Source: Bacteroidia bacterium (lineage in GTDB: Bacteria; Bacteroidota; Bacteroidia; Flavobacteriales; Flavobacteriaceae). Taken from it: a stretch of DNA of 39,647 nucleotides. The DNA lies in NCBI GenBank assembly GCA_018679315.1, contig JAHHLF010000080.1, positions 1 through 39,647 on the forward strand, given 5' to 3'. The translations under genes and the position numbers were made by a program. Within the stretch, counting starts at the first letter, position 1. Each line of letters begins with the position of its first letter. Of this stretch, positions 1-39,647 are shown one piece after another. The notes beneath the pieces were generated by a model. It saw only the letters and a program-made list of their open reading frames with translations, did not search any database and had not been told where the DNA came from.

Positions 1-403
1 TCTCATTAACTATAATGCGATATAATATTACTTCATCAATAAAGGTATAGCTAACATCTTTTTGGACGCGGCGGGTAACGATTTCTATGGCCTTTTTCAG
101 TTTATCTTCCGGGCGCGACATGCCATAGGTTTCGAGCACCAGCTGATACTCCAGCCAGGCCCAATACCAGGACGTTAGATAAAGCAACAGGTTATGCTTG
201 CTTTCAAAATAACGATAGATAGAGCTTTCGTTGGAGCCAATTTTTTGGCCGAGCTTTTTAAAGGTAAAGGCCTCTAAACCGATCTCATCGATCAATTGAA
301 TACCATGCTCTAGTATACGTCTACCGAGATCTGATGTCTCAGGGTCTTTGACATATATTTTCTCCGGTACAGTAATCTTCAGATTGGATAGTAAATTTTC
401 CAT
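1..403 (-). CDS. TetR/AcrR-family transcriptional regulator, truncated by the window edge
   Basis: Not in the ORF track because it runs off the left edge; read here by reverse translation. About 134 residues are visible from an ATG at 403. After an N-terminal tail, residues about 25-70 form a TetR helix-turn-helix: a segment reading ILEHGIQLIDEIG is followed by FTFKKLGQKIGSNESSIYRYF, where the S-x-YRYFxSK recognition helix is typical of TetR proteins. The C-terminal ligand-binding domain is cut off. The gene is divergent from the YeeE/YedE pair across a 173-base spacer with three inverted repeats, so I infer it controls that pair and itself. Its ligand cannot be told; a sulfur species is only a guess from the neighbour. 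The family call is firm, the target is inference. Confidence 0.85.
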   Translation of the reverse strand, partial: MENLLSNLKITVPEKIYVKDPETSDLGRRILEHGIQLIDEIGLEAFTFKKLGQKIGSNESSIYRYFESKHNLLLYLTSWYWAWLEYQLVLETYGMSRPEDKLKKAIEIVTRRVQKDVSYTFIDEVILYRIIVNE

Positions 404-420
404 ATTGAAATAAATATGCG

Positions 421-452
421 CAAATATAATAGTATTACTATCATTTATGCAA
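421..452 (-). promoter_or_regulatory. Putative promoter of the tetR gene (-7 TATATTTG, -33 TTG)
   Basis: On the minus strand TATATTTG (421-428) matches the Bacteroidota -7 consensus TAnnTTTG, with TTG at 450-452 separated by 21 bases. Transcription would start about 10 bases before the ATG at 403. The assignment is by pattern match only. Confidence 0.45.
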
Positions 453-472
453 TAAATACTGTCAAATATTTG
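429..472. promoter_or_regulatory. Cluster of inverted repeats, candidate TetR operator
   Basis: Three perfect inverted repeats lie side by side in the tetR/yeeE spacer: ATAGTA-T-TACTAT (429-441), ATTTAT-GCA-ATAAAT (443-457) and CAAATATTTG (463-472). The first lies between the putative -7 and -33 elements of tetR, where an autorepressor would act. The region is AT-rich, so some palindromy is expected by chance; the operator role is inference. Confidence 0.4.
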
Positions 473-551
473 TTAAAATATTATGATACACTTGGTATTT
501 TCCCGTTGACCTTTTGTAACCCCCATTACACATCCACCTCTATTTTCAACC

Positions 552-559
552 TATATTTG
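552..559 (+). promoter_or_regulatory. Possible -7 element for the YeeE/YedE pair
   Basis: TATATTTG matches TAnnTTTG 17 bases before the ATG at 577. I find no good TTG at the expected -33 distance, so either the start is activator-dependent or this is a chance match. Confidence 0.3.
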
Positions 560-576
560 CACAAATTGAACACATA

Positions 577-1143
577 ATGGATATTATACTTCAACCCTGG
601 CCCTGGTACGTATCGGGTGCTTTGATTGCCTTGGTTATGGTCTTGCTCGTCTATTTCGGGAAAACCTTTGGTATGTCATCAAATCTTAGGACTCTCTGCA
701 GTATTGGAGGAGGCGGTAAATATTGTGGCTTTTTTCGATTCGACTGGAAAGCGGAACGATGGAATCTGGTAGTTGTCTTTGGAGCTCTTATCGGTGGATT
801 CCTCGCTGTTACCTATTTGTCAGACGGATCTGTGATCGACTTGAATCCAAAAACAGTGGCCACATTGAACGGCTTTGGCTTCAGTGATGTAGGAGCGGGC
901 TTAGTCCCACCGGAGATCTATGATCTGGGTGTCCTTTCCGGATGGAAAGGTTGGGCCCTTCTTATTACTGGCGGCTTCCTTGTCGGGTTTGGGACGCGTT
1001 ATGCAGGAGGCTGTACTTCCGGTCACGCCATCACCGGCCTGAGTAATTTACAGTGGCCATCGTTGATCGCTGTTATCGGCTTTTTCGTCGGGGGTCTTAT
1101 CATGACCCATTTTCTATTACCCTTGATTCTCCCACAATTATGA
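577..1143 (+). CDS. YeeE/YedE family inner-membrane protein, first half of a split transporter
   Basis: A 188-residue, very hydrophobic protein with about five membrane segments. It carries the family signature AGGCTSGHAITGLS near residues 145-158, whose cysteine corresponds to the sulfur-binding cysteine of YeeE/TsuA-type thiosulfate channels. Full-length YeeE proteins are roughly twice this size, and here the second half is the next gene, overlapping by 4 bases (ATGA), so the two are surely co-translated. Expected role: uptake of thiosulfate or another reduced or sulfane sulfur species across the inner membrane. This follows from the family; the substrate is not shown by the sequence. No rhodanese or persulfide dioxygenase gene lies beside it in the window. 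Confidence 0.88.
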   Translation: MDIILQPWPWYVSGALIALVMVLLVYFGKTFGMSSNLRTLCSIGGGGKYCGFFRFDWKAERWNLVVVFGALIGGFLAVTYLSDGSVIDLNPKTVATLNGFGFSDVGAGLVPPEIYDLGVLSGWKGWALLITGGFLVGFGTRYAGGCTSGHAITGLSNLQWPSLIAVIGFFVGGLIMTHFLLPLILPQL

Positions 1144-1553
1144 AATTCATAAAGTTTTTACTCGTCGGAATATTTTTCGGGATTGTACTAGTGAAATCCG
1201 AAGCGGTTAGCTGGTATCGTATCTATGAGATGTTCAAATTTGAATCCTTCCATATGTACGGCATTATCGGTACGGCTGTGATCTTAGGCGTTCTTGCCGT
1301 TGCCCTCATCAAGCGTACTAAACTGAAAGACTTTCAAGGCAATGAGATAGAAATGCCGGATAAGGACAAAAGTTTTACCCGCTATTTTGTCGGAGGGAGC
1401 ATCTTTGGACTAGGATGGGCAATTGCTGGCGCATGCCCCGGCCCTATGTATGTGCTTTTAGGAACGGGTGTCTGGACGATCCTGATCGTGATCGCTGCTG
1501 CTGTTCTCGGTACGTTTGTTTACGGCTTGCTCAAAGACAGGTTACCGCATTAA
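1140..1553 (+). CDS. YeeE/YedE family protein (DUF6691 type), second half of the split transporter
   Basis: The ORF track starts this at 1053, inside the preceding gene. I place the start at the ATG at 1140, which overlaps the upstream stop as ATGA and gives 137 residues beginning MKFIKFLLVG. It has about four membrane segments and the motif AIAGACPGP near residues 95-103, the partner of the GGCTSGH motif in the first half, again with a conserved cysteine. The two short proteins together resemble one full YeeE. The 3' end overlaps the convergent GH16 gene by 4 bases, so there is no room for an intergenic terminator. Sulfur-compound transport is inferred from the family. Confidence 0.87.
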   Translation: MKFIKFLLVGIFFGIVLVKSEAVSWYRIYEMFKFESFHMYGIIGTAVILGVLAVALIKRTKLKDFQGNEIEMPDKDKSFTRYFVGGSIFGLGWAIAGACPGPMYVLLGTGVWTILIVIAAAVLGTFVYGLLKDRLPH

Positions 1554-2392
1554 TTGGAATACACCCTGATATAGTCTATGACGAATTCCTGAGGGAAAAT
1601 GGAATCATCAATATCGGGCCCTCCGAAATTCCCGCCTACAGCAGTGTTCAGGATCAAGTAGAAATCCTGGTTAAAAGGCCAGTGCTCTACCGTAAAAGTG
1701 GGAGGAAAATAGGTGTACAACAACACATCATCCACAAAGAATTCAATGCTGTTAGAAGTCCAATTGGCCACAAAAGTATGGAAGCCTTCTTCGATATCGG
1801 GGATTGCAGTGGTCTTGGTATTGATCGTATTTCCTGAACTCGCCTGGGTATGTACCGAGTTAAAGACTTCATCGGGATTTTTGCCCACATACTCCAGAAT
1901 GTCGATCTCGCCGCAGGTAGGCCAGCCTACATCCTCTATATTGGCACCCAGCATCCAGATCGCCGGCCAGACACCAGTTCCCACTGGCAGTTTCGCCCGG
2001 GCTTCAATACGTCCATAGGTGAATTCTACTTTATCTTGTGTAGTGATACGGGTAGATGTATACGTTCCGCCATCATTAAGAATGTTGATCGTAAGCATAC
2101 CATCCTTGACCTCGTGGTTGGTATCCGTATAAAGCTGAGGTTCGTTATTTCCCCAACCACAGATTCCCTGATCGCAACCGTCGCCTAATTCAAAATTCCA
2201 ATCGGCGGTATTGAGTTCCGTTCCCTCGAATTCGTCCTCCCAGATCAATACTGGTTCCGCCGGAGGGTCCGGATCGGGCATTGGATTGGGAGTGGCATCG
2301 GGGTTTGGTGTTTGCATAGTATCGGAGTCATTAGAATCTGAACTGCAAGCACCTATTAATAATGTGAGTATAAGAATCCACATACGTGACAT
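1550..2392 (-). CDS. GH16 family beta-glucanase (laminarinase-like) lipoprotein
   Basis: 280 residues. A short signal peptide ends in the lipobox LIGAC (Cys16), followed by a Ser/Asp/Pro-rich linker to about residue 47, so a lipid-anchored enzyme on a tether is expected. The catalytic domain (about 50-278) contains the GH16 signature EIDILE at 162-167, the beta-bulge form typical of laminarinases and other beta-1,3-glucanases; E162 is the expected nucleophile and E167 the acid/base. The upstream WPAIWML segment is also standard. Predicted role: endo-cleavage of laminarin or a similar beta-1,3-glucan at the cell surface. The context agrees: it is divergent from a GH149-GH17-GH30 operon. No T9SS tail or carbohydrate-binding module is present. 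Exact polymer specificity is inferred. Confidence 0.92.
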   Translation of the reverse strand: MSRMWILILTLLIGACSSDSNDSDTMQTPNPDATPNPMPDPDPPAEPVLIWEDEFEGTELNTADWNFELGDGCDQGICGWGNNEPQLYTDTNHEVKDGMLTINILNDGGTYTSTRITTQDKVEFTYGRIEARAKLPVGTGVWPAIWMLGANIEDVGWPTCGEIDILEYVGKNPDEVFNSVHTQASSGNTINTKTTAIPDIEEGFHTFVANWTSNSIEFFVDDVLLYTYFPPTFTVEHWPFNQDFYLILNTAVGGNFGGPDIDDSIFPQEFVIDYIRVYSN

Positions 2393-2540
2393 TTTCTTTC
2401 ATTTTAGTTAATGCGGAAAAGATACTATTATTTTTATTCAAAAAATGGTTTTGTTTAACTTCTGGAATCAAGCCAGCAAGGACAGATATGTAGATTTTTA
2501 TCAAACACCTACACTAATTGTGCCTTGACTGGATATGATC

Positions 2541-2565
2541 GTCATAGAAAATGACAATACATTTG
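2541..2565 (+). promoter_or_regulatory. Candidate regulatory region of the glucan operon: inverted repeat plus -7-like box
   Basis: In the 259-base spacer between the GH16 and GH149 genes there is an inverted repeat GTCAT-AGAAA-ATGAC (2541-2555), immediately followed by TACATTTG (2558-2565), matching TAnnTTTG. The ATG at 2652 is 86 bases further. No convincing -33 TTG is seen. No regulator gene lies within the locus, so control would come from elsewhere. Confidence 0.3.
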
Positions 2566-2651
2566 CTTAATTGCGATTAATAATTGTATTATTATGACCC
2601 TTAAATACAGCCAACAAAAAAAAATCCAACATCTAAATCAAGTAAGTGCTT

Positions 2652-5600
2652 ATGGGCGAACTGAAATACGTTCAAATAGGAAAAGAAGGGTATTTTAAGA
2701 TCTCCGATGTAGATAAAATTCGGCCTTTTTTTATGAGCATCGTAAGCGATTCCAACCATTGGATGTTCATTTCAAGTAATGGTGGATTGACTGCAGGTAG
2801 GAAGAATGCCGAACATTCTCTGTTTCCCTATTATTCAGATGATAAAATCACTGAATCCATCGAAATTACAGGCAGTAAGACGATTCTTCACGTACACAGG
2901 GAAGGGGGAAGTCAAATTTGGGAACCCTTTTCAGATAGATATTACGGCTTGCATGATATCAGCAGAAACCTGTATAAAAATTTGTATGGCAATACGATCA
3001 TATTTGAGGAGATCAACCACGATCTAAAGCTCAGCTTTCGATATCAATGGAATAGCAGCAATGTATACGGCTTCGTGAGGACTTCAACTCTAAGTAATGA
3101 AGGAGAAGAGGTTTCGATCTCAGTCCTGGACGGCATTCAAAATATTATCCCTTATGGAGTCGGCAGTGAATTGCAGAACCGGCAAAGTAACCTGGTAGAT
3201 GCTTATAAAAGAAGTGAGCTTTTAGAAGATTCGGGTCTTGGAATATATGCCCTAAGCGCAATTATTGTAGATAGAGCAGAACCGAGTGAAGCCTTAAAAG
3301 CGAATATTGCATGGTCTCTTGGCCTGGAAAAGCCTGCCTGCCTGGTGTCTTCCTTACAGCTAAATAAATTCAGGCAGGGAAAATCTATTACCGGAGAAAA
3401 GGATGTCAAAGCAGAGAAAGGGGCATATTTCGTAAACAAGGATCTTGTTCTAAATGCCAAGGATGAAAAAAGTTGGATGATACTGGCCAACGTGAACCAG
3501 GATCAAACTGCTATAGCAGAAATTGCGCAGGCCATACGCAGCGATGCACAACTTGCTGCTAAAATTGCAAAAGATATAGCTAAGGGAACAGAACGACTTG
3601 TCAGCTTAACTGCGGCATCCGATGGAATACAACTGACAGCCGATCATCTAAAGGATACACGTCATTTTGCGAATACACTGTTCAATATCATGCGAGGTGG
3701 GATATTCGATGACAACTACACAATTGAAAGATGGGATCTTGAGACATACTTGCTAAATGCCAATAGCAATATCTATTCAGAATTTGAAAAGGATATTTCG
3801 GCACTGCCTGAAAAATTTTCCATTACTGATCTTATAGATCTTGCTGCCAAGACTGATGATCCCGACATTAAACGCTTGTCTCAGGAATACCTGCCGCTTA
3901 AATTCAGTCGAAGGCATGGTGATCCAAGCCGTCCCTGGAATGTTTTTTCGATCAATACGCGTAGCGAAATTGATGGAAGCAAAATTTTGGATTATGAGGG
4001 GAATTGGCGGGACATCTTTCAGAACTGGGAGGCTCTTGCCCACTCCTATCCTGGATTCATCGAAGGCATGATCCACAAGTTCCTGAATGCCACAACTTTT
4101 GACGGGTATAATCCATATCGGGTAACCAAGGGTGGATTCGATTGGGAAACCGTTGAGCCAGACAATCCTTGGGCTTATATAGGGTATTGGGGAGATCACC
4201 AGATCATTTATCTATTAAAATTTCTCGAGTTCGCTGAAGACCATACCCCCGGGCAATTGGAAAGCTTTTTTAACCAGGAGATCTTTGTTTATGCCAATGT
4301 GCCTTATCAGATCAAACCTTATCCAGACCTATTGCAAGATCCGAAGGATACAATTGTTTTTGATGAGTCATTGGATCATACTATTCGTCAAAAGCGTGAT
4401 GAGCTGGGGGCAGATGGTGCGCTAATGGAAAGCAAGCAACACTCAATTTATAGGGTAAATTTCATTGAAAAGCTCTTGGCCACGGTTTTAGCCAAACTAT
4501 CAAATTTTATTCCCGAAGGAGGTATCTGGATGAATACCCAAAGGCCGGAATGGAATGATGCAAACAATGCGCTCGTAGGAAATGGCGTATCAATGGTCAC
4601 CTTGTACTATCTCAGGCGTTTTCTGGATTTCATGAATACGTTGCTGGCTAATTCCAAAAGTGAAGAATATCTCATATCCGTTGAATTGATAACCTTTTTC
4701 GAAGGGATCAACCAGGCCTTTCAGTCTCATTCTGCAATATTGGATAGTTCCATCAATGATAGAGATCGCAAAACGGTCGTAGATGGCCTGGGGAACGCGG
4801 CAAGTGACTTTAGAAGTAGGATATATGAAGAAGGATTTTCAGGGGACAAAAGATCCATTACAAGAGAAGAAATATTGGAATGTGTCGGCCTGGGACTTCA
4901 ATATTGTGAGCACTCAATTGAGGCCAATAAAAGGAATGACAATCTATACCATGCGTACAATTTAATGACGGTTGAAAATCAGGACGAAATTTCTATTTCC
5001 TACTTGAGTGAAATGCTGGAAGGACAAGTTGCCATCTTAAGCTCAGGGTACCTGTCGCCAGAGGAATCTCTGAAAGTCCTTGATGCCTTAAAGGGCAGCG
5101 CTTTATTTAGGGAGGATCAATTTAGTTATGTGCTATATCCCAACAAAGCCCTGCCTCGGTTCATGGAGAAAAATAATATCCCTGCGGAAAGCGTAAAAAG
5201 TTCCAGCTTGTTATCGACTTTGATCCGGGAGGGAAACACGCAAATAATTGATAAAGATATTGATGGCAAGTTCCACTTTAACGGTAATTTCAAAAATGCA
5301 AATGATCTTTCGGTGGCTTTGAAGGCATTACCTAATACTGAGATGTTTCCCATGTCTGACGATGATATAGAAGGAGTCTTGCAAATATTTGAAGATGTCT
5401 TTGATCACAAGGCTTTTACCGGCAGGTCTGGAACTTTCTTTGGCTATGAAGGTTTGGGTTCCATTTATTGGCATATGGTCTCTAAACTATTGCTGGCCGT
5501 TTATGAAACTTGCTGGCGGGCTATTGAAAGCAAGGCAGATGAAGTGACAATTGGCAAGCTTCTGGAGCATTATTATGAGATTAATGAAGGCATTGGGGTT

Positions 5601-6068
5601 CATAAATCTCCAGAGCTTTATGGGGCTTTCCCGACCGATCCCTATTCACATACGCCCCAGGGCAAAGGAGCACAACAACCAGGAATGACCGGTCAGGTGA
5701 AGGAAGACATCCTGAGCCGCTACGGCGAATTAGGTATCTATGTCCACGATGGTTTCCTTGGGTTTAATCCCTGCCTTTTGCGCAAGGAAGAGTTCCTTAC
5801 AAAGGACGAAATATTCGAATATGTAGACCTGAATGGCAAGTCGACCCAATTGAAAATTGAGGCCGGCTCACTGTGTTTCACTTATTGCCAGGTCCCTGTT
5901 ATATTTACGCTGGATGAAAGTGAAAGCTTGGAAATAATGTATCAGGATGGAGAATCAGTTCGTGCCGAATCGCTTAGATTGGACTTGGAAAATAGCCGTA
6001 AGATATTTGGAAGGACTGGCGAGATCAAGCAGATCAAAGCACATATAGACAAAGCTGTGCTCAATTAA
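2652..6068 (+). CDS. GH149-type beta-1,3-glucan phosphorylase (GH94-related)
   Basis: The ORF track opens at a GTG at 2646; the ATG two codons later is the more natural start, giving 1138 residues. The size, far above GH94 enzymes of about 800, and the segment RPEWNDANNALVG (W634-N635-D636) fit GH149, where the aspartate corresponds to the catalytic acid of the GH94-type WND motif. A second family-like block, GAQQPGMTGQ, lies near residues 1007-1015. There is no signal peptide, so it should act in the cytoplasm. Known GH149 members reversibly phosphorolyse beta-1,3-glucans to glucose 1-phosphate plus a shortened chain. Being first in an operon with GH17, GH30 and a sugar symporter supports this. 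The alternative is another large GH94-clan family such as GH161; I prefer GH149 from length and the laminarin context. Confidence 0.8.
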   Translation: MGELKYVQIGKEGYFKISDVDKIRPFFMSIVSDSNHWMFISSNGGLTAGRKNAEHSLFPYYSDDKITESIEITGSKTILHVHREGGSQIWEPFSDRYYGLHDISRNLYKNLYGNTIIFEEINHDLKLSFRYQWNSSNVYGFVRTSTLSNEGEEVSISVLDGIQNIIPYGVGSELQNRQSNLVDAYKRSELLEDSGLGIYALSAIIVDRAEPSEALKANIAWSLGLEKPACLVSSLQLNKFRQGKSITGEKDVKAEKGAYFVNKDLVLNAKDEKSWMILANVNQDQTAIAEIAQAIRSDAQLAAKIAKDIAKGTERLVSLTAASDGIQLTADHLKDTRHFANTLFNIMRGGIFDDNYTIERWDLETYLLNANSNIYSEFEKDISALPEKFSITDLIDLAAKTDDPDIKRLSQEYLPLKFSRRHGDPSRPWNVFSINTRSEIDGSKILDYEGNWRDIFQNWEALAHSYPGFIEGMIHKFLNATTFDGYNPYRVTKGGFDWETVEPDNPWAYIGYWGDHQIIYLLKFLEFAEDHTPGQLESFFNQEIFVYANVPYQIKPYPDLLQDPKDTIVFDESLDHTIRQKRDELGADGALMESKQHSIYRVNFIEKLLATVLAKLSNFIPEGGIWMNTQRPEWNDANNALVGNGVSMVTLYYLRRFLDFMNTLLANSKSEEYLISVELITFFEGINQAFQSHSAILDSSINDRDRKTVVDGLGNAASDFRSRIYEEGFSGDKRSITREEILECVGLGLQYCEHSIEANKRNDNLYHAYNLMTVENQDEISISYLSEMLEGQVAILSSGYLSPEESLKVLDALKGSALFREDQFSYVLYPNKALPRFMEKNNIPAESVKSSSLLSTLIREGNTQIIDKDIDGKFHFNGNFKNANDLSVALKALPNTEMFPMSDDDIEGVLQIFEDVFDHKAFTGRSGTFFGYEGLGSIYWHMVSKLLLAVYETCWRAIESKADEVTIGKLLEHYYEINEGIGVHKSPELYGAFPTDPYSHTPQGKGAQQPGMTGQVKEDILSRYGELGIYVHDGFLGFNPCLLRKEEFLTKDEIFEYVDLNGKSTQLKIEAGSLCFTYCQVPVIFTLDESESLEIMYQDGESVRAESLRLDLENSRKIFGRTGEIKQIKAHIDKAVLN

Positions 6069-6177
6069 TGCGCTCTAATAAGGAATGATAATCTTATGAA
6101 TGTTCAACAAGATATTTTTTTCAGAAATAAATATATGACTCGATATAAACCAACCCATTTTGCAAAAGTTAATCAAC

Positions 6178-7473
6178 ATGAGAGGATTCTTAAAGATCCT
6201 GGTACTCGTTTTTGTTCTTTCAGGATTTAATTCATGCAAGGAAACCCATAAAGACCTGGAAGAAAAACGATCAGATATAAAAAAGGAAGTGACAGCAAAA
6301 GAGATTTTGGGTAATCCCGAATATTTAGCCATCTCCTATGGAGGCTACAGGCAAGATTCCCGTGATATTCAACCCACTGTAGAAGAATTAAAGGATGACA
6401 TGCGCATATTGTCAGCCATGGGAATTAAAATTGTGCGAACTTATAATGTGCAGTTGGCTCAGGCCTCAAATCTCCTTAAGGCCATCAGTGAGCTGAAACA
6501 GGAAGATGCCGAATTTGAAATGTACGTCATGCTTGGTGCCTGGATCGATTGTAAAAATGCCTGGACAGGTGAAACACCAGATCATGAGGTGGAAAGTGAG
6601 CAGAATGAAGGTGAAATTGCCCGTGCCGTTGCCTTGGTAAAACAATATCCGGATTTAGTAAAGGTACTTGCAGTTGGCAATGAGGCCATGATAAAATGGG
6701 CGACCAGTTATTATGTGCAACCAAAGGTCATCCTGAAGTGGGTAGTTCATTTGCAGGAGCTAAAAAGTTCTGGCGAATTGCCAGCGGATCTTTGGATAAC
6801 CAGTTCCGATGATTTTGCTTCCTGGGGGGGCGGTGATCCTGAATACCACACCGAAGACCTGGCAAAGTTGGTCCATGCAGTTGATTATATTTCCTTTCAT
6901 ACGTATCCTTACCACAACACTCACTACAATCCTCAATTTTGGTGGGTTTCGGAGGAAGAATCACAGAGCTCCGATAAAGATAAAATTGACGCTGCTATGT
7001 TCCGAGCCATAGAGTTCGCTAAGTCTCAGTATAAGGCTGTCTCTGATTATGTAAAAAGCCTGGGGGAAGAAAAACCGATCCATATTGGGGAAACCGGATG
7101 GGCAACTATCTCAAACGGACACTACGGTCCGAATGGCTCAAAGGCAACGGACGAATTAAAAGAGGCGTTATACTATCAACATATCAGAGAATGGACAAAT
7201 GCTTCCGGTATCTCATGCTTTTATTTTGAAGCTTTTGATGAACCTTGGAAGGACTCGCACAATAAAAAAGGCTCAGAAAACCATTTTGGATTGTTTACCG
7301 TTGACGGCCAGGCAAAGTATGCACTTTGGGATTTAGTGGACCAGGGCATTTTTGAAGGATTAACTCGAAATGGAAACACTATAACAAAGACGTACAACGG
7401 AGATAGGGAGGCTTTGATGCTGGATGTTCTTGTGCCCCCTACCAAAGAAGAGCATGCTGTAGTTCTCCAATGA
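6178..7473 (+). CDS. GH17 family beta-1,3-glucanase lipoprotein
   Basis: The track start is a TTG at 6160; the ATG at 6178 gives a clean signal peptide MRGFLKILVLVFVLSGFNSC with lipidation at Cys20 and a mature protein of 431 residues in total. GH17 hallmarks are present: the acid/base in VGNEAM (E169), the motif ISFHTYPYH after it, and the nucleophile in IGETGWAT (E305). Bacterial GH17 enzymes of this kind attack unsubstituted beta-1,3-glucan and laminari-oligosaccharides. It sits 109 bases after the phosphorylase and 46 bases before the GH30 gene, consistent with one operon. The enzyme is predicted at the outer membrane or periplasm; whether it is exo- or endo-acting is not visible. Confidence 0.9.
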   Translation: MRGFLKILVLVFVLSGFNSCKETHKDLEEKRSDIKKEVTAKEILGNPEYLAISYGGYRQDSRDIQPTVEELKDDMRILSAMGIKIVRTYNVQLAQASNLLKAISELKQEDAEFEMYVMLGAWIDCKNAWTGETPDHEVESEQNEGEIARAVALVKQYPDLVKVLAVGNEAMIKWATSYYVQPKVILKWVVHLQELKSSGELPADLWITSSDDFASWGGGDPEYHTEDLAKLVHAVDYISFHTYPYHNTHYNPQFWWVSEEESQSSDKDKIDAAMFRAIEFAKSQYKAVSDYVKSLGEEKPIHIGETGWATISNGHYGPNGSKATDELKEALYYQHIREWTNASGISCFYFEAFDEPWKDSHNKKGSENHFGLFTVDGQAKYALWDLVDQGIFEGLTRNGNTITKTYNGDREALMLDVLVPPTKEEHAVVLQ

Positions 7474-7519
7474 GCAATGAGCAGACTCCTTTAGCTGTTG
7501 ATGAATGAAAAAGTAAATC

Positions 7520-9001
7520 ATGAATATCAAATCAAACATAGTTGTCCTTATGACACTGATTCTAAGTGCTTGTACTCCCCAGAACAACTTGGATATCGAG
7601 GTATTTGAAACTTCGGCCCGGGGAAACAAACTAACACCCATTGCAACAGGAAAAAGAGTAAGTGCAGACTCTGAAATTAAGTTATTACCTGAACGGGAAT
7701 TCCAGACCATTACTGGTTTCGGCGGTTCCTTTACAGAATCATCGGCCTATTTGTTAAACCAACTTGGTCCGGAAAACCGAAAAAATATAATCAATGCGTA
7801 TTTTGGCGCGGATGGAGCCCAATATTCCCTAACCAGAACCCATATAAATTCTTGTGATTTTTCTCTTAGTAATTATTCTTACGCAGAGGTTGAGGGTGAC
7901 ATGGAATTGGAACATTTTACGATCGAGGAAGACAAAGAAGACATCATACCCTTCATCAAAGAAGCCCAGGCATTATCTGCTGAAGGATTTAGGATCATTT
8001 CATCACCATGGACTGCCCCACCCTGGATGAAGGACAACAACAAATGGGTAGGCGGCAAATTAATGCCCGAATATTATGATACCTGGGCACTCTTCTTTTC
8101 AAAATATATCGATGCGTACAAAGAAGAAGGAATTGATATCTGGGGGATAACCGTCGAAAATGAGCCTCTTGGTAATAATAGCAATTGGGAAAGTATGCAC
8201 TTCACGCCAGAAGAAATGACGGACTTTGTACAAAATCACCTGGGACCCAAATTAGAAGCTGATGGCAAGGGGGATATAAATATATTGGGATATGATCAAA
8301 ACAGAGAGCACCTGAATGAATGGGTAGACGAAATGTATAGAGATGAAGCAGCTTCAAAGTATTTTTCCGGCGTGGCGGTTCATTGGTATGCAAGTACTTT
8401 TGAAGTGTTTCCTGAGGCCTTGCAATATGCGCATCAAAAGGCGCCTGAGAAACACATAATTCAATCGGAAGCCTGCGTGGATGCACAGGTTCCCGTATGG
8501 CAAGATGATGCCTGGTATTGGTCTAAGGAAGCCACGGATTGGGGTTATGACTGGGCACCAGAACAGGACAAACACCTGCACCCAAAATACGTGCCCGTGT
8601 ATCGGTATGCTCGTGATATCATTGGATGTTTGAACAATTGGGTCGATGGATGGGTAGACTGGAACATGGTATTGGATCGTCAAGGAGGTCCCAATTGGTT
8701 TAAAAACTGGTGTGTAGCACCCGTCATCGTAGATCCCGAACAGGACGAAGCCTATTTTACCCCTCTGTATTATACCCTCTCGCATTTCAGTAAGTATATC
8801 CGACCCGGTGCCGTACGGATCGGATTTGAAACCACAGACGATGCCCTGTTGGTTACAGCGGCCAAAAACCCTGATGGTTCTATAGCAGTAGTAGTACTCA
8901 ATCAAGGTATGGAAGCAAAGGAAGTAGTACTTTCTTTGGGTGACAAGGATGCAGGATTGAAGATTGACGCCCAGGCCATACAAACCATAATAGTCAACTA
9001 A
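7520..9001 (+). CDS. GH30 family glycosidase lipoprotein (likely beta-1,6-glucosidase on laminarin branches)
   Basis: 493 residues with a lipoprotein signal ending LILSAC (Cys18). The GH30 fold is shown by the N-terminal GFGGSFTESSAY block, the acid/base in TVENEPLG (E215) and the nucleophile in IIQSEACV (E317), followed by the C-terminal beta-domain (about residues 420-493). Related GH30 enzymes in marine flavobacterial laminarin loci remove beta-1,6-linked glucose side chains, making the backbone accessible to GH17 and GH16 enzymes. That activity is inferred from context; GH30 also includes beta-glucosylceramidase-like and xylanase members. It is followed after 24 bases by the GPH symporter. 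Confidence 0.9.
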   Translation: MNIKSNIVVLMTLILSACTPQNNLDIEVFETSARGNKLTPIATGKRVSADSEIKLLPEREFQTITGFGGSFTESSAYLLNQLGPENRKNIINAYFGADGAQYSLTRTHINSCDFSLSNYSYAEVEGDMELEHFTIEEDKEDIIPFIKEAQALSAEGFRIISSPWTAPPWMKDNNKWVGGKLMPEYYDTWALFFSKYIDAYKEEGIDIWGITVENEPLGNNSNWESMHFTPEEMTDFVQNHLGPKLEADGKGDINILGYDQNREHLNEWVDEMYRDEAASKYFSGVAVHWYASTFEVFPEALQYAHQKAPEKHIIQSEACVDAQVPVWQDDAWYWSKEATDWGYDWAPEQDKHLHPKYVPVYRYARDIIGCLNNWVDGWVDWNMVLDRQGGPNWFKNWCVAPVIVDPEQDEAYFTPLYYTLSHFSKYIRPGAVRIGFETTDDALLVTAAKNPDGSIAVVVLNQGMEAKEVVLSLGDKDAGLKIDAQAIQTIIVN

Positions 9002-9025
9002 TAGTACGAATCAACCAAAATAATT

Positions 9026-10591
9026 ATGAGTCAAGTAAAAGTACTTTCTAAAGACAAAGTCCCTATTGGGCAAAAAGCCGCTTTTGGGGCAGGTCATTTT
9101 ATACTGAACATTTTACCGGGAACACTTGGTGTCTTTATTCAGTTCTTTTTACTCACCGCATGGGGGGTTGACCCTTTATGGGCAGGACTTCTGGGAGGAT
9201 TGCCCAGAATATTCGACGCTATTACCGACCCGATTATGGGATTTATTTCGGACAATACTAAATCGAGGTTTGGTAGGAGAAGACCCTACATTTTTATAGG
9301 GGCACTCATAAGTGGTATTCTCTTCTTTTTGATGTGGCAATTGGATGATAATGCATCACAAACCTATATCATTTGGCATGTCATGGTGATCCAAATATTA
9401 TTCCTTATCGGGAATACAATGTTTGCTACACCTTTAGTAGGTCTTGGTTATGAAATGACATCAGATTATAATGAAAGAACCCGGTTGATGAGTTTTGCCA
9501 ATAGTATGGGACAGGTTGCCTGGATGATCGTACCCTGGTTGTATGTTATTATACCGGACTCAGAGACCTTTAATACGCAAACGGAGGGCGTTCGTACTAT
9601 GGCTCTTATTGTGGGAGCTATGTGTGTGGTCTTTGGTATTCTTCCCGCATTATTTTGCAAGGGTATTGATGCTTCACATATGGAAAACCGAAAAGAGATC
9701 AATTTCAAAACACTGTCAACTAACATGAAAGATCTGTTTAAGGGCATTATTCAAGTGTCTAAAAACAAGCCCTTTATGAAGTTATGTGGCGCTACGTTCT
9801 TGGTTTTTAACGGCTTTCAGCTTGTAGCCGCATTCGGCGTCTTCATTATTGTATTCTATATATATAACGGCAGCTATGAATTAGCAGGTACCTGGCCCGC
9901 ATGGTTCAATACGATCAATGCGATGCTAACAGCCTTTATTGTGATCCCAATTATTGCAAAAATGGCCAATAAATGGGGGAAGAAAAATGCATTTATAATA
10001 TCCACTGTCTTGTCAATTATCGGTTACATCTTAAAATGGTGGGGATTTGATATTGAACTCAATAATTCATTCAACCAAACAGGATTTGGAAAAGGATTAA
10101 ATTCGGCCGTTGGTTCACTTTTCGAGACGATAAATCCAACATTGGAAAGTATTGGGATGTCCTGGTTTTCTATAGATCCTGGAAGTGATATACCATGGCT
10201 CATCTTTGTCCCAATTCCATTATTTGCTTTTGGTATGGGAGGATTATTTACGTTGATGATGTCGATGACGGCTGATGTATGTGATCTGGATGAGTTAGAA
10301 AATGGTATGCCCAGAAAAGAAGGTACATTTGGCGCCATTTATTGGTGGATGGTCAAATTAGGACAAGCCATTGCACTTGTTTTAGGCGGGTTGATTTTGA
10401 AGATCGTAGGATTTGATCCGAATCTAACGGAACAATCCTTAGAAACCATGAATAGACTAAGAATCGCCGATATAATTGTCCCGGCATCAACGGCTGCCCT
10501 GGCTGTCTGGGTCATGTGGAAGTATTCTCTGTCGGAAGAACGAGCCCGGGAGATTAAAGCCAAATTGGAAGAACGAAGGGGCGTATTATAG
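9026..10591 (+). CDS. GPH-type MFS sugar:cation symporter
   Basis: A 521-residue integral membrane protein with about 12 membrane segments. Features of the glycoside-pentoside-hexuronide symporters are visible: an early GLPRIFDAITDPIMGFISDNT region, the following SRFGRRRPYI loop, and LGYEMTSDYNERTRLM (about residues 140-155). It is longer than typical GPH carriers because of an extra hydrophilic loop around residues 345-385. It sits between secreted glycosidases and a cytosolic GH17, so I infer that it carries gluco-oligosaccharides or glucose across the inner membrane. No SusC/SusD pair accompanies it in the window, so the outer-membrane entry route is unknown. Confidence 0.88.
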   Translation: MSQVKVLSKDKVPIGQKAAFGAGHFILNILPGTLGVFIQFFLLTAWGVDPLWAGLLGGLPRIFDAITDPIMGFISDNTKSRFGRRRPYIFIGALISGILFFLMWQLDDNASQTYIIWHVMVIQILFLIGNTMFATPLVGLGYEMTSDYNERTRLMSFANSMGQVAWMIVPWLYVIIPDSETFNTQTEGVRTMALIVGAMCVVFGILPALFCKGIDASHMENRKEINFKTLSTNMKDLFKGIIQVSKNKPFMKLCGATFLVFNGFQLVAAFGVFIIVFYIYNGSYELAGTWPAWFNTINAMLTAFIVIPIIAKMANKWGKKNAFIISTVLSIIGYILKWWGFDIELNNSFNQTGFGKGLNSAVGSLFETINPTLESIGMSWFSIDPGSDIPWLIFVPIPLFAFGMGGLFTLMMSMTADVCDLDELENGMPRKEGTFGAIYWWMVKLGQAIALVLGGLILKIVGFDPNLTEQSLETMNRLRIADIIVPASTAALAVWVMWKYSLSEERAREIKAKLEERRGVL

Positions 10592-10612
10592 ATCGTTAAA
10601 TAAGAGCAAATA

Positions 10613-11500
10613 ATGTCATACATAGGTAAGGAAAAACGATTGGCCCTTTCCGGCCTGGATTACTCCGGGAAAAGTACAAAGGAACTACGTAAGATGTGTC
10701 GGCAGATACTTGAAGAGGGCATGCATGGCTTATGTTTCAGCCCCTATGAGGACGGTCAAAAACCGGGGGAACAGATTTCTGAGACACAAATACGCAGAAG
10801 GATGGAGATCATACAGCCCTATACCAGCTGGATTCGCTCTTTTTCATGCACTGATGGTAATGAGGAAATCCCTCGAATCGCCCATGAATATGGTATTAAA
10901 ACAATGGTAGGGGCCTGGTTAGGAGACGATCCTGAGATCAACAAAAAGGAGATTCAAAATCTTATTGAACTGGCTAACAAGGGGTATGTTGATATCGCCG
11001 CCGTGGGCAACGAGGTTATGTACCGAGGTGATCTTTCCGAGGATGAATTATTAGCATTTATCGCAGAAGTCAAGGAAAATGTAACGGATATTCCTGTCGG
11101 TTATGTTGATGCCTATTATGAATTTACAGAACGCCCCAGAATAACCGAGGCTTGCGATATTATTCTAGCCAATTGTTATCCTTTCTGGGAGGGTTGCGAT
11201 TTTGATTATTCCTTGCTCTACATAAAGGATATGTACCGCAGGGCTCAACATGCAGCAAAGGGAAAGAAAGTAATAATTTCGGAAACGGGCTGGCCCAGCC
11301 AAGGGACAAATCTGGAAGGTGCATTTCCGGGTTATGAAAGCGCATTGAAATATTTCATGAATATGCAGAAGTTAGCCGCGGAAGAAGACATTGAGATCTT
11401 CTACTTCTCCTCATTCGACGAGCCTTGGAAAACAGGCGCTGAAGGCGATGTGGGCGCTTACTGGGGTTTATGGGATAAAGAGGAAAAACTGAAATTCTAA
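10613..11500 (+). CDS. GH17 family glycosidase without signal peptide (predicted cytosolic)
   Basis: 295 residues starting MSYIGKEKRL with no signal peptide or membrane segment. It has the GH17 acid/base in AVGNEVMY (E134) and the nucleophile in ISETGWPS (E224), and ends in the family's FSSFDEPWK and YWGLWD blocks. It is the second GH17 of the locus, much shorter than the lipoprotein and clearly diverged from it. Placed 21 bases after the symporter, it probably acts on imported beta-1,3-gluco-oligosaccharides, possibly preparing chains for GH149, or as a transglycosylase, which some GH17 proteins are. The compartment is inferred from the missing signal sequence. Confidence 0.85.
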   Translation: MSYIGKEKRLALSGLDYSGKSTKELRKMCRQILEEGMHGLCFSPYEDGQKPGEQISETQIRRRMEIIQPYTSWIRSFSCTDGNEEIPRIAHEYGIKTMVGAWLGDDPEINKKEIQNLIELANKGYVDIAAVGNEVMYRGDLSEDELLAFIAEVKENVTDIPVGYVDAYYEFTERPRITEACDIILANCYPFWEGCDFDYSLLYIKDMYRRAQHAAKGKKVIISETGWPSQGTNLEGAFPGYESALKYFMNMQKLAAEEDIEIFYFSSFDEPWKTGAEGDVGAYWGLWDKEEKLKF

Positions 11501-11523
11501 CAGCTTTAATTTACTTCCTCCTA

Positions 11524-13065
11524 CTATTTTCGTACCAATAATTCCTGTACCTCTTCCAACGTCTTGCCTTTGGTCTCTATAACAAACTTCTTGACAAAGA
11601 ATACCGCTATTAAGGAAAGCAGCGCATAGATGGCAAAGGTCATGGTCGGGCCCAAATTGGACAATTCCCAGGGAAATACTTGAGTAACCGAAAAGCTAAC
11701 AAGTGAATTGAAGAACCCCACCGCAGAAATGGCGATCCCTTTGATCTTAGTTGGGAAAACCTCAGAGAACAATGTCCACATGACCGGCCCTAAAGAAATT
11801 GCAAATGAAGCGACATATAGTAAAATGGCTATAAGCACCAAATTTGCATTGATCTGAATGAAATTGGTGATCTGATTCCGTTTAAAATCAAGGAACTGAT
11901 CTGGAGGCAGTAGTGTCTCGACTTCAGCAAACAATGCCGATTGACCATCAAACGACCTGCCGTTCAATCCGGCCAATGCTGATCTGGTTTCTTCATTGCT
12001 CACTTTCTCCAAGGTAGTGTCATTAAAATCATAAGTAGCCTCGTTGAAGGCCCAGGTCGCCATAGCCAAGGCAATTGTCATACATGTAGTGCCTATGAGC
12101 AACAATGGTTTACGACCTAACTTATCGATAAGCCAAATGGCCACAAGGGTGAATGCCAGATTCGTTAGTCCCACTACTATAGCTTGCAAGAATGAAGAAT
12201 CTGTGCTGCCACCCGCCTGTTCAAAAATGGTGGGTGCGTAATAAAAGATCGCGTTGATCCCTGTTATCTGTTGAAAAAAAGCGATACCAAAAGCAATGAT
12301 CATGATCGTAGCATACTTGCTCTTGAAAATATCTGATAACTTGCTTTTTTCTTCTTTAACAGAAATACCTCTTTGGATCTCCTCAATCGTTATTTCGGCA
12401 TACGCTTCCCCTCCAATCTTTGTGAGGATCTTTCGCGCTAGTTTAACCTTATTCAATTTCTGAATCAACCATCTGGGACTCTTTGGTACTGTAAATAAGG
12501 ATATAAAGTATACCAAAGCAGGTATGGCCTCCACTCCAAGCATCCATCTCCAGCTCTCCCCTTCAATATTGACCAGGAAATAATTGGAAAAATAGGCTAC
12601 GGAAATACCGATGACAATATTCAATTGGTTGAAGGATACCAAGCTTCCTCTCAATTTGGGTGGCGCGATCTCTGCTATATAGATCGGAGCGATCAAAATG
12701 GCGCCCCCAATTCCTATTCCCCCAATGATCCTTGCGGTGATAAATTCTATATAGCCTGTTGCTAAAGCCGACCAACTTGCAGAAACTGTGAAAAGGGCAG
12801 CTACGACGATCAATACACTTTTACGACCAAACTTATCTGCCATTGGACCGGCCATCAAATTACCCGCCATAGCACCAAAGACCACACAGCCAACAGAGAA
12901 GCCCAGCATCCATTCCGTCATATCAAAGTAGATCGTGATACCTTTCACTGCACCGGAAATTACCGCACTATCAAATCCTAATAAAAAGCCACCTAATGCA
13001 ACGATCAGACTGATTAAAATGGTATAGGATTTATTCATTTTTACTGCAGGAGCGGTATTTTCCAT
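11524..13065 (-). CDS. Sugar porter (SP) family MFS transporter
   Basis: 513 residues with the classic sugar-porter motifs: GFLLGFDSAVISGA in helix 1, DKFGRKSV in the helix 2-3 loop, PKSPRWL at the end of helix 6, QQITGINAIFYYAP in helix 7, DKLGRKPLL in the helix 8-9 loop, and FSEVFPTKIKG plus ETKGKTLEEV towards the C terminus. A long hydrophilic insert (about residues 345-400) separates helices 9 and 10. The helix 7 QQITGINAI sequence is typical of glucose or xylose proton symporters. It is convergent with the GH17 gene, 23 bases apart, with no terminator seen between them. Import of the glucose released by the glucanases is a reasonable inference. Confidence 0.9.
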   Translation of the reverse strand: MENTAPAVKMNKSYTILISLIVALGGFLLGFDSAVISGAVKGITIYFDMTEWMLGFSVGCVVFGAMAGNLMAGPMADKFGRKSVLIVVAALFTVSASWSALATGYIEFITARIIGGIGIGGAILIAPIYIAEIAPPKLRGSLVSFNQLNIVIGISVAYFSNYFLVNIEGESWRWMLGVEAIPALVYFISLFTVPKSPRWLIQKLNKVKLARKILTKIGGEAYAEITIEEIQRGISVKEEKSKLSDIFKSKYATIMIIAFGIAFFQQITGINAIFYYAPTIFEQAGGSTDSSFLQAIVVGLTNLAFTLVAIWLIDKLGRKPLLLIGTTCMTIALAMATWAFNEATYDFNDTTLEKVSNEETRSALAGLNGRSFDGQSALFAEVETLLPPDQFLDFKRNQITNFIQINANLVLIAILLYVASFAISLGPVMWTLFSEVFPTKIKGIAISAVGFFNSLVSFSVTQVFPWELSNLGPTMTFAIYALLSLIAVFFVKKFVIETKGKTLEEVQELLVRK

Positions 13066-13213
13066 GTAGTTGGTTTTTTTGGTGGTTTCAGTTACGCATG
13101 TTACCTAGATATTTGACCATGCATCTCCATCAGAAGCTAATTGCCTCTGCGAAGTAGGAAATATAACGAAAAGAATAGGTGATTCCTTCGGGAAATAAGA
13201 TAAATGTAGTGCC

Positions 13214-13489
13214 CTAAATAATCTCTGCACTGAGACCAGCCTGAAGGAGACGTGTGCAACGAGGCTTAAGATCGTTGTATTCACCCGTTTTTACAGTACA
13301 TTTTCCATTGTAGTGAACAATAAGAGAACATTGTTCCGCCTGTTCCGGTGTATGTTCGCATACATTCACCAGGGTATCTATCACGTGTTCAAAAGTATTG
13401 ACATCGTCATTAAAAAGGACGATCTCATTTACGGTTACTTGTTGCTCATCGAGCAATACTTCTTCCGATACTTTTTCTTTGGAGCTCAT
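13214..13489 (-). CDS. clpS: ATP-dependent Clp protease adaptor ClpS
   Basis: The track ORF begins at 13537 inside prmA; the internal ATG at 13489 gives MSSKEKVSEE and a 91-residue protein, normal for ClpS. The core VNEIVLFNDDVNTFEHVIDTL is the ClpS signature, the NDDxN(T) segment being the N-degron binding part, and the later VHYNGKCTVKTG block is also characteristic. ClpS delivers N-end-rule substrates to ClpA/ClpAP. It is the last gene of the DUF1599 - doxX-like - tpiA - prmA run, 20 bases after prmA. Confidence 0.93.
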   Translation of the reverse strand: MSSKEKVSEEVLLDEQQVTVNEIVLFNDDVNTFEHVIDTLVNVCEHTPEQAEQCSLIVHYNGKCTVKTGEYNDLKPRCTRLLQAGLSAEII

Positions 13490-13509
13490 TGTATCGACAT
13501 TGCTTTGGT

Positions 13510-14346
13510 CTAAAATACATATTTTGTGGAAACCCAATTATGTTTTTCCAGAAAATTTTCCATGTGCATACCCACTTCCTCACAGGCCGAAGTGATGGTT
13601 CTCAGATCTTCAGAGTAAAATCCGCTGAGGAGTAAACAGCCCTTTTTTTCAAGTCGACTTGCATATACCGGTATATCAGCTATCAATACATTGCGATTAA
13701 TATTAGCCAGAATAATATCATAGCTATCATGGCCTTTTAGAAGTCCTACATTCCCCTGTTCCACTGAAATATGGCTACAGGCATTACGTTCAACGTTTTC
13801 CCTTGCATTCTCAAAACTCCATTCGTCAATGTCTATGGCCCGAACCTCATCAGCTCCCATTTTGCAAGCCAGAATCGCTAACACCCCGGTGCCGCAACCC
13901 ATATCCAGAACTCTTTTGTTCAAAAAATCGAATTGTAGCATTTGCCTGATCATCAGAAAGGTTGTCTCATGATGCCCGGTGCCAAAACTCATTTTTGGCA
14001 TGATCTCTATATCAAAAGCTACATCCTTCGCTTGGTGAAAAGGTGCCCTGACAAAACATTGATCATCAACCAGAATTGGATCAAACTGAGCTTCCCAAAT
14101 GGCGTTCCAGTTCTCCTCGGGAATGAGCCTGGTTTGAAACTCAATATGAGTTTCTGGGTTTTTTAATACGTTGAGCTTTGCAAGTGCTATTTCATCAAAA
14201 TCAACTTCTTTGATATAAGCTTTCAGGCCCTCTTCTGTTTCAAGAAAACTATCATAGGGCTGCAGTGATAGCTCAGCGAGCAGGATATCCCTGGCGGGTT
14301 CCACAGGATTAATAGTAAAGGAAACTTCGCGGTAGGCTGCAGACAT
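13510..14346 (-). CDS. prmA: Ribosomal protein L11 methyltransferase
   Basis: 278 residues. An N-terminal L11-recognition part is followed by a class I SAM-dependent methyltransferase domain from about residue 125, with motif I DMGCGTGVLAI, the acidic motif II AIDIDEWSFENA and the PrmA-type active loop ILANINRNVL. It trimethylates ribosomal protein L11. It starts 5 bases downstream of the tpiA stop, so the two are co-transcribed. The length is a little below proteobacterial PrmA, as is usual in Bacteroidota. Confidence 0.94.
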   Translation of the reverse strand: MSAAYREVSFTINPVEPARDILLAELSLQPYDSFLETEEGLKAYIKEVDFDEIALAKLNVLKNPETHIEFQTRLIPEENWNAIWEAQFDPILVDDQCFVRAPFHQAKDVAFDIEIMPKMSFGTGHHETTFLMIRQMLQFDFLNKRVLDMGCGTGVLAILACKMGADEVRAIDIDEWSFENARENVERNACSHISVEQGNVGLLKGHDSYDIILANINRNVLIADIPVYASRLEKKGCLLLSGFYSEDLRTITSACEEVGMHMENFLEKHNWVSTKYVF

Positions 14347-14351
14347 GTTGT

Positions 14352-15101
14352 CTATGCGCTCTGGACAATAGCAAGGAAGTCATCTGCATTTAGTGATGCC
14401 CCGCCAATGAGTCCCCCATCTACGTCTGGCTTCGAAAATATATCCCTGGCATTACCCGGTTTTACACTCCCACCATAAAGAATAGAAACACCATCTGCCA
14501 AATCCGGATCATATCTTTCGATCAACGTTTTACGGATAAAAGCATGCATTTCCTGTGCCTGCTCCGGGCTGGCGGTCTCTCCGGTACCAATGGCCCAAAC
14601 GGGCTCATAGGCTAAAATGATATTTTGCCAGTTATTGGCTTCCAGGTGAAATAAGCCTTCGCTCAGTTGGTTTTTGACAACATCAAAGTGAATGTCGTTT
14701 TTCCGGTCGTGTAGTTCCTCGCCAAAACAGAAGATCACTGTCATATTTTTATCAAGGGCCGTATCTGCTTTTTTAGCTAAGAGCGCATCCCATTCCCCAA
14801 AAAGAGCACGGCGTTCTGAGTGGCCCAGGATAACGTGGTCTATACCCAGGTGCAACAACATAGAGGCTGAAACCTCTCCAGTAAAGGCTCCGCTTTCCGC
14901 AAAATGCATATTCTGAGCTGCGACAATAATATTTGTGTTCTTTGCTGAGTCTGCTGCTGCTGCCAAATTAACGAAAGGAGGCGCTACCATTACCTTAGTA
15001 GAGGTATCTCCCATCCCATTTGAAATTGCCCCGATCAATTCCGTCGTTTCGGTGGCATTCTTATTCATTTTCCAGTTTCCGGCTACTATCATTGATCTCA
15101 T
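14352..15101 (-). CDS. tpiA: Triosephosphate isomerase
   Basis: 249 residues, the standard TIM length. Catalytic residues are all visible: K11 in GNWKMN, H94 in ILGHSERR and E166 in AYEPVWAIGTG, with the phosphate-binding GGSVKPGNA loop further on. It interconverts dihydroxyacetone phosphate and glyceraldehyde 3-phosphate in glycolysis and gluconeogenesis. The start at 15101 leaves 3 bases after the upstream DoxX-like gene; a second ATG at 15092 is possible but would shorten the first strand. Confidence 0.96.
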   Translation of the reverse strand: MRSMIVAGNWKMNKNATETTELIGAISNGMGDTSTKVMVAPPFVNLAAAADSAKNTNIIVAAQNMHFAESGAFTGEVSASMLLHLGIDHVILGHSERRALFGEWDALLAKKADTALDKNMTVIFCFGEELHDRKNDIHFDVVKNQLSEGLFHLEANNWQNIILAYEPVWAIGTGETASPEQAQEMHAFIRKTLIERYDPDLADGVSILYGGSVKPGNARDIFSKPDVDGGLIGGASLNADDFLAIVQSA

Positions 15102-15104
15102 AGG

Positions 15105-16202
15105 CTAGTCAAATTGAAGGTTATCTATATCGTTAAAATGTTCTTTTTGGACAATGGTTCCATTTTTGAGTAAAACGACACCCGGGTTAGAGCGGATAAT
15201 CGTCTTTAAAGTTGTTGCATCTGTGAAATAAAATGGAAAGCTAAGTTTATATTGAGCACTGAGAGCAGCGGCATGTTCTATAGATGAAGCCGACATGCCA
15301 ATTACCTTATAACCCGCTTCTTCTGCCTTTTTAGTCACATCCGGTAATTTAGAAAAACCCGCAGCTTTTCCCTGACTCAGATCATATGCAATGATCATCG
15401 CCAGTTTGGGTTCCTTTAAGATCAGGGAAGCCTGATCATTCCCGTTTTGTTCGATCGTAAAATCGTGAATAGGCGGTTCATATCCTGCCTGTACCTCTTC
15501 TGTTTCCACCCCGATGAATTCACCGTCGACATCTGGATATTCTCCTTGGGTTACGATGACCTTTTCTTCACCATTGATGTCGAATTTCCAGGCATATTCA
15601 TAAATAGCTTTAGATGCATCTTCCGGGATACTCATCCCTTCTTCAATATTCACGCCCACCTTGTATGCCCTGAAATCCTTCAATGGCAGATGGTTGTATA
15701 CATGATAGGCCATCCAAAAACAAAGGACGAGAGAAATTGCCAGTACTATATTACTCTTCATCACGGGTACAAGAGGTGTAATATACTTTCTTCCCCTCCA
15801 TAGGATCAGGATCAGTACTAAAAGGATAACATCTTTAGTAAATGATTCCCACGGAGTTAGCGGGATCGCATCCCCGAAACAGCCACAATCCGTTACCTTA
15901 TTAAAATAGGCAGAGTAAAATGTAAGGAAGGTAAAAAAGATGATCATAACCAAGAGAAGCCATAATGTCAATTTAGTCTTGTACCCCAGCAATAAGGCAA
16001 GACCAAGTAATACCTCAACTATGACAATAATAATGGCTAAGGCAAGGGCCATAGGCATTAAGAAGGAAAGATCAAAAACAGCAGGACTAAAGTATTCCTC
16101 AAGCTTAAAAGCAAATCCCACAGGATCATTCAGTTTGATCAGTCCGCTAAAAATAAATAAGGCCCCAACGATGATTCGGACCAGGGTAATTATAGATTTC
16201 AT
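15105..16202 (-). CDS. BT_3928-like DoxX/MauE membrane protein with C-terminal thioredoxin-like domain
   Basis: 365 residues. The N-terminal 150 residues form four membrane segments of the DoxX/MauE type, with a conserved DCGCFGD pair of cysteines (C106 and C108). After a further membrane segment (about residues 150-170) comes a soluble region whose last 100 residues (LAMIIAYDL to the end) look like a thioredoxin or peroxiredoxin fold but lack the CxxC motif. In Bacteroidota this family is found beside tpiA and DUF1599 and is uncharacterised. The MauE relationship suggests handling of reducing equivalents across the membrane; that is inference. It starts 3 bases after the DUF1599 gene. Confidence 0.8.
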   Translation of the reverse strand: MKSIITLVRIIVGALFIFSGLIKLNDPVGFAFKLEEYFSPAVFDLSFLMPMALALAIIIVIVEVLLGLALLLGYKTKLTLWLLLVMIIFFTFLTFYSAYFNKVTDCGCFGDAIPLTPWESFTKDVILLVLILILWRGRKYITPLVPVMKSNIVLAISLVLCFWMAYHVYNHLPLKDFRAYKVGVNIEEGMSIPEDASKAIYEYAWKFDINGEEKVIVTQGEYPDVDGEFIGVETEEVQAGYEPPIHDFTIEQNGNDQASLILKEPKLAMIIAYDLSQGKAAGFSKLPDVTKKAEEAGYKVIGMSASSIEHAAALSAQYKLSFPFYFTDATTLKTIIRSNPGVVLLKNGTIVQKEHFNDIDNLQFD

Positions 16203-16205
16203 GGA

Positions 16206-16769
16206 TCAGGGTGCGTTTTGATCTTGTGGTTGAGGTTCATTTATATGTATCATGGCAAAGACTGCATAATTGATCATATCCAGATAATTGGCTTCAATTC
16301 CTTCACTGACCAGTGTCATTCCCTGGTTATCCTCTATCTGTTTTACCCGTAACAATTTCTGCAGGATGAGATCTGTCAGAGAACTGATACGCATATCGCG
16401 CCAGGCTTCCCCATAATCGTGGTTCTTATCCTCCATCAGGCCTTTGGCTGTATTTGTTTGTTTATCAAATAACTGTGCTGCCTCTTCAGTTTCAATATCC
16501 GGTTGTTCCGCTACGCCTAACTCCAGCTGAATCAAAGCCATGATGGAGTAGTTAATGATCCCCATAAATTCAGAAATTTCTCCTTCGTCAATGCGCCTTT
16601 CTGTTTTTTCCTGGAGACTGCGAATGCGTTGGGCCTTAATAAATATCTGATCCGTAAGCGATGGAAGCCTTAAAATACGCCAGGCGCTGCCATAGTCCTG
16701 CATCTTTTTTACAAAAAGCTCCCGACATTGGGCAATGACCGCATCGAATTGGGCGGAGGTATGATTCAT
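16206..16769 (-). CDS. DUF1599 domain-containing protein
   Basis: The track opens at 16802, but a strong -7-like box overlaps that codon, so the ATG at 16769 (MNHTSAQFDAVIAQ) is the better start; it gives 187 residues. The protein is an internal duplication: two copies of a block with the pattern YGxAWRxxRxxSLTDxIxxKxxRxxxxE, at about residues 25-65 and 115-160, each followed by an INYxxxAxI helix. This all-alpha pattern is the DUF1599 family; no function is established. A distant MazG/dUTPase-like helical fold is a possibility I cannot test. It is the first gene of the operon leading to tpiA and is divergent from folP. Confidence 0.85.
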   Translation of the reverse strand: MNHTSAQFDAVIAQCRELFVKKMQDYGSAWRILRLPSLTDQIFIKAQRIRSLQEKTERRIDEGEISEFMGIINYSIMALIQLELGVAEQPDIETEEAAQLFDKQTNTAKGLMEDKNHDYGEAWRDMRISSLTDLILQKLLRVKQIEDNQGMTLVSEGIEANYLDMINYAVFAMIHINEPQPQDQNAP

Positions 16770-16799
16770 TTGATCCTTCAAATTTCCGTAAATTTCGCC

Positions 16800-16807
16800 C
16801 AAAAATA
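16800..16807 (-). promoter_or_regulatory. -7 box of the DUF1599-tpiA-prmA-clpS operon
   Basis: The minus strand reads TATTTTTG here, an exact TAnnTTTG match, about 30 bases before the ATG at 16769. A -33 TTG at standard spacing is not evident. The position argues against translation starting at 16802. Confidence 0.4.
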
Positions 16808-16821
16808 CGGAACGGTCAAAG

Positions 16822-16850
16822 TTTGCGCCGGTATTTTACCCGTACCTTTC
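16822..16850 (+). promoter_or_regulatory. Putative promoter of folP-cdaA-DUF3667
   Basis: TTTG at 16822-16825 is followed after 17 bases by TACCTTTC (16843-16850), a 7 of 8 match to TAnnTTTG. The folP ATG is 31 bases further. It lies in the 112-base divergent spacer to DUF1599. Confidence 0.4.
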
Positions 16851-16881
16851 AAACACCTTCATTTTTGACGCATATAGCCTT

Positions 16882-17727
16882 ATGACACTTAATTGCCTTG
16901 GAAATCTTATCGATCTTTCTACGCCCCGCGTCATGGGGATACTGAACATTGCACCGGACTCCTTCCACGATGGGGGAAGATACTCTCAAGAAAGAAAATG
17001 GCTTGCCCAAGCTGGGAAAATGCTGGAAGACGGGGCCACCTTTATCGATGTTGGCGGATATAGCAGTCGGCCTGATGCTACTCATATTTCAACGGAAGAA
17101 GAGCTCAAGAGGGTTCTACCAGTTGTACAGTCGCTTATCACGCATTTTCCGGGAGTCATCATTTCCATAGATAGCTTTAGAAGTGAAGTGGCCCGGGTAG
17201 TTCTTGACATGGGGGTTGCTATCGTAAATGACATATCCGGTGGGCATGCCGATGCCAAAATGCTTGCATTAGCCAAAGAATATCAAGTCCCCTTGATCCT
17301 CATGCACATGAAGGGCACGCCCCAGACGATGCGCAAGATGACAGAATACGACAATTTGCTTGAGGAAGTCTTGTTATATTTTTCAGAGAGACTTGCCAAA
17401 GCACATGCACTGGGAATTAATGATATTGTCATAGATCCGGGATTTGGGTTTGCCAAAACGACGGAGCAGAATTTTGAGTTGCTCGATCAGCTGGGATTAT
17501 TTCAAACCCTTGAAGCACCTGTACTTGTTGGTGTAAGCAGAAAATCTATGATCTATAAAACCCTGGGGGAGTCTCCCAAAGAGGCATTGAACGGCACATC
17601 GGCGCTACATATGAGTGCCCTGGAAAGGGGTGCCAACATCTTAAGAGCGCACGATGTCAAAGAGGCCATGGATTGCATTACCCTGCACGAAAAATTGAAA
17701 AAGGGCGCTAAGCACAACCTAGCATGA
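16882..17727 (+). CDS. folP: Dihydropteroate synthase
   Basis: 281 residues. Signature blocks in order: VMGILNIAPDSFHDGG (pterin and pyrophosphate loop 1, with Ala where many have Thr), FIDVGGYSSRPDATHIS (loop 2), ISIDSFRSEVA, VNDISGG, LMHMKGTPQTM, DIVIDPGFGFAKT, and the closing VGVSRKSMIYKTLG. It condenses p-aminobenzoate with the pterin pyrophosphate in folate synthesis and is the sulfonamide target. It is followed after 30 bases by cdaA, an adjacency common in Bacteroidota. Confidence 0.96.
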   Translation: MTLNCLGNLIDLSTPRVMGILNIAPDSFHDGGRYSQERKWLAQAGKMLEDGATFIDVGGYSSRPDATHISTEEELKRVLPVVQSLITHFPGVIISIDSFRSEVARVVLDMGVAIVNDISGGHADAKMLALAKEYQVPLILMHMKGTPQTMRKMTEYDNLLEEVLLYFSERLAKAHALGINDIVIDPGFGFAKTTEQNFELLDQLGLFQTLEAPVLVGVSRKSMIYKTLGESPKEALNGTSALHMSALERGANILRAHDVKEAMDCITLHEKLKKGAKHNLA

Positions 17728-17757
17728 TTTTTTCTAATTTTACAAAAACACCCTAAG

Positions 17758-18540
17758 TTGGAATTTTTAGACTTCCTCGAATTTAAGGTAACCGACTTCA
17801 TTGATATCTTTCTTGTCGCCGTGTTGCTGTATTACATCTACAAATTAGTTCGGGGCACCGCGGCTATCAATATTTTTATTGGGATCGTTATCGTCTGGGG
17901 GTTTTGGAAACTGACCCAACTCTTGGATATGAAAATGATCAGCAGCATGGTAGGCGGTTTTATGTCTGTGGGGCTGATCGCCCTGATCATTGTTTTCCAG
18001 CAGGAGCTGCGTCAATTCCTATTGATGATAGGGACAACCAACCTTGATAAGAAAAAATTTGCAAAGCGTTTTAGTTTCATGAAACAAGAGGGGTTTGGAG
18101 TGGTTACCGATGTAGATGCCATACTTAAGGCTTCCGAAAAAATGGCGAAGAGCAAAACAGGTGCCATCCTGGTATTTAAGAAAAACAATTCCCTGGATAC
18201 GTTTAAAGCTACCGGCGATACGATGAATCTCGGAGTGAACGGACCCATCCTGGAGAGCATCTTTTTTAAGAATAGTCCTTTACATGACGGAGCGGCGATC
18301 ATTGAAGGAAATACGATCACAGCCACACGTGTCATCCTGCCAATTTCCAATGAACGCGCAATCCCCCTTCGTTATGGCTTACGTCATAGGGCAGCAGCAG
18401 GCATCACAGAGAAAACAGATGCTCTGGCTCTGGTCGTTAGCGAAGAGACCGGACAAATATCATACTTAAAAGGTGGTCAATTTGTACCTTTTAAAGATCT
18501 GGGCGCTCTTTCCGAAATGCTAAAAACAGAATTAGATTAA
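17758..18540 (+). CDS. cdaA: Diadenylate cyclase (c-di-AMP synthase), CdaA type
   Basis: 260 residues. Three membrane segments cover about residues 12-80, followed by a DAC (DisA_N) domain with the catalytic DGA (177-179, in PLHDGAAII) and RHR (209-211, in LRHRAAAGI). It makes c-di-AMP from two ATP at the inner membrane. No ATG fits: an ATG at 17724 is out of frame and soon stops, so the TTG at 17758 is the start. Its stop overlaps the next ATG by one base (TAATG), so translational coupling with DUF3667 is likely. CdaA partners such as CdaR and GlmM are not in the window. Confidence 0.93.
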   Translation: MEFLDFLEFKVTDFIDIFLVAVLLYYIYKLVRGTAAINIFIGIVIVWGFWKLTQLLDMKMISSMVGGFMSVGLIALIIVFQQELRQFLLMIGTTNLDKKKFAKRFSFMKQEGFGVVTDVDAILKASEKMAKSKTGAILVFKKNNSLDTFKATGDTMNLGVNGPILESIFFKNSPLHDGAAIIEGNTITATRVILPISNERAIPLRYGLRHRAAAGITEKTDALALVVSEETGQISYLKGGQFVPFKDLGALSEMLKTELD

Positions 18541-19373
18541 TGGAGTGTAAAAATTGTAAGAACCCTCTTTCCGACCTGGTATTCTATTGCGAAAAATGCG
18601 GGGCTAAAGTGATCAGAAACAGGCTTAACCTTAAAAATCTCTTTAGTTTTATAATTGAGTCCTACTTCAATATTGACAACTCATTCCTAAAAACGATCAT
18701 TTATCTATTTAAAGATCCCAGGGATGTGATACACGGCTATATCACAGGCTTGCGCAAGAAGTATATGAATCCCATTGCCTTTATGACCATTGCCATCACA
18801 CTATCGGGGTTCCTGGTCATTCTCATACAGCAAAAAATGGGTGATCTGGATCTTTCCCTGTTCAATGCCGGGGCCAATCAGGAGGGTGTTCAGAATTTCA
18901 ATCAAAAGGTCTTGGCCTTTACAAACGAATACTCTTCCTTGCTTTATTTATTATTCATACCGGTTTTTGCATTTGCAGGCTGGCTAACTTTTAATAAGAA
19001 TGGGTACAACCTGACAGAATATACAGTCGTCATCACTTATGCCCAGGCCCAATTCAGCTTACTTACCTTCCCATTTTCCGTGGCTATTTTATATTTCGCG
19101 CCTCAGAGTTATTTGATGTGGTCTTTGGTATTTTCCTTCTTCATGGTTGCTTTGATAATCTATATTATACAAATGCTAAATCGCTACGATTGGGGGAGTT
19201 TTATAGCCAGGATGATCGCCTTTTTAGGCCTGTTGATAGTTGGCTATATAGGCCTTATTATCATTATTTATATTCTGCTTTTTGCAACCGGCACGATTAC
19301 CCTGGAGGATTTCAAGAACATGAATCAAGCCACTTCTTCTGCCATAAACTGGGCCTCGTATAATTTAGTGTAA
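18540..19373 (+). CDS. DUF3667 domain-containing membrane protein
   Basis: 277 residues. The N terminus carries a short zinc-ribbon-like CKNCKNPLSDLVFYCEKCG (CxxC x13 CxxC), then the DUF3667 block with FKDPRDVIHGYITGLRKKYMNP, and after it five or so membrane segments. The function is unknown. It is translationally coupled to cdaA by the TAATG overlap, so a role related to c-di-AMP or envelope physiology is conceivable but unproven. The last 49 bases overlap the convergent ABC transporter gene, which is unusual for this window. Confidence 0.82.
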   Translation: MECKNCKNPLSDLVFYCEKCGAKVIRNRLNLKNLFSFIIESYFNIDNSFLKTIIYLFKDPRDVIHGYITGLRKKYMNPIAFMTIAITLSGFLVILIQQKMGDLDLSLFNAGANQEGVQNFNQKVLAFTNEYSSLLYLLFIPVFAFAGWLTFNKNGYNLTEYTVVITYAQAQFSLLTFPFSVAILYFAPQSYLMWSLVFSFFMVALIIYIIQMLNRYDWGSFIARMIAFLGLLIVGYIGLIIIIYILLFATGTITLEDFKNMNQATSSAINWASYNLV

Positions 19374-21091
19374 TAGCCCCCTTGTTTGAGAAGTTCATGA
19401 TGGGTTCCGGTCTCTACGATCTTTCCGGCATCCATAACGAGTATCTTATCTGCTTTTTTAATAGTAGCGAGTCTGTGCGCAATAATAATGGAAGTTCGGC
19501 CTTTAGTGATCTGTTCCGTGGCCTGTTGGATGAGCCGCTCAGAATAACTATCCACAGAGGAAGTGGCTTCATCAAGCACCAGGATGCTCGGATTACTAAC
19601 GTAGGCGCGCAAGAAGGCAATGAGTTGTCTTTGGCCACTTGAAAGCATAATGCCGCGTTCCTTTACATTGTAAGCATATCCGCCCGGAAGGCTTTCAATG
19701 AACTCATCTACACCGATTTGTTTTGCCGCTTCAACAATATGCTCCCGGGTGATATCAGGATTTCTGAGGGATATATTATTCTCGATGGTATCCGCAAATA
19801 GAAAGACATCTTGCAATACAACGGCGATCCTTTTTCGGAGTGAGGCCAGAGTATAATCCTGGATCGGGATACCGTCTATTCGTATAGATCCTGAGTTGAT
19901 CTCATAGAATCGGTTTAAGAGGTTTATGATGGTAGATTTGCCTGCCCCTGTCGCACCTACAATTGCTACCGTCTCACCGGCTGTGGCCTTAAAGCTGACC
20001 CCATGAAGTACTTCCTCTTCCTTAATATAACCGAATCTCACCTGATCAAATTCTATATTACCTCTCACATCCTCGCGTACCAGCTCGCCGGTATCAGCAA
20101 TATTGCTTTCTGTATCAAGGATCTTAAAGACCCGGTTGGCCGCTACCATGCCCATTTGGAGCGTATTAAATTTATCTGCGATTTGCCTAAGCGGACGAAA
20201 AAGCATTCCTGATAGCAGAATGAAGGCAAAAATAGTCCCGTACTCTTCGGTTTCCACCTGGGTTACATTTTGTAACCCGCCATACCAAACGATTAAACCT
20301 ATGGTAATGGAGGACACAATATCGGCAATTGGAAAGAAGAAGGAATTGTACCAAACTGTTTTGAGCCAGGCATTCTGATGCTTGGCATTTATCTGTCGGA
20401 ATTTTTCGCTTTCCAGAGATTCACGCGTAAATAACTGGACGATCTTCATTCCGCCGATGCGTTCCTGGACAAATGAATTTAAGCTCGAAACCTGGGCCCT
20501 TACTTCAATAAACGCTTTTTTCATGGCCTGCTGAAACACACGTGTGGCATACAGGATCACAGGCATGATCGCAAATACAATAAGTGCTAATCGCCAGTTG
20601 ATCACCAGCATGACCGCAGCCACGACAAGCATTTTTAAGAGATCGGCAACAATCACAAAAAAGCCCTGGGAAAATATTTCGCCTATACGTTGCATATCGG
20701 CAACAGATCGGGTAACCAATACCCCAATTGAGGAATTGTCGAAATATTTCATTTTAAAGCCCATCATCTGATCAAAAAGTTTGATCCGTATATCTTTGAT
20801 CACAGACTCGCCCAACCAGTTCGCGAAATAGGTAAAACACAATTGGCAAACAACCTGGGCAAACAAAACCCCTCCAAGGGCCAGAGTCAGAAACCAGAGT
20901 CTATCTGCATCCGATTTTTTGATGGCCCCATCTATGATGTCCCCAACGATCAAGGGTGTTAATACGGCAAAACCAGACAAAAGGATGGCCGCAAGGGCAA
21001 CCCCAAAGAAAGTTGGGCGATAAGGCCTGGTATAGGCCAAAACGCGCTTAAAAAGTGTAAAATCAAAGGCTTTACCGATCTCCTGATCCAT
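19325..21091 (-). CDS. ABC exporter half-transporter (permease fused to ATPase)
   Basis: 588 residues. An exporter transmembrane domain with six membrane helices (about 20-310) is followed by a nucleotide-binding domain: Walker A GATGAGKST, Q-loop VLQDVFLF, signature LSSGQRQL, Walker B ILVLDEATSSVD and the H-loop in IIAHRLAT. This is the MsbA/LmrA/MdlB-like type and should work as a homodimer or with a partner. Lipid or drug export is typical of the family; the substrate is not visible. The start overlaps truA by 20 bases. The 3' end overlaps DUF3667 by 49 bases on the other strand. Confidence 0.93.
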   Translation of the reverse strand: MDQEIGKAFDFTLFKRVLAYTRPYRPTFFGVALAAILLSGFAVLTPLIVGDIIDGAIKKSDADRLWFLTLALGGVLFAQVVCQLCFTYFANWLGESVIKDIRIKLFDQMMGFKMKYFDNSSIGVLVTRSVADMQRIGEIFSQGFFVIVADLLKMLVVAAVMLVINWRLALIVFAIMPVILYATRVFQQAMKKAFIEVRAQVSSLNSFVQERIGGMKIVQLFTRESLESEKFRQINAKHQNAWLKTVWYNSFFFPIADIVSSITIGLIVWYGGLQNVTQVETEEYGTIFAFILLSGMLFRPLRQIADKFNTLQMGMVAANRVFKILDTESNIADTGELVREDVRGNIEFDQVRFGYIKEEEVLHGVSFKATAGETVAIVGATGAGKSTIINLLNRFYEINSGSIRIDGIPIQDYTLASLRKRIAVVLQDVFLFADTIENNISLRNPDITREHIVEAAKQIGVDEFIESLPGGYAYNVKERGIMLSSGQRQLIAFLRAYVSNPSILVLDEATSSVDSYSERLIQQATEQITKGRTSIIIAHRLATIKKADKILVMDAGKIVETGTHHELLKQGGYYTKLYEAQFMAEEVA

Positions 21092-21836
21092 GGATTTCCA
21101 GCAGGTTTTCCGGGTATGATATATCCACCAAATATAGTCCTTTTGCAGGGACTGAAGGTCCGGCTTCGCTGCGCTTTCCCGAATTTATAATAGTCTTAAC
21201 ATCTTCAGGCGTCCATTTACCTGTTCCAACCTGTAGCAAAGTGCCAACTATCGCACGAACCATATTACGCAAAAATCTGTCTGCAGTGATCCGGAATACG
21301 AGTCGGTCTCCCTCCCACACCCAACGTGCCAGTTTAATATCGCATATGTAGGTTTTGACATCTGTATTGGACTTGGAAAAACATTTAAAATTTGCCTTGC
21401 CTAACAATACCTCTGCGGCCTGGTTCATCATATCCACATCTAAAGAGTGGCGCACATAATAAGCTGAATGTTGATGAAAAGGATCCTTTTGCTGCACAAC
21501 CACATACTCATAGGTTCGCTCAACGGCATCGAAGCGCGCATGTGCCTCCTCGGTTACCTGATAAATCCTTTTTATAGAAATGTCTTTGGGTAAGTAGCTA
21601 TTAAGTCTGTGGCGGAATTCCTGGCTATTCAATGCATTGTTCAGATCGAAATGAGCTACCATATGCCTGGCATGTACCCCTGTATCTGTGCGGCCGGCCG
21701 CAACAAGGGAAACAGGGTTTCCATATAATAATGAAAATGCGTCTTCCATGACTTCCTGAACACTAATTGCATTAGGTTGTCGCTGCCAGCCGTGATAAGG
21801 CGTTCCTTCATATGCAAATTCAACAAAGTATCTCAA
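21072..21836 (-). CDS. truA: tRNA pseudouridine(38-40) synthase
   Basis: 254 residues of standard TruA length. It has the start FVEFAYEGTPYHGWQRQ, the catalytic aspartate D51 in AAGRTDTGVHA, and the C-terminal FRITADRFLRNMVRAIVGTL block. It modifies uridines 38-40 in the anticodon stem-loop of many tRNAs. It is the upstream gene of a two-gene unit with the ABC exporter, whose start lies inside it. Confidence 0.95.
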   Translation of the reverse strand: MRYFVEFAYEGTPYHGWQRQPNAISVQEVMEDAFSLLYGNPVSLVAAGRTDTGVHARHMVAHFDLNNALNSQEFRHRLNSYLPKDISIKRIYQVTEEAHARFDAVERTYEYVVVQQKDPFHQHSAYYVRHSLDVDMMNQAAEVLLGKANFKCFSKSNTDVKTYICDIKLARWVWEGDRLVFRITADRFLRNMVRAIVGTLLQVGTGKWTPEDVKTIINSGKRSEAGPSVPAKGLYLVDISYPENLLEIHGSGDR

Positions 21837-21846
21837 GGCTAAATGC

Positions 21847-21867
21847 TACTTTTGTTCTGCAAATATA
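21847..21867. promoter_or_regulatory. Back-to-back -7 boxes in the truA / phosphoesterase spacer
   Basis: The plus strand has TACTTTTG (21847-21854) and the minus strand TATATTTG (21860-21867); both match TAnnTTTG and point to the divergent genes at 21908 and 21836. I find no matching -33 TTG at standard spacing for either, so confidence is limited. Confidence 0.3.
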
Positions 21868-21907
21868 TCCGTTTCCCAATACAGACGGTTCACGCTAAAT
21901 TCAGAAC

Positions 21908-22414
21908 TTGACACGAATCCTGTTACTTTCCGATACACACGGCCATATGGATGAAGCCATTTTAAAATATGCCGAAGCAGCAGATGAGATCTGGCATGCA
22001 GGAGATATCGGAAGTTTATCGGTAACAGATCAGCTTGCCACAGTAAAACCTTTAAAAGCAGTTTATGGAAATATAGACGACGCTCTGGTGCGTGGTGAAT
22101 TCCCTCTGGATCTTCGTTTTCGTTGTGAAGATGTAGACGTTTGGATCACTCATATTGGTGGATATCCAGGTAGATACAGTCAGCATGTACGTGAACTGAT
22201 CCGGGAAAATCCCCCCAAGCTATTCATCTGCGGGCATTCCCATATCTTGAAGGTAATGAACGATGCCAAGCTAGGCTTGCTTCATATGAATCCAGGGGCT
22301 TGTGGCAGACTGGGTCTGCATTCTGTACGAACAATGCTTAGGTTTGTCATTGACGGTCAGGACATCAAGGATCTGGAAGTGATTGAGCTAGGAAATCGAT
22401 CAAAGGGCAAGTAA
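21908..22414 (+). CDS. YfcE/MJ0936-family metallophosphoesterase
   Basis: 168 residues. The calcineurin-like metal ligands are in order: LLSDTHGH, WHAGDIGS, VYGNIDD, and later WITHIGGYP, CGHSHI and NPGACG. This is the small phosphodiesterase family of YfcE and MJ0936; the physiological substrate is generally unknown. The start is a TTG at 21908 (TTGACACGAATC), since no in-frame ATG lies before the SDTHG strand. It is convergent with DUF4293 across a shared terminator. Confidence 0.9.
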   Translation: MTRILLLSDTHGHMDEAILKYAEAADEIWHAGDIGSLSVTDQLATVKPLKAVYGNIDDALVRGEFPLDLRFRCEDVDVWITHIGGYPGRYSQHVRELIRENPPKLFICGHSHILKVMNDAKLGLLHMNPGACGRLGLHSVRTMLRFVIDGQDIKDLEVIELGNRSKGK

Positions 22415-22443
22415 AAATCCCGACTGAAAACAGCCGGGATTTA
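22415..22443 (-). terminator. Hairpin terminator between the phosphoesterase and DUF4293 genes
   Basis: AAATCCCG pairs with CGGGATTT around a short loop, directly after the phosphoesterase stop. On the minus strand it is followed by a run of five T, so it best serves the DUF4293 transcript, but it may work in both directions. Confidence 0.65.
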
Positions 22444-22469
22444 CACACTAATAGTACTAAGATGTTAGG

Positions 22470-22877
22470 TCATCGCAATCGATCCACAGATTTTACGAGA
22501 TCTTCATCCTTTTTAATGGCTTTGTTCGCCAAAACCAAAAAAACGATAGAAAGAATCGGAATCAGCATCCCAATACCCTTCTCAGAAAGCGCTGCTTCTC
22601 CGGATAGATTTAGGGATCTAAATACGAATACTCCTAGTAAAATAAGGTTGAGGAACAGGTTTAGCCTGTTCAGTATAAATTGTTTTTTTCTGTTTTTAAA
22701 AGACAGCAAGGCATATAGTGCTAAAACCGCTATGGCTAAAAAGAAAAATTTGATCCATGGGTGGTCGTAAGCAAATAACTCAGTCTCGCCGGTTTTCCAT
22801 AGAGGTGCCCAGACCGGAAGTAACCCGGCCATAATAGAAATGATCAGCAGATATATTGATTGAATACGTTGAATCAT
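22470..22877 (-). CDS. DUF4293 domain-containing membrane protein
   Basis: The track ORF begins at 23045, but the family's usual start MIQRIQSIYLL is the ATG at 22877, giving 135 residues. It has four membrane segments: one at the N terminus, then FFLAIAVLALYALLSF, LNLFLNLILLGVF, and a C-terminal one before a charged tail ending VKSVDRLR. DUF4293 is a Bacteroidota family of unknown function often found beside rho, as here (divergent). Nothing in the sequence hints at a catalytic activity. Confidence 0.85.
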   Translation of the reverse strand: MIQRIQSIYLLIISIMAGLLPVWAPLWKTGETELFAYDHPWIKFFFLAIAVLALYALLSFKNRKKQFILNRLNLFLNLILLGVFVFRSLNLSGEAALSEKGIGMLIPILSIVFLVLANKAIKKDEDLVKSVDRLR

Positions 22878-22899
22878 GACACTAAAGCTTAGCAGGAGG

Positions 22900-22907
22900 C
22901 AAAAATA
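22900..22907 (-). promoter_or_regulatory. -7 box for the DUF4293 gene
   Basis: The minus strand reads TATTTTTG, an exact TAnnTTTG match 22 bases before the ATG at 22877. No clear -33 TTG is seen at 17-23 bases. The rest of the 191-base rho/DUF4293 spacer holds no TAnnTTTG box for rho that I can find. Confidence 0.35.
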
Positions 22908-23068
22908 CGTGTCTTTTTTAAGAATATTCCCCGAGAACTCTAAAATAATTCGTAATATTGCGACGTTATTAGTTATAGCTCTTACCGCTAGGGATATAGA
23001 TTCTTCAAAAATCCCAATAACGCAGACTTCATTTTTATTCAACAAGCGTATAATTCATACCGTATTTC

Positions 23069-24655
23069 ATGTTTGAAATTTCAGACTTAAAAGCAAAGAA
23101 GTTACCTGAACTTCAAGATATTGCAAAAGACCTAAACGTACCTAAGTTTAAGTCGCTAAAGAAACTAGATCTGGTTTATCAGATTTTGGATGTGCAAGCA
23201 AGCAATCCAAAGGCCGTTCAAGAAACTGTTAAAGCCACAGATCCGGCCCCTCCAAAAGAGCGAAAAGCTCCCAGAAAACAAGCCCCAAAGCAACAAGCAC
23301 CGAGACAACAAGCACCGTCTGAGCAAAAGGGCAAAAAGGAGGAATCGAATCGACAAAGACAGGAAGACAGACGTACTTCGCAACCGGTAAACGGTCAGCA
23401 AAGAAAAGAACAACCAAAACAGCAGCACCAATCCAATAAACCTCCTCATAAGAAAGGCCCGCACAAAGGAGGCCAGGAGAGGAAAAGCAGCAATTTTGAT
23501 AAAGAACTCAAGAATAAGTACAAACAACCCGAGTACGAATTTGACAGCATCATTGAAAGTGAAGGCGTGTTGGATATCATGTCGGATGGTTATGGATTCT
23601 TAAGATCTTCGGATTACAATTACCTATCCTCCCCGGATGATATCTATGTATCGCAATCACAGATCCGTTTGTTTGGACTAAAAACCGGTGATACGGTATT
23701 AGGTAACGTGCGACCCCCAAAGGAAGGAGAAAAATATTTCCCCTTGATCAAAGTAAACAAGATCAATGGATTGGACCCTCAAGTGGTTCGAGACCGGGTT
23801 GCTTTTGAGCATTTAACCCCGCTCTTTCCATCGGAAAAATTCAATTTAGCCGAACGGCAGAGTAGTATTTCTACACGAATTATCGATCTCTTTTCGCCAA
23901 TTGGTAAAGGGCAACGGGGAATGATCGTTTCTCAGCCTAAGACGGGAAAGACAATGCTTCTGAAAGATATCGCCAACGCAATTGCAGCGAATCATCCTGA
24001 AGTATATCAGATCATCTTATTAATTGATGAACGCCCGGAAGAAGTTACCGATATGCAGCGCAATGTAAGCGGGGAAGTTGTGGCTTCTACCTTCGATAAA
24101 GAGGCGACCGATCATGTGCGTGTTGCTAATATTGTTTTAGAGAAAGCTAAGCGACTTGTAGAATGCGGGCATGATGTAGTGATCCTCCTGGATTCGATCA
24201 CAAGGCTGGCACGTGCTTATAATACGGTTCAACCTGCATCTGGGAAAGTTCTCAGTGGGGGTGTGGATGCAAATGCACTTCATAAGCCTAAAAGATTCTT
24301 TGGTGCCGCTCGGAATATTGAAAATGGCGGATCCCTTTCCATTATTGCTACGGCATTGACAGAAACCGGATCTAAAATGGACGAAGTGATCTTTGAGGAA
24401 TTCAAGGGTACCGGTAACATGGAATTACAACTAGACAGAAGGATCAGTAACAGAAGGATCTTCCCGGCTATTGACCTTGTTTCTTCTTCTACGCGTAGAG
24501 ATGATCTCTTACTTGATGAGAATTCTATACAGCGTATGTGGATCATGCGTAAGTACCTTGCAGACATGAACCCGGTTGAAGCCATGGAGTTCATTGAACA
24601 GCGCATAAAACAGACTAAAAATAATGAAGAGTTCCTGTTGACCATGAGTCAGTAA
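23069..24655 (+). CDS. rho: Transcription termination factor Rho
   Basis: 528 residues, longer than the roughly 420 of E. coli Rho. The N-terminal helical domain (about 1-45, [19 protein letters not shown]) is followed by about 100 residues of low-complexity K/Q/P/R-rich sequence (about 50-150), then the cold-shock-like RNA-binding domain (about 160-230, [15 protein letters not shown]). The hexameric ATPase domain has Walker A QPKTGKT (289-295), Walker [15 protein letters not shown], and the SGGVDANAL and RRIFPAIDL blocks. It terminates untranslated transcripts. The insertion is typical of Bacteroidota Rho. A hairpin terminator follows. Confidence 0.96.
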
Positions 24656-24678
24656 GAAAAGCTCTTAAGAAATAACTG

Positions 24679-24712
24679 ATCCCGGCCATCTTTGATGTGT
24701 CGGGATTTTTTG
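24679..24712 (+). terminator. Hairpin terminator downstream of rho
   Basis: ATCCCG and CGGGAT form a stem around a 16-base loop partly able to pair, followed by a run of six T, 23 bases after the rho stop codon. Confidence 0.65.
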
Positions 24713-24819
24713 TGCATTTTCTGAAAGTCTTAATGTTAAAATAGCTGAATAAGTACTACATTTAAAGGACAAACACCTTACCCCCCCATAATTCATTCAA
24801 TAACCTTATCAGAAAAAAA

Positions 24820-25488
24820 ATGAGAACGATCAAAACAATCCTACTGTCAAAAATTCCGTACTGGGCCTTTTCTATGCTATTAGTAATGGCCTGTAATCCA
24901 AAAGAAACAAGAACGCAAGAAGAACAGGAACGAGAGCCCAGTCCGGAACCCAAAGGGATCATTTCTGAAAAAGAGGCAGGAGTATTGTTTGATACCTATT
25001 CCAGAAACAGGCTACCTTTAATTGAAAAATTTGAGAATGAAGCAGCAGAAGAAGGGGAGGAAAACTTCATGGCCGCGCGCTATACGTATTTTAATTTCAA
25101 GGAAATACAAAAATACATGAAGTATATTGAGGAACAGGCCGCTTCAGCCGGAAAAGATATCGAAACGCTCAGGATCTATTACGCAACATATCCGGCCGGG
25201 AGCGGGAATGATTCAAAAAAGAATACGGTATTCCTGGTTCCTACTACAAAATTTGGAGATGTAAACAAGGCATTTAAAATAGATACAGTAAATGGTAAAC
25301 CTGTTGCAGAGGCTATTCCCTGGAACTTCAAAGGAATTGGGAAAGAATCCATGGAGCAGGAAGAAAAGGAAGGTGAAAAAAATCAGGCTGGTTTCTTCAC
25401 CGGTTTGGCCACAAATACGGTCTTATTAAGAGGAGGTAGCTTAATACTAAATGATGGAAATACAGCTCCACCACCGCCCAATCAATAA
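24820..25488 (+). CDS. Hypothetical lipoprotein
   Basis: 222 residues starting MRTIKTILLSK, with a signal peptide ending LLVMAC (Cys25) and a Glu-rich stretch just after it (EEQEREPSPEPKG). The remaining domain has a helical look with the segment ARYTYFNFKEIQKYMKYIEEQA and the strand pattern LRIYYATYP; it ends in a Pro/Asn tail. I do not recognise a characterised family; similar lipoproteins occur in Flavobacteriaceae. It is followed after 7 bases by a membrane protein and then an SDR-like gene, so the three are probably one transcript. A 7 of 8 -7-like TACATTTA lies at 24757-24764. Confidence 0.7.
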   Translation: MRTIKTILLSKIPYWAFSMLLVMACNPKETRTQEEQEREPSPEPKGIISEKEAGVLFDTYSRNRLPLIEKFENEAAEEGEENFMAARYTYFNFKEIQKYMKYIEEQAASAGKDIETLRIYYATYPAGSGNDSKKNTVFLVPTTKFGDVNKAFKIDTVNGKPVAEAIPWNFKGIGKESMEQEEKEGEKNQAGFFTGLATNTVLLRGGSLILNDGNTAPPPPNQ

Positions 25489-25495
25489 GGCTTAG

Positions 25496-26227
25496 ATGGA
25501 AAACATCGCCTTGGTTGACCTCTTTCTTGAGGGTTTGGATACAATTTTAGAAAATGTTTTTACTCCCCTGTATGGAATAACTGCATTTGTAGCTTTATGG
25601 CGGTATCGCAGATACTATGATACCGCCTTAAAGTTCCTTCCTATCATATTCTTTTACACTTTTTTGTCAGAAACCCTGGGATTGCTGATACGGGACTATG
25701 GTTTTAATCTCCTTATCAATGACATCTACACGGGCAATAACAGTCTTCCTGCTAATATTTACCACATTGTATTTTACCTCTTCTTTTTTAGTGTCTATTA
25801 CTATTTCTTAGATAGGCCAAGAGACAAAAAGGTAGTTGTTGCATGGATCATAATCTTTGTGTTCGCGAGTCTGTACAACATTTATAAAGAGAGTTTCCTT
25901 ACGCTTAGTCAGGTCTATGCATACGTTGCTGGTGGATTAGGTATCATTTGTTGTTGTATCCTTTATTTTATACAGAATAAAAGGCTTACAGGCAAATGGT
26001 GTAACAAGAGAGATCTGCTCTCCTGGATAAGTTTGGGCTTATTGGCTTTCTATATTGTTTATATCCCCATAAAGATCATGAAGCATTATTGGGCATTGAT
26101 CGGGGAATACGGTGACCCCTGGAGCAGAAGGATTCATCTAAGCGTGCTTATATTCATGTATATCTGCTTTATATTAGGCTTTGTGAAGATGGATCGCATT
26201 TTATTAAAGAGGAAAAGCACCGTATGA
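25496..26227 (+). CDS. Uncharacterised multi-pass membrane protein
   Basis: 243 residues with about seven membrane segments (roughly 20-38, 47-65, 85-102, 115-130, 140-160, 178-195, 215-233). The short loops are Arg/Lys-rich, and conserved-looking acidic or aromatic spots include LSETLGLLIRDYG. No catalytic motif is seen. This type is common in Flavobacteriaceae, often as many paralogues, and has no known function; a seven-helix sensor domain is one possibility. The last four bases (ATGA) overlap the SDR-like gene, and the lipoprotein gene ends 7 bases upstream. Confidence 0.7.
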   Translation: MENIALVDLFLEGLDTILENVFTPLYGITAFVALWRYRRYYDTALKFLPIIFFYTFLSETLGLLIRDYGFNLLINDIYTGNNSLPANIYHIVFYLFFFSVYYYFLDRPRDKKVVVAWIIIFVFASLYNIYKESFLTLSQVYAYVAGGLGIICCCILYFIQNKRLTGKWCNKRDLLSWISLGLLAFYIVYIPIKIMKHYWALIGEYGDPWSRRIHLSVLIFMYICFILGFVKMDRILLKRKSTV

Positions 26228-26829
26228 AAATAGTTTTAATAGGCGGAAGTGGCACAATTGGGAGCCATGTTTATCGGGCATTCTCGAAGGATCACGAAGT
26301 TATCCTTGCGAACAGGCGTTCCCCAGATTTTCCGGTTGATATTGCTAAAAAAGAATCTATTGAGGCGCTTTTCAAGAAGACAGGCCAGGTAGATGCGGTT
26401 ATCTGTATTGCTGGGGAAGCCAAATGGGCTGACTTTGATGATCTCAATGAATCGGATTTCTATATTGGTATAAAAAGTAAAATGATGGGGCAGGTTAATC
26501 TTGTCAAGATCGCAAAAGAGTTCCTCAATCCTTCGGGGTCGATAACACTAACTACTGGAATTCTCGGAGAGCGTCCGGTACCTAAGACTACAAGCGCTGC
26601 CCTGGTGAACGGAGCTATCCACAGTTTTGTTCTTGCCTTTAAACAGGATTATCCCGAAGGACCCCGGGTAAATGTTGTTGCTCCCGGTTTGGTTGAAGAT
26701 TCTTATGAAAAATACAAGGACTACTTTCCTGGGCATATTCCTGTCCCCATGGTAAAGGTGGTCGAAGGATATAAAAGAAGTGTTTTAAGTTCAGCTCGCG
26801 GAGAATTGATCCGAATATATGAACCATAA
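26224..26829 (+). CDS. Short-chain dehydrogenase/reductase-like protein
   Basis: 201 residues. An N-terminal Rossmann nucleotide-binding motif GGSGTIGSHV and the strand AVICIAGEA (SDR NAG-like position) identify the SDR superfamily. It is short, and the usual YxxxK catalytic pair is not found: the expected place reads TTSAALVNGAIHSFV. The closing VNVVAPGLVEDS matches the SDR region after the active site. A group of short SDR-like proteins with this layout exists, so it may be a reductase with altered chemistry or a binding protein. It is translationally coupled to the membrane protein upstream. Confidence 0.8.
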   Translation: MKIVLIGGSGTIGSHVYRAFSKDHEVILANRRSPDFPVDIAKKESIEALFKKTGQVDAVICIAGEAKWADFDDLNESDFYIGIKSKMMGQVNLVKIAKEFLNPSGSITLTTGILGERPVPKTTSAALVNGAIHSFVLAFKQDYPEGPRVNVVAPGLVEDSYEKYKDYFPGHIPVPMVKVVEGYKRSVLSSARGELIRIYEP

Positions 26830-26857
26830 AAAAAGCCCTGTTACCAGGGCCTTTACT
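26828..26857 (-). terminator. Hairpin terminator between the SDR-like gene and rpsT
   Basis: GCCCTG-TTAC-CAGGGC is a perfect six-pair stem with a four-base loop. On the minus strand it is followed by a run of seven T, so it terminates rpsT; on the plus strand CTTTACTTTC follows, so it may also serve the SDR operon. Confidence 0.75.
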
Positions 26858-26875
26858 TTCTTCTCATAGACGTGC

Positions 26876-27127
26876 CTATAATGAGGCGACTTGCTTGGCG
26901 AGTTTGCCTTTCAAGTTGGAAGCCTTATTGGCATGAATAATATTGCGCTTAGCCAGTTTATCTATCATACTTACGACTTCGGGCAGCAATGATTCGGCTT
27001 TCTTTTTGTTGGTTTCCGCTCGTAATTTCCTAATAGCATTACGTGTGGTCTTGTGCTGATACCTGTTTCTCAGGCGCACTGCCTCATTTCTGCGAATCCT
27101 CTTTAATGCTGACTTATGATTGGCCAT
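26876..27127 (-). CDS. rpsT: 30S ribosomal protein S20
   Basis: 83 residues, highly basic, starting [21 protein letters not shown] as S20 proteins do, with the second helix [25 protein letters not shown]. It binds 16S rRNA in the small subunit. It lies 23 bases downstream of tRNA-Glu on the same strand with no separate promoter visible, so the two are probably one transcript processed at the tRNA end. A hairpin terminator follows. Confidence 0.96.
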
Positions 27128-27150
27128 GCTTCTATTTTATCTATTTTTTG

Positions 27151-27222
27151 TAGCCCGTAGGGGAATCGAACCCCTGTTACCAGGATGAAAACCTGGCGTC
27201 CTAACCCCTAGACGAACGGGCC
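27151..27222 (-). tRNA. tRNA-Glu (anticodon TTC)
   Basis: Reverse complement folds as a 72-base cloverleaf: acceptor GGCCCGT/ACGGGCT with a G-U first pair and discriminator A, anticodon arm CCAGG-TTTTCAT-CCTGG with TTC in the loop, and T arm AGGGG-TTCGATT-CCCCT. CCA is not encoded. It precedes rpsT on the same strand. Confidence 0.95.
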
Positions 27223-27245
27223 ATGGTTTGCTTTATAAGCGGTTG

Positions 27246-27275
27246 CAAAAATACAATTATTTTTTATTACTACAA
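27246..27275 (-). promoter_or_regulatory. Promoter of the tRNA-Glu - rpsT unit
   Basis: On the minus strand TTG (27273-27275) is followed by exactly 19 bases and then TATTTTTG (27246-27253), an ideal Bacteroidota -33/-7 pair. The mature tRNA begins 23 bases beyond the -7 box. This is the best promoter in the window. Confidence 0.7.
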
Positions 27276-27296
27276 CAGCCAGATTTAATTTTTAGA

Positions 27297-28772
27297 TCAA
27301 TAGGCTTTTGCGAATAAAACCCGCCTTTCCGAGGGTTTGCCGCTAACCATACAGCTACCCTTCCCTTCATATCCACTTAAGGGGATACAACGAATAGTAG
27401 CCATTGTCTCTTTCTTGATCTGTGCTTCTGTTTCGGCGGTGCCATCCCAATGTGCAGCTATAAATCCGCCATGTGCTTCCAGAACCTCTTTAAATTCATC
27501 ATAAGAATCTACACTTCTGATATTCTGATCGCGAAAAGATTCTGCTTTTTTATAAATAGATTCCTGGATCTCAGCCAACAGCTCCGTTATATGATCTACT
27601 GCCTTATCCATGTCAATACTCGCTTTCTCAAGTGTATCGCGACGGGCAATTTCCAAGGTACCCTGCTCCAGGTCTCGTTGACCTATAGCTATTCTGACCG
27701 GAACGCCTTTGAGTTCATATTCATTGAATTTGAAACCGGGTTTATGTGTATCCCGCTGATCAAATTTTACTGAAATGTCTTTGGATTTAAGCTCCTTTAG
27801 TAAGGGTTGTATCTTCTTACTGATGGCATCTAACTGCTCTATTCCTTTATAAATAGGCACAATAACTACCTGGATAGGTGCCAGTTTTGGAGGTAACACC
27901 AAACCATTGTCATCACTATGGGTCATAATGAGTGCCCCCATTAATCGAGTCGATACACCCCAGGATGTCGCCCACACATATTCTTGTTTTCCTTCTTTTG
28001 TGGCAAACTTTACGTCAAAGGCCTTGGCAAAATTCTGACCAAGAAAATGGGAAGTACCGGCCTGTAATGCCTTTCCATCCTGCATAAGTGCTTCAATGCA
28101 AAAAGTATCTTCTGCACCTGCGAAGCGTTCACTTTCTGTTTTAATGCCTTTTATCACAGGTACAGCCATATGGCCTTCGGCAAAATCCGCATAGATATTC
28201 AGGATCAATTCGGCTTCTTCAACCGCTTCCTGTCTTGTCGCATGGGCAGTATGTCCTTCCTGCCACAGAAATTCTGTTGTTCTGAGAAAGAGACGGGTAC
28301 GCATCTCCCATCGCACCACATTTGCCCACTGATTGATCAATAAAGGTAGATCTCTGTAGGATTGAACCCATTTGCGAAATGTATCCCAAATAATGGTTTC
28401 AGATGTGGGCCTGACGATAAGTTCTTCCTCTAGTCGGGCATCCTCATCGACGACTATACTCTTTCCATCATCAGAATTTTTTAATCGATAATGGGTAACA
28501 ACAGCACATTCCTTTGCAAAGCCTTCAACATGACTAGCTTCTTTACTTAAATAGGATTTGGGAATGAATAAGGGAAAATAGGCATTTTCATGCCCGGTTT
28601 CCTTAAACATTTTGTCTAATCCGGCTTGTATTTTTTCCCAGATCGCAAAACCGTATGGCTTGATGACCATACAACCCCGAACCCCGGACATTTCAGCAAG
28701 ATTGGCTTTTATTACGAGTTCATTATACCACTTGGAATAGTCCTCGCTTCGTTTCGTTAAATTTTTACCCAT
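27297..28772 (-). CDS. proS: Prolyl-tRNA synthetase (archaeal/eukaryote-like, ProS type 3)
   Basis: 491 residues. Class II motif 2 and 3 regions are seen: [15 protein letters not shown] and [31 protein letters not shown], then [14 protein letters not shown]. An anticodon-binding domain starting near residue 300 (VVIVPIYKG) and a C-terminal zinc-type extension ending in the final Tyr (VLFAKAY) follow. This short form without the bacterial editing insertion is the archaeal/eukaryote-like class found in Bacteroidota. It charges tRNA-Pro. Confidence 0.95.
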
Positions 28773-28871
28773 TAATAAGACTTTGGCATAAAACTTGTGA
28801 CATACATTACAGAAAAAGTTGGGTAAAACTAACTAATTTTAATTGATGTTCAATATTCAAATTGCGATACG

Positions 28872-30248
28872 ATGATACAAGCACTACCCCAACCTAAACC
28901 CCTTAAAATCTTATGGGCCACATTGCTGGGCTCTTTTCTCGTTTCCTGCGGTTCCTACCAGCAGGCTTCTTATTATGATAATGATGGGATTTATACCAAA
29001 GGGGAAAAAAGGACAGTGGTAGAGCGCCCGACGCAACAAGTAGAAACCGTTGAGAAAGAAAGCGATGGTATTTACGGCGATTATTTTGGCCAACGCGCCG
29101 ATCAGATCGATGACATTATGGAGAACGAGATCTTTACGGATGTTGATGAATATTACGGCGGGGTTGAAAATGACAGCATTTTAGGTGAGCAGGAATACGC
29201 GGATATGGATAATGATTATGCCGGATTCGGCGGATGGGGCGATAATGCGAGTCGCGTTGAGATCAATGTATACCCGGACTATGGTTGGGGTGGATTCTAC
29301 GGATGGAACAGTCCTTTCTTTGGCGGCCTTGGATGGGGCGGCCTGTATGGAGGACTAGGCGGATGGTACAACCCTTGGTGGGGACCTAGATTTTACAGTC
29401 CCTGGTGGTATGGCGGTGGCTTTGGATGGGGTTACGCCGGATGGGGCTATGGCGGATGGGGCTATGGCGGATTTGGTTATCCCTTCTATGGATACGGAGG
29501 CTATGGATATGGTTATCATCCATACTACGGATACAATAACAGGTATTCCTATAATCGCAGCAGACGCGGATACTATAACTCTGGCTTAGCTTCAAACAGT
29601 TTAAGAGGCAGATCTAACACCGGCCTTAGTCGCGGAAACAGTAATGTTCGATACAGAAGCAATAGTGGGCGTTCGAATGCGAGTCGCTCCAGTACGGCTT
29701 CACGAACTTCAACTCGAAATAGAAGTAATGTAGCAGGGCGTTCTGCAGGCATAGATGGTATTGCACGAAACAGAGCGTATCGTTCCAGCCGAAGCACGCG
29801 TGCCTTGCCAAACTATAACAGAAGCAGCAGATCAAATCTCTACAATAGAAGCAGCAGATCAAATCAATATAACAGAAGTGCAACGCCGAGAAGCAGCACC
29901 TATCGCAGAGGAACTCAGAGTTCTTCCAATAGAAGCAGCTATCGGAGCACTACCCCACGTAGATCTGTCTATACCAGGCCTAACAATTCCTCGAGGAGTT
30001 CGGGATATAGAAGTCCGAGTCGCAGTTCCTCAAGGAATTCAGGATACCGATCGAGCCGAAGCGCTCCAAGAAGTTCCGGTTACCGCTCCAGCAGGAGTAG
30101 TCCTTCCAGAAGTTCAGGAGTTCGTTCTTCCAGCCGAGGTAGTTCAAGAAGTTCTGGTAGTATGAGAAGCTCCGGAAGAAGCGGTTCAAGATCTTCCGGT
30201 ATGAGCAGATCGTCGGGAAGTAGGGGTAGAAGCGGCGGCCGGCACTAA
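28872..30248 (+). CDS. Low-complexity Gly/Trp/Tyr- then Arg/Ser-rich lipoprotein
   Basis: 458 residues. A lipoprotein signal ends FLVSCGSY (Cys26). Residues about 30-130 are acidic, with repeated short YGDYFG and DEYYGG pieces. About 135-225 are extremely rich in Gly, Trp, Tyr and Phe (GGWGYGGF-like units), and about 230-458 are almost only Arg, Ser, Asn, Thr, Tyr and Gly with recurring SSRSSGYRS units. No enzyme domain is visible. Such proteins are widespread in Flavobacteriaceae, sometimes mis-annotated as vitellogenin-like. It lies 27 bases before an OMPP1-type porin gene, suggesting an envelope role. Sequence biases could support surface aggregation or binding of polyanions; that is speculation. 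Confidence 0.75.
   Translation: MIQALPQPKPLKILWATLLGSFLVSCGSYQQASYYDNDGIYTKGEKRTVVERPTQQVETVEKESDGIYGDYFGQRADQIDDIMENEIFTDVDEYYGGVENDSILGEQEYADMDNDYAGFGGWGDNASRVEINVYPDYGWGGFYGWNSPFFGGLGWGGLYGGLGGWYNPWWGPRFYSPWWYGGGFGWGYAGWGYGGWGYGGFGYPFYGYGGYGYGYHPYYGYNNRYSYNRSRRGYYNSGLASNSLRGRSNTGLSRGNSNVRYRSNSGRSNASRSSTASRTSTRNRSNVAGRSAGIDGIARNRAYRSSRSTRALPNYNRSSRSNLYNRSSRSNQYNRSATPRSSTYRRGTQSSSNRSSYRSTTPRRSVYTRPNNSSRSSGYRSPSRSSSRNSGYRSSRSAPRSSGYRSSRSSPSRSSGVRSSSRGSSRSSGSMRSSGRSGSRSSGMSRSSGSRGRSGGRH
29439..29468 (+). repeat. Tandem 15-base repeat inside the Gly/Trp-rich lipoprotein gene
   Basis: GGATGGGGCTATGGC occurs twice back to back (29439-29453, 29454-29468), coding GWGYG units. A further direct repeat AGAAGCAGCAGATCAAAT occurs at 29820-29837 and 29847-29864 in the Arg/Ser part. 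Both are in-frame, so expansion and contraction would keep the reading frame. Confidence 0.7.
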
Positions 30249-30275
30249 TTCCATCAAAACATAAAACAACACAAA

Positions 30276-31778
30276 ATGAAAAGGATCTTAACTTTCATAA
30301 TGGTATTGGCATGCGCAGTTGGAAGCGCACAAACAGCAAATGATGTCTTATTATTCAGCCTGGAAGATCAGCAGGGTACAGCTCGATTCCAGGGTATGAG
30401 TGGCGCTTTTGGTGCCCTGGGAGGCGATATGTCGGCCTTGAATATCAACCCGGCGAGTTCAGCTGTATTCAACAATTCTATTTTCTCTATCACAGGTACC
30501 CACTACGAAAAAGAGAATGCCACAACTTATGGTGGAGGATTCCGAAACATGGACGAAAACCGTGTAGAGCTAAATCAATTAGGCGGTGTATTCGTTTATA
30601 AAAATACGTCCGATTCCGAATGGAAAAAGATTGCTTTTGCCGTGAACTATGATATGGTACAACAATTCAATAATGAGATCGCGGTATCAGGTAACAGTGC
30701 AGAAGGCATAGATAATTACTTTCTTGCTTTTGCACAGGGAGTACCTTTCGGATCGATCCTGATACAAGGCAACGAACTCATTGAAGATGCCTATCTGGAT
30801 ATTGGTGCCAGTTCAGGTTTTGGCGCACAACAAGCCTTCCTTGGATATTACGGTGGCCTGCTAGATCCTACAGATATGGACGAAGCAACAAGCACTTATG
30901 TGCCTACAGCTCAATATAATTCAGTGAATCAGGAATACAGAGAGAGCACTTCTGGTTATAATAGTAAGTTCACGGTGAATTTTGCGGGACAGCATGAAGA
31001 GAATCTTTATGTTGGGGCCTCCTTAAATTTTCATACGATATTTTATGACAAGGCAACCTTCCTTGATGAAACCGGATATGAAGCTGCTTCGCCAGTGCAA
31101 AGCACAATCTTCGATAATCTCTTACATACGGAAGGTTCCGGTTTTTCTTTCCAGTTGGGTGCAATTGCCAAGGTAAACGAAAACATACGCCTTGGAGGAA
31201 GTTATCAGTCTCCTACATGGTATCGTCTGACGGACGATACGGCACAGCGGATAGATAGCGACCTGGCTGATGACGATATTGGATTTATCGATTTTAATAT
31301 CATTAACCTATTTGAAGAATATAAGATCAAAGTACCAGCCAAATACACCGGAAGTGTTGCATTGGTCTTTGGCCGCGACGGATTGCTAAGCTTTGATTAT
31401 TCCTATCAGGATATGGCAAATGCAGAACTTCAGCCTACTTCCGACCCTTCATTTTCAATTGTGAATGATCAGATCGCAAACAACTTTGGGGATATAAATA
31501 CTTTTCGCATCGGAGCGGAATACCGTATAGATGAAGTAAGCCTTAGAGGTGGATATCGTATGGAAGAAAGTCCGTATGTGGATGGAAATACAGTGGGAGA
31601 TCTTACAGGTTATTCCCTTGGATTGGGGTATTCTTTTGGTGGAAGCCGCTTAGATATAGCCTTTAATCAGTCTGAAAGGGATATCAATATGCCCTTATAC
31701 GATGTAGGAATAAACACCCGGGCATTTAGAAACCTGGAAAATACGCAAGTTGCACTTACGTACACGTTGAACTTTTAG
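30276..31778 (+). CDS. OMPP1/FadL/TodX-family outer membrane protein
   Basis: 500 residues with a cleavable signal peptide (MKRILTFIMVLACAVGSAQ). The mature N terminus reads RFQGMSGAFGALGGDMSALNINPASSAVF, the family's plug region, followed by alternating amphipathic strands to a C-terminal LTYTLNF ending in Phe, as outer-membrane barrels do. Family members take up hydrophobic substrates such as long-chain fatty acids or aromatic compounds. The substrate here is not known. It follows the low-complexity lipoprotein after 27 bases. It overlaps the convergent T9SS gene by four bases. Confidence 0.88.
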   Translation: MKRILTFIMVLACAVGSAQTANDVLLFSLEDQQGTARFQGMSGAFGALGGDMSALNINPASSAVFNNSIFSITGTHYEKENATTYGGGFRNMDENRVELNQLGGVFVYKNTSDSEWKKIAFAVNYDMVQQFNNEIAVSGNSAEGIDNYFLAFAQGVPFGSILIQGNELIEDAYLDIGASSGFGAQQAFLGYYGGLLDPTDMDEATSTYVPTAQYNSVNQEYRESTSGYNSKFTVNFAGQHEENLYVGASLNFHTIFYDKATFLDETGYEAASPVQSTIFDNLLHTEGSGFSFQLGAIAKVNENIRLGGSYQSPTWYRLTDDTAQRIDSDLADDDIGFIDFNIINLFEEYKIKVPAKYTGSVALVFGRDGLLSFDYSYQDMANAELQPTSDPSFSIVNDQIANNFGDINTFRIGAEYRIDEVSLRGGYRMEESPYVDGNTVGDLTGYSLGLGYSFGGSRLDIAFNQSERDINMPLYDVGINTRAFRNLENTQVALTYTLNF

Positions 31779-33187
31779 CGTTTTAAACTGAAATGACTAC
31801 GGATGGTGTTGGCTACTACAACGCCTTCTTCATCCCTGGAATATTCAAGTCGGAACCAGTAATCAGAAGATGGCATAGGTCGTCCGTTGAAGGTACCGTC
31901 CCAGCCGAGTGTTACCTCATCTAATTGCTTTAGCAATTTCCCGTATCGGTCGAAAATAAAGACAACCGGATTTGTCAGGGTTTCTATGCCCAAGACATTC
32001 CAGTCATCATGGATCCCATCCCCATTCGGGGTAAAGAATTTTGGATAGCCCACAACAAGGAAGGGAATAGGTTCTGTTGTACCACATCCATTCTTATCGT
32101 TAATGACAAGGGTGTTTTCACCCGGGGGGACATCTACGAATATTGGGGAATCCTGAAAAGGACCGTTATTGATAGAATATTCATAACTACCTGTGCCCTG
32201 AACAAAGACTTCAATAATATTCCGGTCCGACAGATCTTCAAGAACATCGATCCGATCAAGGACAGGTATCCCATAAAAAGTGATCAGGATATCATCCGTT
32301 ATGACGGTAGCTAATGTCGTTTCAATAGAGACAAAATAGCGTCCGGAATTGGGGCTTGTAACCGTATATGTAGTTTCTGCCGCTCCTGAGGCCAATATCT
32401 GATCAACAACACCGTCATCTTCATAATCCACAGACCAGGTAACGTTGGCAATGTCGGGTCCTGCAGGGGAATTCAATGCACTCAAAACGATATCCGGATC
32501 TCCTTCACAGGCAATAATGTCCAGGCCAAGGAACTCGTCCCGTAGTGTACAATCCAGGGCAGTGTCCTGGTCGGCATCAACCGAGGTGCCGGTAAATGTC
32601 AAAATGTAGGATTCAGGATCTCCGTCGAAATTTGTATTAAAATTGTTGATGAGCAGATAGTATATTTCACCGGCCTGTACGTCTAGCCATTCGTCATAGG
32701 TATTCTGACTCCCCACTAAGGGTGGCGCACCGGCCTGTCCATTTTCCGGGTTGACTCCTATTCCGGTAAATCGGGTAGTATTCACTTCATAGTTGCAGCG
32801 AATTGGTTGGGCCGTGCCATTGCTGATGCCAGCGCAATCCGAATCAGGACCGTATAAGGCAAAATCCCATTCTGCTGTAATTGTCATACCGGTTGAGGGA
32901 AGAGCCTCTATGTCAAATCCGATCTGACCGTCTGTTCCTGCCCGAAATACGAACCAGGAGGTGTTATTCTCAATATTGGCAGAACTTACGCTCCCTTTTT
33001 CTAAACAACCTGATTGGCGGATCACATCGGGATCAAAATCATCGATATCGCCCCCTCCATCTGCAATTCCAACGATAGGTGCATCGGCACAAACAGGAAT
33101 AGCAGTACGGCAATCAGGTGCATTTTGTGCACTAGCGACCGTTGTAAAAAAGAAAATAATACTAAGGGATAAGATTAGCAGGCGCAT
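31775..33187 (-). CDS. T9SS type B sorting domain-containing secreted protein
   Basis: The track begins at a TTG at 33205; the ATG at 33187 gives a proper signal peptide MRLLILSLSIIFFF..ASAQ and 470 residues. An N-terminal domain starting DCRTAIPVCADAPI holds a PPC-like beta-sandwich with WFVFRAGTDGQIGFDI and a closing YYLLINNFN. Then come Ig-like segments, and the C-terminal gliding-motility-type sorting domain with FFTPNGDGIHDDW, VFIFDRYGKLLKQL, GWDGTFNGRPMPSSDYWF and a terminal Arg. It is exported by Sec, then T9SS, and should be surface-bound or released. The ligand is unknown. It is a paralogue of the next gene. Confidence 0.88.
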   Translation of the reverse strand: MRLLILSLSIIFFFTTVASAQNAPDCRTAIPVCADAPIVGIADGGGDIDDFDPDVIRQSGCLEKGSVSSANIENNTSWFVFRAGTDGQIGFDIEALPSTGMTITAEWDFALYGPDSDCAGISNGTAQPIRCNYEVNTTRFTGIGVNPENGQAGAPPLVGSQNTYDEWLDVQAGEIYYLLINNFNTNFDGDPESYILTFTGTSVDADQDTALDCTLRDEFLGLDIIACEGDPDIVLSALNSPAGPDIANVTWSVDYEDDGVVDQILASGAAETTYTVTSPNSGRYFVSIETTLATVITDDILITFYGIPVLDRIDVLEDLSDRNIIEVFVQGTGSYEYSINNGPFQDSPIFVDVPPGENTLVINDKNGCGTTEPIPFLVVGYPKFFTPNGDGIHDDWNVLGIETLTNPVVFIFDRYGKLLKQLDEVTLGWDGTFNGRPMPSSDYWFRLEYSRDEEGVVVANTIRSHFSLKR

Positions 33188-33317
33188 TCTGAGTGGGGCT
33201 AACAACTATGGTTTTTCTAGAGTATAACTACGGCAGGCCTTATTTAGTATGCAGAAAATTGAGTTTTCGGACTATTATTCGATGAACCGCACCTATCGAA
33301 AATTAGCATGTTGGTTA

Positions 33318-35123
33318 TCAGCGTCTTAGCGCAAAGTGGTTATTTATGTAGGCAGCTTCTACACGTTGTCCTTGAACATCCATATAAGAAAGTTTGAACC
33401 AGTAGTCTGTCGAAGGTAATTCACGCCCGTTAAATGTGCCGTCCCATCCAACACTTTGCATGTCTAACTCCTTGATAAACATCCCATAGCGATTAAAAAT
33501 ATGGACGATCGGTTCCTGAAGGCTTTCAAGGCCTTCAATATGCCAGAAATCATTCGCCCCATCTCCATTAGGCGTAAAGAATTTTGGAAATCCAACTACA
33601 GTGATCTCTGCTGAAACAGAGCCGCATCCCTTTGGGTCGTTTATGGTAACCGTATGCAGGCCGGGGGCAACATTTGAGAATATATTGGAGGCTTGTATCG
33701 GGCCATTATCCAATTGATATTCATAGGGTACATCCAATTCTGTTAGTACCTGAATTGTGTTATTCTTTTGAAGATCTTCTACGATCACCTCATCTATGCG
33801 GGGCGCCAGTGAGATAGTTACACTAACTGTTTTAGTGATAGAACAATCAACCCCATTGCCCGAGTTTGTAACTGTAAGGGTATATTCTCCGTCCTGGCTG
33901 ACAAATATACTGGAGGTGTTTTCACCTGTACTCCACATATAGTCGTACTGTCCTATACCAGATATTTCGCCTATTTCAACACCAGTGGTCGATTCGCAGA
34001 TATACACATCAGTTTCAATATCCAGTTCCGGTGTTTGTACAACGGTCAGATCAAAGGATTGAGAGGCATCAAAGCAAGCCGGGTTTTCTTGCGAGCTGAT
34101 CCTGGCGAAAATTGTTACCGATCCTGCAGAAGGGGAATACAAGGCAGGAAGGGGATTAATTCCCAGCTGTGCATCAGTTGCATCCTCGTGATAGGTGACC
34201 ACAAAATCAGATGGATCCTGACTTCCCAGGACTTCAGCGTTTTTTACTTCCAGGTTATACGTTTCCAATCCTGAACAACTTACAGCATCAGTCATAGCTT
34301 GTGCTGTAGGTGCAGGGCTAAAAAATACCTGTACATCACTGATGAGATTATTTTGCGTTGTCCGGATCACCTCAACCCTGTACAAGGCAGAAGTTGTGAC
34401 GTTTAATGCGGGGTTCGTTTCCCCTGGAAGAAGCTGAAATCCGCTTCCTGTATCGGAATACCAGGTGTAGCTAAGCACATCAGTTGTCGTTGCATCCAAG
34501 ACAATGGGATCTCCCTCACATGCTGCTAAAGGGGGACCTAATAAGTTGCTGATTATAGAGCAATCCAATGCATCGTAGGGGTTTGTCACAAATATCTCAC
34601 CTGAAAATTGAATCGAGAATCCCGAGTTAGTATTGCTGAAATTATTGATCAGCAGGTAATAATCTTCTCCCGGACTTACATCTAACCAATCTTCGTATAA
34701 AAAAGTATCTGCATTGCCATTTGGATCTTCGCCCACGCCCATAAATGTCTCCATATCGCGATTATCAAAAAAGTTGCATCGCACCGGATCTCCCAGATTA
34801 TTGCAGTCATTAGTTTGGTACAAGGCAAAATCCCAATCCTCAGAGGAATCAAAGCCAATATTGAAACCCAATTGTCCGCTGGCGCCGGTTCTGAATCGGT
34901 ACCAGGCAGAATTAGACTCAATAGCTCCTGTGATCGTAGGTTCAAGGCATCCACTCGCTGAAGCGCCATTAAAATCGTCAATCCCATAGCCCATAGTTCC
35001 ACTATTCACCGGCGTATTGTTACAGATCGGGATTGCATTTACACAATCCGCTGATATCTGTGCAAAAAGAGTCGGGGACACGAATACGAATAAAAACCAA
35101 AAAAAGAGGGTTTTCCACCTCAT
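33318..35123 (-). CDS. T9SS type B sorting domain-containing secreted protein, paralogue
   Basis: 601 residues with signal peptide MRWKTLFFWFLFVFVSPTLFAQ. Domain order: the same DCVNAIPICNNTP start and PPC-like domain (WYRFRTGASGQLGFNI, YYLLINNFS), an Ig-like YTWYSDTGSGF segment, a beta repeat with FDASQSFDLTVV, a PKD-like YMWSTGENTSSIFVSQDGEYTLTV, and the type B sorting domain (FFTPNGDGANDFW to the terminal Arg). It carries one or two more Ig/PKD-like modules than its neighbour. The tandem layout, 130 bases apart on one strand, points to a duplication. An adhesin role in surface attachment or gliding is likely but inferred. Confidence 0.88.
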   Translation of the reverse strand: MRWKTLFFWFLFVFVSPTLFAQISADCVNAIPICNNTPVNSGTMGYGIDDFNGASASGCLEPTITGAIESNSAWYRFRTGASGQLGFNIGFDSSEDWDFALYQTNDCNNLGDPVRCNFFDNRDMETFMGVGEDPNGNADTFLYEDWLDVSPGEDYYLLINNFSNTNSGFSIQFSGEIFVTNPYDALDCSIISNLLGPPLAACEGDPIVLDATTTDVLSYTWYSDTGSGFQLLPGETNPALNVTTSALYRVEVIRTTQNNLISDVQVFFSPAPTAQAMTDAVSCSGLETYNLEVKNAEVLGSQDPSDFVVTYHEDATDAQLGINPLPALYSPSAGSVTIFARISSQENPACFDASQSFDLTVVQTPELDIETDVYICESTTGVEIGEISGIGQYDYMWSTGENTSSIFVSQDGEYTLTVTNSGNGVDCSITKTVSVTISLAPRIDEVIVEDLQKNNTIQVLTELDVPYEYQLDNGPIQASNIFSNVAPGLHTVTINDPKGCGSVSAEITVVGFPKFFTPNGDGANDFWHIEGLESLQEPIVHIFNRYGMFIKELDMQSVGWDGTFNGRELPSTDYWFKLSYMDVQGQRVEAAYINNHFALRR

Positions 35124-35162
35124 GTCTAGAAAGGGCTTTGCATTATATAAAAATATGGCTAA

Positions 35163-35175
35163 GGTGTACTACACC
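35163..35175. promoter_or_regulatory. Perfect palindrome GGTGTA-C-TACACC, candidate operator
   Basis: A 6+1+6 perfect inverted repeat in the 136-base spacer between the second T9SS gene (ATG at 35123) and folE (ATG at 35260). It is GC-balanced in an otherwise AT-rich spacer, so less likely by chance than the AT palindromes elsewhere. The factor is unknown. Confidence 0.4.
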
Positions 35176-35228
35176 CTAAATAATGTTGTGTATGCCCGTA
35201 AACACGATATAAAGTGCCATTTTATGTA

Positions 35229-35236
35229 TATCTTTG
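35229..35236 (+). promoter_or_regulatory. -7 box upstream of folE
   Basis: TATCTTTG matches TAnnTTTG 23 bases before the folE ATG. No TTG lies at 17-23 bases upstream. Confidence 0.35.
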
Positions 35237-35259
35237 CTCTTCTTTAAAGACTATTTTTA

Positions 35260-35940
35260 ATGAAATTTGACCCCGATTTAGAAGCACATTTAGATGCCCT
35301 CGGAAATGATCATGTATCGGCCTCGGAAACGACTCCTATACGGCCGGATGCCTTTGTATTGAGTGATGATGAAAAAATAGACCGGATAAGGGAAAATATC
35401 AGGGAAATAATGCTTACCCTGGGTATGGATCTGGAAGATGATAGTTTGAAGGGAACTCCCCAACGTGTGGCCAAGATGTATGTGAAAGAGATCTTTGGTG
35501 GCTTGCATCCAAAAAGACAGCCAAAACCATCTACTTTTAAGAATAAATACAAATACGGCGAAATGCTGGTAGAAAAGAATATTACTGTCTATTCTACCTG
35601 CGAACACCATTTACTACCTATAGTTGGAAAGGCGCATATTGCCTATTTGTCCAGCGGAACTGTTATTGGTCTTTCGAAAATGAACAGAATAGTGGATTAT
35701 TACGCAAAACGTCCTCAGGTTCAGGAACGAATGAATATACAGATCGTCAAGGAACTGCAAAAAGCCCTGAATACGGAAGATGTAGCCTGTGTGATCGATG
35801 CAAAACACTTGTGTGTGAACTCCAGGGGCATCAAAGATGTAGATAGCAGTACCGTTACAGCAGAGTATGGCGGTAAATTCAAAGAGGAATCGGTCAGAAG
35901 GGAATTTCTGGACTATATTAAACTGGAAACGAATTTCTAA
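35260..35940 (+). CDS. folE: GTP cyclohydrolase I
   Basis: 226 residues. The zinc-binding and catalytic blocks are present: [18 protein letters not shown] (Cys and His ligands), [20 protein letters not shown], and the second zinc Cys in [14 protein letters not shown]. It converts GTP to dihydroneopterin triphosphate, the first step of folate and pterin synthesis. The first 45 residues are a variable acidic extension. cysS starts 13 bases after its stop, so both are likely on one transcript. folP lies elsewhere in this window in a different operon. Confidence 0.96.
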
Positions 35941-35953
35941 TACCAGCCGATCT

Positions 35954-37432
35954 ATGCAGCTGTATACCAGCCAAAAGCTTCAGGTTCATAATTCTTTATC
36001 AGGAAAAAAGGAAGTCTTCACTCCTCTGAATGAAGGACATGTTGGGATGTATGTATGTGGCCCTACGGTCTATAGCAATGTGCACCTTGGTAATTGCCGG
36101 ACCTTTATGTCTTTTGACATGATCTATCGCTATCTAAAGCATTTGGGCTATAAAGTTCGTTATGTGCGAAATATTACAGATGCCGGACACCTGGAAGATG
36201 AAGGGGAACAAGAAGACAAGATCTCCAAAAAAGCGCGTCTTGAACAACTAGAACCCATGGAGGTGGTACAACGGTATACTGTTGATTTTCATCAGATACT
36301 CGAAAAATTCAACTTCTTACCACCGAGTATTGAACCTACAGCAACCGGACATATCATTGAACAAATCGAGATCATCAAAGATATTCTGGAGAAAGGATAT
36401 GCGTATGAAATGAATGGCTCTGTTTATTTCGATGTAAGTAAGTTCAACAAGAAATATACCTACGGTAAATTAAGTGGCAGAAAGCTTGAAGATATGATCA
36501 CAAATACCCGTGATCTGGCTGCTCAGGATGAAAAGCGAAATCCTCAGGATTTTGCCTTATGGAAGAAGGCCGAGCCTCAGCATATTATGCGCTGGCCATC
36601 CCCTTGGGGTGATGGTTTCCCAGGATGGCATTTAGAATGTACGGCCATGAGCACGAAGTACCTTGGCGAAACATTTGATATTCACGGAGGTGGTATGGAT
36701 CTGAAATTCCCGCACCATGAAGCAGAGATCGCACAGGCCGAAGCGAGTTATGGGCATTCACCAGTTCGCTATTGGCTTCATACCAATATGCTTACTTTAA
36801 ATGGCAAGAAAATGGCCAAATCTACCGGCAACAATATCCTGCCCAATGAAATTTTTAGTGGCCAAAATGATATTTTAAGCAAGGCTTATAGCCCATCTGC
36901 TGTTCGCTTTTTTATGATGCAAGCGCATTATTCCAGCATTCTGGACCTAAGTGATGATGCCCTCGCGGCTTCCGAAAAAGGCTACTTGAAGCTAATGGAA
37001 GCGATGAATCAGCTGGCTGATCTCCCTACAGGCAAAACCACAGATTTTGATATTACCTCCTGGAAGCAAGAGTGCTACAAAGCAATGAATGACGATTTTA
37101 ATACACCTGTCCTTATCGCACAACTTTTCGAAGCCGTACGTCAGACAAACCTTATTCATGATAGTCAGGCTTCCATATCCCAGGAAGACAAGGAAGAATT
37201 GATCCAAAGCATGTCTGTTTTTGTATATGAGATCCTTGGCTTAGAGAATAATCAGGACATGGGCCAGGATAGAGATACCTTATCAGGCCTGGTAGATCTG
37301 TTGATTGAAATTCGCAATTCTGCCCGTGCCAATAAAGACTTTGCTACATCCGATAAGATACGTGATGATCTGGCGAATCTTGGCGTTCAACTAAAGGACG
37401 GCAAAGAGGGAACCTCTTTCAGCATTAAGTAA
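35954..37432 (+). CDS. cysS: Cysteinyl-tRNA synthetase
   Basis: The track ORF runs back into folE; the ATG at 35954 ([10 protein letters not shown]) gives 492 residues, normal for CysRS. It has the zinc and HIGH region [13 protein letters not shown] (C35; HLGN 44-47), the [11 protein letters not shown] and [18 protein letters not shown] blocks, and KMAKS at 286-290. The C-terminal DALR-like helical domain ends [18 protein letters not shown]. It charges tRNA-Cys. Confidence 0.96.
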
Positions 37433-37460
37433 TTTAAGTCGGTATACGGCTACTACTCAA

Positions 37461-37688
37461 ATGACCTTAAAAAAAATTCTAATAGCCCCATTTGTTTTTC
37501 TCGTCAGGGCCTACCAATTGCTTATTTCTTCATGGACACCCTCAAGCTGTCGGTATAGCCCCACTTGCTCACATTACACCCTGGAGGCATTAAAAAAACA
37601 TGGTCTGTTTAAAGGCGGGTGGCTATCAATTAAAAGAATTGCAAGCTGTCACCCCTGGGGAGGTCAGGGATATGATCCCGTTCCCTGA
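37461..37688 (+). CDS. yidD: Membrane protein insertion efficiency factor YidD
   Basis: 75 residues. An N-terminal amphipathic helix ([17 protein letters not shown]) is followed by the family pattern [19 protein letters not shown] and [13 protein letters not shown] with three conserved cysteines. YidD assists YidC-dependent membrane protein insertion. It starts 28 bases after cysS and is probably in the same transcript. Confidence 0.94.
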
Positions 37689-37727
37689 TTCTTTTAACTT
37701 GACAAAAGGTTAGGAATTACACCGCGC

Positions 37728-37755
37728 TTGTCCAGAACCTATTTTAGTATCTTAG
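37728..37755 (+). promoter_or_regulatory. Weak promoter candidate for lgt
   Basis: TTG (37728-37730), 17 bases, then TATCTTAG (37748-37755), a 6 of 8 match to TAnnTTTG; the lgt ATG is 19 bases further. Confidence 0.25.
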
Positions 37756-37774
37756 CGGCCAAATCATTTTTCAA

Positions 37775-38731
37775 ATGTACTTTTTAGGTTTCAACTGGAA
37801 TCCCGCAGACACCTTATTCTCCATCGGTGTACTACAAATAAAATATTATAATTTACTTTGGATCATAGCTTTTGCTGTTGGTTGGTTGATTATGAAGCGC
37901 ATCTTCAAAAACGAAAACCGACCTATTGCGCAATTAGATTCCCTTTTTGTCTATACCGTACTAGCCACCATGATCGGAGCTCGTTTAGGTCATGTTTTTT
38001 TCTATGACTGGGGCTACTATAAGAACCATTTGATTGAGATCCTTTTACCCATACGCGAGCGAGCTGGCAGTAGTCTTTTTGGATTGATCAATGGATACGA
38101 ATTCACTGGATTTGCCGGCCTGGCCAGTCATGGAGCCGCCATTGGGATCATCGTGGGAATGTACCTCTTCGTCAGAAAATATAGAGACTTCACCTTGCTC
38201 AATGTGTTGGACAGGGTTGTGATCCCTATTTCCCTGGGGGCATTTTGCATTCGGCTCGGAAACTTTTTTAATTCCGAGATCAATGGCAAGATCGTAGACT
38301 CTGGCTTTGCGTTTGCCACCCGTTTTATTCGGGATTCGGACGATATGCCAGCAAGCCGAGCCATGTCTATAACCAAAGAGAAAACGGTAAATGCAGCTTA
38401 TAACGCTATTGAAAATAATCCTGAATTTGCCTCATATTTAGAAGCGATCCCGTACAGGCACCCGGCTCAACTTTATGAAGGTATTTGTTATATCGGGGTT
38501 TTTCTGATCCTACGGCATTTCTATTGGAAAACTGAGAAAGGAGCCAAACCGGGATTTTTATTCGGCCTCTTTTTAGTTATGCTTTGGACGATACGCTTCC
38601 TTGTTGAATACGTCAAGAAAAGTCAGGGTGGTTTTGAGGAAAGTCTGGGACTATTCTCGACAGGCCAATGGCTGAGTGTACCCTTTATTTTGCTCGGACT
38701 CTATTTTGTATTCCGTAAAACCCAGAACTAG
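37775..38731 (+). CDS. lgt: Prolipoprotein diacylglyceryl transferase
   Basis: 318 residues with about seven membrane helices. Lgt landmarks are ARLGHVFFYDW, the GLASHGAAIG stretch (catalytic His region), and the signature IRLGNFFNSEINGK, followed by the YRHPAQLYEG block and a C-terminal TGQWLSVPF. It attaches diacylglycerol to the lipobox cysteine of lipoproteins, several of which are encoded in this window. An insertion of about 30 residues follows the signature (around residues 190-225), where Bacteroidota Lgt is longer. Its stop overlaps the next gene by one base. Confidence 0.94.
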   Translation: MYFLGFNWNPADTLFSIGVLQIKYYNLLWIIAFAVGWLIMKRIFKNENRPIAQLDSLFVYTVLATMIGARLGHVFFYDWGYYKNHLIEILLPIRERAGSSLFGLINGYEFTGFAGLASHGAAIGIIVGMYLFVRKYRDFTLLNVLDRVVIPISLGAFCIRLGNFFNSEINGKIVDSGFAFATRFIRDSDDMPASRAMSITKEKTVNAAYNAIENNPEFASYLEAIPYRHPAQLYEGICYIGVFLILRHFYWKTEKGAKPGFLFGLFLVMLWTIRFLVEYVKKSQGGFEESLGLFSTGQWLSVPFILLGLYFVFRKTQN

Positions 38732-39228
38732 TGATAATCAAACTTCCAAAATCACTTTGCTATCTCCTGGCTATCATGCTTTTATTTTCTGTTGCCTGCA
38801 AGGAAGATAAGAAAGTAGTAAAAACCGAATCCGTTAGTTTCGAGAAAGAAGGAGAACTGAGCATTTTTAAAGGCGAAACAGATAGCCTGATCGCCAGGCT
38901 TGATATTGAGATCGCCAGCACTTCCTATGAGACACAAACCGGACTGATGTACAGGGATGCCATGGAAGACAACCAGGCCATGCTCTTTATTTTTGGCGAA
39001 CCGGCCTATCATTCCTTTTATATGAAGAACACCCGGTTCTCTATCGATATCATCTTCATCAATGATCAATTGCGCATCGCCAGTTTCAAGGAAAGGGCCA
39101 AACCCATGGACGAGAACGGACTGTCTTCTGAAGTACCGGTGCAATACGTCCTGGAAGTAAATGCCGGATTGGCCGAACAATGGCAGCTGGAAATAGGAGA
39201 CCGTATCTCTTATCAGGAGGCCCATTAA
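38731..39228 (+). CDS. DUF192 domain-containing lipoprotein
   Basis: 165 residues. A GTG start at 38731 overlaps the lgt stop (TAGTG), giving a signal peptide ending LFSVAC (Cys23). The DUF192 domain spans about residues 50-160 with TQTGLMYRDAMEDNQAMLFIF and SFYMKNTRFSIDIIFI, the family's core strands. The function is not established. Coupling to lgt is neat, since the product is itself an Lgt substrate. Confidence 0.88.
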   Translation: MIIKLPKSLCYLLAIMLLFSVACKEDKKVVKTESVSFEKEGELSIFKGETDSLIARLDIEIASTSYETQTGLMYRDAMEDNQAMLFIFGEPAYHSFYMKNTRFSIDIIFINDQLRIASFKERAKPMDENGLSSEVPVQYVLEVNAGLAEQWQLEIGDRISYQEAH

Positions 39229-39236
39229 TAATCCAC

Positions 39237-39647
39237 ATGTTACTTGACGGACATAGCACAGATCGTCTCTATTTTCGGAAGCTCCGCGAATCCGACTTTC
39301 AGGATTGGCTTCCCTTCTATAAAGATCCAACAAGTACTGAATTTTGGGAAGGAATACCTGCCGACCCGGTGGTGGCTTGCAAAGAGCAATTCAGTCGGCA
39401 ATTTGATCGATACGAACGGAAAATTGGTGGCATGAATGCACTTATCGATATCACTTCCGGTAAATTAACCGGAATTTGTGGCCTTTTACTTCAGGAATTT
39501 GATGGCAAGAAAGAATGGGAGATCGGGTATTCGCTTATGCCTGAATTCCGAGGTAAAGGATTGGCTACAGAAGCTGCCCAATATTGCAAAGTCGTGGCTT
39601 TCGATACCCACCTCGCGCCCAGTCTGATCTCTATGATACATGTAGAC
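39237..39647 (+). CDS. GNAT-family N-acetyltransferase, truncated by the window edge
   Basis: Read from ATG at 39237; 137 residues are visible with no stop before the window end. It is of the RimJ/RimL-like GNAT type: the start reads DRLYFRKLRESDF, and the acetyl-CoA loop EFRGKGLATEA (Q/RxxGxG/A pattern) sits near residue 105, preceded by EIGYSLMP. The last visible residues lead into the next strand. The acceptor substrate is unknown. The short track ORF at 39244 is another frame of this gene. Confidence 0.88.
   Translation, partial: MLLDGHSTDRLYFRKLRESDFQDWLPFYKDPTSTEFWEGIPADPVVACKEQFSRQFDRYERKIGGMNALIDITSGKLTGICGLLLQEFDGKKEWEIGYSLMPEFRGKGLATEAAQYCKVVAFDTHLAPSLISMIHVD

Follow-up and report, generated by a model that had tools for sequence, protein, structure and literature searches.

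The seven genes at positions 1550–13065 of the window (the whole 39,647-base contig, C2, that was analysed) very probably make up a laminarin-utilisation CAZyme cluster: a variant 1/B laminarin module without adjacent SusC/D, combining hydrolysis outside the cell with phosphorolysis inside it. The series GH149–GH17–GH30–MFS–GH17 is known from Formosa, Polaribacter and Muricauda as their laminarin module, and the locus is a marine flavobacterium's version of this well-known gene set, probably a routine member whose functional reading is right. Several lines of evidence lead to this assignment: a GH149 equivalog with its active site, a GH17 (GH17A) nearest to FbGH17A and a recurring cassette order; the same cassette at a laminarin-induced site in Formosa and a similar placement of the MFS transporter and cytosolic GH17 in Muricauda; and phosphoglucomutase-family genes in the genome, with the cassette also found in congener G201. 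A preliminary description of the sequence had called the region a beta-1,3-glucan locus, which the GH149, the FbGH17A-like GH17 and the synteny with Formosa and Muricauda support.

In the sea, laminarin is a major source of carbon, and surveys of genomes rely on SusC/D to detect its degraders. Loci such as this one would escape those surveys, as the literature has already pointed out; what is added here is chiefly a count, namely that SusC/D is often not beside GH149 cassettes in Flavobacteriaceae.

Gene content and organization

The preliminary description had listed GH16, GH17 and GH30 lipoproteins together with a signal-less GH149, a GPH symporter, a signal-less GH17 and an SP transporter. 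Pfam and NCBIfam profiles and reading of the open reading frames found all seven genes at the coordinates and in the families that it gave:

1550–2392, minus strand: GH16 endo-beta-1,3-glucanase, lipoprotein, probably surface or periplasmic (PF00722, 84.5 bits; lipobox; EIDILE)
2393–2651, no strand: divergent intergenic region between GH16 and GH149 (sequence)
2652–6068, plus strand: GH149 beta-1,3-glucan phosphorylase, cytosolic, 1138 residues from the ATG (NF058639; 6hq6; active-site residues)
6160–7473, plus strand: GH17A, GH17 endo-beta-1,3-glucanase of FbGH17A type, lipoprotein (PF00332; 6fcg; NEA and GETGW)
7520–9001, plus strand: GH30_1-like beta-1,6-glucosidase, lipoprotein (PF02055/PF17189; LILSAC; glucosylceramidase-type relatives; FbGH30 position)
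9026–10591, plus strand: GPH/MFS_2 symporter, inner membrane, 521 residues (PF13347, 205 bits)
10613–11500, plus strand: GH17B, signal-less GH17 in the FbGH17B/MlGH17B position, exo-hydrolase or glucanosyltransferase (PF00332; 4wtp)
11524–13065, minus strand: SP-family sugar porter, glucose or xylose H+ symporter type (Sugar_tr/SP, 364 bits; TIGR00879)

All reading frames of the locus are intact, with catalytic motifs present. The five forward genes, GH149 to GH17B, are separated by gaps of 91, 46, 24 and 21 bases and look like a single operon, relative to which GH16 is divergent and the SP porter convergent. Promoter and terminator scans gave nothing beyond shuffles, including in the GH16/GH149 intergenic region. 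The gene order of the variant 1/B laminarin module (GH149, endo-acting GH17, GH30, MFS, second GH17) is present, as is a GH16 in the locus, though one that is divergently transcribed and of another type than in most relatives. By profile annotation, the usual upstream partners (a Y_Y_Y-domain regulator, a GH2-like protein and a PKD/CBM protein) are all missing from the locus.

The GH149 phosphorylase

The GH149 protein scores 1785 bits against the NCBIfam equivalog NF058639 (cut-off 1150) and has no Pfam match. It aligns with the solved GH149 enzyme 6HQ6 (Pro_7066) at 1617 bits over 1126 residues, whereas GH161-type and cellobiose-phosphorylase chains reach just 61–64 bits over ~160 residues. 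Judged by these alignment scores, the protein is firmly assigned to GH149 and not to GH161 or GH94, in line with the preliminary description; a placement outside GH149 did not occur. The active site of the solved enzyme comprises a WND loop with the catalytic Asp, an RD motif, the phosphate-site residue H959 and E951 of the Glc1P site (PMC6771811). All of these are kept in the alignment with 6HQ6, and the protein differs from Pro_7066 by natural sequence divergence alone. Its start codon is either the GTG at 2646 or the ATG at 2652, and a signal peptide is absent from its sequence.

Accompanying enzymes and transporters

A lipobox-like cysteine after a hydrophobic stretch can be read in GH16 (LLIGAC-SSD), GH17A (LSGFNSC-KE) and GH30 (LILSAC-TP). 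The lipobox of GH17A at 6160 is non-standard (FNSC), making its assignment as a lipoprotein softer, and the gene starts at the TTG at 6160 or at an ATG a little downstream.

The best solved relative of GH16 is the laminarinase ULam111 (5wut, 346 bits); the protein scores about 60–343 bits (mostly 150–240) against the GH16 enzymes of relatives and 600 against that of congener G107. The two GH17 proteins match PF00332 with 36.8 and 42 bits. GH17A contains the catalytic motifs NEA and GETGW, and its closest solved relative is 6fcg (659 bits), the FbGH17A laminarinase of Formosa sp. Hel1_33_131 (PMC6246565). GH30 scores 265 bits against PF02055; its solved relatives are of glucosylceramidase type and its position matches that of FbGH30.

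GH17B is closest to the beta-1,3-glucanosyltransferase 4wtp (121 bits). It has no signal peptide, and a lipobox is found in none of 52 homologues. Reports on the activity of GH17B enzymes are mixed: the Formosa enzyme is reported to act by exo-hydrolysis (PMC6246565), the Muricauda enzyme by transglycosylation (PMC13188888). The proximity to a glucanosyltransferase agrees with these reports, and the GH17B here may act as a transglycosylase instead of a hydrolase. The GPH symporter stands unfused here, and a GPH–GH17 fusion-sized open reading frame occurs in 11 relatives. The SP porter scores 355 bits against TIGR00879, above the cut-off, and is 91% identical to that of G107.

Relation to characterized laminarin loci

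The cluster FORMB_24690-24740 of Formosa sp. Hel1_33_131 is laminarin-induced, and FbGH30, FbGH17A and FbGH17B from this organism have been assayed (PMC6246565). It contains the same genes in the order GH16 ... GH149-GH17A-GH30-MFS-GH17B. It differs in carrying a GH2-like protein, a 469-residue protein of unknown function and a PKD/CBM protein upstream, as well as an MFS–GH17 fusion and a second GH17B, and no SP porter lies in the stretch that was read. In a complete chromosome putatively of Formosa strain B, the cassette was found at 2.538–2.547 Mb, where FORMB_24690-24740 is expected, and the 28 kb upstream of it are free of SusC/D.

The Muricauda loci (PMC13188888) are alike in the order GH149 ... 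GH17A-GH30-MFS-GH17B, in the lipoprotein GH17A and in the signal-less GH17B. Many of them begin with a LuxR-type regulator and carry a GH2, and the Muricauda GH30 is reported without a signal peptide, whereas the GH30 here has a lipobox. By description, the locus can also be likened to the clusters of PMC5827456 and PMC10108472, with which it shares GH149 or variant 1 laminarin genes, sugar transporters and the lack of susCD.

SusC/D in the window and beside related GH149 genes

An HMM scan of all window open reading frames found no SusC or SusD in the whole contig, so that their absence, noted earlier for the gene block, extends over 39.6 kb, of which only 1.55 kb lie to the left of GH16; the longest open reading frame besides GH149 encodes 601 residues. 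A PUL in the strict sense, with susC/susD linked to CAZymes, is therefore not present within the contig. The combination of CAZymes and other transporters without susCD corresponds to a CAZyme cluster, defined as co-localised CAZymes without susCD (PMC10108472).

The preliminary description had held that flavobacterial glucan loci normally carry SusC/D, a generalization that does not stand. GH149 scored above the cut-off in 71 of 201 genomes of the family, and the surroundings of most of these genes, usually 20–57 kb, were read and annotated with verified profiles. Among 58 assessable Flavobacteriaceae loci, SusC/D was present within −17 to +9 kb in 33 and not found in 25, a count that is less secure downstream, most of the 25 having been read only 8 kb past GH149. 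In eight of the 25, no SusC/D occurs within at least 17 kb to either side (G043, G047, G105, G191, G157, G184, G152 and G136). Of 47 loci in named genomes for which 10 kb could be read to either side, 31 lack SusC/D in that span, although it is often found farther upstream. In a Formosa MAG (L185) a SusC follows GH149 at a distance of ~9 kb downstream. Most relatives share the order GH149-GH17A-GH30-GPH-GH17B, with all four partners of GH149 in 45 of the 58 assessable loci. Under strict labels (the eight loci and the window genus as lacking), the GH149 tree requires at least 7 changes in SusC/D presence, and 16 with all labels. A 1050-residue GH2-like protein and its 470–660-residue neighbour in relatives were considered as SusC/SusD and rejected, Pfam assigning Glyco_hydro_2_C and Big_2.

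A GH149 cassette without SusC/D beside it is a recurrent state, and one already reported. Bacteroidetes GH149 genes were described in 2018 as lying partly in PULs and partly in CAZyme clusters without susCD (PMC5827456), a variant 1 laminarin PUL without susCD was described in 2023 from an NS4 MAG (PMC10108472), and Maribacter species are reported to use laminarin with dispersed genes and unlinked SusC/D (PMC11345257).

Proposed route of laminarin utilisation

The lipoproteins GH16, GH17A and GH30 would act on beta-1,3/1,6-glucan at the cell surface or within the periplasm, cleaving it and removing its branches, and the GPH symporter would bring in linear laminari-oligosaccharides. In the cytosol, GH149 would convert these into glucose 1-phosphate and glucose by phosphorolysis, with GH17B trimming or rearranging chains; the SP porter could take up free glucose, and a phosphoglucomutase would pass glucose 1-phosphate to glycolysis. 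Phosphoglucomutase-family genes, which the preliminary description had suggested looking for, occur in the source metagenome-assembled genome (MAG), together with GH3 enzymes. Import across the inner membrane followed by phosphorolysis, as proposed there, has gained in plausibility and is likely; we infer its substrate, reaction direction and routing from the observed gene content, families, signals, gene order, synteny and active site.

Passage through the outer membrane would involve either an unlinked transporter or diffusion of short products. A SusC/D pair encoded elsewhere in the genome may serve the locus, and the chances are evenly balanced that such a pair carries laminarin oligosaccharides over the outer membrane, the locus then being one part of a split PUL. 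The unlinked SusC/D of Maribacter provides a precedent, and the MAG (2.45 Mb, 380 contigs) is 88.5% complete, so that a laminarin SusC/D may be unassembled. A search of the rest of the genome, also suggested earlier, yielded three SusD matches (on contigs C201, C282 and C324) and SusC-like receptors, but none that is laminarin-like. The SusC on C171 and the SusD on C201, whose counterparts form one pair in G107, are only 31–35% identical to the laminarin-locus types, and next to the C201 SusD the annotation shows an FG-GAP/ASPIC protein, not a CAZyme. The C282 pair adjoins GH65 and GH13 genes, an alpha-glucan locus. The best SusC of the genome is about 31–32% identical to the SusC proteins of GH149 loci, which are themselves mostly 55–90% identical to their nearest fellow.

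Less probably, there is no laminarin SusC/D at all: the glucan would be hydrolysed at the surface, and short laminari-oligosaccharides would enter through porins or an ordinary TonB receptor. In Proteobacteria, type I GH149 clusters without an outer-membrane transporter have been proposed to be short-oligosaccharide scavengers (PMC5827456), and a laminarin-type SusC/D was found in none of the three genomes of the genus; all three are incomplete drafts, however, and unlinked SusC/D remain candidates. The GH16, GH17, GH30 and GH149 genes of the MAG were found solely in the window. At the same site, congener G107 retains only GH16, GH149, GPH and SP. Its syntenic contig of 24.7 kb, which goes on into the same flanking genes, contains no SusC/D, and neither GH17 nor GH30 was found in any part of its incomplete draft genome. 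It is somewhat more doubtful still that the genus as a whole takes up beta-1,3-glucan without any SusC/D, relying on a laminarinase at the surface, entry through porins or an ordinary TonB receptor, the highly conserved GPH symporter and cytosolic phosphorolysis; were this so, the four genes of G107 (GH16, GH149, GPH and SP) would be a minimal form of the system.

The repeated switching of SusC/D on the GH149 tree and the lack of GH17 and GH30 in G107 would also suit a canonical laminarin PUL in decay, its SusC/D, regulator and GH2-like genes already lost. This is improbable given the intact reading frames with their catalytic motifs and the GPH symporter, whose protein is 94% identical between the window and G107 with a fourfold-site identity of just 46%, indicating strong purifying selection. 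Glycoside phosphorylases are reversible (PMC5827456), yet a GH149 running in the synthetic direction, from glucose 1-phosphate to a beta-1,3-glucan for storage, is very improbable beside exported laminarinases and sugar importers that are co-located in nearly all relatives.

The locus in the genus

Congener G201, the third genome of the genus, has GH30-GPH-GH17B-SP of the same cassette. GH149 was not found in it, an absence not to be taken as real because the contig ends inside the cassette's GH30.

Between the window and G107, GH149 is 71% identical, most neighbours are 86–96% identical and PrmA is 79% identical. Fourfold-site identity is 31% for GH149 and ~57% pooled over the YeeE pair, PrmA, TIM and DoxX. 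These values hint, with uncertainty since synonymous sites are near saturation, that GH149 may have been replaced in one of the two lineages. A neighbourhood running from a YeeE-like pair to SP-prmA-tpiA-DoxX is common to the window, G107 and Eudoraea chungangensis (L250); the GH149 of E. chungangensis is of a different clade and is oriented the other way round.

Divergence of GH149 between congeners

The GH149 phosphorylase of the window (2652–6068) shares 71% identity with its counterpart in the congener G107 (11618–15046 of contig stretch L046), most flanking genes being 86–96% identical. At fourfold sites, identity between the two genomes is 31% for GH149 and approximately 57% for nearby core genes, pooled. 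This divergence possibly reflects xenologous replacement of GH149.

The G107 locus (L046, 10531–18259) occupies the same chromosomal site as that of the window and is a minimal version, with just GH16, GH149, the GPH symporter and the SP porter; neither GH17 nor GH30 was found across the whole of this 95%-complete genome. The chromosomal slot is also recognizable in Eudoraea chungangensis (stretch L250, 3671–18137), in the order DoxX, TIM, PrmA, SP ... YeeE pair. There, GH149 belongs to a different clade from that of the window and lies in reversed orientation, and a small GH2-like gene takes the place of GPH, GH17 and GH30.

Variation among cassette proteins

The 521-residue type of GPH symporter, encoded at 9026–10591, is the most conserved of the cassette proteins, with a mean identity over 16 loci of 79%, compared with 64% for GH149. 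Other loci carry a second GPH type instead, either of approximately 476 residues or, as a GH17 fusion, of approximately 780–855 residues.

The window GH16 (1550–2392) is of a type distinct from GH16 in nearly all related loci, scoring mostly 150–240 bits against them versus 600 bits against that of G107. A possible relative (343 bits) follows the second GH17 gene in L085, a stretch from another member of the Flavobacteriaceae. In many GH149 loci (679–5240 of the Flavobacteriaceae stretch L065, and equivalents), an approximately 1,050-residue GH2-like protein and a 470–660-residue Big_2-domain protein are encoded immediately upstream of GH16, accompanied by a Y_Y_Y-domain regulator; the window locus is without all three.

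Other genes in the window

31775–35123: two neighbouring genes whose products each carry a CHU_C signal for type IX secretion at the C-terminus
577–1553: two overlapping genes that encode YeeE/YedE-type half-proteins for sulphur transport

A TetR regulator, truncated by the contig edge, adjoins the YeeE/YedE-type pair.

Follow-up and report, generated by a model that had tools for sequence, protein, structure and literature searches.

An apparent MlGH17B orthologue without a signal peptide in a flavobacterial laminarin utilisation cluster

A gene in the window (the whole stretch of 39,647 nt that was analysed) encodes a further member of a characterised enzyme type, located in a cluster of a known kind. 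The gene, GH17B (10613–11500, forward strand), starts with ATG and specifies a GH17 protein of 295 aa that lacks a signal peptide and, judged from its sequence, is an apparent orthologue of MlGH17B, whose transglycosylase chemistry it probably shares. Laminarin, an algal storage sugar, represents a major pool of marine carbon; to the enzymes that may finish its fragments inside the cell, this locus adds a member of a characterised type. Dozens of Flavobacteriaceae carry GH17B in the same kind of neighbourhood, a recurrence well beyond chance. The source genome (2.45 Mb, 380 contigs, 88.5% complete) was found to hold two GH17 genes, both in the window.

Active Site and Fold

The MlGH17B protein of Muricauda lutaonensis (WIW39500) has 295 aa and no signal peptide, and is a beta-1,3-glucanosyltransglycosylase (PMC11005184). 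Acting on beta-1,3 chains from DP4 upwards, it splits off laminaribiose at the reducing end and transfers the remainder via a beta-1,6 linkage; hydrolysis products from Glc5 and Glc6 were seen as traces only, and the beta-1,6-branched product chains reached DP26 (PMC11005184). We compared GH17B with MlGH17B via the published residue list at 22 positions with an offset of +1: the 21 named in PMC11005184 and the nucleophile, which was placed by alignment. Twenty of the 21 listed active-site residues were identical, the exception being Ser275, which is Ala in GH17B, and the nucleophile position was occupied by Glu. The MlGH17B nucleophile is printed as Glu233 in PMC11005184, while the present alignments point to 223.

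The catalytic acid/base of GH17B, E134 (codon 11012–11014), lies within AAVGNEV and corresponds to Glu133 of MlGH17B and Glu99 of RmBgt17A, from which its catalytic role is taken (PMC11005184); it was invariant in all 80 orthologues. The nucleophile, E224 (codon 11282–11284), placed by alignment, lies in the SETGW motif, within IISETGW. Substitution by Ala of the RmBgt17A counterparts of MlGH17B residues Tyr136, Trp191, and Glu192 abolished transfer (PMC11005184, citing Qin et al. 2015), and all three residues are present in GH17B as Y137, W192, and E193. Y137 (codon TAC, 11021–11023) is an aglycone-side platform residue equivalent to Tyr102 of RmBgt17A, which is required there for transfer; W192 and E193 (11186–11191) were kept in 80 of 80 orthologues.

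Membership of GH17B in family GH17 was supported by both catalytic glutamates and by a match to the Pfam profile Glyco_hydro_17 (PF00332) of 42 bits, against a cut-off of 28.2, that covers the C-terminal 77 aa only. The best match in a PDB sequence search was RmBgt17A of Rhizomucor miehei (4WTP), with 6e-34 in the single-sequence and 5e-46 in the profile search. The laminarinase FbGH17A (6FCG) followed far behind, at 4e-5 in the single-sequence search, and the profile search agreed; given this far weaker match and the missing export signal, we rejected a GH17A-type laminarinase as the identity of GH17B. The AlphaFold2 model (mean pLDDT 91.6) has the GH17 TIM-barrel fold, and its best match among PDB folds was again RmBgt17A (4WTR/4WTP; TM 0.79/0.87, 28% identity over the fold alignment). 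RmBgt17A (4WTP, 4WTR, 4WTS) is thus the nearest solved structure by both sequence and fold, sharing the transfer-site Tyr, Trp, and Glu and both catalytic glutamates, but it is a fungal enzyme. Bacterial GH17 transglycosylases are also represented by the proteobacterial Glt1, Glt3, Glt7, and Glt20, which are 27–31% identical to MlGH17B; of these, Glt1, Glt3, and Glt7 attack their substrate at the non-reducing end (PMC11005184).

Start Codon and Export

We judged export by N-terminal hydropathy, taken as the 12-residue maximum, a measure that differs from SignalP. The value for GH17B was 0.11, compared to 2.6–2.8 for GH16, GH17A, and GH30 of the same cluster, and the highest value across 80 GH17B orthologues was 1.27. 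Reading upstream in frame from the ATG, the codons are ATA, CAA, and GAG, followed by TAA at 10601, with no ATG, GTG, or TTG between. As this stop lies 12 bases upstream, a longer GH17B carrying a signal peptide is excluded.

The first-pass annotation had described an unexported GH17 with both catalytic glutamates, lying between two transporters, and had counted a start further upstream, giving the protein a signal peptide, among the observations that would overturn this description. Both glutamates were read in the translation, the symporter and the sugar porter flank the gene, and the upstream start was ruled out as above. Its proposal of two GH17 enzymes split between compartments was also supported, GH17A carrying a lipoprotein-type signal that GH17B lacks, although this arrangement had already been published (PMC13188888). 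Its statement that most characterised bacterial GH17 enzymes carry signal peptides applies to the laminarinases; the bacterial transglycosylases characterised so far form a different group.

The Laminarin Utilisation Cluster

GH149, GH17, GH30, a symporter, and GH16 are co-localised in the window, as in the laminarin utilisation clusters of marine Flavobacteriia; Pfam examination of window ORFs showed no gene of a SusC/SusD pair, which a PUL in the strict sense would need. The head of the cluster is formed by a GH16 glucanase with a lipoprotein-type signal, encoded on the opposite strand (1550–2392, reverse strand). On the forward strand, it is followed by a GH149 beta-1,3-glucan phosphorylase (2646–6068; NCBIfam NF058639, 1785 bits against a cut-off of 1150), without an export signal as judged by hydropathy, and by GH17A (6160–7473, probable start 6178), an exported lipoprotein-type protein whose endo-laminarinase function is taken from FbGH17A and MlGH17A (PMC6246565, PMC13188888). 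GH30 (7520–9001) is an exported protein with the lipobox LSAC and, by comparison with FbGH30 (PMC6246565), a probable beta-1,6-glucosidase debranching laminarin. Next comes a GPH/MFS_2 sugar:cation symporter (9026–10591, forward strand), a probable laminari-oligosaccharide importer that ends 21 bp upstream of GH17B. Downstream, a sugar porter (MFS, TIGR00879; 11524–13065, reverse strand), probably importing glucose or hexose, is convergent with GH17B.

The row GH149/GH17A/GH30/symporter/GH17B, or most of it, was found in almost every one of the 80 closest loci, and the adjacency of symporter and GH17B is conserved among the orthologue loci. The same row has been published for Muricauda and partly for Formosa (PMC13188888, PMC6246565). 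GH17B resembles MlGH17B in being a standalone, single-domain protein of the same length, without a signal peptide, encoded at the equivalent position, behind GH17A, GH30, and an MFS transporter. Apart from the Ala at Ser275, the window differs in the sugar porter that faces GH17B downstream and in the clear lipoprotein signal of its GH30, whereas the GH30_1 of M. lutaonensis was predicted to be cytoplasmic (PMC13188888). A strict lipobox pattern was present in 14 of 74 GH17A and at least 43 of 68 GH30 orthologues; these counts are lower limits, since most of the other proteins show relaxed forms by eye. In eight of the 43 GH30 orthologues, the first in-frame Met lies far upstream, and the published cytoplasmic prediction may thus be a start-site effect, with long annotated starts hiding the signal. 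In several genomes, the symporter gene is followed by a gene for a 204-aa membrane-like protein without a Pfam match (e.g., L012 9280–9894; L016 7845–8459).

Fused and Standalone GH17 Proteins

FbGH17B of Formosa sp. Hel1_33_131 is an MFS-GH17 fusion reported to be an exo-beta-1,3-glucosidase releasing glucose (PMC6246565, PMC11005184); it has Met at the Tyr136 position and is 53% identical to MlGH17B (PMC11005184). It resembles GH17B in that a related GH17 domain is tied to a symporter in a laminarin cluster, but the window protein is not such a fusion: the symporter (9026–10591) and GH17B (10613–11500) are separate ORFs, each with its own stop codon. GH17B also differs in having Tyr at the position in question.

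Eight loci (L009, L010, L022, L057, L070, L076, L077, and L082) carry both an MFS_2-GH17 fusion and a standalone GH17B. The fused domains were 52–58% identical to the window protein, the standalone GH17B that follows 71–80%. Since both forms reside in the same loci, the fusion was rejected as an orthologue of GH17B. In a tree built by a quick method, with some modest supports, standalone proteins, fused domains, and a third standalone type fell into separate groups, with one long fused branch placed on its own. The published description of FbGH17B, fused and with Met at the Tyr136 position, suggests that it belongs to the fused paralogue type, which would explain why different activities were reported for the supposedly equivalent MlGH17B and FbGH17B. 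The conflicting transglycosylase and exo-hydrolase activities thus probably belong to paralogues, not to one orthologous enzyme. The paralogue status of the Formosa fusion type appears to be unreported.

The symporter of the window has a positively charged C-terminal tail, with seven Lys/Arg in 23 residues, and members of its transporter family are expected to have a cytoplasmic C-terminus. A GH17 domain fused there should therefore be cytosolic, and the fusions in the eight loci support both the coupling of these enzymes to import and their cytosolic position.

A third GH17 type is encoded directly downstream of GH17B in seven loci (L017, L024, L041, L048, L076, L077, and L081). Its proteins are about 25% identical, have frames of 312–329 aa, and show no obvious signal peptide at the N-terminus.

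Co-Occurrence of GH17B, GH149, and GH17A

We counted gene presence in 400 Flavobacteriaceae genomes. GH17B was detected in 117, GH149 in 140, and GH17A in 129 genomes, and all three were found jointly in 114. GH149 occurred alone in 12 genomes and with GH17A only in 14; GH17A and GH17B without GH149 were found in one genome, and GH17B alone in two, both of them fragmented assemblies. The presence of GH17B tracks that of the exported GH17A more closely than that of GH149.

The same-genus genome G157 retains GH16, GH149, the symporter, the sugar porter, and prmA in unchanged order (L085, 1535–10514), with the symporter starting 65 bp after the end of GH149. GH17A, GH30, and GH17B are absent from this locus, and GH17A and GH17B were not found elsewhere in the genome. 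Neither GH149 nor the symporter thus depends on GH17B. Since the missing genes would lie on both sides of the symporter, their pattern implies two separate losses in G157 or gains in the others. In two of the loci examined, a GH3 lipoprotein gene was found in place of GH149, a replacement noted earlier (PMC13188888). In GH149-lacking Flagellimonas/Allomuricauda, genes for the GH3 lipoprotein and a large PKD/CBM4_9 protein lie upstream of GH17A (L025 528–5506; L012 212–4921).

Proposed Role and Alternative Explanations

We consider it likely that GH17B is a cytosolic retaining enzyme of the MlGH17B type, the last in the laminarin row, that reworks imported chains mainly by transfer. Outside the cytoplasm, laminarin would be cut and debranched by the exported GH16, GH17A, and GH30, yielding oligosaccharides for uptake through the symporter. 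In the cytosol, GH17B would bind a beta-1,3 chain with a DP of at least 4, with E134 acting as the proton donor and E224 as the attacking nucleophile, and laminaribiose would be released from the reducing end. From the glycosyl-enzyme, the sugar would then pass mostly to a second chain (via beta-1,6 in MlGH17B) and in part to water. Phosphorolysis by GH149 would turn laminaribiose, along with chains that carry no branches, into glucose 1-phosphate and glucose. The reaction of GH17B in this scheme is carried over from its orthologue, while import, flux, and physiological purpose are what we infer from the setting of the gene. MlGH17B acts poorly below DP5, and the periplasmic MlGH17A leaves DP2–4; either longer chains are imported or lengthened by GH149, or a low activity on DP4 is enough. 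The first-pass annotation had offered two roles for GH17B, the processing of imported oligosaccharides and a transglycosylase activity making acceptor chains for GH149. Action on imported oligosaccharides is probable, considering the unexported MlGH17B (PMC11005184) and the published two-compartment arrangement (PMC13188888), and so is the transglycosylase activity, which is proven for MlGH17B (PMC11005184).

That this activity would serve to make or reshape acceptor chains for GH149 seems highly improbable, even though GH149 was present in 114 of the 117 GH17B genomes (Fisher p 9e-70, shared ancestry ignored) and in 49 of the best-scoring 54 GH17B-GH149 pairs both genes shared a contig, separated by a median of 5.3 kb. 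Characterised GH149 enzymes phosphorolyse from DP2 and use glucose as an acceptor about as well as longer chains (G2–G6), which makes a prepared acceptor unnecessary (PMC6484121). Moreover, 26 of the 140 GH149 genomes lacked GH17B, including G157, in which the symporter is kept, and conversely GH17B, of the Leu type described below, persisted without GH149 in 11 genomes, the locus search behind this count having used 50 of the 80 loci. A simpler reading places GH17B after the exported laminarinase and the importer in the pathway. The Muricauda authors proposed a storage role, in which GH17B would branch an internal beta-1,3-glucan reserve. The long branched chains built by MlGH17B (PMC11005184) and the reversibility of GH149, which could lengthen chains, speak for such a role, but GH17B is tied to exported laminarinases, and we did not find a clear cytosolic beta-1,6-glucosidase or debranching enzyme in this 88.5% complete genome. 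The only GH30 found is exported. Among the GH3 genes detected, two encode proteins with export signals, a third is incomplete at its start, and the single leaderless one seen appears NagZ-like, as judged by its neighbour gene. The missing debranching enzyme weakens the storage proposal, which we regard as improbable.

It is also unlikely, if less markedly so, that GH17B is mainly a hydrolase trimming imported oligosaccharides, like FbGH17B. The glucose release reported for that enzyme (PMC6246565, PMC11005184), together with the Leu137 of three near relatives of the window protein, points in this direction. However, the FbGH17B-type fusions are paralogues found beside standalone GH17B, their domains have Leu or Met where GH17B has Tyr, and MlGH17B itself yielded only the traces of hydrolysis products mentioned above.

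Variation at Residue 137

Among the 80 standalone orthologues, residue 137 was Tyr in 56 and Leu in 24; in the fused domains, it was Leu in seven and Met in one. Although its group otherwise consists of three Leu137 proteins (support 96), the window protein has Tyr, and so has its counterpart in another genome of the genus, G357. On a tree built without column 137, three to four changes were needed at this residue. With two Tyr genes from one small GH149-lacking MAG set aside, Tyr was found with GH149 in 55 cases and without it in none, and Leu with GH149 in 13 and without it in 11. On well-supported branches, this amounts to one independent contrast only. The correlation between Tyr137 and GH149 is thus a lead that essentially stems from one lineage and is statistically not established.

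A broader reading, which we find doubtful, would make position 137 (Tyr versus Leu/Met) a natural switch between transfer and hydrolysis that is matched to the way chains are finished. Tyr forms would then always accompany GH149, Leu forms would be the sole type where GH3 replaces GH149, and the window lineage would have reverted from Leu to Tyr. The Tyr/Leu variation at this transfer-critical residue offers a cheap and direct test of how transfer versus hydrolysis is controlled. That 24 of the 80 orthologues, three of the nearest relatives of the window protein among them, have Leu at residue 137 appears to be unreported, as does the presence of the Leu form in all GH149-lacking genomes, the small Tyr-type MAG being set aside.
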